From Branchiostoma floridae (taxonomy: Eukaryota > Chordata > Leptocardii > Amphioxiformes > Branchiostomatidae): a stretch of 64,000 nucleotides of DNA. How positions within the stretch are numbered: the stretch's first letter is position 1; each line of letters opens with the position of its first letter. The translations under genes were made by a program, and so were the position numbers. A model generated the notes under the pieces. It was not told where the DNA came from, did no database searches, and was given only the letters and a program-made list of their open reading frames with translations. The DNA is taken from NCBI RefSeq assembly GCF_000003815.2, contig NC_049985.1, positions 24,967,076 through 25,031,075 on the forward strand. Direction: 5' to 3'. Of this stretch, positions 1 to 64,000 are shown piece by piece.

Positions 1-823
1 CAAAATTGGGTCGGTCAGTCGAAAAAAAAAAACTTTTCAAAAAGTCGAGGATAGGAGAGATCGGACAGAAAAACCTAAACTTTCAACATTCAGGGGGTCC
101 CTAGTTGCAAAGTCCAAAGTTTGAAGAAAAATAGTAAACGTACCGTCCAAAATAGGCACGTACAGCTACTAGAATTTGAGGCCAATAGTTAATTTGAGAA
201 AGGACAGGCAGTGAAATTTTGTCAACACAAGGTGTGGCCATCAATTTCAAAAAAAAAATTTTTCAAATCGGAAAAAATAGGGTCGGGAAATCCGAGAAAC
301 AACAAATAAAATTGGTGTGGCCTAACCATAGAGTTGGAAGCCATGAAGACTTCGGTTTCCATAGTGACAGAGAATCCTAGGATCTGATTGGACTGACTTT
401 TCACAGTGATCAAGAATCCTGTGCTCCTATTGGTGTAAATGTAAATCTAATTATTTTTGAACAGCCACAGGGAGAAATCTCTAGGGTGAAAGCACCTAAT
501 CAGTTCCTGACAGCAAGAGTTTATGTAACACAGCAGAGGGAGCCCATAGCACAGCATGACTAAGTAGTTAATCCCCCACCCTCCCACTATAGCAGATCAG
601 TTTGTCATGGATTTGGTAATGAGTGTTTAATCATCAGGGCAGACTGGACCAATTAAAGGGCTACTGGCCTATCCAATTGCACTGCTAACAGGTGTCCCAG
701 CAACATTTCAAGAATGTACTGCATTTACTGACCCTATAGACAATGGCTGGGTTAGGATTGTGGTGTCATTTGGCAATGAAGATAGAGAACTGAAGATTGA
801 TACGGTCATGTGCTCAATTTCTG
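1..823. other. Intergenic, no gene seen
   Basis: No exon with plausible splice sites and no recognisable protein was found on either strand. The only open frames are short and lack coding character. The segment ends at the 8-bp target duplication of the transposon that follows. Confidence 0.5.
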
Positions 824-831
824 GCTAGAGA

Positions 832-1399
832 TAGTCTCTACCAGGCGCTGTGAATTGGTGGTCTAAGGCACGATCTACACACAGTTTTTCCCGATATCGG
901 CGAGCCTACAACCTCTCGCCGACAGCTTTTTTTCATCGTCTAGATGGAACTACTATATCGCCATTACGATATCGGGAAAATTTCTCCCGAAAGGTCCAGA
1001 CCATTCGTACGATACCTTACCAATAGCTTAGCAGGGGTCCCCGACAGCTTCGCGCGCGTGTAGATGCTTCCCGACTTCGGGAAGGCTCATTAGCATATAA
1101 CGCCATTTGGAAAATTGCGCTAAATGTTTATGACTGCAAGCGCCATGGGTGTCTGGCCCCCTACGTTCTAGATCCCTCCCGACATCTCCACAGATATCGG
1201 TAAAAACTGTGTGACACTGTGTAGATTGGGCCTAATTTTGTAGAAATTGGACAGAGTCTATAGTACGCTAGGGCAGTCACCATCGGTGAGGAAACAACTT
1301 ATTACTCCACTGGCTGGCTGACTCCCCTAGCGTACTATAGACTCTATTTGTCCAATTTCTACAACTAGACCACTGATCCACGGAGCCTGGTAGAGGCTA
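832..1399. mobile_element. hAT-like MITE interrupted by a second MITE
   Basis: Termini are TAGTCTCTACCAGGCGC on the left and, in reverse complement, TAGCCTCTACCAGGCTCC on the right. The element is flanked by a perfect 8-bp direct repeat GCTAGAGA (824-831 and 1400-1407), the duplication size of hAT transposons. The left arm is interrupted at 867-1232; without that insert the arms continue to pair through the stretch around 1240-1273 and 1325-1362. It has no coding capacity. Related copies lie at 13881, 16066, 31353 and 59967. Confidence 0.8.
867..1232. mobile_element. Harbinger-like MITE nested in the hAT-like MITE
   Basis: Inverted termini start GGCACGATCTACACAC on the left and GGCCCAATCTACACAG in reverse complement on the right, and both arms run into a shared CACAGTTTTT block. 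It is flanked by TAA on both sides (864-866, 1233-1235), the 3-bp target type of PIF/Harbinger elements. It sits inside the left arm of the older hAT-like element. Non-coding. Confidence 0.7.
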
Positions 1400-1407
1400 G
1401 CTAGAGA

Positions 1408-2566
1408 AGCACATCATGCAGCTTTCCTCACTAAACCCAGGTCTTAAAATAGGGTACCTGACTTTGGTTGGGGAGGTAAAAGGCAGTGGAATAAGAGAAA
1501 TGGGCTCTGTCTTCCACTACTTTACCCTAGATACAGTGGATAGCAACCCACTGTCCCTGTAACCTCCAAAGAGCTATGGGACCTTGCGAAGTTGTGACCT
1601 ATAACTTTTACCCAGGAGCACAAAGTCAAAGATACAAAGTGAAAAGGCATGGGCCCTTTTTAAACTTCAGCCTGTTAAATTATGTTGGCTATGGGGTTAT
1701 CAGGCAGTACTATGCCGCTGTAGGATTAAAATATATGTTCTTTGGATCTTTTTCTACCTGACTGCTTGACACTTTTATGTGCCATCAACGAGGTACTTTC
1801 GAGCAGTGAGTCGTACACGTGCTCAAAAGTGCAAGAATCATAAACTGCCATTAGTTACAGGGATTGTTGTATCTGTCCCTTTCAACCCACACGAACCGAG
1901 CATTAACAAAGCATTCGTGCACCGGGAGCAAACGGTTCTTTATTTACGGTCCGGGCCCGGCCGTTTCGTTTGTCCACAAGATTTACAATCTAACTGCCGA
2001 CTTCTTTAGGCACCCTTGCTGGTTGCTGGGATTTACGGTTTGGGAACAACGTGACGGCCTCTTGCTTGATGGGGCAACTATAATTAGAACAGGAGCCGAA
2101 ATTAAACGGTTAAAAATGTGCAGGTAACAAGGGAGCAAAGAGGCCATTTGTCACAGCACTGTTAACGTCCTGGATAGTGAAAGGCCAGTGCTCCCTGTAT
2201 TTACATACCCAGGGAACGCGATCACTGTTGTGCTGTAGAAGTCAGAGTAGGGCGGGTAATATTAGTCTCTACCAGACTACCTATGCTGGCTGTGTGGAGA
2301 ATAATATCTTAGCAAAAAGAGATTGGTCATCATACGTTACGTTTAGTTCCATACGTAAGGTTTAGGTGTTCCTCTGATGGTCGAAATGTAACCTTCTCGT
2401 GGACTGACTCTCCTATCCAATTATTTTTTTATTACGAATCCCTTTATCCATACCCCATCAGAAGGCCTGGTGGAGGCTATACATAGCTAGCTGAGGGTCT
2501 GGCTATGAGTTGTAGCGAGCTATTTTGATTCAGCATCAATTGTAACCAGCAAGCTCTAGTTCAATG
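1408..2566. other. Intergenic, no gene seen
   Basis: Several short open frames overlap around 1.58-2.37 kb, but none has credible splice sites, conserved composition or a recognisable domain. No clear repeat was identified. Confidence 0.4.
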
Positions 2567-2570
2567 TTAA

Positions 2571-3656
2571 CCCTCTCAGCACGAGAAGCCACTATCATGG
2601 CTTTCCCATAGGACACGAGAAGCCACGATCGTGGCTTCAGGTTTAATTCTGGCGGGAAATTCAAACTGACTACTGTGAAATGGGAAATTTGGCAGAGTCT
2701 GCCAATCAGGATGCTTGTATCTTTGACCAACCAGAAGGGATGTAGCATTTGAGCCCTGTTTCTGAGGCCTCCAGCGTGTGTTTTGGCTTCAGTTTTCTAC
2801 AGGTTTATTTAGTAAATTTAGCAGAAATGGAGACAGTTTGGTGGATAATTTTGTTGGAGGCTTACAGGAGTGATGACAGGGAAATCCTTGAGGGACAGCA
2901 AGGCAAACACCCAGCTGTTTTTGTTGAGATCAAATGAGCTGATATCACCGTGTCTAATGAGTTCTACATGCATGCTTCCTTGTTGTTTTTCTTGGGGCAT
3001 AAGGAGGTCCAGGTCAGGTCAGATAGGTCACTGGTCCAAATTGACATTTTATATACTCTGATACCTGTTTCTCTACCCAAGTCATAGTAAGTGGATTTAT
3101 TTGACTCCCTGATATGTGGAGAACATCCAGAAAAATAATTTGCCATTTAGCACAAGGCATATTCATTATTTTAATAGTACAACTACAGGTGTGGGGAGGG
3201 GGGCACAACTGTTTATTGGGGTGAACATTTGTTTATCAACACTGAACTTATTTGAAATCATGCTTTGATTTTTAGTTTTTGGTCATTCTAACAGCATACC
3301 AGCATTGTGTATGTATGGTTGAGTATTTCTACATAGTTTTATGATAAATGACACAAAAAACTCAGCCCCTAGCCAAATGTTTTCTTTTGTGAAACTTTTT
3401 TTGGGAGTGTTGCAAATGTGTTTTTGAGTGGTTTCCATGACGATTGCTGTCCTCAGATTGATGGTATGATATTTATTTTGCTTGTTTTGGAAAGGCCATT
3501 CTGTGAGCTTTCCAGCAATATATAGTTTTCCTAGTCTACTCCTTTCATAACAGCTGTAATAATAATACACAAAAAGTACTAATTGACACCTGTATAGACT
3601 GGAATTATATGTCGTATATGGTATACAGGAAAAAATTTTATGACGTGTTGAGAGGG
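2571..3656. mobile_element. piggyBac-like non-autonomous element
   Basis: Inverted termini are CCCTCTCAGCACG (2571) and CGTGTTGAGAGGG (ending 3656). They are flanked by perfect TTAA on both sides (2567-2570 and 3657-3660), the target site of piggyBac transposons. A 20-nt perfect palindrome with arms GAAGCCACGA lies near 2618-2637. No transposase frame is visible across the ~1.1 kb, so it is probably non-autonomous. Elements with similar CCC-starting ends are at 8854-9796 and 38052-38297. Confidence 0.75.
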
Positions 3657-3660
3657 TTAA

Positions 3661-4143
3661 GCATTATCAATTGTAAAGCATCACTTTGATTCTACGTTAT
3701 TTGTTATCGTGAATTCCGAATAACCACAATGGACAAAATTTGCTTGTCACACAGTCAAATGCCACTGGCGGCACTGTTACAGAGTACTGTAACAGTTGTG
3801 TTTCATGTTCTGAAAACAGCCTAAACCAAATAAACTGTATGGGGCTTGCAAATGTATTCAGTTCGGTGATATAGAGTATATAACGTTTAGTACAGTCTCT
3901 CATAGTAGAAGGATGCCTACCATCGTACATTTTATGATTATCTTGGGAATCATAAAAAGTGATTTTGCGTCATGCCTGTCCCTAAAAGAAGGTATAGTTT
4001 TCATAAAACAAGATCAGATGGCAAGACATACAAGACAGTTTATATAATGTTTTGTATACATTAACATGTTTGTGTTACTGGTAGGGCACAGTCTATACAG
4101 GTTTGGAATAACAACAGACTGTGCTGTAAATCAAGGAAATAGA
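3661..4143. other. Intergenic, no gene seen
   Basis: AT-rich sequence without a supportable exon or repeat between two transposon copies. Confidence 0.4.
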
Positions 4144-4356
4144 TTACTGTAATTCCTGATATTTTCAATGTATTGTTATGTTCACGGTTTTCACGGTGAC
4201 GACTGTAACGTGAACTTATCATTACTGAAAACAAATAATTTACAGACTTTTTTTATGTGCACATGCCGCGAAAGTGAACATTTAGTTCCAAGAACAAGTT
4301 AAATTTTCTCAGACCGTGAAAGTTTGGTACCGAGAAGACAAAGTGAATTACAGTAT
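4144..4356. mobile_element. MITE, TACTGTAA family, diverged copy
   Basis: Ends read TTACTGTAATTC and GAATTACAGTA. The interior carries AACGTGAAC and CGTGAAAG blocks like the copy at 5127-5330. Non-coding; other copies at 31506 and 34264. Confidence 0.6.
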
Positions 4357-4903
4357 ATGAGCAAAATGTTAGTACATCAACATAAGTTTTTTCTTTCAAT
4401 TCCTTAGAAAACCAAAGATGTCACTAGCAAAGAATCCTCGCTAGGCAAAATCTATATTACCTTCATACTAAATCTTTGTTCACAGTAGTCAGAGCTCGGA
4501 AAAATTTATCTGTGTCTTCTGCTTTATCATTTTATGTGTTCATTGTCATCTTCCCCTGCTACTGTTTTAAGTAGTAGGGGGTCTGCATGCTCTTTTCTGA
4601 AGGCATAGGAAGGCCTCATGATTTCACATACAACGTACGTAATTTGTCAGAAACGCTGTCTTATTCACATAATCCATAGCAAAGTGACCATATGTTGTGA
4701 GACTGCCTTCCTTACTAAACTAAGAATAATATGTTGGGGTTTCTTCTAATCTGAATTCAGAATAAGGCATTGTCTGAGGGCTCTGAACCCTCCATGCAGA
4801 CCCTCTATACAAGAGTCTGTAATACTGAAGTAATTGTACAGTCAGCACTCTTCACATTTATTGCCACTGCAATTTCTACCCTCTTTTTACATGTTTGTAC
4901 CAG

Positions 4904-5044
4904 GTGTTTGGATGGGCAAACTGTGGCAAGGATTTACGACCACTCGACGACAAGAGGATGACTACCTCATCAGGGTCTTACAACCACGGGGGAAACCATA
5001 AACTTTCTACAACTTATGATCAACAGCTTACCAAGTCACGTTAG
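4904..5044 (+). CDS. Candidate terminal exon of an unidentified gene
   Basis: A strong pyrimidine tract ends in CAG at 4901-4903 and is followed by 46 open codons. The peptide starts VFGWANCGKDLRPLDDKR, continues Ser/Thr/Asn/Gly-rich and ends QQLTKSR before TAG. The stop codon is the first three bases of an inserted MITE (5042-5113), so the original C-terminus may have been longer. No upstream exon could be matched, so the reading phase is unproven and no family was recognised. It could be chance; confidence is low. Confidence 0.3.
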   Translation: MFGWANCGKDLRPLDDKRMTTSSGSYNHGGNHKLSTTYDQQLTKSR

Positions 5045-5113
5045 CCTGGGTACCATCAGGATCAGATCAGGATAGTAGTTCAGCGAACTTCTTTCCCGAT
5101 GGTACCCAGGCTA
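5042..5113. mobile_element. Short MITE, TAGCCTGGKTACC family
   Basis: A 72-bp foldback with ends TAGCCTGGGTACCATC and GATGGTACCCAGGCTA. The flanks AAGTCACGT and GAGTCACAT match at 7 of 9 positions, consistent with a decayed 9-bp target duplication. The same termini recur at 15156-15250 with an intact 9-bp duplication. Confidence 0.75.
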
Positions 5114-5126
5114 GAGTCACATGTAT

Positions 5127-5330
5127 TACTGTAAATGCATGGATTTAATTTCGGGGTAACTAGAGGGAAAAAGAACTTTTCGCGGTGGTTATAAGTTCGC
5201 GGTAGCACCGTGCACTGTAGTCTCTTACTGCCATGAAAAAATATTTGCGGTGGATGTAAGTTTGCGGTGAAGCGGCCACCGCAACAACCGTGAACATTAA
5301 ACCACCGCGAAAGTTTCTGCATATACAGTA
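5127..5330. mobile_element. MITE, TACTGTAA family
   Basis: Starts TACTGTAAATGCATGG and ends GCATATACAGTA. Inside are repeated GCGGTGG/CCACCGC blocks that pair between the arms. Members also at 4144-4356, 31506-31726 and 34264-34374. Confidence 0.75.
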
Positions 5331-5612
5331 TCTGCATAACCTGATGCCACAGGAGCTGTAGCCTGCTATTCCCTCACAAAGACTTATGATTTATATTGAA
5401 TTATTCTGACTGTTAATTTTGGCTTGAGAACTTAAAGGAGAATGATAGATTTCACTGGAAATGTCCGCAAGTAAATCTCAAATCTTTACTCAGTTGTGGA
5501 GATTGAATTGCTTTTAAATAAAGTCAGTAGTTGGACAGAAAGTTTGGGTGAGTCCATTTTTTGCGTCCGAAAATACTAGTATGCAGTTCAACTTCTACCA
5601 ATTGACAACAGG

Positions 5613-5842
5613 TTACACTAGTTCACCTTTATCCGTAGGGTAACGTTTATCGGTTGCTGTAAAAACCTAGGTATTTAGGGGTATCAAGTCGACGGCTGAT
5701 AGTTTCAAACTGCAATAGTTTGAACATATTACAACTTGAAACCACCGTCCTTCGATGTAATATCCCTTAATACCGTGTGGGTAAGCACAACGAATATAGG
5801 TTACCCTGCGGATAAAGCCTTATTAAAGGTGAACTAGCGTTA
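5613..5842. mobile_element. MITE with CTAGTTCACCTTTA ends
   Basis: Left arm reads ACTAGTTCACCTTTATCCG then TAGGGTAAC; the right arm carries GTTACCCTGCGGATAAAG then AAAGGTGAACTAGCGTTA. Arms pair over about 30 bp with a small insertion in the right arm. Non-coding. Confidence 0.7.
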
Positions 5843-7777
5843 GCAAGATCAACAGGCAATTTAGGCAGATCCAGCTTGGATTAAAACTGTCTTAATCTGA
5901 CACTCTAGAGACAAAAGATACAAGTATCCTGGCTCAGCTAAAATCACAAGACTCTCCAGGACAGCAAGATACATAGAACGATTTTTAAAGAGCCATTTCA
6001 AGTGTTCTTGTCCTTGCCCTGATCCAACAAGTCTTCAATGACAAGGATGAAGAACCTTGATGAGGTGGGGGGATGTTTGCTCAGTTGGTCAGGTGAGAGA
6101 GAGGAGGTGTATAAAGACGAGGGGGTACACTCCAAGCAGACGATGGGAGGCAACATCATTCTATGTTTTCCTAGCTGCCCATTTCTGTTACAAACTCCTT
6201 CCCTATGCAGCTAGGAAAATGTAACAATTTTACCCACTGGCATCTGCTTGGGCATTAATGCCATAATGGCTGGGTTGATCCAAAGCACCCATTCGTGAAA
6301 ATAAATTTCAATCAACAATTTTTTTTCTAGTAACATCAAGACATCCTTTCCTTCTGTTGGACCGGCATTGGACAACACCCAATCTTTTGTGGTCTGCCTG
6401 CCCTACATCGTACATGTCAAGTATGGCTGCTGTATTTGTTATATTTTTGGCCTAACTAGTTAACATTACAACTAATTTGAGTAAGCTATTCTTTCTAGCT
6501 TAAAACATGTACATATACATGTATTGAAAAGTCAGACTGTCTTATCTAAGGTATGTTCTACCACACCTTAGATAAAAATGTTTACTTCTTTGTCACAAAT
6601 GTGGCATTAATGATAAAAGGGAGGTCAATTGCTGTACCCCCAATACTTTTATGAGTCAATTCATTTTTTGTTACTTCAAACTTGACACAGTGGGTTTTTG
6701 TGTATTCAATGAATGAATGATATGCCAAAAGGAGAAAATCCACTGAAGATGCAGTATGTTTAGCTATCGTAGTACTACTTAAAGTTATTGTTCAGACAAC
6801 CCAACAAGACACCACACTGATAGTAACATAATGTTACATAACATCAACTCTCATAATACCGCCAAATGAGAAAAAATATAGCATCAGTAATCCTGAAGTA
6901 AGCGGTAAGCGGTAATCCTGAAGTATGTACATGTATACTTCAAATATTATGGAAAAGGCCTCTATTACAATGTCTTGATGTGATGATGGCACCCAGTGGA
7001 ATTATGAGAATTAATCAATTTTATATCATATTTTGAGTCTAACCGTCAACTATACTGCCTTGATTAAACATGAGTTTTATTTCATTTTCCTTTATAGCCC
7101 AAACACTTTATAATATATAAATAGTTACTTAGCAGGACAGATTCAATGAATCCATATAGTAACTTACTAAGTATTTCAAGTCAAGTCAATAATATTCATA
7201 AGTAATACCTATATATGTCAACATGACTACATGTATCACTTTAACCATAGTCAGAACCTAGATTTTTAAGCCAGAGAGTGAAAGTTCTACAAATGACAAT
7301 GTAATGAAATACAAATTGGTAAGCCTTGAGGGGGTTTTCATTGCTATGATAACAGCCACTTACTCCCTGTATAACTTTTATAGTTGCGCTGATTTCCGTC
7401 CCCAAACAAACGTGACATACAGGGTGTCATAGTACAAGTGGTCTGCTTGCAAAAATCAATACATTACACTGAAGACTGGCAGTTGGTTGGATATGTCAGG
7501 TTTTTCTGGTGTGAATTTCAATGTTGTGTTGTTGTGTGGTATCAGCGGGGGGTAACGAAATACTGTGGGTGGATAGAGCGATGCGCTCAGCGTTTACAGC
7601 GAGAAAACGGGCGTATTTTATCCTACACAGCGTTAGACGAAGGGATAAACTTGATTTAAATGCTGTGTTAATATGTACTACATATGAGACAGTTATAGAC
7701 AACACTACGGCGAAATTTAGACTATCTAAAATGACGAGACAAGTCAAGACTTCCGGTAAGGGTTAGAGCGTACATAC
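5843..7777. other. Long stretch without a supportable gene
   Basis: AT-rich DNA with only short features: a foldback of the type TTTCCTAGCTGC/GCAGCTAGGAAAA at about 6165-6215 and a hairpin with arms TATCTAAGGT/ACCTTAGATA at about 6543-6575. If the minus-strand exon at 7778-8228 continues, this is its downstream intron. No further exon was recognised. Confidence 0.4.
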
Positions 7778-8228
7778 CTTCATAACCTGGCCTTGGTTGG
7801 CGGGGACTTGGATCCGATGGGCCGCCTCGTTGTGTCCGATCCCGTCTACCGCCCCCACGGTCAGTCTCCGGGCTCCCTTGGGCTGCTGTACCTGGTTAAC
7901 CCGGGGCCGGGCGGTGGGTGCCCGCTCTTGTCGGGACGGGGCCAGGGTTGCCCTGGACGCGGTCCCGTCGTCATACCCCGAGGGAGCGGCCGTCTGTGGT
8001 CGCTGGCTGTCGTCGAAGATGCTCATCACTCTCTGCGACTGGATCTTCCCGTGTGCCGTGGACGGGCGGATCTTCTTCGATCCGTCCGCCGGCATCTTGG
8101 CGGTCCTCGTGTCCGCCAGGTTTGTTAGAAGTTTACGTTCTCCCTGGGTGACCAGTCCTCTGCGCTTGTCCTTCTTGCCCAATCCTAACAGCCGAGTCAA
8201 CTGGTTGTACTGCTCGGAGTCGATCCCC
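7778..8228 (-). CDS. Internal exon of an uncharacterised basic, disordered protein
   Basis: The minus-strand exon is bounded by an acceptor (TTCCGCCAG before 8228) and a donor (AAG then GTATGT at 7778/7777). It gives about 150 open codons, beginning GIDSEQYNQLTRLLGLG and continuing KKDKRRG. The rest is rich in Arg, Lys, Ser, Pro and Gln with RPSTA and RPQTA motifs, a style common in disordered scaffold or ciliary proteins. No domain was recognised. GC content is clearly above its surroundings. Its phase (one base completing a codon at the start, complete at the end) fits the 24235-24279 exon of the gene upstream, so both may be one gene, but the 16-kb gap makes this uncertain. Confidence 0.6.
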
Positions 8229-8853
8229 CTGGCGGAAACGTGAAGGAGTACAGTTTTAAAACTTTGATTTCTCTAACTTTGTTTGCCTTAGCAACAAGTG
8301 TCCACAAGTCACAAGATTTCACAAGGATGTGGCTTTCCTGTTATCAACTCCTAGAGCGATTTGCTACCCAAATAATGCTTGTACAATAAGGTAAGGGGTT
8401 CCGTGTTTTCTTGCCCCAGTTTAGTCGCAGGGGTCACAACCGTTGTTATGGAGGGCGCATGTAAATAAACTGGCCACGTGACTGGAGAAGGTAAACACAG
8501 ACAACAAAAGAGGACGGCAGTCAGGTGAGGTGCGGTCCGCTACGGTTCACCTGCACTGAACAGCTCGTTTCGCAAGAGGTCCTCGTTGATAGGCTATCGC
8601 CGAGTATTGCTTTCTGGGGTCGGTTTTAGGTATAGCGTGTGAAGGCCTGAAATCTCAAATTGCAGAAGTAACCAGAAATAGCCGGCGCCAGAACGAGTGA
8701 ACGGAAACGGACTTTAACTCCGTTATTATTTTTTTTGTGACACTTCGTAGGAGTGGTCATAGATTTATCTTTGCTATGTTTTATCTGACCCATGCCTCCG
8801 CTCTCGTGACTTGAAAAGCGGCATACGTGTCGATTTATTGAGCTTCTCATTAA

Positions 8854-9796
8854 CCCTCATCCGACCGGTACATTTTTACGACGAATCTGACCGTATGGGG
8901 TCATTTTTGACCCCATTTTGTTTTGCTCATAGACATATTTCTGCTGGCTTATTTTGTCATTTGTATGGATTTAATGTTTCACCAAGCTATGAAAAATATT
9001 TTGACAAGTTTTGATTGCATTAATGTTTACTCATTATCATAATTTATGCAGAAAATAAGGAGAAACCACCTTTTGCTCTAAAAATCTACCATACTCCACT
9101 TACTTTAACAATGTTTTTGTCTTAGCAATTTCTAATCGATAAGTTTGATGCTACAAGAATGCTGATGGCATAATCATGTTTTTTGACAAAAAAAGATACA
9201 ATATTTGTGAAAAGTAACGAATTTATTACTTAATTATGCACCATACTCTGTCACCTAAATACATACATACAATAACTCTTGTCTATTTTCCCGCAAAGAT
9301 GTTTCTTGTAGGTTCCTTCTGCACATTCTGTCCGTATATTGCTTTTTAATTAATTAGAAAGATTTTCACTTTCATTAGCATAGGTAGTTAGTGCTCATTA
9401 TCATAATTTATGCATAATGTCTAAAAACTGTGTTTTACACTAAAAAACTATATTTCTTTCAAAATATTCGGTGTTTACTCATCTAAACAACTATATCTTG
9501 TTGCTGTAATAGCAATGATGAGGAATGCCTGTTATTTTATTGAAATTTCTTGATATTTACGTAATTAATGATTCATAATTGGCTGGGGTCATTTTTGACC
9601 CCACCGAACCAGACACAAACTTTCAAGAATAGCTTATACAATAATGGGCAAAACTCAGTGAAAAATTGGTAGATGCTGTAAGACATGTATATTAACAAAT
9701 TCATGGAAGGATTTTTTTCTCCGATGAAAAATGTTGCTTTGGCAGATAAAAATATACGCCTGGGGTAAAAAATGACCCCATACGGTCGGATGAGGG
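8854..9796. mobile_element. piggyBac-like MITE with GGGGTCA palindromes
   Basis: Left end CCCTCATCCGACCGG follows TTAA (8850-8853). The right end reads CGGTCGGATGAGGG, with a TTAA offset by three bases (9800-9803). Three near-palindromes of the form GGGGTCATTTTTGACCCC lie just inside the ends (about 8898, 9584 and 9763). Two direct copies of CATTATCATAATTTATGC occur inside (about 9034 and 9397). Non-coding. Confidence 0.7.
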
Positions 9797-10014
9797 TTTT
9801 TAAACAAAGTTGCACAGACTTCTATCTGGCCCATGATTTATTCTCAAAGCAGATTTAAGGTCTTGGTCACTATGTTTTGAGCGTTTTTTTCTTTTTGTTT
9901 TCAATGGTGGCCTTCACCTTCTAGTATTCGCTACCTCCTAAAATCGCAAAAAAAAACGTCAAATACCAACAGGATCCCAGTCTATCTCTGCTTGGAGAGT
10001 ATTTATCGCTTTTT

Positions 10015-10104
10015 TCTCCTACGCAGAAGGGACCAAAGTTGTTTCAAGATTGATGCTTTCTGAGATCTAGACGACGTGGGTCCCCTCTGATCTGCGTAGG
10101 AGAA
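10015..10104. mobile_element. Short MITE with TTCTCCTACGCAGA ends
   Basis: Inverted ends: CTCCTACGCAGAAGGGACC at the left and GGGTCCCCTCTGATCTGCG then TAGGAG at the right. About 90 bp, non-coding. Confidence 0.65.
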
Positions 10105-10270
10105 TGTATTGCTTGGGCTTGCTATTTTTAAGATGGAGGTGCGAATTCTTCTGGATCTCATTTAATTGTTTCCTTGTGTCACACTGTACGTGGATGCATT
10201 GTTTTAATTTAATCCTATTATTGGATTGGAACGTTTCCTCAAGGTCTCATATAACGTCCTTGGTTTCCTC

Positions 10271-10295
10271 AATGTCAATGTCAATGTCAATGTAC
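10271..10295. repeat. Microsatellite (AATGTC)n
   Basis: Four consecutive AATGTC-like hexamers. Confidence 0.8.
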
Positions 10296-10897
10296 ATGTC
10301 TACCTTGATGTCTAGTACTGAAAAGTCATTTTTCTTGTGACTTTTGACCATACTATATCTTTGGAATCCAAATTGTCTTCTATCTGAATTGTCTAACAAC
10401 GTTTCCTTTTGGACATCTGAAATTGTCTTCATTCATAGTTAGAGTATAAAAGACCTATTTCTTCCAGATCACTTCAATGTCACTGACGAAGGATAGTGGA
10501 TTCTATCCGAAACGTCTGACCGTTTCCAAAACCATATCCAGTTGTTTGAGTGACTACTTTTTGGTGCATACTATCAAGGAGGTTAAAAAAGACCACCTCC
10601 TTGATACTATATTGTTCAAACACATCTCAAGCTTTATTTTCAACATCACGAAGAAGAGACGAGAAGAAACGGAACCTAGAACTCGTGGTTTAGATTAGAA
10701 TTTGATAGATGTCCTCTCAATGTCACCATGTGATCTTTATTACGACTTTTGTATCTGCCTATACTTAGCCTACGGGGGTAAGGGGATCAGAGAATTCGGC
10801 AAAAAAAATCGGCCAGGGGAGTCGGTCTACGTCAAGGTATTTCGGTTGGCTAAATTGGCATTTGAACCTTCCAATGTTTTCTTATTAATGAATATCA

Positions 10898-10955
10898 AGA
10901 ATGGGGCCCTAACCAATGGGGCCCTAACTTATCAAGAATGGGGCCCTAACCAATA
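10898..10955. repeat. Short tandem repeat of GGGGCCCTAAC
   Basis: Three copies of AATGGGGCCCTAAC, two of them preceded by TATCAAG. Each copy contains the palindrome GGGCCC. Confidence 0.8.
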
Positions 10956-11774
10956 TTGATAGATGGGTATGAAAGAATTCTAAATCTGACTTTTTGGGGC
11001 CAAATTGATGACGTCATCATTTTATTGCCCCTAATACTGCTTTTTTTTCTATGACAAAATACAGCACTTTGGTACATACCACTGCAATGAAACTTCGTTT
11101 TTCGTTGCGTAATGAGGAAAGCTACAAACTCACGGTTGCGCAAATTGATATCTACTAATGGTCTGTAGTAATAAGAAGATGTTTGTTTTCATCTAATTAA
11201 AAAAAATCAATTCTTAATAACTACAGATATTGACCCCTTCTGGCTGCGCGGCCGGCCAACTCCCCTGCAGTAGCAAAACATCCCTTCATTCTCTTCTCTT
11301 TCTTCTTTTTATTCTCCCTATAATGGTCAGCGTGGTCAGTCTGGTAGAGACCAATGACTTTACACTAACACTCACAATCATTTACCCAATGTTGACAATT
11401 GTTTTACCTGTTTGCGCCAGGTGTTAAGAGACAAGTGACGTGAAATTTTTGGACAAACATTGTCATTGATCGTGTACCTACTGGCTGTTTCTCAGTTTTC
11501 TCACGGTAATCCCTTTATTGCGTTGTTGTAAAGACACAATTTAGAAAGAAAATGGTTTGACCGAAACCCTAGCCTATATCGTGTACATACATACATACTG
11601 TTATGGAATAACTCACAAAAATCTATAAGGACATCATACATGTATTGAAGCACCGAATACGTAGAATGTTCTTTTCAAATTTTCGTTTCATAACATTTCA
11701 AGTCCCTACCCTTGGGGCCTGTTACGACATTTGATTTTCTGTTACACTCCGTGGTGGCGTGCTTCGGCCTACGC

Positions 11775-11952
11775 TAGTATCCAAGCAGACCCTACGGTGC
11801 CTTAGAGATGGTATCAAAGCTGGCAAGGGACTTAGTACAGCGGCACCATATAACGGTGCCCGTTTGACTCCCTTTGGCCGGCTATACTCCTTTGCCAGCT
11901 TTGATACTACATGTGTATCTCTTTAGGCACCGTAGGTCTGCTTGGAGACTAA
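11775..11952. mobile_element. hAT-like MITE, CCAAGCAGAYCC family, intact duplication
   Basis: Starts TAGTATCCAAGCAGACCC and ends with the inverted GGTCTGCTTGGAGACTAA. It is flanked by a perfect 8-bp direct repeat GCCTACGC (11767-11774 and 11953-11960), as for hAT transposons. Inner arms carry GTATCAAAGCTGGCA and TGCCAGCTTTGATAC. Relatives at 13737, 15122, 24511, 36863 and 56151. Confidence 0.8.
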
Positions 11953-11956
11953 GCCT

Positions 11957-12145
11957 ACGCCACATTTCCAAACCGGGGCCCAAGCGGGCTGCTTTTGGGA
12001 ACGAAAAGAATGATATAAAAGATACCAAACTACGCAGTGACGTAAAGAGAATAGTCGTGGGCATTATTTGTCTATTTATACGTATAGATTTCTATTCTTC
12101 GTTTCCACAAACAGCCCGACCGGGCCCCAGTTTGGAAGTTTGAAT
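11957..12145. mobile_element. MITE with CCAAAC-GGGGCCC arms
   Basis: Left arm CACATTTCCAAACCGGGGCC and right arm, read in reverse, with CTTCCAAACTGGGGCCCGG. An ATATAAAAGATA-type interior is shared with the copy at 27187-27385. It abuts the preceding hAT-like element. Fragments of the family appear near 14465 and 16950. Confidence 0.65.
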
Positions 12146-12202
12146 AGCCTTCGTAGACTTTGAGCAGCACTGGTTTTACACTGGTTAACAAAAACAATAC
12201 TA

Positions 12203-12391
12203 CAAGGGACAGTCCCAGGAAGCCGAAAGAGAGGAAGACAGAAGAAACGATGGGAGGACAACATAAAAGAATGGACCGGGTTGAACTTAGTGGAAGCCAT
12301 AAGAGCGGCGGAGGATAGAGACAGGTGGAGAAGAATAGTGGACGAAGTCATGGTGCCCCAACGACCCACACAGAGGTCAAGGGATAGGTGA
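12203..12391 (+). pseudogene. LINE C-terminal fragment
   Basis: A 5'-truncated open frame of about 62 codons ends in TGA. It contains KRGRQKKRWEDNIKEW, then TGLNLVEAIRAAEDRDRW and RR. This Arg/Trp-rich tail is typical of the C-terminus of non-LTR retrotransposon polyproteins in animals. It is followed directly by a GGTGAGGTGAGG simple repeat, as at LINE 3' tails. No start codon and no reverse-transcriptase core are present, so it is a dead fragment. The superfamily cannot be settled by eye. Confidence 0.65.
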
Positions 12392-12409
12392 GGTGAGGTG
12401 AGGATAGGG

Positions 12410-13736
12410 AGCGCCGATTTGCAGTTTTCAGGGTTCTCTAATGCCGGGAGGGGGGGTTCTTTAAATCAAACCCCAAAGGGGCCTGTATATTAGCATCATT
12501 ACATATGATACATCACCCTTGAAATCTTGAAAAACGGCTCAGGCCGAATGATGTATCAAGGCTAAATAAAGGTTGAAAAAAAATACGCGGCTGATACATG
12601 GACAAATAATACTCTAGCAATCGTGCTAATACCACAACGCAAAGAAGGCAAAAATGGGTTTCACACAGTCAAAGCCTCGAAAGTATGAAATGATTTTTCG
12701 CGCGTAAAAAAATAATTCCGGCCACTACTTGCCCCCGACCGAGACCTCTGCTTGGAGAAAAGAAAAATGGTAGCAAATGGCCAAATACTTAGTAGTTTGA
12801 AGTTGATGTCACCAGAGCGCTGAAAGGCTGCCATTACAGACCCTTGTGATATTTAGCCCCGCTAGTTGTAAGCTCCTCGCGATTCTGCCCTGGCTGCGAA
12901 GTGAGCTAGCCTGACTAAAATCGCGCCCCTAGCGGCCGGCCCTACGATTGCCGCCATTATTAAGCCCAGCCGGCGAGAGCTTGTGTAAACACAGGCTACG
13001 AAGTGAGCGTATTCGAATATTCAGCCCACCCAATGACAACAATTTTAGAGCAGTTACCATTTCCAGACAACGGTTAAATGAAAGAATAAAGACCTTTATT
13101 GTACATATGCACCCACTTGCGTTAAATGCAGGGCGCAATGAAAAAATAGTTGACATAGACATGAAATACAAATGTACTAGTATATACAATGTCAACTTAA
13201 CACATGTATCATATTCTAGTAAGTGAATTCAACTTCTTCTCGCTGTCTTTGTGATGGTCAAAATGAAGGAACAGCTATGTTGTACAATAATATTTTTGTC
13301 TAAATTGATTACAAATACAAATTTGTCTGTATTTCTTAGGTGTATGATATAGGAAAAATAGATTTTATCAGTCTATAAAGTTCAGCTCTTTTTGTTGTAT
13401 GGACTATACATTCTACTACAAATTGCTGTTCATATTCTTTCTATTCTATCATGGTCACAGCATCGACATATTTGGTTTTGGGGGGTGGGGGTGTATGTAA
13501 ATGAATTGTTCTCCTAGCCTCTATAGCAGGGCCTTTTTATCCTTTCTTATCCTTTTTGGGGGGGGGAGGGGTCACTTGGCCGCCGGCCTACGGTACAAAA
13601 AGTACAAATAGGAATGACCAGCAAAAGTGTTACGGCACCCCCCGAAAAAAAGGTCCAGAGAACCTGCTATGAAGGCAAGCCCTGTTCCGCTATCAAGTAC
13701 TAGTATCTGTATTTTTGGATTTCGTCCTTTTCATGG
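12410..13736. other. Intergenic, no gene seen
   Basis: Contains a poly-G tract near 13557-13570 and scattered low-complexity sequence, but no credible exon. Confidence 0.4.
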
Positions 13737-14089
13737 CTAGTATCCAAGCAGACCCTACGGTGACATAAGATAGTATCAGGGCTAGCCCAGGAGTATCGCC
13801 GGCCAAAGGGAGTCAAACGGGCACCTCCGGTCGGATATGAAATACTCCTAGGCCGGCTTCACTCCCCTGCCAGTCTTTGATAGCCTCTACCAGGCTCCCA
13901 AAGTCGCTGGAAAAATAGTAGAAATTGGCCAAATAGTCTAAAAACACACCAGAGGAGTTGGTTGGCCGAGGTTTACAGTTTGCGACCCAGCTATTTTTTC
14001 AGCGACCTTGGGAGCCTGGTAGAGGCTAAGCCTTTGATACTACTAGTATCCAAGTATCTAATGCTACCGTAGGATCTGCTTGGAGATTA
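13737..14089. mobile_element. hAT-like MITE, CCAAGCAGAYCC family, interrupted
   Basis: Left end reads CTAGTATCCAAGCAGACCC; the right end is the inverted GGATCTGCTTGGAGATTA. The element is split at 13881-14028 by another MITE, with TTTGATA re-appearing on both sides of the insert. Confidence 0.75.
13881..14028. mobile_element. hAT-like MITE, TAGYCTCTACCAG family, nested
   Basis: Ends TAGCCTCTACCAGGCTCC and, inverted, GGAGCCTGGTAGAGGCTA. Flanks AGTCTTTGA (13872-13880) and AGCCTTTGA (14029-14037) differ at one of nine positions, fitting a target duplication. It interrupts the element at 13737-14089. Confidence 0.8.
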
Positions 14090-14328
14090 TTCAAATCGGC
14101 AGGGAGACCTGGTAGACGCGAGACCACAAAGCCCACCGCAAGATAATTACCCGGATTTGCATTAGGGGGTGACCAGCGGATGTTTAAAAATGCATAGGTA
14201 TTACACACGGTTCCTAAACGGCGTAGCGCCCACACTCCAAAGTGTTGTGTGCTGCCCATACTTGTCGTGCCGGTGTGAACGCACGACAGCCGGGCTTCGC
14301 TCCGGGCTTCACACCCCCGGCGTCACTT

Positions 14329-15090
14329 TCCTAGTACACCCGTGCCCATTTATACATCATTTATTCATAGCCGTAATTGATAAAGAAATACGTCAAACCA
14401 AGGAGGTTCTATCAAGTCAATCTGATTTCAAATTCCTTTGGTGCGTTTTTGTACATATGTACCCACTACAGCCCGACTGGGCCCTGGTTTGGAAATTCTT
14501 CAAATCTTTTCGTGGTGTCCTTTTCAAGCTTTTGGGTGGTATTTTTCCTAGCACACCGTGCCCATTTTGACATCATTTATTCATGGCGGTAATTGACAAA
14601 AAGAAATTTACAGTCTTCTACTATATGATGTTAGTTTCTTTAAATCTTTTCGTGCCAAAAATCGTGGTGCAATTTTTTTTCCTAGTGCACCCGTGCCCAT
14701 TTTTTTTTATCATTTATCATTGCGCAAGAACTTACAGTGGTCTAGTACATGTATCTGATTTGACATTCTTTAAAAAGAAAATCTTCAACCTTGTCCAAGT
14801 TTCAAAATGCGACTTTCCTAGAGCACGCGTGCCCCGTTCGACATCATTTATTCATGTCCGAAATACTAGTACTAGATAACAAGAAATTACAGTTGTCTCT
14901 TATCTGATCAAAAATTCTTTTAGAAAGTCTTTTCGTGGTGCGTTTCTTTCCTAGTTCATACATGTCCATTTTGACATCATTTATCCATGGCCATAATTAA
15001 TCATACGAAATTACATACAGTCAGTTGTCTACCTGATTTGAAATTCTTTAAAAAAAGAACATCTTTTCGTGGTGCCTTTATTGTGAATTT
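14329..15090. repeat. Degenerate tandem array, five units
   Basis: Units begin at about 14329, 14547, 14681, 14817 and 14950; the last three spacings are 133-136 bp and the first is longer. Each starts CCTAG followed by a CACCCGTGCCCATT block and ATCATTTATTCATG, and includes AATCTTTTCGTGG further on. No gene is supported within it. Confidence 0.75.
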
Positions 15091-15121
15091 CCTTGTACAT
15101 TCGTTACCATTGCATTGGCGC

Positions 15122-15308
15122 TCACTCCTATAGGCCGACTAAACTCCAGCTTTTGTAGCCTGGATACCACACCACACCCCAGCTCAATCTCAAAAATACC
15201 CTGCACGATAGATATTTTTGCGATCGGGCTGGAGTGTGGTAACCAGGCTACAGCTTTTGATACAAATGTACTATCTTATCTTACAGTAGGATCTGCTTGG
15301 AGGTTATA
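15122..15308. mobile_element. Partial hAT-like MITE, CCAAGCAGAYCC family
   Basis: Only the right part of the family is present, ending AGGATCTGCTTGGAGGTTA. It is interrupted by the 95-bp MITE at 15156-15250. Confidence 0.65.
15156..15250. mobile_element. 95-bp MITE with perfect 9-bp target duplication
   Basis: Ends TAGCCTGGATACCACACC and, inverted, GTGTGGTAACCAGGCTA. The 9-bp duplication CAGCTTTTG is perfect (15147-15155 and 15251-15259), so the insertion is recent or well preserved. Same family as 5042-5113. Confidence 0.85.
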
Positions 15309-16065
15309 GTGTCCATCTTTATTTTCTCTTACCCCAAGACGGTCAGAAGTGGCGCATGATGCTAAGAAAAGAACGAAAGCAACTAGGTAAAAGCCATTAT
15401 CGACTGTACTGTTACCTGTAACGTTATATTTTAGTTGCCACACATCGCGTGTGTACTAATTCTGAACTGTGTGTAATTACCATGTGGATTTTAATAGTTT
15501 TGCAATCGCTGTCATGTGTATAGGCAAGGAGCTTTTAAGCCAGGTCAATTCTGGCCTTGAAGTTTTAGTCTGCAAAGTGGTGAAATAAAAAAGTTTAAGT
15601 TCAAGTTCAAAAAACGATTGAGGACACGTCAACATGGGCAAGTAACGAATCTTTTTTTCCAATAATATCCACCCCAAATAGTATTTGGAACAGATTCTTG
15701 GATAGAGACCAGTAGGTGAACGCTACGGTTGTGATACGCACGCACATGTTCAAACTTAGGAATTTCAATGTCAAGTAGAATTTCTCTCTTACTTTAGGGC
15801 GTATATCATACTTTCTGAACCCAAAGAAGACAAAAATAAAATCTAATTTTTGTGCCAAAACCTCTGGCAACGTGTTCCGTGGTGGTAGATCAAAGACCGT
15901 GGCTCAGGGAAGACAAAGAGGTTTGATTGGTGATAATTTGTGACGGCTATCTAACGAGGCTTGTCACTGGCTGACAATGGACGCACTGCACTTCCGTGTG
16001 AAAACTTCAAAGGATGGGCACGCGGGGCTAATTATTGCAAGATCATGCCCGTGGGCTAAGTGCAA

Positions 16066-16259
16066 AAGTCTCTACCAGACTCCGGGTCGCTGGAAAAACC
16101 GTAGAAATGGAAAAAAATAGAGGAGCAAAAGTCGGCCAAAGAACTATAGCCGACTAGGGAACAGCGCGCCACCCAGACCTATAGTTCTCTGGCCGGCTTA
16201 CTCCTCTATTTGTTCCATTTCTACGGTTTTTCCAGCGACCCGGAGTCTGGTAGAGACTA
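16066..16259. mobile_element. hAT-like MITE, TAGYCTCTACCAG family
   Basis: Arms start AGTCTCTACCAGACTCCGGG and pair with CCCGGAGTCTGGTAGAGACT at the right; pairing continues through GTCGCTGGAAAAACCGTAG. No clean duplication is left. It lies next to a GCCCGTGGGCTAA fragment of the LINE-tail type seen at 54064. Confidence 0.75.
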
Positions 16260-16435
16260 ATGACAGTGGCATACAGAACATGAACATGTTATCTATTTTG
16301 AATCTATGTGTATCTAAACTATCTGAGGGGTTTGACTTCTTTTTCGTATGCAATGGAAGATGAACTGCCCAACACTTTCGTATATAAACGGGTTGGACGA
16401 CTTAAGCAAGTAGATAGTTTTTTGTTGGTCGTTTG

Positions 16436-16444
16436 AGGTGTGAA
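16436..16444 (+). promoter_or_regulatory. T-box half-site
   Basis: AGGTGTGAA, the canonical T-box half-site, 3.2 kb upstream of the C2H2 gene. Part of a cluster with 18233, 19462 and 19594. Function is inferred only. Confidence 0.3.
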
Positions 16445-17395
16445 AAGCTTGGAAAAATTTTGTAGATTTCTAGGAACAATTTCCTTCTTTCGGGGTAGTA
16501 TTGTGAACATTGACAGAAAAAAATGTTGTTCTTCTTCCACCGTATTGCCTGTACAATATTTACAAGTTCTCTCGTCAACGGGCTAATTTAGTAATTATGA
16601 TAAGCGGCGAGATGCTTCTACCTGCCGCCCAGCACGGCAATGTGCGCCGGTGACAACTACATGAATTTTTCATCATTAGATAATGGTCTTGGCAATTAGA
16701 ATAAAGAGGTTAAAAAGTTTCAACCTCCTTGATTAGAGCGTCTACGAAAAATCAAGATTTTAAATTTGTCACCAATTCGAGAAGTATGCAAGTAATACAA
16801 GGGGCACGTTTTCAAAACAGAACCCAAACGGTTTATTTGCGGGAACGAAAATAAAAGTGCATGTTATTTATTGTCAAGAAATATAAAATTATGTCCATGA
16901 CTATTTATTCTACGGTTTGTGTGTTTTGGAGTCTTTTATATCATACTTTTTGTTGCCGCAACTGCCCGGCCGGGGTCGGTTTGGAAGTAACACTGGCATA
17001 CGATATGGCAACACTTTTCGGTTTGGTCCGTAGTTTTTCTATCAAGTTCAAGAATTGGATTGACAGACCTTTATTGTACATATAATACAACACAAGCTAC
17101 GGGTGGGTGGGAATGTATGTTTTACTTCTACATTGTTGTAACAAAAAAATCCACAAATGCACAAATGCAGTAGCCATTTTGTTACACCTCGGAGCTTTAA
17201 AACACGGGTTGAAAATGATATCATGGCAAGGCAACTTCAGTCAGCTAATCAGAAAGATGCAATACTATATTCAAGATTCGGTGTCCTTTCTTCAAAGAAA
17301 TATTTCTTTTGTTTATACAAAATCCACAAATTGGAATTTATCTGATTCAAATCGGATAAACCAGTCAGTTGTTATTTTGACAGTTGTTGGCCAAG

Positions 17396-17475
17396 GAGGT
17401 TAAAAAAAGGCCGCAAGAGATCAACCAAGGATGCCTTTTTTTAACCTCGGTGGTTGATCCCTTGCGGCCTTTTCT
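17396..17475. repeat. Foldback with GGCCGCAAG arms
   Basis: GGCCGCAAGAGATCAACC near 17411 pairs with GGTTGATCCCTTGCGGCC near 17450-17467. AGGAGGTTAAAAAAA and TTTTTTTAACCTC lie in the loop side. Short hairpins of the same GGAGGTTAAAA type occur at about 10577-10603 and 16705-16733. Confidence 0.6.
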
Positions 17476-18232
17476 GTGTCTCTGCACCTCTTAGCCACTT
17501 CCAGGCCTCCCTACGAAGTTATAGATATATAGTAAGGATCACAGTAAAGTTCAGCAGAAAATAACTGACCAGTACAGTTAGTCCGCGGAAGGGTATCATT
17601 TATAAATTCGCTAGTCTAAATGAAACCCTATGGAGGCCAACAACCCAGGGCAAATTATTCCCTCTATAGTTTACAATTATAGCCAGCTTGGTAGATACTG
17701 TCTTTCTCTAGCAGTGAGCGTTTTCTTGGAACTTCCTTTTCTCTACATCTGTTGTTAACGGCGAACTAAAACGGATGTGCGTAACCTTCGATTTCATACC
17801 GGGTATAATACATACCGTTATATCATACAAAATGTAAAAGTGTGTCTGAAAATACAACAAAATACACAAAGCGTAAAAAGATAATTTTTTTCTATACAAA
17901 TTAGTCAATTCGTTGAGCGATCTGTCAAACATTTAGGTCGCAGTGTGTGCAGAAGAGCGCCGTCCTTGTAGAATGGTGTATTTAGAAACTCGCACTAGTA
18001 CTGCTATGAAATGACATAGAAACGAATAATAAAGGCTTCAAAAGATGATAAAATGTGACCTCCGACAGTTTTATCCGCTTGAAACACCTATCCACGTGCC
18101 GCCTTTTAAAATCTCATGAAGAAGATTATCTCCACCCAAATTGATTTTGAGTCCGTAAAATAACCTCACACGTCCACGCGAACACGTGGATTAGACTCCT
18201 CTGAATTCAATTACCAACAGCCAGGCCGATTT

Positions 18233-18241
18233 TTCACACCT
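18233..18241 (-). promoter_or_regulatory. T-box half-site
   Basis: The + strand reads TTTCACACCTA, the extended half of the T-box palindrome, 1.45 kb upstream of the C2H2 gene start codon, in a locally GC-rich block. Confidence 0.35.
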
Positions 18242-18469
18242 ACGCGAAACACACATATGTTTTTGTTCGCCGCTGGCCTTTTCACAGCTTCGGTGTAAAT
18301 TTTCGATGCCCCGTGTGCGAGGATGGCGGGGTTTGTTGCAACAAGCCCAGCCGAGTAGGGGCACGGCGCAAGTTGGACATCGGCGAGAAGTGTCAACTCC
18401 CCGCGGCACCCTTTGTAAAGGCGTCGGTGCCTTTGACAATTAGCGCCTCGTTAGGTTCGTGAAGTGGAT

Positions 18470-18775
18470 AGTGGGGCCTTTCGTCTTTTACACTGTCTCG
18501 GAAAAAAAGATGTCAAACCCAATGATTTAGATCATTTAGAATAGAGTAGTCAAATTTTATATGGTTCTCAATTGTTTTTTTTTCTTCATATTTTTCCTTC
18601 TACGTGCGATTGACAATCAAACATAGTTTACAATAGATAGTAGGGCCTTTCGTCTTCCACTTTCTCAAAAAAAATACGCCAAACCCAATGATTTAGACCG
18701 TTTAGAATAGAGTAGTCAAATTTTATATTGTTCTCAATTGTTTGTTCGTCTTTTTTTCCTAGTACTTGTAATTGG
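18470..18775. repeat. Tandem pair of a LINE-tail-like repeat
   Basis: Two direct copies about 170 bp apart share GGGCCTTTCGTCTT, AAACCCAATGATTTAGA and TAGAATAGAGTAGTCAAA. The same words occur in the LINE 3' ends at 27000-27430 and 54064-54400. Confidence 0.65.
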
Positions 18776-19461
18776 CATTCAGACAAGGATTTACAAGAAA
18801 CTCAGCGTTGTATTGATAGAAGTTTTTAGAGCTTCCTTTTTTAAGGAAAATCGCAGAATGAGATAGTAGTTCACGATAGAAGTTCCTACATTCTAAAACC
18901 ATCACAAAGAAGCGAGAAGAAGTTGAATTCGCTCAGTAGAATACAATTCTTGCGTTAGGTTGACATTGTGCTTAGATTATGAATCCATCAACTACTAGTA
19001 TTCTTTTGTTGCCATCTGTACTTAACCAAAGGGTATACACATGAACAATAATTTAATGTCTTCATTGTTCTCATTATCATTTTTAAAGGAGGCAACTTTC
19101 TTCACTGGACCTAAGTATTCAAACGATGTTTAAATTGAGAAAAATCGGTGAAATCGTCGGTTCTTCTTCTGTTTTATCTCAAGAAAACCTTAAGCGCTAA
19201 GTTTGGTTCAAGCAAGGACCTCCTTGGCTCACTGTGTGGAGAAGAGGAATCAATGTACACATGTGACCTTAGAGATGAGTCAGATTCCGTAACTGTTTTC
19301 CACGTGAAACAGTACATTATACAATACATATTTCAGAGCGTTTCCTCAATAGAACTCTGTAAAAACATTAGTCCGTATCTCACGCCCTTTACTCAAGAAA
19401 ATTGAGGAGTTTTTAGAGAGACCAATCTGTTCGGGAGCTTTCAAAGGCTTCCGATGCTCTT

Positions 19462-19470
19462 TTCACACCT
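19462..19470 (-). promoter_or_regulatory. T-box half-site
   Basis: The + strand reads TTTTCACACCT, 154 bp upstream of the TATA box of the C2H2 gene. Confidence 0.35.
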
Positions 19471-19593
19471 CTTGCTCAACAAGGTGGCTTCAAAGAACGC
19501 CCGACCACCGCCACTGATATTCAAATGTCTGTGGTTGAAGCACACAGACACGCCAAGCGAGCAGGCACACACATGCGCCATCACTCCTATTGT

Positions 19594-19602
19594 AGGTGTG
19601 AA
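19594..19602 (+). promoter_or_regulatory. T-box half-site next to TATA box
   Basis: AGGTGTGAA lies 14 bp upstream of the TATA box of the C2H2 gene, close enough to act in the proximal promoter. Confidence 0.4.
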
Positions 19603-19615
19603 GTGCATGATTGGG

Positions 19616-19652
19616 TATATAACTAGTAGAGACAGTGGCGTGCCCTCAGTTC
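19616..19652 (+). promoter_or_regulatory. Core promoter (TATA box and initiator) of the C2H2 gene
   Basis: TATATAA sits at 19616-19622 and an initiator match, TCAGTTC, at 19646-19652. If the A at 19648 is +1, the TATA box is at -32, the usual position. The 5' UTR would be 36 nt, ending at the ATG at 19684. Confidence 0.6.
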
Positions 19653-19683
19653 AGAACACCAGAACACTCTTCACACGACCAAG

Positions 19684-21967
19684 ATGGAAGTCTCCGCTCT
19701 CGCTTACTGCCCGCCGTTCTCGTCTATGTCAGCGCATCCCGGCTATGCTGCCTTCTCCGGACCGTCCGTCCACAGCTGCCGACCGGCTCCGTACGGCCTG
19801 CCCTGGCCCTGCCCGCCGACGTGCTTCCATCCCGGCCTGTCTTCCCTGGTGAAGCCCAGCGAGCTTCCCGTCTTCTACCCGAGGATTAACTTCGGTCTCC
19901 CCGCCTCCAGTGGGAAGCCGTCCCCACCGACAGCGGACAGCCATCCTGTCCAGCCTAGAATCGAGTCCTTTGGACCCATCCCGGGACTCCTCCCGACGGC
20001 AGGAGACCGACGCGTCCAGAACAGTCCTTCGGGGTCCGACAGGACGTCCCCCCGCGTGCCATCCACGTCCCCCTCGCTGGAGAAGTCAGCGAGCGACCGA
20101 GCCGAGTTCCGGCTGACCCAGGACAAGTCTGCGTCCAGAGAGGTGGATGTGACCAACGGCAAGAGGAAGAGACCAGAGAAGAAGTTCCCGTGCCCTTACT
20201 GCACGGTGTCCTGCGCAAACAACGGACAACTGAAGGGGCACCTACGGGTTCATACCGGTGAGTTTCTAAGTTTCTTTTCTATGTCTAAGTTTCACATTTT
20301 CAAGCGGTACCCCAGCGATATGTTCAAGAAAACTGCTAGGAAAGGAACCAAGGCAAATTTTCCCACTCCAAAACACCAACGCGATCGACGTCACACTAAA
20401 ACATCCTTACAAACCTCTTTGTTAAGTTTTACTCCGTCACTCACAGTTTTAGAATTCTGTTCATTGGATGGGTGTGTAGATTTTTGCGTCTTTTACAGGG
20501 TGTAGCGCCAGGTTTATCGTTAGATGGTGAAAGAGTGCAAGATCTCTTGACCCAGGTCCACCGTAAAAGAAAATATGTAAAGACAACCGTGAACTTCTGG
20601 AAGTTTCCGAGGACTGGATCAAATTAACCCCGTTCCCTCAGTGGTGATAACAAGCTAATGTTAATCAATACAAGGGAACCTTTCAACGTGGTCTTTGAGG
20701 CTGCAAATTGGCAATTTATGCGTTTGGAATACTTTCAAATCAGCTAGCTTTCGTATCAGGCTTGTGGACTGGGTTTATTTTTTACTCACTGCATGCCCTT
20801 TTATGTCAAGATTGTATGTTTTGTGATTTGAGAAAAGAACTTGTTTTGTTAGAGAACAAAAGGATTCTAAAACATAGCATCATTTTTTTGTGAATTTGAA
20901 ATCAGCTAGTCTTCGTATCAGGCTTGCGGTTTGGGTTTATTTTTTACTTATTGCATGCCTTTTTATGTCAAGATTGTAGGTTTTATGATTGAGAGAAAAG
21001 AACATGTTTTGTTAGAGAACAAAAACTTTCCAAAACATAGCATCATTTTCTGTGAATTTGTTGTAGCTTGAAACTTTGATACCGTATACACAGTGTGACT
21101 TTTCCCCGGCTACAATCTGTAACGAACTTTTCATTTTTCTCGCGTGCAAACATGACCTCAAGGTCATTCCCCTTGACCCAGTAGTCCGTACCATGTCTCT
21201 CTCAGGACCGAAAAAATAGAGCGATCCAAACCATGCTTTTTCACGGTCTGTTAGATCCTATAAATTTTGTGTTGGAATAAATTGGACTCTTGCTGGTGAT
21301 GGTATAGCCCTCCTGGGGTGTCTTGGTCTAACACGTCTGTCTAACGCGTGTCAGTCTTGATTCGAACGCAGATAGGACAAGTTGGTGGGTCGAATACATA
21401 AGCCGTTTAGCGTTATCAGATTGTATGAGACTTTTGACAGCTTTTTGTTTTGTTAACTCCGGGAAGAAGGGTCATCTCTGTTCTGCTGTTCGTAGCTGTA
21501 TCTCACGATCACTTTGCTGAATTCGTAGATGTATGTAGTTTGGCATGTCTTCAAATCGTATGCACAACATGTTGCAATGTTTTACGTCGTAGCTGTTTTT
21601 ATAGGCAGTGTTTTGTTTTCTGTTTGTTGCTCGTGAGTAGAGGTCTGATCTGTATCGCTTCTTCTTGCCCCCCTCAGGCGAGCGGCCGTACCCTTGTGAC
21701 CACCCCGGCTGCGGACGCGCCTTCGCCCGGAACGAGGAGCTGACCAGACACCGCCGGATCCACACCGGGGTTCGCCCCTACCCCTGCACGGAGTGCGGCA
21801 AGGCCTTCAGCCGTAAGGACCACCTCACCAAGCACGCCAAGACACACCTGAAAGGCGCCGAGAGAAGGGCGCTCCTACGGCGAGACCCCACGGTTTGCAA
21901 GGACACTCGGAAGTTCAGTCCGTACGACACACTAGTACTCACACCACAGGTGTATTCCTCCAAGTGA
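19684..21967 (+). CDS. Three-finger C2H2 transcription factor (Egr/Sp-like)
   Basis: Two exons, 19684-20257 and 21678-21967, joined in phase 1 (ACC G|GTGAGT; CCCTCAG|GC), give 287 residues. The N-terminal ~155 residues are Pro/Ser-rich and probably disordered. A basic GKRKRPEKK stretch precedes three fingers. Finger 1 is C-x2-C-x12-H-x3-H with helix text ANNGQLKG; finger 2 is C-x4-C with RNEELTR; finger 3 is C-x2-C with RKDHLTK. The intron falls in the linker between fingers 1 and 2 (HTG|ERPY). The RxEELTR and RxDHLTK helices resemble Egr/Sp recognition helices, so a GC-rich KGGGYG core is an inferred target. A huckebein-like identity is possible but unproven, so no symbol is given. AATAAA lies at about 22460. 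The ATG is the first after the TATA/Inr pair. Confidence 0.85.
20733..21060. repeat. Direct tandem duplication in the C2H2 intron
   Basis: Two adjacent copies of about 163 bp share AATCAGCTAG, TCGTATCAGGCTTG, TTTATGTCAAGATTGTA and AACATAGCATCATTTT, diverged by scattered changes. Non-coding. Confidence 0.8.
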
Positions 21968-22459
21968 CACTTCTAGAAGAGTAGAACTCAATAGAAGAAA
22001 GCGTAATGTTTTCTCTGACTTGTAATTGCTTAAATTACATAATGTGACGAGGAGCGACTCAGCTCCTATGCTACTGAGCCAAGACGAGGTCTGTTCCTGG
22101 TAAAAACCAGACTGTGCGACCGAAGGGCTGACGAGCCACGAGCCAAAGCTGCAAACTGCAGTACCGCTTCGGGCAGCAAGGAGACGTTTCTGACACGCTA
22201 GCTTGACAACTTCCGCCTTAGGAAGAGCTAGGCGTCCTCCGAAAGTTATTTTTCGCCGAAGTGATCCCCATTCAAAGAAAAATAATGTGAAACAAAACAA
22301 AAAAGACAAAAAAAAAATAGAACGGGAATATCTCTAGAAGTTGAATTGTCTAAAACATTTCAAAAATTGACCGAAAATTTTCCACCTTTCTGTTTTCTCA
22401 CTTTTCCGTGGTTTATTTGATGCATGTCAAACCCGCCTGAAAACGTTTCTTGCCTTTAA

Positions 22460-22465
22460 ATAAAG
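22460..22465 (+). terminator. Polyadenylation signal, C2H2 gene
   Basis: AATAAA about 490 nt after the C2H2 stop codon; the first such signal downstream. Confidence 0.5.
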
Positions 22466-22747
22466 TTTTAAAATTTTTGGTCCCTGCCAATAAGCGTGGT
22501 AACTGACTGAACTGAACGCCAGTTACCCAAGCTTTTGATCAAACACGCAGTCATTCAAAAAATAATGCCTATCTCTATCTCGTCTATTGGAAAATAGAAA
22601 TCATTGGAAAGATATTGAAGTATATTATTTGATCACAAATATAGTTATTTAATGTATCCCCAAAACCCGGTACAAAAAGCTTTTATGATACGAAAAAATT
22701 TCATTTTTTTACATCTCCTATTTTCCCTGACCAGTTGTGGAAAGCAG

Positions 22748-23265
22748 AAACGCTACCAAATGTGTAATCAATCATCGAAAGAAAGAAATGTTGTTCTAAC
22801 AATCTATACCTACATAAATATGTACATTGAAATGCAAACAGTGATGTAAGATCTTTTCACAGTGTTGCAATAGATTTCATGTACTGTAGGTTAGTGAAAT
22901 GTTGTATTTTTGCCCAACTCTGCAAAGTACGCTACCAGATGTGTTACCATTGAAAGAACTTAGAGAACAAATGTTCTTACAATCTGTACCTACATAAATT
23001 TGTACATTGAAATGCAAACTGTGAAGTAGGATCTTTTCACAATGTTGCTATAGAGATTTCATGTACTGTAGGTTTGTGAAATGTTGTATTTCTGCCTATT
23101 TCTGCAAAGTACGCTACCAGGTGTGTACTCACTGAAAGAACTTAGAGAACAAAAGTTGTTCTTACAATCTATCCCGTACATGATTATGTGCACTAAAAAG
23201 CAAACTGTGATGTAAGATCTTTTCACAATGCTGCTAGAAATGTCATGTACTTTGGGAAATATTGT
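22748..23265. repeat. Tandem array, three units of ~180 bp
   Basis: Units begin near 22748, 22930 and 23109 with CGCTACCA and TGTG. They share AGAACAAATGTTCTTACAAT-like text, TGTACATTGAAATGCAAAC, GTAGGATCTTTTCACA and TTTCATGTACT. Downstream of the C2H2 gene; non-coding. Confidence 0.8.
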
Positions 23266-24234
23266 GTCTAAGTGTTCCTCGAATATTGCGGCATACAAGG
23301 TGTTTTTTGCTATAGATTATTCCTAGGTAACACATGTATGTACCATCTTATGTGTGACGTTACCATCAAACTGAATATGTGCAATAAAACATCTATTTCC
23401 CATCAAACTGAACCTTTTTTGCTATCTGTTTATCTATTTTGTTGTTTTGAAAGTAGTATACGTGACGGTACTGGTAGTGTCTTTGAAATGCCATAGGTAC
23501 TATAAATAGAAAACGTTTATGAAGGTTAAACATTGAGGTAAAAATATATATAAAGACAAATCAACCTCTACAATTGCATAAGATTCAGACATTACTTCTA
23601 GACTTTTTTTGAGTGACATCCATTACTTTTTAGTGACACTGAAGAAGAATGATTAGTGTCACTCGAAAACACACGGAAGTAATTTCGTATCGTATCCACT
23701 TGTAGAGATTGGTTTGTCTTCAAAAAAAGTAAAACCACAACGTCACAACCACCTTGAAAAAAGACCATTTAGGGTTGAAATATTGTTGTCCGTTTAAACG
23801 TGTGTACACACTGTGACTAATTTATGCCAGCACACCTCCCAGAGCTTTGTTTACATTTCCAATCCAATGACGCATCAGTAAAAAGGCATTAGTAGATAAA
23901 GGGAACGTGATTAGGATAGTAATTAGTAAGAAATTGACTGGCCAACTGTAACTCTTTGACAGGACGTGGCATAAACATAAATTCCCACTGGAAACTGAAA
24001 AAAAAAACGATCCCATAGCCCAGCCTACCTCCACCAAAACGTAGAAATGCAGACTAACCATAAAAATGCGAACGTTTGACAGACATATATGTTGCCTTTC
24101 GCTCATTGGTCGAACCAATAAAAGTCGTGATATCATTGGTTGAATTGCTAATTGTGTCAGGGTCGGTCTGTACTCTTTCTCTCTGGGTTGTTGCAGGTGA
24201 CACCTGTTTAGTTTGACATGATAGCAAGACTTAC

Positions 24235-27200
24235 CTTGCGTCTTTCTCTTCTTGGCTGGCCTCTCTGTCGTTGTTACCACTGAAGTTCGTTCGATGTGAA
24301 CTATAATGAAGAACAATATTGAAGAAAAGCGAGATGTAGAATGGTTTTTAAGATTAGCCACGGACTGGGGTTGTTTGACTCATACTTCGGCCACAAACCG
24401 CAAGAAGTTTCGTGCAATAGGCGCAAAGAATTATCATGAATTTAATCTTTTACAGTCAGGGTCATAAAAATATGTCGCTAAATGAGAAACATATAAACAC
24501 ACCGAAACCCTTATCTCCAAGCAGATCCTACAGTGGCATAAGATAGTACCAAACTGGACAAGGAGTGTAGTCAGCCAAGAGGTGTCCATTTGCCCCGGTA
24601 GCGAAACACACTACATGTACTAAGCCGGCTTCACTTCTCTGCCAGCTTTTGATACTATCTTATGCTACCGTAGGATCTGCTTGGAGATTACCTAAACCCA
24701 CATAAAATGCTTTTGTAAACTGTTGAACCATGCAAGGATGTGATATAATCTCCTTAGTTGAATGGGCCTCACAGTGTAAAGGATCATAGAGGCCTTTGCA
24801 CCTTTTCAAGTTGTTTGAACACGTACTTTCTCGTCGGCTACTAGTTTTTGGTCAAACATTGGAGGAATGTAACGTTACGAAGGTCGCTCATAGGCCAGTA
24901 ACTTATAATTACATGTATCAAATGACCTCTATGCACTCTCTAACATTCGCTCTTGACTTCAAGTCTTGACCAAGCCTTTCTATAGGGGTATGGGTGTCAA
25001 ATTTGGCGAAAGAGGAATATATGAAATCCACGCTAAGGTAAACATTTTCAAATGAAACACTATAATGGCCAAACTCCCTTGGCAAACTGTTCTCAATATA
25101 TTACATACTTACTTCAACTAAGCAACCTGGGACAAGGTAGGAATACAGTCAAACCTGTACTAGTGACCACCTGTACATTAGGACCACCTGGCCATTGGTA
25201 TAGTCAAACCTGTACAAGTGACCACGTCTACATAAGAACCACCTGGCCATTAATATACAGTCAAACCTGTTCAAGTGACTACCTCTACGTAAGGACCACA
25301 TGGCCATTTATATACAGTCAAACCTGTACTACTGACCACCTCTACATAAGGACCACATGGCCATTTATATACAGTCAAACCTGAACTAGTGACCACCTCT
25401 AAGTAAGGACCACCTGGCCATTGATATATGTACGGTCAAATCTGTACAATTAAGTGACCACCTCTACATAAGGACAACCAGGCCAATTTGACCAATTTTT
25501 ACTAAACCCTTAGATAATTTTTACATTGACACATTTGCATCCTGTACATAGCGACCACCTGTCCACATATAGACCAGATTTTCTCAAACGATCCCTTGTC
25601 CTTGAGTGGTCGTCTTGTGCAGGTGTGACTGTACACAAGTATGACTTACTGACACAAGTATAATCTTTACAAAAGCCATACCTGGACGACGAAAAGCGGA
25701 CATGTTGGTTCTTCCTTTCGTCCATTTTCTCCGTACTGTTTGCTGATCCCCAAGCTTCCCTGACTGAACATACCAACGCGGGTTTTCTCTGCTTGGATGG
25801 CTCCCTAAGTGACGGAGATTTGCTCACGTCATTCCTCGGTAGAGAGGCAACAACACTGTCCCTCTCGTCTGGTTGGTCACGCCCATCTTGGAACTGGTTT
25901 TCTCGGACACTGACTGGCATCGCCCCATTGTTTAAAACTACATATAATGAAGAAAAACTATCTTAGTAATAAAAATATGATGGACGGGAATGCTGTCACA
26001 AGACTAAGGATTACCTGCCACTAACTAGCTACATATTGTTCTTTTAAAGTTAATTGTAAAATTACGCCGACCACACATGTTTACATTACATATACAAATC
26101 GTTTTTAAGTTCAGGTATCATCCTCTGTTTTATTTTTTCTATCGTTAGGGGGGGGGGGGGGGGGGGGACTCACTGGTTGTATTTTCATGTATGTATATTT
26201 TTATCTTTTTATTTAGTTATTATAGTACTGTGCAATATATCACTTTCATTTCTTGTATAAGTGGTGGGGCTAAAATAAGTTGAGTACAACTTGAGTCCGC
26301 TGTCACTTCGTTTATTTGTATTATTACATGTACTTTTCAATAAAAAAATAATAAACTACATATTGAAATCCGGAACAAAGATTATGTAAAGATTGTAGAT
26401 AGAATTTAGAATAGAGGACGAAAGGCAGTTGTTATAGAATATAGATTGTATAGCAAAGAGAGAAATTAACTGTATGGTCTTATACAGACCTATTTCATAC
26501 ACTACTAGTGCAACTAGATAAACCTTCCATTGTAAAGCATATCATGCTGTTCTTATATCTCTACTATATATATAACTGAAAAGTGAAAAGTCGAATTTAT
26601 GTAATGGAACTTAGTGTTATTTTGAATCTGTTAACTGTATTTTTTCAACCAAGTAGGTAAGTTATAGAGAAATGTACTTAGCTCAATGTGGGGAAAATGT
26701 GCAATAAAGGTCTTCATCCATTCAATTTTACATGCTCCACACATTACACATTGCTAGTTGACTCTCATTAAAATAGAATTGAATTGTTCCCACCTTCTTG
26801 GATGGGCTCTTTGCCTTGCAATGTTTTACTGTCGTCGATTTCACAAGAAAGACTTTCTTCGTGTGTCCGAACTTCTTGTTCTTCAGGACTGAGTTTGTGG
26901 ACAAGATAGAATTACAAGTTTATAGCAAATTCTCGGCGAGGGTTAATTACAAGTGACAAAAAAATAAAGACAAACAATGGTACGTAAACAATATAGTAAA
27001 CAACAACTCTAATCTAGAGGCTACTCTAAAATGTAACTTATTGGGTTTGACTTGTTTTTCTGAGAGAGTGAAAGACGAAGGATCCCACTTTTCTGTAGTG
27101 TGTTCTGTGATGTGAAAAGAAGCGTACTTCTTTTTATTTCTCTGTAAACTTGTAGAAATTAGGACGTAATTTGGTGACCTCTTTAGGCTTAGGTCACATT

Positions 27201-28035
27201 TCCAAACAGGGGCCCGGCCGGGCAGCTTTCGGAAGCGAAATGAATGATATAAAAGACATGAAAATGCACAAAATGTCAAAATATGATTCATGGGCAAGAT
27301 GTGCGTATGTATGTAGGTATACATTTTCATTTTTCGTTTCCTAAAACATCCCGACCGGGCCTCGGTTTTGAAATGTGACCTAAGCCTTACTGAGGCTTTC
27401 TCTTTCTTGATCGTAGAAGGGACAATTTGAAATAAAATGTGTTTCGTCTTCTACCATTTCTAACGTACATCATAATGTCTAGAACTAGAGGATTTTGATC
27501 TACGACATATTGCCCACCCCCTTGAAATAGAAAAAATGCGTTACCTGTTTGCGATATACTCCACCCTTAGTACGGACTCGAGACTGTTGTCAGGTGTAAC
27601 TGTGGTTTCACGTGATGGAGGCACAGTCTCAGAAACACCTTTCTTGCCATCCTTGGCAACTCTTTTACCCTTCGCACTCTGTACGGATCTTTTCCTTGCG
27701 GACTTCTTGCGTTTGATCGAAGTTGAAGAAGTTGTTTCTGTGTCTCTTGCATGTTTAGAGACGGATGATTTGGACGGAGCGCTGTGTGAGGTGCTACGGC
27801 ACTTCTTGTGGTGGCTGTCCCGTCTCCTGCTAGAAGGCGGGCGGGGGATGCTAGAGGAAGGCCGGGTCCCGTCAGCCTTGTGCTTGTGTACGGAGTGTGA
27901 AGAGCGGCCTTTCCGCTTTTTCCTGGTCCTACCGCCGCCCGTTGCGGACTCGGTGGCGGTAAAAGACACCACCGACGCCGATGGCTGACTTTTAGCATCC
28001 CCTGCTTTCTTGTCCGATCCACCTTGGCCCTTCAT
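24235..28035 (-). CDS. Lys/Ser-rich uncharacterised protein, first four exons
   Basis: Four minus-strand exons fit in phase: 28035-27545, 26888-26794, 25913-25682 and 24279-24235. Donors read CAG|GTAACG, AAG|GTGGGA, CAG|GTATGG and AAG|GTAAGT. The start is MKGQGGSDKKAGDAKS at 28035, preceded by TTCAAG. Exon 1 is strongly basic with Lys/Arg/Ser runs (TRKKRKGRSSHSVHKHK) resembling nuclear localisation or nucleic-acid-binding tails. Exons 2-4 are mixed charged and look disordered. The summed reading is about 288 residues with no recognisable domain. The last exon ends mid-codon (AG|), so the gene continues; the exon at 7778-8228 has the right phase. If so, the protein exceeds 435 residues and the C2H2 gene lies antisense in its intron. 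Splice-site quality is good, function unknown. Confidence 0.6.
24511..24690. mobile_element. hAT-like MITE, CCAAGCAGAYCC family
   Basis: Ends TTATCTCCAAGCAGATCC and, inverted, GGATCTGCTTGGAGATTA. Interior arms carry AAGATAGTACCAAACTGG and AGCTTTTGATACTATCTTA. Flanking duplication is not clear. Confidence 0.75.
25144..25490. repeat. 57-bp minisatellite, six units
   Basis: Six head-to-tail units of about 57 bp contain CAGTCAAACCTGTAC, GTGACCACCTCTACATAAGG and ACCACCTGGCCATT. A degraded partial unit follows near 25541. It lies in an intron of the Lys/Ser-rich gene. Confidence 0.9.
26150..26168. repeat. Poly-G tract
   Basis: A run of about 19 G; its length may be unreliable in the assembly. Confidence 0.8.
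27000..27430 (-). mobile_element. LINE 3' end fragment interrupted by a MITE
   Basis: Shares TTATTGGGTTTGACT, GAAAGACGAAGGATCCCAC and TTTCTCTGTAAACTTG with the fragment at 54064-54400 and is split by the MITE at 27187-27385. The minus strand is the element sense, judged from the C-terminal peptide of the 54064 copy. Confidence 0.6.
27187..27385. mobile_element. MITE with GCTTAGGTCACATTTCC ends
   Basis: Ends GCTTAGGTCACATTTCCAAA and, inverted, GAAATGTGACCTAAGC; subterminal GGGGCCCGGCCGGGC pairs with CCCGACCGGGCCTC. Inserted in a LINE fragment. Same family as 11957-12145. Confidence 0.75.
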
Positions 28036-28162
28036 CTTGAATAAAACTCAAACTACTCAATAAAATCAATAGTCATGTGAGCTCGAATGATCCCTATGAG
28101 CAAGCTTTGACATTGGTCATGGCTACCGTTGTTTTACGGAGATGTGAATGATTCCTGTAAGT

Positions 28163-28765
28163 TTCTAGCCGCATGTTACCATGGTACGTCTGATACTAAA
28201 CATACAAAAAGGACGTTCTCAGAACAACACTAGCCTTACTTGTTTTGTTCTGGAACACACACTACTCACTGCAATGTACAGTATACAGTTTCTAATCCGA
28301 TTCACTTCGGAACTTGATCTTGCAATTGAGCAACTCGCAAACCTCTCAATAAAATGTTCCTGGAACTAGAATGATCACAATCGGTTTGTCGTTGATCTTG
28401 GCAGTCTGTTTTCTGTAGACGTGAAAGTCAACTGTTCCAGTATAGCCTCTGGAAGTGACCGTTACCAAGGGGCGTTCTAGACTCAACACACAAATAAGGA
28501 CGCTCCGGAAATAACAACACCGGCGTTACGACTTACAAACAATATTGGTCGAACACTTTCAAGTTGACATGCACACTAGCTCTCCTCCCTGTTGCAGAAT
28601 GATCCCATGACAGTCCGTTTGCTTGAGAAATTTTAGTTCACTGTAAGCTCCTAGCCTCTTGATGTCTAGCCGTCACCAAGTCTCATATAACGTCCTTGCC
28701 GTCACCAAAGGGCGTTCGACACTCAACACACAAAAGGAGGACGTTCAAGAACAACAGCTACGCTA
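28163..28765. repeat. Diverged direct repeats upstream of the Lys/Ser-rich gene
   Basis: Three related blocks near 28178, 28463 and 28698 share the order GTTACCAAGGGGCGTTC, ACTCAACACACAAA, AGGACGTTC and AACAACA. Spacing is about 285 and 235 bp. They lie in the presumed promoter region of the minus-strand gene starting at 28035. Confidence 0.5.
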
Positions 28766-28769
28766 CGCA

Positions 28770-29700
28770 CTCTGTTCTGGAACTGATTTGTACACGCCAA
28801 TCGCTACGTCTATCTGTTACTAATACATACGCATGGCAAACCATGTAATCTTTGAAATAAAACGTACATTCACTAAACAACCGACCAAACCGCTAAGACT
28901 TGACGGTTACCTAACACCACTTTACTTGGGTTGCATGGATGTCATGCCAACGAACATGGACACGGCTTGATGTGATAAATCATTGTGACTGTGATTGACT
29001 GATTTTACTAAAGAAAAGAACCACTAAGGGAACACCTGGATCCGGCATGTTACGCTTGACATTGACGTCTTCACTACATGGCACGAGTAATTTGTCTTTA
29101 TATGAAAGACCTTTATTGCATGTTTATGGTCTTACAGTTTAAATACGGCTTAGATACCATAAAATACCGACCAATCTGGAACGCCTGTATCGAATGGCCC
29201 AGGTAAGTATGACATCAAAAATTATATATTACTACATTCTGCATTTGTTGTGTGGTTTTTTTACCATTACGAAGGAAAGAATGAATGTCAATTTTGGATT
29301 GTGTCTCTTGAGTTTATATACAATTGTTTTGAATGCAACGTTGAAATAAATCTGTAAACCACCATACTAGGACAAAAAACAGGTACACTGTATATGATAT
29401 CCTACAACTTATCTCATACATATGTCACAGCAAATGTAATTGATATCCAATGAAAACAAACACATCCTATTAAAAAAACGGTGTTGCAACAGAAGTAAAT
29501 CATGGATGAAAATGACATTGACCAATTTTTTAAAGCTGATAACATATACCTCCGAAGTGTTAAAAAGCACATTTAATCACATTCATAAGCCATGTTTATT
29601 TTACTATTGTTGCTTTTTGTGTTTCACTCTTTTATTGACTAAAGTCTTTAATTAAAAAGAAAAAAAAACCTCAAAAGACTCAACTTTACAAAGGTTTAGG
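28770..29700. other. Intergenic, no gene seen
   Basis: Lies between the head of the Lys/Ser-rich gene and the tail of POLR1D. AT-rich, short open frames only. Confidence 0.4.
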
Positions 29701-29705
29701 ATTGT

Positions 29706-29711
29706 TTTATT
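29706..29711 (-). terminator. Polyadenylation signal, POLR1D
   Basis: AATAAA on the minus strand, 370 nt after the POLR1D stop codon. Confidence 0.5.
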
Positions 29712-30078
29712 GTCATCTCCAGTTAATGATAGCCTGGTATCAATTCTACTCTTGCTCTGTTTGCTCCTTTGATCACTTTCCTGCTGGAAAGTCTGGCACT
29801 GGCAGAAATGATTGCCATCTAAATACTTGCCTACAATATAAGCTTGAGTTCTGATTCACTCAGAATCACATGATCCTTTAATGGCATGGTAACAGGATCC
29901 AAACTGGCAATTGGAAATTTTATCTCCGTAACACTGCTTGTGACAAATATTCAATTCCTGAAGTAATGCACACAAGCCAACACTTCAATATCCATAAAAA
30001 TCATAAGACAAGTCTTCCTATGGTATGATGTAGTATACAAAGTGGCACTATACAAAGGTTTTAAAAATGTCTTGAGTG

Positions 30079-32957
30079 TTATCCAGTTTCCATAGGTTCT
30101 GTGTTATCTGTTGACTGCTGCATGGCCTGGTTCATCTTGTATTCCTCAACTGCACCCTACAGGAGATAGAACACAATTGGTCAGTAAACTCTGTCTGTAT
30201 AACGATATTGCTATTACAAATGGCATAGAGTGTTAAGTGCCTGGTCATGGCAAAGACTTTGAGACACGGCACATACTGCTTTCTCTGCTTAGCACTCAGT
30301 ACTTATGATGAAGAATATTGGAGATGCAAACACATCACTACCCTACAGTATTCATTTATTACCTTTGCCAGAATGGCTAAGGTTATGTTTTGTAAGGTTA
30401 GGTTGCGTGTACGTCTGTCTGTCTGTGTGTGTGTCAACAGCATAACTCGAGAAGTCTTGGATATATCCTGATGATATTTGGTAGGTGGGTAGGGGTCAGG
30501 AAAATGGAGGTCAAGTTCGATAATGGGCCCCCTAGCGGCTTGCTAAGGTACCGCAGCAGAACGTCCATTTTTTTAAATCTCGTGTTCTGGACATGCTGTG
30601 GTCATGATTTTTGAGTGGTAGATAGCTGAGTGGTGGATCTGCAGGTGCCGGTTTTCTTTCAAACTTTGGACAAGAATAACTTGAGAACGCGTTGATGGAT
30701 CATCAAGATTTTTGGTATGTTTTCTTTATGAATCTTGAGGGTAGTCCCTTCAGTCCTTTGGTAGCAGTAGTGGCCTATATGGCCCAAGAGCTATAAAAAC
30801 AAAGATGGGTGCTGCCCCTATACACCAAAAGATGTGAGAAGGATTTTAACTAATGTATCAGAAAATGAATCTGCTAGGTTGGTTGTATATGATGAAAAGT
30901 GTGGGCAAACTATATGTCCACTACTTCCAGGCATGCCAAGAGAGCCTAGCCTCATACTAGGAAATTTACAAAAATATAATTATTAGAATCTATGACATCT
31001 TGGAATACCGGTATTTCTATGAGTGCTAAACTATCTAGAAACTGACAGAAAAGACATAAGCATTTTGACTACCATCATCAGTAATAACTATGCTTTAAAA
31101 AATCTTGGGATATAGAACTGCATGGCAGAAATATATAGTTTGAGAGAAAACATTAAAAAGGATATTAAGTATCTGTTCTCTGCTTACCTCAAAGGTGTTT
31201 TGGACATGTTCACACAAGGCATTCAGCTCAGTTAACCCTCGTCTGAGAATGTCCGCAGCAGGGGGACCTAAGGTATGAAATACCAGTAGAACACAGGGGT
31301 TATGGAAGGTCAACTAGCATCTACCGTGGTGAGGATAATGTTTCTACTTGGCTCCCCTAGCGTACTATCACTCTATTTGTCCAATTTCTAGAATTACATG
31401 TAGACCACTGATCCACAGAACCTGGTAGAGGCTAAAGGCAAACAACAATTGTGACCTTCTGCTTTCCTGCAACTTTTCTTCTAGATGGCTCTCTTTAAAC
31501 AGTTTTACTGTAAACTAAATGTATTCAAGTTTGCAGGGATTCAATGTATTGTCACCTGTGGCGGGAAAATAACGCGTTCATGGTGGTTTTGAGGTCACAA
31601 TAGCACCATGCACTGAAGTCACATAATTCAATGGAAAATGTTTGCAGTTAGTTTTGTGTCTGTGGTGAAGTGGCCTGCGAAAACCACAATCATAGAACCA
31701 CCATGAACATTTCTGAATTTACAGTACATTTCTAATACAACATATGAGGACAAGAATGACAATCTTTTACCTCTGCTCTGTATTCTTAGGTTGATTTTGT
31801 GTTCGGATGGATGAGGTACACTGTAGCCACAGAAGTCTACATCAGGGCTGAAAGATAAGGTAAAAATACTGTTAAGTTCTATCAACATCTTGTGCCCTGA
31901 AAAATATGCAGAACCTTATTACTAGGGCAAATATTGCAGAGAGAACTGTCCCTGTTGCTCAACTGGTAGTTCCAATTTAGTTGATAACTTGGAAACCCTG
32001 GTTCAATCCTGGCAAGGGCATCTTGGTTTAGGGCTGCACCATCTTTTGGAAGGGATGTAAAATGGGTCCCACGATTGAAAAAGTGCCTTGAGCGCGTTAA
32101 AAGGGAGGGGCTAGCAGTTCCTGCCTGTAGAAATGTACGCTGCTATTCCTATGTGTCACTTGACGCTAAAATGCTTTATAAATCTTCTGGACCAAGCTTA
32201 ACATCTCTGAATAGAACTGTGACATACGAACATTACCTACTTTTTCATGATCATGTATCTGAGAGCGTTCCCCAATGTGTGGTCCTCGTCATGAAGCACA
32301 AACGTCTGACATGACTCATCACTGTCCAGGGTCTGCACCTGTGGGCATACGTACAGGAACTTTCATCATCATCAGGTTATCGTAGTATCATGCTGTTCAA
32401 CACTGCATGGCTATTGACAGGATCATACTGTCAATTGTTAAAAGTAGACCCTTATTGACCAGAAAACACAGAAATAGGTTTGAATCAGTCATGTTATAGA
32501 TCCAATTAAATAATGTCAATTAGTGTCAAAACGTTCTTTGACACAGACATCCTGTCAATAGAATAAGAAAATTCTTCTTGACAGGGACATCTTGTCAATC
32601 GTGCCAAAAAATCCTTGTTGACAGGGACGTTTGTCAATAGTGCTAAACATAGTATATTGTCAATAGAACCGAAATATCTTATTGATATGACAACATTGTA
32701 TACTAGTAATCGCAAGTTAGGACATGTATTTTTTCACGTGCACAGTCACAAGCATGGGGAGGGGGGCATTTATGTTTCCCTTTTCAGTGTCTCGTATCTA
32801 AACAAACATTTATCGATCGCCTACTCTCATAACTCTACACACTAAACTTTAACTTAAGGAATACAGAAAACACTAGATAGGTAACTTTAACCCTATCCAA
32901 CCCAAGAAAAAGCTCGCTACAAACCACTTCCAACTTTTTCTTCTGCTTTTCAGCCAT
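30079..32957 (-). CDS. POLR1D: DNA-directed RNA polymerases I and III subunit RPAC2
   Basis: Five exons: 32957-32925, 32338-32241, 31847-31771, 31267-31188 and 30156-30079; about 121 residues, near the usual length of the family. RPAC2 pairs with RPAC1 as the alpha-like dimer that nucleates RNA polymerases I and III. Diagnostic text is [20 protein letters not shown] in exon 2, [20 protein letters not shown] across exons 2-3, and [18 protein letters not shown] in exon 4, the Rpb11/AC19-type fold. The C-terminus is acidic and Met/Gln-rich ([14 protein letters not shown]). Phases agree at every junction. Exon 1 ([11 protein letters not shown]) is least certain: the donor could also lie three bases earlier. 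Head-to-head with VAMP7. Confidence 0.92.
30405..30800. repeat. Interspersed repeat in POLR1D intron 4
   Basis: A (GT)n-like start is followed by CAACAGCATAACTCGAGAAG and later AATAACTTGAGAACGCG with GATGATATTTGGTAGGTGGG. A sequence of similar style (ACTCAAGAACGGCTGGATG, GTTGGTAGGGTG) occurs near 45468-45530. Family not identified. Confidence 0.45.
31353..31434. mobile_element. Half copy of the TAGYCTCTACCAG hAT-like MITE
   Basis: Only the right arm is present: CCCCTAGCGTACTATCACTC, TGTCCAATTTCTAGAA, ACCACTGATCCACAG and CCTGGTAGAGGCTA, matching the right arm at 1325-1399. Confidence 0.7.
31506..31726. mobile_element. MITE, TACTGTAA family, in POLR1D intron 3
   Basis: Starts TACTGTAAACTAAATG and ends TGAATTTACAGTA; arms carry TCATGGTGGTTTTGAGG and AACCACCATGAACATTTC. 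Confidence 0.7.
31938..32170 (+). mobile_element. tRNA-derived SINE
   Basis: The head has RNA polymerase III box A-like TTGCTCAACTGGTAG and box B-like GGTTCAATCC in tRNA spacing. It is followed by a non-tRNA body (GCATCTTGGTTTAGGGCTGC, TGGGTCCCACGATTG). It does not fold as a full tRNA. Lies in POLR1D intron 2. Confidence 0.6.
32405..32665. repeat. TTGACAGG dyad satellite, array 1
   Basis: Irregular units of about 50 bp each hold a TTGACAGG...CTGTCAA dyad separated by AT-rich spacers, in POLR1D intron 1. The second array is at 33813-34045 in the opposite flank. Confidence 0.65.
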
Positions 32958-33812
32958 TTTGGAAGATAGCTGTCTGTCTGCCCATGTATTCGATGCCTGT
33001 CCAACTTCTAGAAGCCAAATTAGTTGAGAAGAGTTCACATTATACAAATTACAATTATCAAAATAATCAAACATTATCCTTAAAAGTAATATTTTGTGCC
33101 TTTTTATAAGAAATATCGCATATAATGAAAATATTGATGATCAGGCAGTATATATGTCACATCAAACAGCTAAATGTACGGAGGACCCCAGGGCAGTCAT
33201 ATGACTTCAAAACATCGTCATCTTGCAGACTGTGGAAGAAATCGCGAAGCTTAAGGTTTGTCCCGGTTTTCTCCTTATTTGACGCCGACTGGTTGTTGTT
33301 AGTCCTGCCATATTGTGTCGTATAGCCTTTTGTAGATTGAGGGTCATTTTTATCGTTCAAATTATAGCCGTTTTGGCTGTGAACGGTAAGAAACGTCACA
33401 CAGACATGACGATGTTTTCAGTGCCTACACATGACGATGACTCAACTGTAAACCATTTCATTTAAGACAATTCTGAGTGTTTCCAAGTAATTTATGGAAA
33501 AGTAAACCTACTAAAACATCATCATAATTTGTTGCTGGTGAGGCAACTCCATACTTAAGGCCATGAATATGAAAAATAAACTCGATGATCCGGACAAATT
33601 ACAATGTTTTTATACGAAACACCAGAAAGCAGAAATGAGACTTCTCACAAAACCAACTTCCTTGAAAATATCGAGAACACAGTTTCAGACTGAGCTTTGT
33701 CAGCTATACTCATCATTTCTACATGGACAAAAAGAAGAAAAAAATTATCAGGGACTTGGGTTGTTTTGATTTCACACAAAGGTTTGAATGACGCAATCAA
33801 CTAATAACAACT

Positions 33813-34045
33813 CCAAAGCTATTGACAGGAAATTCCTATAAATCAGAATGCTGTGCACTATTGACAGGATGTTCCTGTCCACAAAAATGCACTATTGACA
33901 GGACGATCCTGTCCATAAGAAGTTCAACGCTATTGACAGGATGCTACTGTCCCTCAGAAGTGTTTATAGTATACTATTCCAGGATGTTTCTGTCAATAAG
34001 AATTATTTTACACTATCAACAGGATGTTCCTGCCAATAAGAATTT
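33813..34045. repeat. TTGACAGG dyad satellite, array 2
   Basis: Five units, most starting CTATTGACAGGA, then a 3-8 nt loop and CCTGTC with AATAAGAA-like spacers. The dyad recurs about every 45-55 bp. It lies in the VAMP7 5' region. Confidence 0.7.
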
Positions 34046-34263
34046 TTTGGCTTCTGAATGGATTGATCACAACAGTGATTTCCCAATACAGTAGAAGCCA
34101 GTTAATTGCACAACGAATTAACGCGCACTTGCACGGAATCCCCAAATCCAAAACCGGTGCGGTCCAGCTAGATAACTTATTGCATTATCGCACCAGCCGG
34201 ATAATTGCACGAAAAAATTCACTGGCAAATAGGCTGTGCAAGTAAGCATCTTCTACTGTATTG

Positions 34264-34374
34264 TATGCTGTAAATGCATTTAAATTCGCGGTAGTACCAT
34301 ACACTGTGATGGAAAAATGTTCCCGGTAAGACTGCCACACAAAAACCACCGTGTGCATTTCTGTATTTACAGTA
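34264..34374. mobile_element. Short MITE, TACTGTAA family
   Basis: Begins TGCTGTAAATGCATTTAAAT and ends GCATTTCTGTATTTACAGTA; ends 64 bp before the VAMP7 start codon, inside the 5' UTR intron. Confidence 0.7.
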
Positions 34375-34438
34375 TGTACATGTATTGAAACAAGTTGCTA
34401 ATATAATAAAGATTCCCTCCCATGTTCCAGATAGCGAG

Positions 34439-37400
34439 ATGCCGATCCTGTACAGTGTTGTTGCTCGAGGGACGACAGTTCTGGCCAAGTTCGCCAGCTG
34501 TGCCGGGAACTTCTCCGAGGTGACAGAACAGATCCTTTCCAGAGTGTCTCCGGAAAACGCCAAGCTCACGTACTCCCATGGAAGGTAAAACCCTTAAACC
34601 AAAGCTTGGTTCATGATACATCTAGTTATAGTCAGGGCCTGTATACCCCTTTCCTGTAAGACAAAGGCAGTAGGGCTGGGTACTGGTAGAAAAAATTCAG
34701 GTCTAGGTCCAGAGGATCAAGTCCAGGTCCAGACCTAAACCTGTACCCACTTGTGTGTACATGTACATGTATAAACTTGTGAATGGGCAACAGTGACCAG
34801 TCAAAACAAAAAATTGGTCCATAGTAATGACCTGCCCATATTGATCAGATTTTNNNNNNNNNNNNNNNNNNNNNNNNNNNNNNNNNNNNNNNNNNNNNNN
34901 NNNNNNNNNNNNNNNNNNNNNNNNNNNNNNNNNNNNNNNNNNNNNNNNNNNNNCCTGCATATGCAGGTTAGTGCAGGTAAAAGTTGTCTTTTGCATTGAC
35001 AGACTCAATTTTATATCACTGGATTAAATATTTCTTGTTCTGTACAAAGTTTATTGTGTAAAATTGTACTATTGATTAAAATGGTAGAGGTAATTGATAA
35101 AAGAATTCAGATATATCCATTTATAAGGCAAAAATATGTATTTTTTTCATGTAAGAGAAAGAGATTCCTCTTACACAATCAATTATTCTTCTAAGAAACC
35201 TGACCTCCATCGTGGTAACTTCAAAAGTTGTTTTTCAAAAGTACATTTACATATAAAACCTGAACATGCCCTTATTTGAAGTTCCCTTTTTTTTGTTACA
35301 GGACTTTGAAAGATCCAAGGCTTTCATGTACCTGAATGAAGTCAAGAGAAGGTAAGGTCAAATTTTGTTTCTGAAGTAATGAAAACTTTTAAACTTTTCA
35401 TAAGTATTTCTGTGAACAGTAGAAGTTTTATTTGGTTGGTAAATTGGTAGTTTCATTCCAAGCCTTTATTTAATCTCAAAAAATAGTTTTAAAAATTTAA
35501 AAAGTACACAACCAGTGCAAATACAATTGCCTGCCTATGTTTTGGTGACTGTTAATGTCAATTTCCATGGGGCAATACTGACTGGTTCTTCTTCACACTG
35601 CATCTACATGTTTGCTTGTTTGTTTGTCTGTGCCTTTGTTTAGACTCGAATAGTGCTCCTTTAGGTGTGTGTAATGCAGGTGTCACAGTAACATTGTAAA
35701 GGAACAAACAAACAAACAGTTACATTGTGAACAAACAAACAAACAAACAGAATCACAGTTCATGACTATTAGATTTTTTTCTGATCCATACAGCTCCTTT
35801 ATCAATCAAGTGCATTTATTGTCCTCTCTGTCAATTTGTCCCTGCCCAAAGTTGTTTATTAAAGTATTATAAGAACTTGGTTGATATTTGCTGTTCTCCC
35901 CAGATTCCAGGCGACCTATGGAGCGCGGGCACAGACAGCGCTGCCGTTTGCCATGAACAGTGAATTCTCCAGAGTCCTTTCTACACAGATGGTAAGAAAC
36001 ATAGCATCATGTGTATGCTATGCATGATGTAAATTAGACAGAGAAAAAAAATGTTGTTTTGTACTTATATGTGCATCGAGGATGAAAATCAACATTGCAA
36101 TAATGTTAATCTTAGCAGAATACAATGCATGAAAAATGCCCCAAATTTTGGGATGTTCAGAGTTCTTATAGGGGTTTCTCGTCTGAATTAAACATCTTTA
36201 CACACATGTTAACTAAACTAATGTTAAGCTACCGAAAACCTCGAGAGTCAAATCAAAATTACGGCTTTAGATCTGCGGCAACCTGAAATGTCCATGGGCA
36301 ACCTAGCTTTTACCTGTGGTTGTCCACTGATAAACCTGGCTATAAAAAGTATTTCGAACGCTGCCATCTGAAACATCTGACTCTTCAGAGAATTTCTTTT
36401 CTCCAGAAAATGAAATTTTCTATCTGGATAATTGACATATCTTTGTTGATCATGTTTTCTGTGCTGTTCCCTTCCACAGAAACATTTCTCGGAGAGTAAG
36501 GATGTGGACAGAGTGTCCAAGGTACAAGGGGACCTGGATGAGCTGAAGGGTATCATGGTGAAAAACATAGGTAAGGGATAATGTTTGGTATTCTACTAAG
36601 ACTTTTGCCATATGTTGTTAGTTGTTTTGATGAATCTGCAGTACTTGCAAGCCCTGCCAGGGGGCAGTAATGGATCATACTTGTGCTGTTGACTTAAGTG
36701 CCAAAGTGCCCATTAGGACGTTCTCTTTGCAAGACTTGTTTGATTTGGATGGTTTGGAATAATACTGTGTTGTACTTTTTACATTTCTATGTTTGCAGTT
36801 TTTGCAGTGACTATCTCACTACAAATTGGTGTTCTCTTTACCATGCAGTATGTGACTGTAGTGTAATTTCCAAGCAAATCCTACAATGGCATAGGCTAGT
36901 AACAAACTGGCCAAGGAGTGTAGTCAGCCAAGAGGTGTCCATTTGCCTTGTAGCAAAACACACTCCTAGGCCGGCTTCACTCCTCTGGCAGCTTTTGATA
37001 CTATCTTATGCTACCATAGGATCTGCTTAGAGATTAACTGTAGTTACCACAGCAAACCAAAACACACCATTTTCCTCCCTACTGAGTAATTCAATCACCA
37101 TCTAAATAAAGGTATTTATAGTATATTGTGTTGATTTTATTCCAACAGATAGCATAGCAGCCAGAGGAGAAAGACTGGAGCTCCTGATTGACAAGACTGA
37201 AGACCTGGAGGCAACCGTAAGTCCTTCTTGTTACTTCTTTCACCACTGATTACTGCTAAGGAAATCTACCTTAGTTAGGTCAGCATATACATGTTAATAG
37301 GAAGGGTTTTTCACTCTCATATAACCATTGCTTGAACAATAATATGCTTGATTTTTAATCTCCAACGTTCATTCAATTTCGTCGCAGATATAAACCAACT

Positions 37401-38418
37401 GTCTTCTGGGTTAAACACATCTGCAACATTGAAAACAGTGTGTTTGAGAGATCTCTCGTGCAGTACCAAGCGCCCCTCCCAAGTATGCACAGTTAACATA
37501 TGCAGGAATGTCGAATACTGGGGGGACGTTGCATTGGCTATATCTTTCGGCACATGCTCTTCAGGGCAGTGGACGAAGACATGCGATATATGTTAGTATA
37601 GATTTTCATGGGTAGGATATAATTACTAGGAGTAAAACATGTTTTGATACAACATGACTTGAGCTCGAACCCCCCTTCCCCCCACAGTCTGTCACATTCA
37701 AGAAGACAAGTAAGAACCTGGCGCGGTCCATGTGTATGAAGAACCTGAAACTCACCGTCATCCTGGCCATCGTCATCATTGTGAGTTCCACAGTTTTGTC
37801 ACTTTTAATCTGATGCCATAGAATGTTCAGGCAGTCAAAAGTATAAAAAAAAACCTGTAGTATTTGGTAAACTGCTATCCGATCTAAAGAGGACTGTCTC
37901 CAGGACCCGTCCCTCCATCCTCGGGCGGAAATTTGCTAGTACCTTTTGAACTGTTTCACCATGATTGAGAATGTTGTTGGACTGATGTAAATTAGGATTT
38001 TACCATGGACAATTTTGGCCAACAGAGACCATAGATATGTGAGTTTTAAAACCCTTAAACTGCCAAACCCGGATATATCCGGCACAGCTTTACATGTCCT
38101 GTGTGCCGTGCCCGGATATATCCAGGATAGCGTATTTTCCCGAAGTAGCAGCTCTGCATGGGTGTAGCGCACAAACCCCGGACGTTAGGGACTTCAGCCT
38201 TGTTTGAGGGGTCGCTTTTGGAGGTCAGCAGCCAACCCTGGCACTGATAGCTTTTAATTTTTTAATTTGCAGGGCTGAAACTCTGGCAGTTTAAGGGTTA
38301 ATCAACACTGAATACTGTTGATAATACAATCTCTTTCTTGTATTTCCAGCTGATAATTTACTTCATCGTGTCGGCAGCGTGTGGTGGTCTGAGCTGGCCC
38401 TGCACCAGAAAGACTTAG
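34439..38418 (+). CDS. VAMP7: Vesicle-associated membrane protein 7 (longin R-SNARE)
   Basis: Seven exons seen: 34439-34584, 35302-35351, 35904-35991, 36480-36570, 37149-37216, 37688-37780 and 38350-38418. Exon 1 encodes the longin start MPILYSVVARGTTVLAKFAS. Later exons give DFERSKAFMYLNEVKR, ATYGARAQTALPFAMNSEF, the SNARE motif with the zero-layer Arg in IAARGERLELLIDKTEDLE, and a C-terminal anchor (LTVILAIVIILIIYFIVSAA). Phases need one missing exon of length 1 mod 3 between exons 1 and 2, which the 100-N gap would hold; 58 nt would restore about 220 residues, the usual length. VAMP7 is a vesicle SNARE in late endosome/lysosome traffic and exocytosis; the longin domain autoinhibits. AATAAA at 39059 and 39226. 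Confidence 0.95.
34854..34953. other. Assembly gap (100 N)
   Basis: Placeholder gap in VAMP7 intron 1; by phase and homology it should contain the second longin coding exon. Confidence 0.95.
35704..35752. repeat. Microsatellite (AAAC)n, two blocks
   Basis: Two runs of AAACAAACAAAC in a VAMP7 intron. Confidence 0.8.
36863..37036. mobile_element. hAT-like MITE, CCAAGCAGAYCC family, perfect 8-bp duplication
   Basis: Ends GTAATTTCCAAGCAAATCC and, inverted, GGATCTGCTTAGAGATTA. Perfect 8-bp direct repeat ACTGTAGT at 36855-36862 and 37037-37044. Lies in a VAMP7 intron. Confidence 0.85.
38052..38297. mobile_element. piggyBac-like MITE in VAMP7 intron
   Basis: Inverted ends CCCTTAAACTGCCA and TGGCAGTTTAAGGG; TTAA follows at the right (38298-38301), while the left flank is AAAA, probably a mutated TTAA. 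The interior has two CCCGGATATATCC boxes bracketing a GGCACAG/CTGTGTGCC hairpin. Confidence 0.7.
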
Positions 38419-39058
38419 TACGTCTGTTAACGTTCCTCTGCTGCCCAACATTCAGAACTAGCCTGGTATCCACCCTATTGTAACTCCAGTGCACTCCTCT
38501 GGTGGCTTCCCTTGCTGAATAGGCTGGGACCCTTGTGTAGAAAAACAGTAACTGTTGGCATTTGAAGATTTATTGCAGTGTTCTTACCAGGAATTTTTTT
38601 ACTACATAGGGGCATCTTAGTGCAGAAAAGCCATGTTTTGCAGGTGTGAACATCATAGGGGAATCTGAGGGAGTTCTTCCCCTAAAAAACTAAAAGTATT
38701 TGAATTTATGTCGATCAGAAACACCATGTCCTGCATTTTCTTTGTTTTGTTGCACAAGCATTCTAAAGTTTGATCTCCCTTATGCTGCTTCTGAGAAGTA
38801 TTCAATTTTCAAAATAATGCTAGAAGTAAGGACCAAACATTCCAATGGGGAGGGGGGCAGTACTATTCTGCAGAGAAGCAACCAGAGAAGCAAACCAGAG
38901 CTAAAGTAGGATGGATTCCAGGCTAGTTCATCCCAACACAGTGTCACGGGACTGTTCTTCAGTGTAGTGGCTGATAAGTACCTAAGGAACACATCATTCA
39001 ACCTCTTTGAGGAAGTGTTGTCAAAAGATAACTCTGTATTTCTGTAATCTATTTATGC

Positions 39059-39231
39059 AATAAATTGTTGATTGCTTCCTCTTGTATACAACTTGTACGG
39101 TTGGAATATCTAGATAATGAAAATTAATATTACTTAAACCAGGATTTGTTTTGTTTTTCCTTGTATCCTGTTTGGTTTGTATCTGCTATCATGCATTTTA
39201 AAAACATTGTAAGATATTGGTTGGAAATAAA
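39059..39231 (+). terminator. VAMP7: VAMP7 polyadenylation signals
   Basis: Two AATAAA hexamers, at 39059-39064 and 39226-39231, follow the VAMP7 stop codon by about 640 and 810 nt. Confidence 0.55.
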
Positions 39232-40417
39232 GACAACATTTGTATACAAGGTAAAATTGTGCAATCTTGTGCTATGTTTTTAGCTAAGTTTAGTTAGGGG
39301 GAAGCATCGTCATGCATTTCATAGTTCATCGTCTTTCAGATTTGAGCAAAAGATTAAGAGAAGTAGAGAATGCCTGAAGACTTATACCGTAGATAATATG
39401 TCTATGTACAAGACTATCAATGGCCAGTGTTGTCTTTGCTATTGACTAGTTGAATGATGCCATAGCCAACGACTGAATGCCTAGGGAAGCTGTATATACC
39501 ATATGCAAATTAAAAACCTGTCGTAGATAATATCAACAGTAAATATACACCTATAATCTAGTCATGCACACTTTGAAGTGTCAAATTTTCGGCACACTTG
39601 TTTCCACTTACTTTAAGTTCTGATGGCTTAAAATAATCACTATATAGCAAATTGTGTCTCATTTGTATTTACTATTAGTTTCGATTAGCCCTTGTATTCA
39701 TTCCTTTGACATTATTTTGTTTCTCTGTGTAGAGACTATTTATACTGTTAACTTTTGATAGCTCAAACAAGGTGGCCCAAGTAGACTTTGACTTGTACTA
39801 ATGGTAGAAGTGTTGTATTGTACAGCATTTATGGATATGTTATGATAAATTGGTATTACATTTATTAATATTTGATTACTTTTAACTATATACCTTCGCT
39901 CTGATACGAATTTGAAGCATAGTTAGTGCCCAATCACATTAGCCATACCAACACTACAGTCGCAAACTGAGTGCTTTCTGGGAATTAAGTCATTCATATG
40001 TTGCACAATATTTAGTTACAGAAAAGGCTGTGTTATATCCGTGCTTGTGGTCAATTCTATCACAACCTAACTTAAAAATTTTACCATGTCAAAGTCGTGC
40101 GAGAAATGTGACTTAACTTGTTTGTAATGGTCATAGCTTGATAACATGTATCTGTTTGCGGCTGCATATACATGTTTCTGTACATATACATGTATCTAGT
40201 CTTATACTTCAATAGGTGTATATATTCACAATATGAAAGTGTAACCTAATCTGCCTGTTTCATACATTTCTGTAGCAGGAATCAGTCAGTACAGGACCAG
40301 TTAGTCTTGCATAACCTTGTTGTCTCTATGTACTGTATCTTTTACTCAAGTATTGGTTAACATATCTTAATGGAATAGCTTAACTGTTAGACAAGCGCAT
40401 CAGTGCAGAAGACTGAA
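39232..40417. other. Intergenic, no gene seen
   Basis: AT-rich DNA downstream of VAMP7 with only short chance open frames. Confidence 0.4.
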
Positions 40418-40592
40418 TATAGGAGAATTCTTTTTACACAATCAGCAGATACTTACATTGCTTATGTTTCCATGTCTCTCAGACACCTTCGTCATAGCTT
40501 CTAATTGGAGTTCTGCTTCTCACCGCTATTATATGTAGCCGATGTAGAGTGTAAAAAGTAGCTACTGGTTGTGTGAAAAGAATTCTCCTATA
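40418..40592. mobile_element. MITE with TATAGGAGAATTC ends
   Basis: Starts TATAGGAGAATTCTTTTTAC and ends AAAAGAATTCTCCTATA; arms continue through ACACAATCAG/TGGTTGTGT. About 175 bp, non-coding. Confidence 0.75.
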
Positions 40593-42995
40593 TTCTACCA
40601 ACCTGATGAAACTATTTTCAGAAGTGTAGAGGACTGAATAGCTACCTCTGAGTAGCTGATATATGCACTCGTTCTTGAGTGTGTAGAATTTAGCTGTACT
40701 GTTTTGAACATCTGTTTATTTTTAACATTTCTATTATTTTCTGGACATTTGAACTGTAGTTTACACTCTAGTCAGTACTGGCATTGGAGGTTGTCCCACA
40801 ATCTTTCCCATATTGTGCAAAAATTCAATGCAGGTTACAGAAAAGTGTTGGTGGAAGTAGCTTTCTTCTCTTGGGAAAATATTGAATCATTTGACCCAAC
40901 ATGCATGCTTACCAGTGGCACAATATACCAGAAACCAGCCCTCCCTATTACAGATTTAAATTTGTTTTAGAGTTTGAAGAAAGATAAAAAAGTTCACAGG
41001 CTTTTTTCAGTTACAGAGACACATAGTCCAACATTGGTCATATTTTAAACATGTTGATTGCCATTAGGTTGTGTTACTGATGCTACATGTTTGGAGGTTT
41101 TAGTTTCCTTGCCTGTATAATTGTATCATATTCCTCGCTGCTATTCATGTGTACAAAAGAGAGTGGTAAGATAATGATTAAATGCAATGTGGAAAATTAG
41201 TTTTTCTGTGAGCTTGTGTATATACTGTATGTGTGTGGAAAGCCGATGTTGAATGTTTGTGTGTGTGTGTGTGTGTGTGTGTGCCCTTTGGACAACACTT
41301 GAAGACTCTAGATCTGAAACTGAGTTTGCGCTTTCTTTTCAATAGACACAGATTATACAAATTTCTGCAAGAAGGAACCACTGCTGCTATCCTATGTCAT
41401 TGTCACCTTTTTGTGATCACTTACAAAGAAGTGTTGAAGACAAGAAGTTTGGACCTACTGCATTGCATGGATCAATAACGACCCCTATCAGTTGACTGCA
41501 GTACTTCAACAGTCATTCACAACACTACGTCATGTACAAAGAGTACACTGGCACAGTATATGAATGCATCACTCCATGAAACACAAAAAACATAGGTCAA
41601 AATAGTGATTATATTGAACTGTTATAAACAAAATACCAAGCACCAATTACTTTCGCAAATTCGAGAACTTGCTACACCCAAGGAGGTTATATCTGATATA
41701 CACCTGAAGAAACATTACCTTAAACAACGATCTTGTTGCAATTGTTTCCTGTGTGTCTTGCACTGCGTCGAATGAACACACTACTCCTGTAGCACTATAA
41801 GTACTTACCATACACCTGTGAATGACGCTATGTGCGCGTGATCCCACACCTGTAGACGTACCAGTACCAGACCGAACCATTGAGGTCCTCTAGACTTGTA
41901 TTCCACTGCCATGGACTTTCCTGAGGCATGAACTCCAGGGCTGTGGACGTTGTGTCAGTAGACGCACCAGTACCAGGCCGAGCCATTGGGGTCCTCTAGA
42001 CAGCATTATATTCCACTGCCGTGGACTTTTCAGGCAGTACCAAAATGGACAGTAAGGTGGCTATGCGAACATTTGCTACTGAACAGTACTATATGGGTGT
42101 TAAGAGAGGACCTTGTCCCCAAAACAATAACGTTAATACGTGGTCCTAGAAAATACTACATAGGGGTGATGAGAATACCTCGATGAAGGTTAGGTAATAA
42201 AATACGCCAATAATGAAAAAAGTCCAAAAATCATATACAGTTGTTTAGACTCTATCAATGTTATAAGTACCTGTTTCGAGATTGTTCGTGAATAGCTCTA
42301 TGGATTCTTGTGTCAAGCGAAAATGACCTGCGTGCGATGGGGAAAGGGGAAGTTGGAAGGATCCATTTGTCATGGGGTTTTGAATTGTGAAATTTCTTCT
42401 GTTTTAGGAGTAGGATTATACGAGTGAATCTGATGATAAGGAATATCTACTAACTATTGTCCGTTTCTGCAAAAGGTTGATATAGACACAGTATCATTTT
42501 CACGGGGAGAGTGATGGAGGAAATACGCATAAGTATGAAAAAGTGGGCTTTCTATATTTAGTTCATTTAATGTACACGATTGTATATTCCTGGATGTACA
42601 GTTAGTAATCTGTTGTTGTGCATGTGCAAATTGGCAATTTGTTGTTCTATATGAACCATGCCCAAGCATATTTATCTATTCATATATTCATTCATCTATA
42701 TATGTTTGGAGAATCATGCAGTTCATCCACAACAACACGCGCACAAAGCACATGCACACAAAACACACACACATACGAACGCGACAAAAACGTTATTGAC
42801 AATCAAACAATGACCAAAACCTTTCATGAAATTGTGCATATAGCTTTTTAATGGCATCTACTGTATACATGCAGAATCACAGTTTCCGTCTGTAGCATTT
42901 CAGCACTCAGGAAAATGGCAATTATGTATTGAACTCTCAGAAGACAATTTTGATTTCCAGCACCTAATAAGGCGTCAACGCTTAAGCAAGAATGC
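40593..42995. other. Intergenic between VAMP7 and the MUC4-like gene tail
   Basis: Two convergent genes face each other here. Contains a (GT)n run at about 41257-41284 and a direct duplication near 41851-41930 and 41957-42035. No exon was recognised. Confidence 0.45.
41851..42035. repeat. Direct duplication, ~107-bp spacing
   Basis: Two copies share GTAGACGYACCAGTACCAG, GGTCCTCTAGAC and TATTCCACTGCC then TGGACTTT. Diverged at several positions. Confidence 0.8.
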
Positions 42996-44174
42996 TCAAA
43001 ACTTGGTGTCCATGACAGGGTTGTCAGCGCCTGACACGTCCTTGGAAGTCGTTTCCATGGTAACGGCCAATGGCTCTGCATGATGTTGGTTAGCATCGAC
43101 CTTGCGTTTCTTCCTCCTGGCCCTTGGGGCAGAAAACACATGTCAGCCAGCTGAGATAGCAGACTTCACACCCTTGACGGTGAAATCTGACAGAAAACAT
43201 AGGACTTGCAATCGTTCCACATTGGACATCCACATTGGCTGTAACGCTTGCATAGGCTATAAATCTGCAACGTTAAAACGATTGCAAACTTATTTTGAAG
43301 CGTATCGTGGTCAGCGAGGAATCACGAACTCCGTTGCAGTCTTCGAACGGGGCTGGTTTTTATACCGGGGAGGGGGCGTTGGTTCGCAATTTTCAACGTT
43401 GGTGCGAAGGTAGTTTTGCCTTCTCCCTTTACACAGAGATACCCCTTCCTCGGCAAACTCCCTTTCCCGGCACAAGAGAACCTAGCCAACGTTGAAAATC
43501 GCGAACCAACGCCCCCCCTGTAAAAACAGCCTTGTTCGAAGACTGCAACGGAGTCTAGAGGAATCAGTTGATAACAACTATGAACTAAAGGAAGTACCCT
43601 TTTAAGTTTAATAAAAAGATAAATAGAAATAAACACAAACTGTGTTTCTTCATTAAACTTATGTTAAGTGTCAGCATGGTTTATATGCCATTTTGTATTT
43701 CATACTTTTAAAAGTCGGTGCTAATATACCGGCATTGGTCCAAGTGCAGCCCATTGCTTCATCCCGCTCATCGTTATATCATATGGCTAACAGATTGAAA
43801 GGCATTTAGGTATTTTTGTGCTAACTACTCACCACAGATACCCTGTGACGGCGATGATAACACCGACGCCAAGGGAGACCGACACGCCGACGATGACGTA
43901 GATAACCGTGTCGTCTGGATCGGCCTGGTCGCCGTTCTGGTACTCACTAAGCGAGCCCAGGAAGCTGAACGACCTGCCGCCCAGGGCTGCTTCAAGCTGC
44001 GGCTGGGACAGTTGGAAAACTGTCTCTACGGTGTCCAAAGGTACCGGCCTGAAGTCTCCCGTGTCGGAGTAGGAGATGAAGAAGGCGAGGGCGGTTCTGG
44101 TTGGGTCCGAGGCTGGTTTGGGGAAACCTTCCGCCACGTGAACGTCTTCAGGACGGAACACAGCGGGGCTGTAC
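42996..44174 (-). CDS. MUC4-like gene: juxtamembrane domain, TM helix and tail
   Basis: Exons 44174-43833 and 43122-42996. The first encodes YSPAVFRPEDVHVAEG and a ~85-residue domain ending before DDTVIYVIVGVSV; the helix continues to IIAVTGYLW. The split codon TG|G restores Trp and the tail starts ARRKKRKVDAN, a basic stop-transfer cluster. The tail ends in NPVMDTKF and TGA. The residue order (ectodomain, hydrophobic helix, basic cluster) gives type I topology. Confidence 0.85.
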
Positions 44175-47100
44175 CTGTAGTTACGTTTGGTTCAACACTG
44201 TGACCATAATGACATAGGTAAAGGGATTGTGGTGTCTCGAAAGGAGACAGCTTGATTGAAAATAACTAATGATAAGCATAAAATTCCCACCATCTATCAT
44301 AACGCAATTCTGCCATTTTTGCATTACTTATGCAAATCAGTCCCTTTTATTAACATGTATGGTATCACCTGTCATGAATCACCTATGTTACATTACCAAT
44401 CTTTATTGCAAATTCATGCCCGAGGGCTAATTACATACAGGGTAAAGTAGTGGTGGTATACATAAACATACATTTATTTAAGACAGTTATGGAAAACAAT
44501 GGAATTAATTTCCTGATTGATTATGCAAATTAATACCTCATTTGCATAACATGTTAATCATTGTTACCTGCATGCCTAAAATGATGATAATCTATCGTTC
44601 CTGTCTTAAGTTATCCTCTTTGGAATTTTTTTACAAAAACGCCCCAGCAGTTCCAAAAATAAACGTTAGGGGCTCAAACCTGCCCCACCTTATCCTGATG
44701 TCGAAAGCTATTTGCCACTAAATGTCAAGACCACGCCATGTCCGGGACAACAGATACATTAAAAAAGCTGCTATGATATAATGTTCTCATTATTATGCAA
44801 ATGCCCTCCTGTTTTGCATAATTTGTATTTCATTTTGCACATTTTTGTCTAAGCTACCTACATAGTAGTAACAAAAATCATGAAATTCCATTATTCTTTT
44901 CTTGAGTTATCCTCTTCAGAATTTTTTTTAATTACAAAAATACCCCTGCAGCTAGGGTGCTCAATCTTGTGTCACTGCTTGCCGAGCACAAGCGCTATAA
45001 AAATGTCGATATGATATCGTGGGCGAATGAGACGATATGAGTCACCGTTGCATTGACGTTTGATAGGGATCATAACAATATCATCAAATATATTAAGTTA
45101 TGATAATTCTTATATCTTTAAATCAGACCAGGCGTAATATGAACATCTTACGATCTTCGCCTTCTGCCTCCCGCCTCTGTCCTGCAGGCGGGGATCTGGT
45201 CTGCCTGTTGGCTGCAGAAGTCGGTAAGAGCGGCGGCAACAACTCGCTTGAACTCTGCGATCAGGTTCGTGAGCTGGAGAAAACACATTGTCACAAGTGA
45301 AAAAATACATTCGATTACAATGTGTAGATGGGTCTCAAGAGTCTCAACACAGAAGAACTTATAATAGTTGTAACCTTGCGTTTGGCTGACTCGTAGTTAC
45401 CTGTAGGAAATATTCATGGAGGTTATATTTTAGAAATATTTTCAAGAGCGTTTTCTGTTTGTCAAAAAGAACTCAAGAACGGCTGGATGAATTCATACGT
45501 GGTGTGTTGGTAGGGTGTGGCAAAAAACTGAAAATGATTAGATTTTACGCCCGCTGGTGGCTTCTCTTCGTTACTACAGCGGAGCGTCCGGTTTGGATAC
45601 CTCATGTTCTGAACAAGAAGTGTTCACGATTTTTTTAGTGTTAAATAGATCTTGTGCTCGAGAAGAAGTGGCATAAGTTTGGGTTACTAGCGGCTAGTTT
45701 TGGAATTGCAGGGGCAGTTTTGTCAAAAAATTCCAATGAGGATAACACAAAAAAGGGCTAACGGATTTTGACAATTTTTGGTATGTATGTAGCTTAATTA
45801 CGACTTAATTGGCATAATTAATGAGAAAATTGCATAATTACTTGTGGTTTCATGGAGGTATGAGGTCGCCGAATTCTACATGTATGTCTGTCGATTTAAG
45901 AGTTTGCTAGTAACGATATACCATTTACCATCGTATACCAGAAATATAACATCTATCGATTTCAAATTGGTCACATATCATTCTTTAAATCAAATCTTTG
46001 ATAGTATCAAATGTAACAATATATTTGGATGATTTCCTGTTATGCCAATATTTTTCCTAAAGACACACTAATTCACAAAGCAGTTAGATATGACAAGCTT
46101 CATCCTTTCCTAGTACGTATTGCTCTGTGGCACTTCCAGTGTCAGTGGCTTAGACAGAAACACTGACAATGAGCATGTATGGCAATGTCGCAGAAACACA
46201 GACGTAGCAAAAAATCGTAGATATAGATTATAGATAGTAGAATAACCAACAGTTTCTCTTGAATCGCTGACAAGTGTAATAATCACTGTGTGTATTGCAG
46301 AAACACGGACAGAAATGGCAAAAATAGTTATACAGAGCTGAATTCATTGCAATAATTACCTCTTGAATCGTCGACAAGATTTCAATCACTACGGTATTAA
46401 CCTCGACAACATTCCCTATTGTTGGCTTGGAGGTCCAGGAATCGGTGGGTTTGCCTGTTTGTGATGCCTTTGTTGTGGTGATTGGCTTTGAGACATCTGG
46501 GACTGGTCTGCTTGTTGCAGGGCGGCTGGTAGAGCTTGTCGCTGTTACTGTGAACAGCAATGAAACAAGTGCTTTTAAAAAAGCTGGCATTTTGCCAATG
46601 TTTGCGTGTGTGAACGCTTTTTTCTAGTTATTAGAATGTCATATAAATAGAACAGAGTAACTAAACCTGATATTATCGCATGGAGAGATTCACATATGTG
46701 CCTGAACTGCAGCAGATCTAGACGCCACCTGTTAAAATTTGCGTGAACTGCAGCAAATTTCACTACACATTGCCTGTTTTTGAGTGAGCTCTGTTGCGGG
46801 GCATCTTTAAGTTGTTTTTTTAAATTTTTATTTCTATTCGGTAAAAAAACCAAGCGGCGAATTCGTTAACCAAAGAAATAAATTGGTGTGGCCAAATGGA
46901 TGTAAAAATTAGTATTTTAATGGATGTAAAAAAGAAAAAAAAAAGTTGAAAAAAATCTACCACCCCGGATTCGAACCGGGTGCATTGGTTTAGAATGCGT
47001 AAACTTTGCCACTGCGCTAGTGCGAACATGTTGAAGACATGCCTGTTTTAACAGGTATACAAATGTTTGGCATGGATTGAACAGGTCCGTTCATCTCAAC

Positions 47101-50100
47101 ATCACAACGGCGACTACACTGGCCAGAAGGCATTTTGCGACTGCAAGTCGCAAAATGCAAAAATGAACGTTTCATAATTGGAGTTTGAAAATATATAGCA
47201 GCAAAGGTCGGGTTAATCATGTTATCAATTTAGGGCAATGGAGCAGTCAATGGTTACTTAACTTTTTCAGATTAATTATGACAAGTACAGTACATTGTGG
47301 ACACTTAAGGGTCTTAAGGCAGCAGGGTGGTATCGTGACCACAAACAGCTAGATACATATACAATACAAACATAACTACATATAGCACATATACAGTCAG
47401 TGGTTGCCTACGTACCTGGTAGACAGATGCCGTTCACTACAACATTACCCTCTTTGCATTCACAGTCGAAAGAACCGGGTTCGTTGACACATTGCTCGTG
47501 CTCTGTACAGTCGTCGTAACCCTCTGTACACTCGTCGATTTCTTTTGAAGAAGACGAAGAAGAGAAAATGAAACAGCAATTTATCTATTAATCTATGACA
47601 CAATCAAACAATAACACAATCTACATGTTCTAGATACTATGAATGAGCACCAGATACTATGTTACATTATGGATTTGCTAGGAGCACGTAAAGAATGTCT
47701 GGTTCCATCTAACTTATCTAACTATGCCAGAAATGAGTAAGATGCCGGTGGTAAAATTATTTCCAGGGATGAACATTTCAGCCCTCAATTTCCAATAATG
47801 TAGTTGTCAGTTGAGGCTGGATGCAGTTAAGTCGAAACAACCTCACGCTTTCGTCAACAGTGGCCTAACCCATACCCTAACTGTAAACAACATACTGAAT
47901 AGAAATCATACTTAGAAACCAAGCAAGATAAAATTTCACGGTAAAGTAAAGATGCCTACCCAGGCATGTCACGACATAGTCCTCCACTGTGTAGTACCCG
48001 CCCCTGCAGTAACAGGTGTAACCGCCTGCGGTGTTGTTGCACAGCTGCTCACAATTGTGTTGCCCACTCAAACACTCGTCTTCGTCTATCGCGAGACAAT
48101 GAATACTTATTGATGCCATGACTTCCAATAAGAACGTAAAATGTACTTAATTCATTATATTGTAAATGGTCGTAGTCACTGAACTCAATTAGTAATTCCA
48201 AACCATTATATTTATACTCTATGTATTGCATTATACTACATGTATGGTATTATGTATTGCAGACCGTCTAAATGATAAGATTTGTTAGATCATTGACTAT
48301 ATGGACAGACGAAAGTCACTATTTTGGTCTGTCATCCAGGTTATCTATGACATATGAAATGTAAACATTGTTTGTAGTAGGTTGCGGAAACTACTAGTTT
48401 ATCACCCTATTGTAGGAAGTTACTTGAGTTAGTGGCATGTACCTTCACACGTGACGCCGTCAGTACCCAGCTTGTAGCCCTTCCTGCAGGAACACACCGC
48501 GGTCCCGGTACCGTTCAGCAGGCACCAGCCGAGCTCTGGGTCACACCCCGGGTTGTCAGCGCCGCTGCAGGGGCTGGTAGCTGTTGGTGAAACATGTTAA
48601 CTGTACGATGCCATGCATTCTCTCTTCATGAAATCACGTAGCAAATTCAAAAACATTTTGGCTATGTGTGAACGTTGAAACTTTCAACAGCAATACAAGA
48701 TTTGCTTTGAGCGTAGCGTTGTAATATTGCTTTAGACTTCTATAATTTCTTTTTACGCAAAAGAGTTTTGAGGCTTTTTTAAAAGAATATCTACAACATT
48801 CTCATTCCGAATGACCCCACGCTAAAGTATTATTTTAATGTTCAGGTATGATAATTCTAATGCTATCATTGTTACGACTAGAACGTGTAAAATAGTGTTG
48901 AGTTGTGTAATACTTCAGTAGCTAATGGAAACGTATTAATTTGTGCCCAGTTCGAACGCATCACCTACCTTCGTCATACTTTACTCCAGGGGATTCAATT
49001 TTTTAGAGGAACTTTTGCGCAAAAATGATGCTGAAAGCCTATTTGAGAATGAATACAAATGTACCTCATAACTACGTTCAAAACAAATCTCATTTTGGCT
49101 TAAAACTTGACTGTTAAGATGTCAGGTACATAATTGTCTTTACATTCATCTGACAAAATGTCTGAGTCATGATAGAGTTACGGAGCGGTCACAAAGGTCG
49201 TGCGATCGTCGTGCGATCGCTAACTTCAGACATTTTGGAGGACAAATGTGTACGTGTCTTGCAAAGTTCAACTATCTTTGTACCTACTCAAAATGCTATT
49301 TTGGATCCTTCATGGTGGCTGGCTCTGTCTCAGCCTTCTGAAAATCCTATGGCATCACAATCGTACGACGATCGCGCGACCTATATGACCGCGTGATNNN
49401 NNNNNNNNNNNNNNNNNNNNNNNNNNNNNNNNNNNNNNNNNNNNNNNNNNNNNNNNNNNNNNNNNNNNNNNNNNNNNNNNNNNNNNNNNNNNNNNNNCCG
49501 TCCGTGTTCTCACACAGCTGACTGCAGTTGTTCAAATTGCCCATACATTCATCCACGTCTAAAATGGCAAACCAGGGAGATAAACACAAATTAAAGTGAT
49601 GCTACTCCTTTTTACAAGCTTTAGCTCTGTGTAAATGAACTATATGACAGCATTGTGTATTCTCTCTAAAGTAGGGAATGCCTTTACATAACCAACACCA
49701 AGATTGATTGGGACTTACCCCAAATTTTCAGCCGACTCCGTCAGCCTTGTTCACGGAATGGACCCGTCTGCTGTAGCTTCCGGACGTGACGTCAGGGACA
49801 CACGACTGCAGCAGAGGGTCGTAAATGCCAGATAACCTGTGTCGCCCCGCGTCTCTGTTCATGCCCGTACCCAGGAGGGGTTCGGAGGGTTCGGAAGAAC
49901 CCCCCTCCCCCCCCCCCCCCACATGCTCAAACGGTCCACTTGTTCACGCTCAAAGGTCCACTTTTTCATGCTCAAAGGTCCCCTTTTTGTCCAAGATTTT
50001 TTTCAAAGGCATGACTGATATGCATTATTCACTGATAGACATTTCATTCAATCCTAGTGAGTCTATCAGCAAAATTTGCCCCAGAAAGTGCAGGAAATGG

Positions 50101-53100
50101 CTTTTCAGAGGGACCAGATGTCAAAATTTCCCTGGACCACCATTGCAACGCCTTCCGCCTTTGGTATCGGACATGGTGAAATATGTTGGGGGAGTCAGCC
50201 TCAAAGACTTATGCCCAAAACCTTGTGTATTTTAAGAGAAATTCCATTAAACTTAGCCAGCGAATTTTGCCCGTCAAAATGCAGGAAATGGCGTTTCAGA
50301 GGGTTAAGATTTCAATTTTTCCCGGGGGAGCTGGGTACGCGAACACCGGCNNNNNNNNNNNNNNNNNNNNNNNNNNNNNNNNNNNNNNNNNNNNNNNNNN
50401 NNNNNNNNNNNNNNNNNNNNNNNNNNNNNNNNNNNNNNNNNNNNNNNNNNGCGAGTGTATTTTTTCGACTACTACTATATCTGCGCGATTCGACCTCTGC
50501 TTGGAGAGTAAGTCTCGCGCCTGTGGCGCTCGATGGTCCCACGGGTACTAAAAAGAACCCCCCCCCCCAACCAAAATCCTGGCTACGGGCATGCTGTTCA
50601 GTGATGGACGGTGGGCGCGAATGTACACAGCCACAGGTTATCTGGCATTTACGACCCTTTGCTGCAGTCGTGTGTCCCTGACGCCACGTCCGGAAGCTAC
50701 AGCAGACGGGTCCATTCCGTGAACTATTTAACCTGATTAGTCATTGGTCCCCGAAGGTTGACCCTTGACCCCACAGTACCAAGAGATGCCAATCTGTCAG
50801 TCCAACTGTGGCCCTCGTCTCCGACGGACCTTCCACTCTCTGCCTACCACCGCCAAAACAGAAATCTCGTCGCCGCTGAGGTCGAAGGGACGCCGAAGGG
50901 ACCTCGAGGGTTTAGCGGTATCGCCGGGTCGGCGTACGGGGGACGTTGGTCCCCCGGAAGGTTTGACGAGATATTCTGTGTTTTCTCGTGTATTCAATTA
51001 CCGTGTGTGTTTTCAGGAGTACTAGTGCAGAGCTACATGTACCGTCCTTGTTCTTGCTGTGCTGGATGCCGTCTAGCGCACCTGGATTTCCGAGGGCCGG
51101 CTGTATTGTTTTAACATTTGCATTTCTGTCGCTTATTCGTATGTATGAGCTTTTAGCGGCTCGGGGGAGGATGGCCGCCTTACACCATTTTTCGTTTTAC
51201 AGCTTAAATCCTTTTATCCTAGGCCGGGTCGAGTTTAGGACGCTTTTAGTTCACGCTGGCGTTCTGTTCTGCATGGAGCTGAGTGATTCTTGTGTGGTTT
51301 CGTGACTTTGTGTATGTTTTAGCAGCGTTCGACAGCCACATCCAAGCAGATAGTTGGTGCCCACATGGCAAGCCGGTGGTTCTCTGAAATTCCTTTGTCG
51401 CCATGTTTTTTTTCATCCTTTCTATCCTCTGCAAAGGAAACCTGTGGGTGTTGGCTTTTAATGCTGAGGTGTGGAGCAGAACGAGAGTTTCCAGATTTTT
51501 ATGTCATTTTCTGATTTTCGTGAATATTTTCAGGCAGGAACAGAGGAAGACGATGGCATGGTCCAGGAGGCTGTGTTGGGGTTTTCTGCTACCATTTGTT
51601 TTAGTTCGCATGTGTATGAGTGCGTACCTGTAAGGCGTGGTGACTGAGTTGTGGACACGCGTGGCCCAGTCCTTACCGCGTTCGCGGCACCCTAGACCGT
51701 TTGTGGGAGGGCTGGGCGGTGTGGAAGATGCGTAACTATGTTTTTAGACTTGTCTGTCTGGGACCGGACCTGTTGCCGGGCGCCCGTCCCTTCCCACTGT
51801 CTCATGGTTCACGTGTTGTTCATACAGGTCTGACGCTCTCCCCCTCCAACAACAGGGATGCGCGGGACACACCACCACCCAGAGCCGGCACAAGCCACCA
51901 TCAACCTCGCCAGATGTGCGGCCCGATAGGACCCGTTGGTGGCCTGCACAAGCTTTAGCAGCAGAGAGGGCCAGGAAACCTGTTAGCCGAACAGTTAGGC
52001 TGTGATGTTTTATGTTGTGAACCATGTTCTTTGTGCTGAATATAGTGCTACAAGGGACAGCGGTCAGAGGATCAGGGTCGACTGGCGCTCCGGTCCCCGA
52101 CACCGTCCAGCCCCTGCCGGTCAGTTCAGCTAACCCCGCCGGCAACTCAAGGTCATTTCCCCCCTACTTTTCGTGAATAGATTTTGACATGTCGTTTTCC
52201 AGTGCGATGGGGTGCCGCGGGATGCTGGAGGGTTAGGAACTAATCGAGTAACCCTGTTTTGAGATTGGTCTGACCAAGAACGTCTTTGGTCTGACGCCTT
52301 TTTTATAGCACGGCAAGATATCATTCAGTGCCACGGGGTTCCGCAGTAAGCTGAATGACCCGAAAAGTGTGCAGTCTTTCTTCAGCATGTTGTGACGTTA
52401 TCCAGTGCGAAGGGTTTCCGCGGAAGGCTGGACGATCCGAGAAATTGTGCTCATTTAATCCTTTTCGTGATTTGTTGTGATATCATCCAGTGCGGAGGGG
52501 TTCCGCGGAAAGCTGGATCCTTGGAAGACCCTAGAAGTTGTGTACGCTCTCGTTGGACATTTGGTGATTTTATCCAGCGCGACGGGGTTCCTCGGAAGGC
52601 TGGATAACATGCTATGCGGGAGTGTGTAAGGACTTGGTCCGGACTGAGGCTTGGTTAAAGTGTATGTGGGACACGGGCATTAGGAATGGAGTGAGCAATA
52701 TGTTTTGCGTTTTTGAAACTGTGTGCATAGGATATTGTTGTCTTTCGGAACATTGCGGATTTTGCCAGATGCACTAGAGAGCTCTCTTTATGGGACATCA
52801 GAAGGGCGTGGTTCCCAAAGTCGCCGAGAAGATATGATAGCGTTCGAAGAATTTTCATTCCTTCCTGTTTTCGCTCAGCTTCTGTAACGTGGAGAAATTT
52901 AGATCGGTATTCTTGGCGTTGATTTTCTCTCAGTTTTCGAAGCGCGCGCTGCGGCCGATTAGAGTGGGTAAACGTTGTTTTGGCGAAGTTCAGAGAAGAA
53001 CATGATGAAGTGTGGGGGACAAGTCGAGAGAAATATGAAAGGGATTAGATGTGTAAGGGGAGAGGAAAGGTGAGAGAGTGATGATAAGGATGGGAAGACG

Positions 53101-56100
53101 GGAAAGGGATGAAGATAGGGAGTGATTTATAACAGTATTCAGGAAGAGGAAAGGAGCGACAAGATACCTTTGGAAAGTATCATAGTAGGGAGGCACTAGG
53201 GGACAGGAAAGGAAAGGCTCAAGAAGCCAGAGAGGACAAAGGCGGAAGACGATTTCCGCATCACTTCATAACGGAGGGGCCAAGGACTAATTCAGGACAA
53301 ATAGGATACCATTTAACCTGATTAGTCATTGGTCCCCGATGGTTGACCCTTGACCCCACAGTACCAAGAGATGCCAAACTGTCAGTCCAACTGTGGCCCT
53401 CCGGCTACGTCTGGAGCCTGAAACGACCCACCCGCCCAGCCCTCGACAAGATTTCTGTTTTGCGCGGATGGTGACGCCCGCATAAGGGCGGTCGTCTCAG
53501 CGCTTAGGTGACTTTAGGCTCCAGACGATTTCCGCATCACTTCATAACGGAGGGGCCGAGGACTAATTCAGGACAAATAGGATACAAGGCTGACGGAGTC
53601 GGCTGAAAATTTGGGGTAAGTCCCAATCAATCTTGGTGTTGGTTATGTAAAGTTTAGTTTTTGCACAATGTCATTTACCAACACTGATGAACTTTCATGC
53701 TAAAAGTAGGGAATGCCGTCCTCACATTAACAATTCTGATTCATGGAACATGGCATCAAACGCGCATTTATTTGTATCGCCAGTATAACTGCCCTTCGGC
53801 GTAAAATGACATCTTTACTGGCACGTGGCACAACAACAAATGTACAGCAAAGCTAAATCTTTACAAATTTTACATTTTGTTGCTGTGTAAGGCCATGTTG
53901 ATTTAATTGATTGTATGAATGACTTTGTCTATGAAACCCAGAACTGATTTACCTGCGAACAAACAAAAGTACTAGTTTAGCAAACATTATGAAATCTAAG
54001 TGGACTGCAAGGTTGAACAATGACTAAGAATAAATATGTTATACAAGCAATAGAAACTTCATTTCTTTTATAATATCAAGTTTATTGCAAATTCTTGCCC
54101 GTGGGCTAATTGCAGTTAACATAGAAAAGATTCAAACAATGTAAGATACAAAATCACAAGTGTCTACTCTAATCTAAATCTAGTAAAAGCTAACTCTAGA
54201 TCCTGGGTTATTGGGTTCGACTCCTTTTTCGAAGACAGTGGAAGACGAAAGATCCCACCTTTTTTATTATGTGTGGGTTTTGTCATGTTAGAAGGAGAAC
54301 TGATTTCTTTTTGTCAGTGAACGTGAGGAAGTTTGGGTGGAATTTGATGGTCTCTTCGAACAGCTCTTTTCTTTCTTGATTATAGAGAGAGCAGTTTGAC
54401 ATATTTTCATCTTAGACTTTCAAATAGACTTTGGCATCTTCAAACATTAGTATCTTTTTTAGGATATTCTTTTTTTCTAATTTTCGGGACAAATTTATTA
54501 GTTTTATTTGTACGACTTACAGTATGGTCGAAAGGTTTTTACAAACAAAAATTAATACTAATTAAATCAACATGGCCTAAGATTAAATCAAAAATCCGCT
54601 GGCGCTGCTACTATATAATCCTTCTTTTAAGCGAGAAAATAATCTTGGCTTAAAACGACCAACTCATCAATCGACTGCCTGTTACTACAACGAATGTTAC
54701 CTACCATTGCAAGATACTCTGTCGTCAGCCAGACTGTACCCGTCGTTACAGACGCAGTCAAACCCGCCCAGGAAGTTCCTACATTCATGCTGACAGACGT
54801 CACCCTCCGCGCCTGCGCACTCATCACGGTCTGAGCAAGAAGAATTTTGCGTACTGAATATACTTTTCTAGTAAGATTATGAAATCTCTTTCAGATCTAG
54901 AGTATGAAATGGATTGGTTTGGTTTGATACAGATCTCCATTGGTGACTGATATGTCCCTATTCTTCCTGGAGTCCGGGTGATTTGTAGAGAATCACCAAC
55001 TCTAGACGGAAGGATTTGCACCATCGCACACCGCACCCTCGCACGTGTGGAAGGTTCTTTAACGTGCGTAGGATGTGGCTGTCCCCAAACACGGGACCTC
55101 CATTTAACGTCCTATCCGGGGGACCTAGGTACTCATTTTCACCTGAGTAAAGTGAGGAAAGCCGAGTTACGTTATGTGCTAATGATGATACAAGGAATGG
55201 CATGATTGTTGCGCATATCTTACCTTGGCAGTTATAACCGTCTCCAGTGTAGCCGTCCGGACAGGGTCCGCAGATGTATCCATCCGCGCCGTGCCCTGCC
55301 GGCGGAGGGAGATCTGTGCAATTTGACCCAGGGAAACACGGGTGAAGGTTCACCAAGCATGCGTCTACCTGCATTTCACAGCGCTCTCCATGGTACCCTG
55401 TTGCACAGGAGCAAGTCCGCCTGTAAAATCTGTAAACAATATAATAGATTGATGAGTCAGCTGATGATTCCAAATGTTGACCCCGTGTCGTTAATAGTCA
55501 ACATTGTGGCGTCAATTAACCCACGGTAGAACAACATAGGTTTTTGCTATTAACGCAAAAGGTGTAAATATATCTTGATACACATCAACGGAATGTGGCT
55601 AAAACTGCACTGCTTTGTACGAGTAAAGTGTAAAGAAATAAAGAAATATTATGATCATTAGTTTGACACGTAACTACATTATCACTAAGCTTGAAACGTA
55701 CATATTAATTTAATTTGAAAGATTTGAAAGGAGTATGTCATTAAGCCGAAAGCCAGACGAATGCCTTTACCTCCACAATAAACCAAATTAATTTCACGAT
55801 ATCAATATTTGGAGAAAACTTACTTATTCTCACCACCAGCAACGGAAGGATCCGGATCCACACTTGCGTCACAGTTGCCGCCATTTTGACAGGAGCACAT
55901 AAAGACAACGGGCCAGTATTGGGCTGACGAGTTCTGCGCGTTGTACACATCAAGTTGGAACTTAAATGGCGAGTCAGAAGTTACCTGGGATCAACAAAAT
56001 TGAGATAGAGGTGACATCGTGTTAACAACTGTATTGGATATCAAATTTGGAAGTAAGAGTCTTGTGTACCTAGTGATACATTCGAGTAGGACAAGTTTCC

Positions 56101-59100
56101 GTCTCATTTCTGTATCAAGATTTTGGAAGATTATAGAATCAAGGGTTAGGTTAATCTCCAAGCAGATCCTACCGTAGCATTAGGTAGAATCAAAAGTTGG
56201 CAGAGGAGTGCAGCCGGCCTAGGAGTGTGTATGAGTAGCGGTTTGACCGGATGCATGTTGGTCAATACGTTTACATACCCATTCCTGTTCGTTCAGTCAA
56301 TATGTACAAGGGGTGATCAATAAGTTCTCGGCCTAACTCAGAAATAATAAGCACAACTCAAATTTTGAGGCACAACTTTATAGTATGAAGCCTTTTATCA
56401 ATATCCTCAATATCCAAATTACAAATCATTGGAGTCATTACTTTCCAGGCATTCGTTTTATGCAAATTAGAAGGTAAGTGGCGAGAAAAAAGTGGTGTGA
56501 ATTGTGATCAGACATGTGTGGGTCGAGTTCCCCATGCCGTAAATTAACAAAAGACATTGTCAAAATGTTTGATAATCATTCTCCTCCTATTTCAAGCAAA
56601 AAGAATTGGGTGTCTGACTTCCAGCAGCGCAAGTTCGATCGCACACCTCAGGTCAGGTCAATTGTCCCATTTTTTCCGTTCTCCCTTACCTAACATTACT
56701 GGGTGTCGCCTGCAAAGTAATGATCACAATAATTTGAATTTTGGTACAGATTTATATAAGACGTTATACTTGACATCTATGCTTCGAAATCTGAGCTATG
56801 CTTATTATTTCTCCGCAAAACCGAGGACTTATTGATAATCCCACGTACTTGTATAAAATCTTATATAAATGTGTACCAAAATTCAAATTATTGTGATCAT
56901 TACGTTGCAGGTGACACCCAGTAACGTTAAGGTGGGCTCCCACTGCACTCGCGTCACGCTTGCGTCGCTTCGGGGTTCGACAACGCAGACGTGACCCCGC
57001 GGCACCTAGAGGTGACGCGAGCGCACCTAGAGGTGACACAAGCAAACCTAGAGGTGACACAAGCAAGCGCGACGTTTTTTGGGAAGTTTAAAAAAAACGC
57101 AAGTGGCAAGATGCCCCAACAGTGACCCAAGAGTGACACAACAGTGACCCAAGAGTAACACAACAGTGACACAATAGTGACGCCAACATGTCTTCAACAG
57201 TATCAAGGTTATATTTTGTCTATTTTGCACCAAGTATCAAAAGTAAACATCATTTCATTATTGAAAAGCTATTTTGGATACATTTTGGATATCATTTTAC
57301 AGCGGTTTTTCAGTTACAACAGTGACCCAAGAGTAACACAACAGTGACACAACAGTGACGCCAACATACCTTCAACAGTATCACGGTTATATTTTGTCTA
57401 TTTCCTATTAAAACGTAGGAAATATCAAGATTTTTCATTTGTGAAATATGAAAATTAACACACATCATTACACATACTTGTTGCAAAACACATAAGCGAT
57501 GGAGTCAAATCTGGTGTATGGTTCGTGTTCATTCATTTGGGTTACTTCTTTTACTGTAAAAGTCTTTCAAGGTTATCATATAACGTTAACATAAGTAACA
57601 TTCATAAGCATAAGCATCATCATAATGGAAGTTGTTTCTCATCTCATTTTTAGGGATTTTCATCATTTTACAGTGATTTTTCATACATTGACAACGCTGC
57701 GACTTCCGGTAACCTGTCCATTTAGTCTAGAAACGCAACAGTGACCCCTGTCAGTGGGAGCGCAACAGAAAATCGGCGAAAATAACACAACAGTGACACA
57801 ATGAACGAACCCCGAAGCGACGCAAGCGTGACGCGAGTGCAGTGGGAGCCGACCTTTAGGTAAGGGATAATGAAAAAAAGTGGACAATTGATCTGAAACC
57901 TGAGGTGTGCGGGTCAAATTGTCTGATCACACTTCATCCTTCTTTTTCTCGCCACTTACCTTTTAATTTGCATAAAACGAATGCCTGGAAAGTAATGACT
58001 CCAATGATTTGTAATTTGGAGGATATTGATAAAAGGCTTCATACTATAAAGTTGTGCCTCAAAATTTGAGTTGTGCTTATTATTTCTGGGTTAGGCCGAG
58101 AACATATTGATCACCCCTCGTATATGAATTTGGCATAACATGGTTAGGTTAAGGGATAACACTTTATAACACCAAATTGCTAACGAAACAAGAAGAGAAA
58201 ATTGTTTGCTTATGTGCCACTGGGCACGAAATTGACAAAGCAAAACAACTAACCTGCCAAACAAGAGTTGCTTCCGACCCACTGACGCTAAGCTGCACCG
58301 TATCAGGGACCTCTGGCCCAAGCACGAAGGTTGGAGAACTTGTGGTCGAGTCGGTAGCCGTGACAACTACAGTCACTGTTTCGCCCATCGTGGCGTACAC
58401 AGACTCCGGTCCGTTAAGCGTAGGAGGAAACAGGTCTAATGGGATAAAAAACATATACATGTATGTGTGCACTATATGATTTCTCAATACTATTACTGTC
58501 GTCTAATCAACTCCTATGACTATAATAACAGCAGAACACGCAAGACAATCACCGACATGGTTACTGTTGGGGGCCTCTTTGTTTATGACAAGGGAGCATT
58601 GAAACGGACTGTAACGGTGCGCTCCCACCGCACTTTTGTCAAGCTTGCGTCACTGTGGGGTTCTTCACTGCGTCACTGTTTTGTTATTTTCTCCGATCTT
58701 TTATAATTAAGATATTGCGTAATAGGTAAAAGCATGACCTCGAAGACGACAAAATACGCAAAAAGAAAGAAGGAAAACTCGTTCTTTATCTCTGAAATTC
58801 GTTGAGTATCTTTCGAACCCCGCAGTGACGCAAGGTTGACACAAGTGCGGTGGGAGCGCACCATAAGGTTTCAAGATGGCCGAACTAGGACGTCAAAAGG
58901 CAATATGGTGGTGCCCATGAATCAAGGGTAAAACAGAACAGTTTCGGTAAGCCATCGCAAAGCTTATAAGAATTCGAATACGGAAGATGGAATCATGATG
59001 AGAATGCATAATCATAGAAAAAAAAAAGAATAAAACGAGTAGGTACTGTTATGATAAGAGAAACTTTTCTTCCATTGAGAGAAAGCAATCATTGTGGTTC

Positions 59101-62100
59101 GGTTATGTTACTCACTAAGAACGTCCTGGTTATTGTCAAATTCCTCTTCATCCATCACCAGTTCTTTGCCAAGGTCGAGGTCTCCTGTCTGGCTGACATC
59201 AAACAAACAGTCGGTGTTGTTTCCACAGGTGGCGCGGGCCTGAGCCTCCAGGTCCGGGTCACTGAACGTGATCTCATCGGTAAAATGGGGGTAGAAGGAA
59301 GACCGTGTTTTGAAGGAGTCTGGAGTATGGCTAGGAAACAATGAATGTCTTGGTCCGTCTTCGCTGGTGAGCTGCCCTGAAGGAAGAAGCAAAACAGATT
59401 GTCACTGATGCTTAAAATGGTATTTGCTCTACTTACCTTACCCGGAAAGATGCTTTACGAACGAAGTTGATATCATCATATATATAGCCAGATGACATTG
59501 ACCAATAAGAAAGCTTAATTTTCGTATAAATCAGCGACTAAGAATTTTCACAACTTGCCATGGGCATAATACAGTAATTTAAAAGTTTGATAGTATTGCA
59601 AATACTTGTTAATGCTAGTAACCATGTGTGTCATGATTAAAAATATTTAGACTTACAAGTAAGGCCGAAGTCCTCGTAGAGTTCCCTCTCCGTTGCGTTA
59701 ACAGACACCATGGTTCCATTTGAAGTCTCAAAATCGTTGGATTGGTCGCCATCAAACTTCCCCAGAAGCCCCCGTATCTTGCCTTTGAACTCTGACGGGG
59801 ACGTAAACTCTACGGCAAGCATTCCCTGATGGTGGACAAATATGGGGGAAAGACAAAGGAATATTTCATGATGGACAAGCCAGGAGCGCTTATAGCTCAG
59901 TCGGCTCCTTTATTCATAGAGACCATGTAAAGCATCACATGTACACATCACATCGCCAGTAGAAGCTAGTCTCTACCAGACTCAGGGTCGCTTGAAAACC
60001 GCAGAAATGGAACAAATAGAGGAGTAAGTCGGCCAAAGGAGTGTAGCCGGCCGCTAGGGAACAGCGCGCGACCTACGGAATCTGTTGAATGTCGCTTCGA
60101 TGAAAAACAATAATACTAATGGTTTTCCAGCGACCCATAGTCTGGTAGAGACTAAGTAGAAAAGCAGCCAGGCGCGCGGCGCCGTGTCGGTTCCATCACC
60201 GAGTCGATTTCGGCACTTCACCGAGGCTGTACGGGGATCATGCATTGATAAATCGCTTAAAATCGGCCGACATGTCCTCCTAGAGGCGCCCGAAACGGCC
60301 TCGGTGACAGGCCCGATCCTGCGGGCAACGATTTCGGTGATGATCCCCTCGCTGCACCGCGCCTGGCTGCGCCTGACGGCGATTTTGAGACGGGCGTCGT
60401 ACACGAAACGTCTCAATGAAGATACAGTTACGCTATCAACGAAGAAAAACTTCGTAGGGCAACATAAAAGAAAAAAAAGATCATTAATCAAGTGAAGAAA
60501 ATCCACAGACCTTCTTGGCTGTTGCCTTGACAGTGATGCCGCTGAAGAAGACGACCAGGAGAGAGTTGTTGGCCGGATGAGTGACTAGGGCGTTGTCTCC
60601 CACCTCCAGCTCGTACTCCTCCTCATCAATCTCCTCCTCACCAACCTCCTCACCTGCCTCCTCACCAAACACAGACAGGTCCGTCAGGCTGCCGTTCACG
60701 TACAGCTCCAGGCTGGAGTTTCCCACCACCTGGATCTGTACAGGCTGTTTGTCTCGCTGGTACGCGATGATGGCGGTGATCATGGTGGCGTGGTCCGTTC
60801 CTGATATTTCAATTCAATTTTTATTGAGAATCAAATAGCCGTGCACAATGTCTAGAACATGTCGAACTGTGTCGAATTTACACAGACTACTACAGTGCAT
60901 ATCAAAATCAAACAGTAATAACTACATTCAAAGGTACATAGACATGCCAATCAAGATAATATGGCCTTTCCCCTGCTCCATTTTTTTTCAATGGCCCTTC
61001 CCTCCTGTGCACCAGCCCTCCCCTAATAAATAGTCCCTAAACTCCCATTTACCTGGAGCAAGTGACATCCTACATTGCAGTTGGTACTCTCCGTTGTCAA
61101 CATCTGCGAGCATGAAGTCGCCCAGCCCGTTAAAGGAGTATTTGTTTCCGTCCATCGTTGTCAGGTGGGGATCGTATCTAACCCATGGGATGCTGATTCT
61201 GTATGAACGGCACCAACGTGATGGGGACGACAGAGGGCGATGCCGCTGAAATCTGTTACAGTACCAGCCACCCCGGATTGTCGCTGCGTCTCTGCAACAG
61301 CTCTGGAAGGCGTTCTCGTCCATCGAACGACTGTTCTGCAAATAAAGGTCAAGATCCTTCACGTCATACAGAATAATAAGCTTTCAATGCCAATATGTTA
61401 AGACGATTTGAGATATATATTGGAACGTAACTTCTAGTTTTGATTTAATTCATCATTATTGTGTTATCTTCAAGTTTGTTCTGCTAGCTCATTCATTTCA
61501 TCCGTTAGTGTCAACAAGAGAGGGGGGGATCCCGAGCGTTATTGACACAGAAAGTAAAGGCATAGATCCTCCAAAGCTGTAGTTACAACGACCTTTACAT
61601 AGTAATAGCATGGTATAATGCGTATATCAATATACAGGGTGTTTACACTTCAGTTTAACTGTTTGTAACATCAACCTTGTATGTGTGATGCCTATTTCCA
61701 TACAGTAAGGATTGTCTACCAGTAAACGATAATTGAATCCGTCTATAACCCATTCTTTTGAGCACCTGTCACTTTGACCAATAAATGATGAGCTGGCAAT
61801 ACTTTTCTGTGATGTTTGGACAGAATAAACTTACTATTATGAGATGTCCACCTAATAAGCCAGTCCGGCGAGCTCCTCCGCCAAGCCTATTTCTTCTACA
61901 TCTTAACCCGCTACCCGACACGTGCCAGCATGCAGATAACCCTGATGTCTGCTCATACCAATGCCCCATTTCGTAGCAGCACATTCTGCTCATTGTAAAT
62001 CTGTCCGAATCGACGTAAGAATGCACTCGGCGTCGGCTTACAACACACGTGGCCCTTTGTGTAATTGCATATGGGCGTCCATAGCTGTATTGTACAAATA

Positions 62101-63737
62101 GGGCAATGTCAATAAATGTATAACGTATAACGTTAGCAGAATAACAGGGCATAGAATAATGTACGAATATCGCATTGAAAGGTGATGAATTTGGTGCATA
62201 AAGTCATAACTGAATGATATCTTTGTGTCTTGATGATAATAGCGAAAGGGTGAGAAAGGGTACACACATATTCCAATCAAGTGACCACTGAAGATATGAC
62301 TTGAAGCATTATGAGTTACTTACGTTGAGTCAAACCAGGCCTGCTCTGCATTGCATGGACAGGTCCCTACAGACGGCAGAGCGCCGTAACCAAACAGTTG
62401 AGTTGGGTCTTCCACTTTCTGCCTCCTCAGCCACTCTGAACAGGTCGCCACACTCCGCTGGGGCACAGCATTGTCACCTTCATTCTGCAGCGCAAACTTC
62501 CACTTTCCTGCAAAGCAACAACAAGATGTAGTGCCGGTATAGAAGAAGTTTATTTGCAAGTTCGTGCCCAAGGGCTACATGTAATTGCAAGTATATTGTA
62601 TAAACATAGTAGATATACAAGTGACAATGAACAGTTATGAACAATATTCTACTCTAATACTAGTGTTGGCTATAGTGTTGGTATAATCTGTTCATTTTCT
62701 AATCGGTCCAACAAGAAAAGATGGTTATGAGCCTCTATCTCTGTTGATTCTCGGTGTACCGTATGATATAGATGACCGAAAATTCGAGGTAAGCAATTTG
62801 CTTGTGTTAAATGAAAGTTGCAAACCACAAATGCGAAATTAATCGTACCAATTCAGATGAGCTTTAAGCTCATAACTGAATGATAACTGAATGATATCTT
62901 TTATGCTAATAATGCCATTTTCTTGTGTTTTTGTAATATTGATAATTTGCATCGCTATGAATAACCATCTCTGTAACATAACTAGTCTTCAGTTTGAAGT
63001 CGTTGATACTTACCACCAAACACCCTGAAAAGATTTTTCATAGACACCGGGAACCTCAGGACAGGGTGGCGGTTTGCGTTGTCCTGTCCAGAGAAGTCCA
63101 CACCATTGTGTACCAGGCCAGCACTAGTGGCCGGTGTAAAGGGGAAGAATCTTCCGTCACCAGCGCTGTACCCTCCGACGGCGACGTTACTCTTGGGGTA
63201 AATGCCATCTCCTCCAGCTTGGGCTTCAACTTCATGTATTGACGGTAGAATTACATTTTGCAAGGTTATTTTATACTATTTTATGTACAGTTACTATTTG
63301 ACGAATAAATTGATCTGGGTCTCTATGTTACAGATCTATAAAGATACAATATTTAATTGTGCAACACTTACTTCCTATGATGGTTTTAATGAATATATGT
63401 TGCTCGCACTTTTTTACCGATCTTTTAGTCGATGACTTGAAAGATCCGACCACTGAATGCATTTTTTATTGGTTTGGCTGTTCAGCACGCACAGCCAGGG
63501 CTGCCCTGCTACTAGCCTGTGGCTAGTACAAAGGGCTAGCCCTGCTGACAAAAACAGAGACAATTCAAATTCCCTGAGTTTTCTGAATGCATTACGACTA
63601 CGCTTTCCCATTAGGAACAATGAAATGGCCTGAATAGTCTTACCTGGACTAACCCATTGCTGTGCAAGAGTTGGGTACACAAACGTGGCGAAGGACAGGA
63701 TTCCATTTGTGGAGATCACTAACTGGAAGGTGTTCAC
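42996..63737 (-). CDS. MUC4-like type I membrane protein, 5'-incomplete
   Basis: Twenty minus-strand exons connect in phase from 63737 to the stop at 42996, giving about 1190 residues plus the rest of one EGF lost in a gap. Order: NIDO, AMOP, VWD, Ig/cadherin-like segment, six EGF modules, Ser/Thr-rich linker, juxtamembrane domain, one TM helix and a 41-residue cytosolic tail. NIDO-AMOP-VWD followed by EGF and TM is the core plan of vertebrate MUC4; calcium-type EGF repeats and the extra Ig-like piece make it larger. Such proteins act as adhesive or barrier surface molecules; the precise role here is unknown. The 5' exons with signal peptide lie beyond 64000. Introns are packed with transposons and two gaps. 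Not a proven MUC4 orthologue, so no symbol is given. Confidence 0.85.
43325..43557. mobile_element. Long-arm foldback with perfect 9-bp target duplication
   Basis: Arms of about 75 bp: ACTCCGTTGCAGTCTTCGAA at the left pairs with TTCGAAGACTGCAACGGAGT at the right, and inside GGCGTTGGTTCGCAATTTTC pairs with GAAAATCGCGAACCAACGCC. The 9-bp duplication GAGGAATCA is perfect (43316-43324, 43558-43566). Long arms plus 9-bp duplications are typical of Mutator-like elements. It sits in the last intron of the MUC4-like gene. Confidence 0.85.
44395..44460 (-). mobile_element. Small LINE 3'-tail fragment
   Basis: TTTATTGCAAATTCATGCCC then GAGGGCTAATTACA matches the tails at 54064 and 62550. Confidence 0.55.
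45152..46547 (-). CDS. MUC4-like gene: Ser/Thr linker and polybasic segment
   Basis: Exon 46547-46360 encodes a Thr/Ser/Pro-rich, probably O-glycosylated stretch (TATSSTSRPATSRPV) followed by a hydrophobic/helical VNTVVIEILSTIQE. Exon 45273-45152 continues LTNLIAEFKRVVAAAL, a Cys-containing piece and GGRRRRS at the junction with the next exon. The RRRR motif fits a furin-type site just before the juxtamembrane domain. The fold may be SEA-like, but the usual GSVVV cleavage motif is absent. Confidence 0.8.
46957..47026 (-). pseudogene. tRNA-like pseudogene or SINE head
   Basis: On the minus strand an anticodon arm GCATT-CTAAACC-AATGC (loop centre AAA) and a T arm CCCGG-TTCGAAT-CCGGG are both perfect, and TAGCGCAGTGG resembles box A. 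The acceptor halves do not pair and the variable loop is one base, so it is not a functional tRNA. Confidence 0.4.
47130..47158. repeat. Perfect 13-bp-arm hairpin
   Basis: GCATTTTGCGACT and AGTCGCAAAATGC separated by GCA, in an intron of the MUC4-like gene. Confidence 0.85.
47416..49558 (-). CDS. MUC4-like gene: EGF modules 3-6
   Basis: Exons 49558-49498 (cut by the gap), 48580-48443, 48085-47960 and 47541-47416; each complete one is a single EGF with phase 1 at both ends, so the modules can be shuffled or skipped without frame loss. Calcium-binding signatures start DVDECMGNLNNCSQLC, DEDECLSGQHNCEQLC and EIDECTEGYDDCTEH. The 48580 exon is a different EGF (TSPCSGADNPGCDPELG) without the D-x-D/N-E start. 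Confidence 0.88.
49184..49397. mobile_element. MITE with GATCGTCG arms, running into a gap
   Basis: Left GCGGTCACAAAGGTCGTGCG then ATCGTCGTGCGATCG pairs with CGTACGACGATCGCGCGACC then TATATGACCGCG on the right. The right flank is lost in the N run. Confidence 0.7.
49398..49497. other. Assembly gap (100 N)
   Basis: Truncates a calcium-binding EGF exon of the MUC4-like gene after ENTDG on the minus strand; the rest of that module and its donor are missing. Confidence 0.95.
50067..50325. repeat. Direct duplication, ~190-bp spacing
   Basis: Two copies share ATTTTGCCC-like text, TGCAGGAAATGGC, TTTCAGAGGG and TTTCAA/TTTCCC blocks. Inside the composite element, left of the gap. Confidence 0.7.
50351..50450. 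other. Assembly gap (100 N)
   Basis: Placeholder gap inside the composite foldback. Confidence 0.95.
50725..53309. mobile_element. Unclassified element, long unit
   Basis: Begins ATTTAACCTGATTAGTCATT and ends CAGGACAAATAGGATAC. It has no inverted ends and no long coding frame. The terminal 90 bp (50726-50815) and terminal 63 bp (53247-53309) recur at the ends of the adjacent short unit. It carries a five-hairpin array at 52196-52606. Together with the short unit it splits the right arm of the surrounding foldback, with AC at both junctions. Class not determined. Confidence 0.6.
52196..52606. repeat. Array of five regularly spaced hairpins
   Basis: Stem-loops at 52196-52232, 52321-52358, 52400-52436, 52485-52518 and 52571-52606. 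The best is ATCCAG ... TTCCGCGGAA ... CTGGAT: an outer 6-bp stem with an inner palindrome. The second replaces ATCCAG/CTGGAT by ATTCAG/CTGAAT, changing both sides of the stem together. The last three are 85-86 bp apart and each follows a GTGA-N-T-ATCCAG context. Confidence 0.8.
53310..53585. mobile_element. Unclassified element, short unit in head-to-tail tandem
   Basis: Starts with the same 90 bp (53311-53400, two mismatches) and ends with the same 63 bp (53523-53585, one mismatch) as the long unit. Between them is a ~120-bp foldback, CGTCTGGAGCCT to AGGCTCCAGACG. The junction of the two units is GGATAC|CATTTAACC, so they are arranged head-to-tail. Confidence 0.65.
54064..54400 (-). mobile_element. 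LINE 3' end fragment
   Basis: On the minus strand the peptide ELFEETIKFHPNFLTFTDKK, then KSVLLLT and a stop, resembles the C-terminus of LINE polyproteins. A 3' UTR follows with TGGGATCTTTCGTCTTCCAC, and the tail TTAGCCCACGGGCAAGAATT ends in TTGCAATAAA. Relatives at 18470, 27000, 44395 and 62550. Confidence 0.65.
54705..55984 (-). CDS. MUC4-like gene: EGF modules 1-2 and preceding segment
   Basis: Exons 55984-55824, 55429-55224 and 54830-54705. The first continues the Ig-like segment and enters a Cys-rich piece (FMCSCQNGGNCDASVDPD) that joins FYRRTCSCATGYHGERCE of the second. The second also holds DACLVNLHPCFPGSNCTD, an EGF with the CxPGYTGDG-type end. The third is a calcium-type EGF (DRDECAGAEGDVCQHEC). 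Phases 0-2, 2-1, 1-1 all agree. Confidence 0.88.
56151..56250. mobile_element. Left half of a CCAAGCAGAYCC hAT-like MITE
   Basis: TTAATCTCCAAGCAGATCC, ATTAGGTAGAATCAAAAG and GAGTGCAGCCGGCCTAGGAG are present, the right half is missing. Confidence 0.65.
56535..56694 (+). pseudogene. Mariner transposase N-terminal remnant
   Basis: A short frame reads LTKDIVKMFDNHSPPISSKK, then NWVSDFQQRKFDRTPQ, the helix-turn-helix style of mariner transposases, followed by a stop. No catalytic domain is present. Confidence 0.6.
56931..57855. mobile_element. Harbinger-like foldback with internal GTGAC arrays
   Basis: Arms of about 50 bp start GGTGGGCTCCCACTGCACTC and include CGTCACGCTTGCGTCGCTTC; the right end mirrors them. 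Flanks are TAA and TTA, close to a TWA target. Internal direct repeats: CTAGAGGTGAC three times (57005-57060) and CAACAGTGAC-type units at 57118-57190 and 57319-57367. No coding sequence. Related to 58615-58863. Confidence 0.7.
58254..58435 (-). CDS. MUC4-like gene: Ig/cadherin-like segment
   Basis: One exon encodes NLFPPTLNGPESVYATMGET, then VTVVVTATDSTTSSP and a beta-rich stretch ending SGSEATLVWQ. It has the look of a PKD/cadherin/Ig-type beta sandwich beginning with PPTLNGP. It joins VTSDSPFKFQLDVYNAQ of the next exon in phase 0. Such a module between VWD and EGF is not part of the minimal MUC4 plan. Confidence 0.8.
58615..58863. mobile_element. Harbinger-like MITE with TAA duplication
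   Basis: Starts CGGTGCGCTCCCACCGCACT and ends with the inverted AGTGCGGTGGGAGCGCACC. TAA flanks both sides (58612-58614, 58864-58866). Subterminal GCTTGCGTCACTG and CAGTGACGCAAGG pair. Confidence 0.8.
59116..60800 (-). CDS. MUC4-like gene: VWD domain, central and C-terminal exons
   Basis: Exons 60800-60511, 59825-59657 and 59376-59116. They encode VWD text TDHATMITAIIAYQRDKQPV, FKGKIRGLLGKFDGDQSNDF and LYEDFGLTW, then the post-VWD motif SLFPSHTPDSF and ATCGNNTDCLFDVSQTGD seen in MUC4 and related NIDO-AMOP-VWD proteins. The first exon has an unusual run of acidic residues (EEAGEEVGEEEIDEEEYELE) inside the VWD. Phases 2-0, 0-1 and 1-1 agree; the split codon T|GG restores Trp. Confidence 0.9.
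59967..60154. mobile_element. hAT-like MITE, TAGYCTCTACCAG family
   Basis: Starts TAGTCTCTACCAGACTCAGG and ends with the inverted GTCTGGTAGAGACTA. AGTAGAA occurs on both sides, an imperfect target duplication. Right arm interior is disrupted. Confidence 0.75.
61053..62507 (-). CDS. MUC4-like gene: AMOP domain and start of VWD
   Basis: Exons 62507-62324, 62000-61835 and 61335-61053. The first has the AMOP signature CSEWLRRQ ... GTCPCNAEQAWFDS. The second (phase 2 in, 0 out) gives MSRMCCYEMGHWYEQTSGLS and GGARRTGLLGGHLII. The third completes AMOP with SMDENAFQSCCRDAATIRGG and begins VWD with VRYDPHLTTMDGNKYSFNGL. The middle exon's acceptor is inferred from phase; an acceptor 37 bases upstream is also in frame. 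Its second Cys pair reads CRR where AMOP domains often have CCY. Confidence 0.85.
62548..62780 (-). mobile_element. LINE 3'-tail fragment
   Basis: TTTATTTGCAAGTTCGTGCC then CAAGGGCTACATGTAATTGC matches the 54064 tail, followed by diverged 3' UTR-like sequence. Confidence 0.55.
63014..63737 (-). CDS. MUC4-like gene: NIDO domain exons
   Basis: Exons 63737-63644 and 63229-63014. The first encodes VNTFQLVISTNGILSFATFV and ends at AQQWVSP; the second has AQAGGDGIYPKSNVAVGGYS and ends RFPVSMKNLFRVFG. The N-x-FQ-x-V-x-x-T-x-G start and the terminal FRV are characteristic of nidogen extracellular domains. Phase 1 joins both. The earlier half of the domain and the signal peptide must lie beyond the window end. 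Confidence 0.85.
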
Positions 63738-63740
63738 CTA

Positions 63741-63990
63741 CATTGTAGCATAAAATATACTGTGGATAAATCGGCGAATGTTCCATGTAAGGCATCCCGA
63801 AATCTCCGGCAAATTCCTTGTGAGGTATTTTACCGCGACCGTGTCGGAGTCGTGTAAGACATCACAAAATCGTCGGCAGATGCAGCTAGCCATGTGGGTT
63901 CGATGCATCACCTTCGCCGAGGCCGAGTCAGGCATGTTACCGTGACCGTGTTAGGGTCGTATAAAACATCACTATATTGCTGTACAATTA
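63741..63990. repeat. Two diverged direct repeats at the window end
   Basis: Blocks near 63826-63870 and 63937-63972 share TTACCGYGACCGTGT then GTCGTRTAARACATCAC and a preceding CCGAGG/CGGAG context, spaced about 110 bp. Non-coding. Confidence 0.55.
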
Positions 63991-64000
63991 ATTTTAGCTG

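Follow-up and report, generated by a model that had tools for sequence, protein, structure and literature searches.

The 2,861-bp insert at 50725-53585 of the window (the whole 64,000-nucleotide stretch of Branchiostoma floridae DNA analyzed here) is a single non-coding element with split direct repeats. We consider it very likely (probability about 0.9) to be a copy of a Ngaro-like retrotransposon of the tyrosine-recombinase (YR) type that is non-autonomous, mobilized in trans, and inserted from a circle. Its parts are arranged in the order A1-internal-B1-A2-m-B2 (Table 1). In a self-comparison of the whole window, the A direct repeats (50726-50816 and 53311-53401) matched over 91 bp at 97.8% identity (E = 1e-39), and the B direct repeats (53247-53309 and 53523-53585) matched over 63 bp at 98.4% (E = 2e-25). 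These results confirm an earlier sequence-only reading, which had placed direct repeats at the start and end of a long and a short unit and AC at both host junctions. The two units, which that reading had taken for separate elements joined head to tail, instead form one composite that recurs in 15 of 20 further loci. The concern that the arrangement was an assembly artifact around the 100-N gap at 50351-50450 was not borne out: the gap lies outside the insert, and other full copies share the GGATAC junction. In the window this B1/A2 junction reads GGATAC/CATTTAACC (slashes within sequences mark the border), differing from sister copies at one base, C for T after GGATAC. The spacer m and the adjoining first bases of B2 are predicted to form a strong hairpin (53402-53530, z = -4.28; 0 of 200 shuffles equally good). 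Apart from this hairpin and the host arms, no inverted repeats were found around the element. Rfam gave no match at gathering score anywhere in the window, and Pfam gave nothing at E 0.01 on three window frames.

Table 1. Features of the element and of the host repeat that it interrupts (window coordinates)
Feature	Position	Strand	Remarks
Left arm of host repeat	49682..49841	+	Intact; complement shows the empty site GTGAAC/AAGG
Right arm of host repeat, part before insertion	50632..50724	-	93 nt, 98% complementary
Right arm of host repeat, part after insertion	53586..53652	-	Complementary match 53584-53652, 69 nt, 100%
A1, left terminal repeat	50725..50816	+	92 bp, start TATTTAACC; repeated at 53310-53401
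Internal region	50817..53246	+	Non-coding; element positions 164-2470 94-96% identical to g3
Five imperfect 45-nt hairpin-like repeats within internal region	52185..52605	+	Seen by inspection
B1, internal copy of right terminal repeat	53247..53309	+	63 bp, ending GGATAC
B1/A2 junction	53292..53321	+	12-bp arm, 6-bp spacer GGATAC, 12-bp arm
A2, internal copy of left terminal repeat	53310..53401	+
m, spacer separating A2 from B2	53402..53522	+
B2, right terminal repeat	53523..53585	+	Ending GGATAC

In the genome (513 Mb, 431 contigs), a 176-bp A1 query gave 45 candidates, and the 40 matches scored among them fell at at least 24 loci. When as many as three mismatches were allowed, the final 25 bases of B matched 43 times at 25 loci (reversed control, 0). 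With a 601-bp stretch of the body as query, 63 matches were obtained; scoring covered 40 of 64 candidates, and the 40 main matches represent at least 40 loci. Clustering of the A1, B-end, and body matches placed parts of the element at at least 48 loci. Copies sharing both ends thus exist, and the objection foreseen in the sequence-only reading, that there might be none, falls away. The 15 loci with all parts in order included one with a shortened m (L019) and one with a lengthened m (L026). The five incomplete loci had lost B1-A2 (L009), yielded no B2 (L010), were cut by N (L015), consisted of the short unit alone (L017), or carried a LINE-like insertion (L028, with the right end in L034). 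The 7-kb extra sequence of L028 was considered as an autonomous partner and rejected as a nested insertion, since its frames, read by eye, were those of a LINE (CCHC, endonuclease, and RT). Solitary short units were found at L033 (the same locus as L017), L032, and L039. The short unit of L029 was interrupted by 1.4 kb, and inspection by eye of the extra 1.3-1.4 kb inside the short units of L029 and L030 revealed nothing YR-like. Subfamily g1 (six copies, the window's included) was 94-99% alike, g2 (ten copies) was 95-100% alike, and g1 versus g2 identity was 82-84%; the composite was also seen in one copy each of g3 and g4, the latter known from its two ends. The junction GGATAC/TATTT(A/G)ACC was present in 14 of the 15 other full copies, with L026 reading GGATAC/TTTTAACC, and all 43 B ends terminated in GATAC (GGATAC in 42). 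Across the 16 full copies, the longest stop-to-stop frame was 217 aa, in L012 only, and no coding was detected.

The inverted repeat around the insert is part of a common, older repeat that is unrelated to the element and was hit by it. The 160-bp inverted repeat described in the sequence-only reading, with a continuous left arm and a right arm split by the insert, holds in its coordinates. Searching the genome with the 160-bp arm gave 489 candidates; the 40 that were scored were 96-100% identical, and 38 of these 40, including the window's own, extended over 159 or more of the 160 bases. Among the scored matches, six pairs on opposite strands spanned 1.1-3.3 kb, with three at ∼1.1 kb, and the window pair minus the insert spans 1,110 bp, counting the gap at its nominal 100 N. 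The empty site, as given by the intact arm, shows no target duplication at the window copy. Across the family, duplication was 0 in 18 of 19 copies, with a single base in L021. C preceded the left border in 22 of 23 copies (exception, L021), and T followed the right border in 21 of 22; the exception is the window copy, which has A in place of T and fits the target poorly. Insertion occurs at C/T, with host sequence on the right resembling the element start: at the border, right flanks matched the motif TATTTNNCC, which is the element's own start and was picked once the flanks were known, at a mean of 4.23 of 7 positions (n = 22), versus an average of 1.92 and a maximum of 2.95 at 59 other offsets. 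The left flank gave no comparable signal except the C. The element probably enters host DNA in circular form, at sites resembling its own end. Position 18 in the right flank was also skewed. A joined-flank search for the empty site of L026 found none; its right flank enters another repeat.

The B1/A2 junction is putatively a copy of the circle junction and of the recombinase site. The usual YR site, as given in the relevant section of PMC3212892, consists of 11-13-bp inverted repeats 6-8 bp apart. Here, the 12-bp arms around GGATAC match at 10 of 12 positions in the type shared by the window and g2 (taken from L018) and at 11 of 12 in g1. For 11 junctions, including those of YR-bearing kin, the best arm match was 8-11 of 12 (equalled by 0 to 2% of shuffles), and the best-fitting spacer was 6 bases in five and 10 bases in six. 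For covariation, 17 junctions were typed, and the six with other spacing (L054, L055, L057, L062, L068, and L069) were excluded, which left 11; the short units L073, L074, L077, and L080 stood outside the typed set. Arms matched better within junctions (10.3 of 12) than across them (8.1; 0 of 20,000 permutations). The difference was similar for eight lineages without near-duplicates (10.1 versus 7.7 of 12; 1 of 40,320 permutations), which are related and are therefore not independent trials.

The repeats were homogenized within copies. A1 and A2 of one copy differed at 0-2 bases, fewer than between copies (permutation P = 0.0074 in g1; 0 of 5,000 permutations in g2). B1 and B2 showed the same pattern in g1 (P = 0.027), and the result for g2 was not significant (P = 0.10). 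The window copy carries two (A1/A2) and one (B1/B2) differences; the other five g1 copies carry 0 each.

A PF00589 profile search of the genome returned 51 hits, and we read the DNA downstream of 30 of these (10 plus 20). The first ten loci had no sequence in common with the element at E 0.01; among them, L044 had a 95-bp repeat (100%), and L043, L048, L049, and L050 had inverted repeats instead. In the second 20, 11 loci had one direct repeat each, 41-75 bp long, of which L063 is doubtful; in the remaining 10 the repeats lay 277-430 bp apart, two of them being truncated where the DNA read came to its end. L059 was the only YR locus with a clearly homologous B (27 nt, 92.6%, E = 1.8e-5, matching both window copies), and its short unit aligned with the window short unit along its full extent. 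Frames at L059 matched Phage_integrase (E = 1.2e-7) and an ALOG domain (E = 4.5e-19) in Pfam, with the YR split over two overlapping frames; A1 was not found within the 7.7 kb read. By sequence comparison, then, a YR-encoding element carries terminal repeats homologous to the ones seen here. With the L059 short unit as query (40 scored of 90 candidates), we observed eight kin at 86-93% identity, each with a second A match properly sided and a span of 6.1-7.7 kb. None of the genome-wide YR hits fell inside these eight, so the search for an autonomous partner proposed in the sequence-only reading succeeded in part: it yielded a YR-encoding relative with homologous B and short unit but no intact helper with matching ends. 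Another locus, L062, combined a YR and the repeats with an open-ended frame of 527 aa upstream, in which YxDD and RNase H-like motifs were recognized by eye. This frame gave one Pfam match below the cut-off (E = 0.011) and matched no solved structure; no methyltransferase match was obtained in it (one frame of one partly read element).

Together, these data indicate that the element belongs to the split-direct-repeat YR class and is most likely Ngaro-like. Amphioxus itself has a reported Ngaro copy near VCBP2/5 (section in PMC2632668), and other examples appear in portions of PMC9210276 (DIRS-53_XT) and PMC8547959 (Cafeteria Ngaros). The element resembles Ngaro in its A1-internal-B1-A2-B2 split direct repeats (15 of 20 further loci) and lack of target duplication. 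It is also like Ngaro in the position of the YR, upstream of B1, in kin from the B. floridae genome. Unlike Ngaro, it has no coding capacity: gag, RT/RNase H, and YR are absent from all 16 full copies, which makes it a non-autonomous relative rather than an autonomous member. It also differs in the structured m between A2 and B2, which is present in YR-bearing kin of the same genome as well. The sole parallel found in the literature for a non-autonomous split-repeat element (Repbase being outside the search) was SIRE of Trypanosoma cruzi, described in part of PMC6681497 as a form of VIPER comprising the A2-B2 region plus ∼30 bp of its own. Solitary short units occur here too (L033, L032, and L039); unlike SIRE, the main form here retains all four repeats, A1 among them, together with a non-coding body of 2.4 kb. 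For DIRS1-like elements, a passage of PMC3266345 describes a circle, put forward as a proposal, that a YR integrates at a short stretch of identical sequence without duplication, all in common with the cycle proposed here. Those elements differ in carrying inverted terminal repeats, along with internal complementary regions, in place of split direct repeats. An ordinary LTR element was ruled out by the copy family and borders.

Kin of PAT rather than Ngaro type are unlikely: the split direct repeat layout is documented for PAT, Ngaro, and VIPER alike in sections of PMC4157794 and PMC6681497 and would suit either, whereas the RT/RNase H-like frame of L062, a single, partly read element, lacked a match to the methyltransferase that DIRS and PAT elements carry, and the amphioxus elements reported in that section of PMC2632668 are Ngaro-like. 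Considerably less probable is a DNA-only YR transposon, Crypton-like or resembling bacterial Tn916, that excises as a circle and reinserts without RNA. Such an element would leave the same borders and YR-type site as observed here, and the absence of an encoded RT would agree with it. However, although Cryptons share the YR-type site, the description in part of PMC3212892 gives them no long direct repeats and does not list split direct repeats as a Crypton feature, whereas the element has direct repeats of 92 and 63 bp. Excision should sometimes bring host-derived spacers, and GGATAC at 42 of 43 right ends fits a templated junction better; homogenization of A1 and A2 calls for copying, and in the L062 kin with the same arrangement, motifs resembling RT were recognized by eye upstream of the YR. 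Insertion of two elements, independently or in tandem, and rolling-circle insertion of the Helitron type can be set aside as highly improbable: a single locus does look head-to-tail, but the same composite and internal junction occur at 15 other loci with differing flanks, and nothing was found in favor of the rolling-circle insertion suggested in the sequence-only reading, the ends TATTT...GGATAC being unlike the TC...CTRR of Helitrons.

For the Ngaro-like element, we infer a cycle with an RNA step, a circle, mobilization in trans, and a helper. RNA would start in A1 and be reverse transcribed by proteins supplied in trans, with the internal B1/A2 junction serving as template for rejoining both ends into a circle. 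The B/A junction of the circle, with its 12-bp inverted arms around GGATAC, would be the site that a tyrosine recombinase exchanges with a host C/T site whose right side is like the right arm of the element. Host bases before TATTT would then be kept at the left end and the element's GGATAC at the right end, leaving no target duplication. The other insertion mode raised in the sequence-only reading, through a circular intermediate or recombination, is thus the one that gained support, from the absence of duplication in 18 of 19 copies, the co-varying arms, the arm-like target, and the YR-encoding relative with homologous ends. In the literature considered, circle formation and insertion by split-direct-repeat YR retrotransposons are still a model. 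Natural evidence for it comes from a family such as this one, non-coding and with numerous nearly identical copies, in the form of co-varying recombinase arms, a half-site-like target, homogenized repeats, and block exchange of ends, and the element is a short non-coding substrate suited to a mobilization assay.

More tentatively, and at somewhat less than even odds, the non-coding body may persist by changing its ends while the arms are kept matched and the target mimics a half-site. If true, a body could swap its helper recombinase, and host sequence mimicking half a recombination site would guide insertion. Related bodies carry four sets of terminal modules, g1 to g4. Relative to the single g3 copy (L082 plus L072), the window copy was 94-96% identical at positions 164-2470 and 48-83% at the ends; relative to g2 (L018), it was 68-89% identical in the body and 86-98% at the ends, save positions 93-163. 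By these values the window copy is a mosaic with a g3-like body, in which the far end of the body through B1-A2-m-B2, plus A1, is g2-like. The g4 copy, seen from its two ends (L084 and L085), had an 83% identical body and distinct A and B, with internal agreement of 96% between A copies and 98.5% between B copies. The mosaic and the g4 ends together suggest that ends are exchanged as sets whose two recombinase arms stay matched. The exchanged part would form one contiguous tract on the circle, and in the integrated form two exchanges would be needed; template switching during reverse transcription could yield the same mosaic. Positions 93-163 of the window copy were 59% identical to g2 and 64% identical to g3 and thus fit neither.

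Within the body of the non-coding insert, the 45-nt hairpin-like repeats were retained in element subfamilies g1, g2, and g3. Between repeat units, a C-G pair was changed to a T-A pair, and folding was better than that of shuffled sequences in only some of the repeats.

The inverted repeat that hosts the element is itself abundant: a genome search returned 489 candidates for its 160-bp arm, and six arm pairs among the scored matches spanned 1.1 to 3.3 kb. The occurrence of TAAAGTAGGGAATGCC on both sides of the host repeat perhaps reflects a longer duplication.

Features in and around the element and at related tyrosine recombinase (YR) loci
Feature	Position	Remark
Five imperfect 45-nt hairpin-like repeats	52185-52605	Spaced 77-126 bp apart; non-coding body of element
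Host inverted repeat, 160-bp arms	49682-49841 with 50632-50724 and 53586-53652	Belongs to a highly abundant repeat
TAAAGTAGGGAATGCC	49667-49682	Immediately left of host repeat
TAAAGTAGGGAATGCC plus one extra A	53701-53717	~50 bp right of host repeat
Long degenerate tandem array	L071:20-4220 (G000:C14:20631500-20639200)	Immediately upstream of L059 YR frames
L044	G000:C224:23600-27900	Separate YR locus with 95-bp direct repeat

Open frames on the minus strand of the window (54961-55497 and 60991-61383) had, by eye, the look of EGF- and VWD-type extracellular exons, a resemblance suggesting that the element may sit in the intron of a gene. A Pfam search of three window frames gave no match at E 0.01.

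Among the scored matches to the short unit of L059, the YR-encoding locus with ends homologous to those of the element, eight loci spanned 6.1 to 7.7 kb (e.g., G000:C2:1881880-1888552). No YR matches were found inside these eight loci, which perhaps constitute another, larger non-autonomous set. At L044, the two copies of the direct repeat were 100% identical; the interval of ∼1.1 kb that separates them contained short repeats, and longer tandem repeats came after the second copy.
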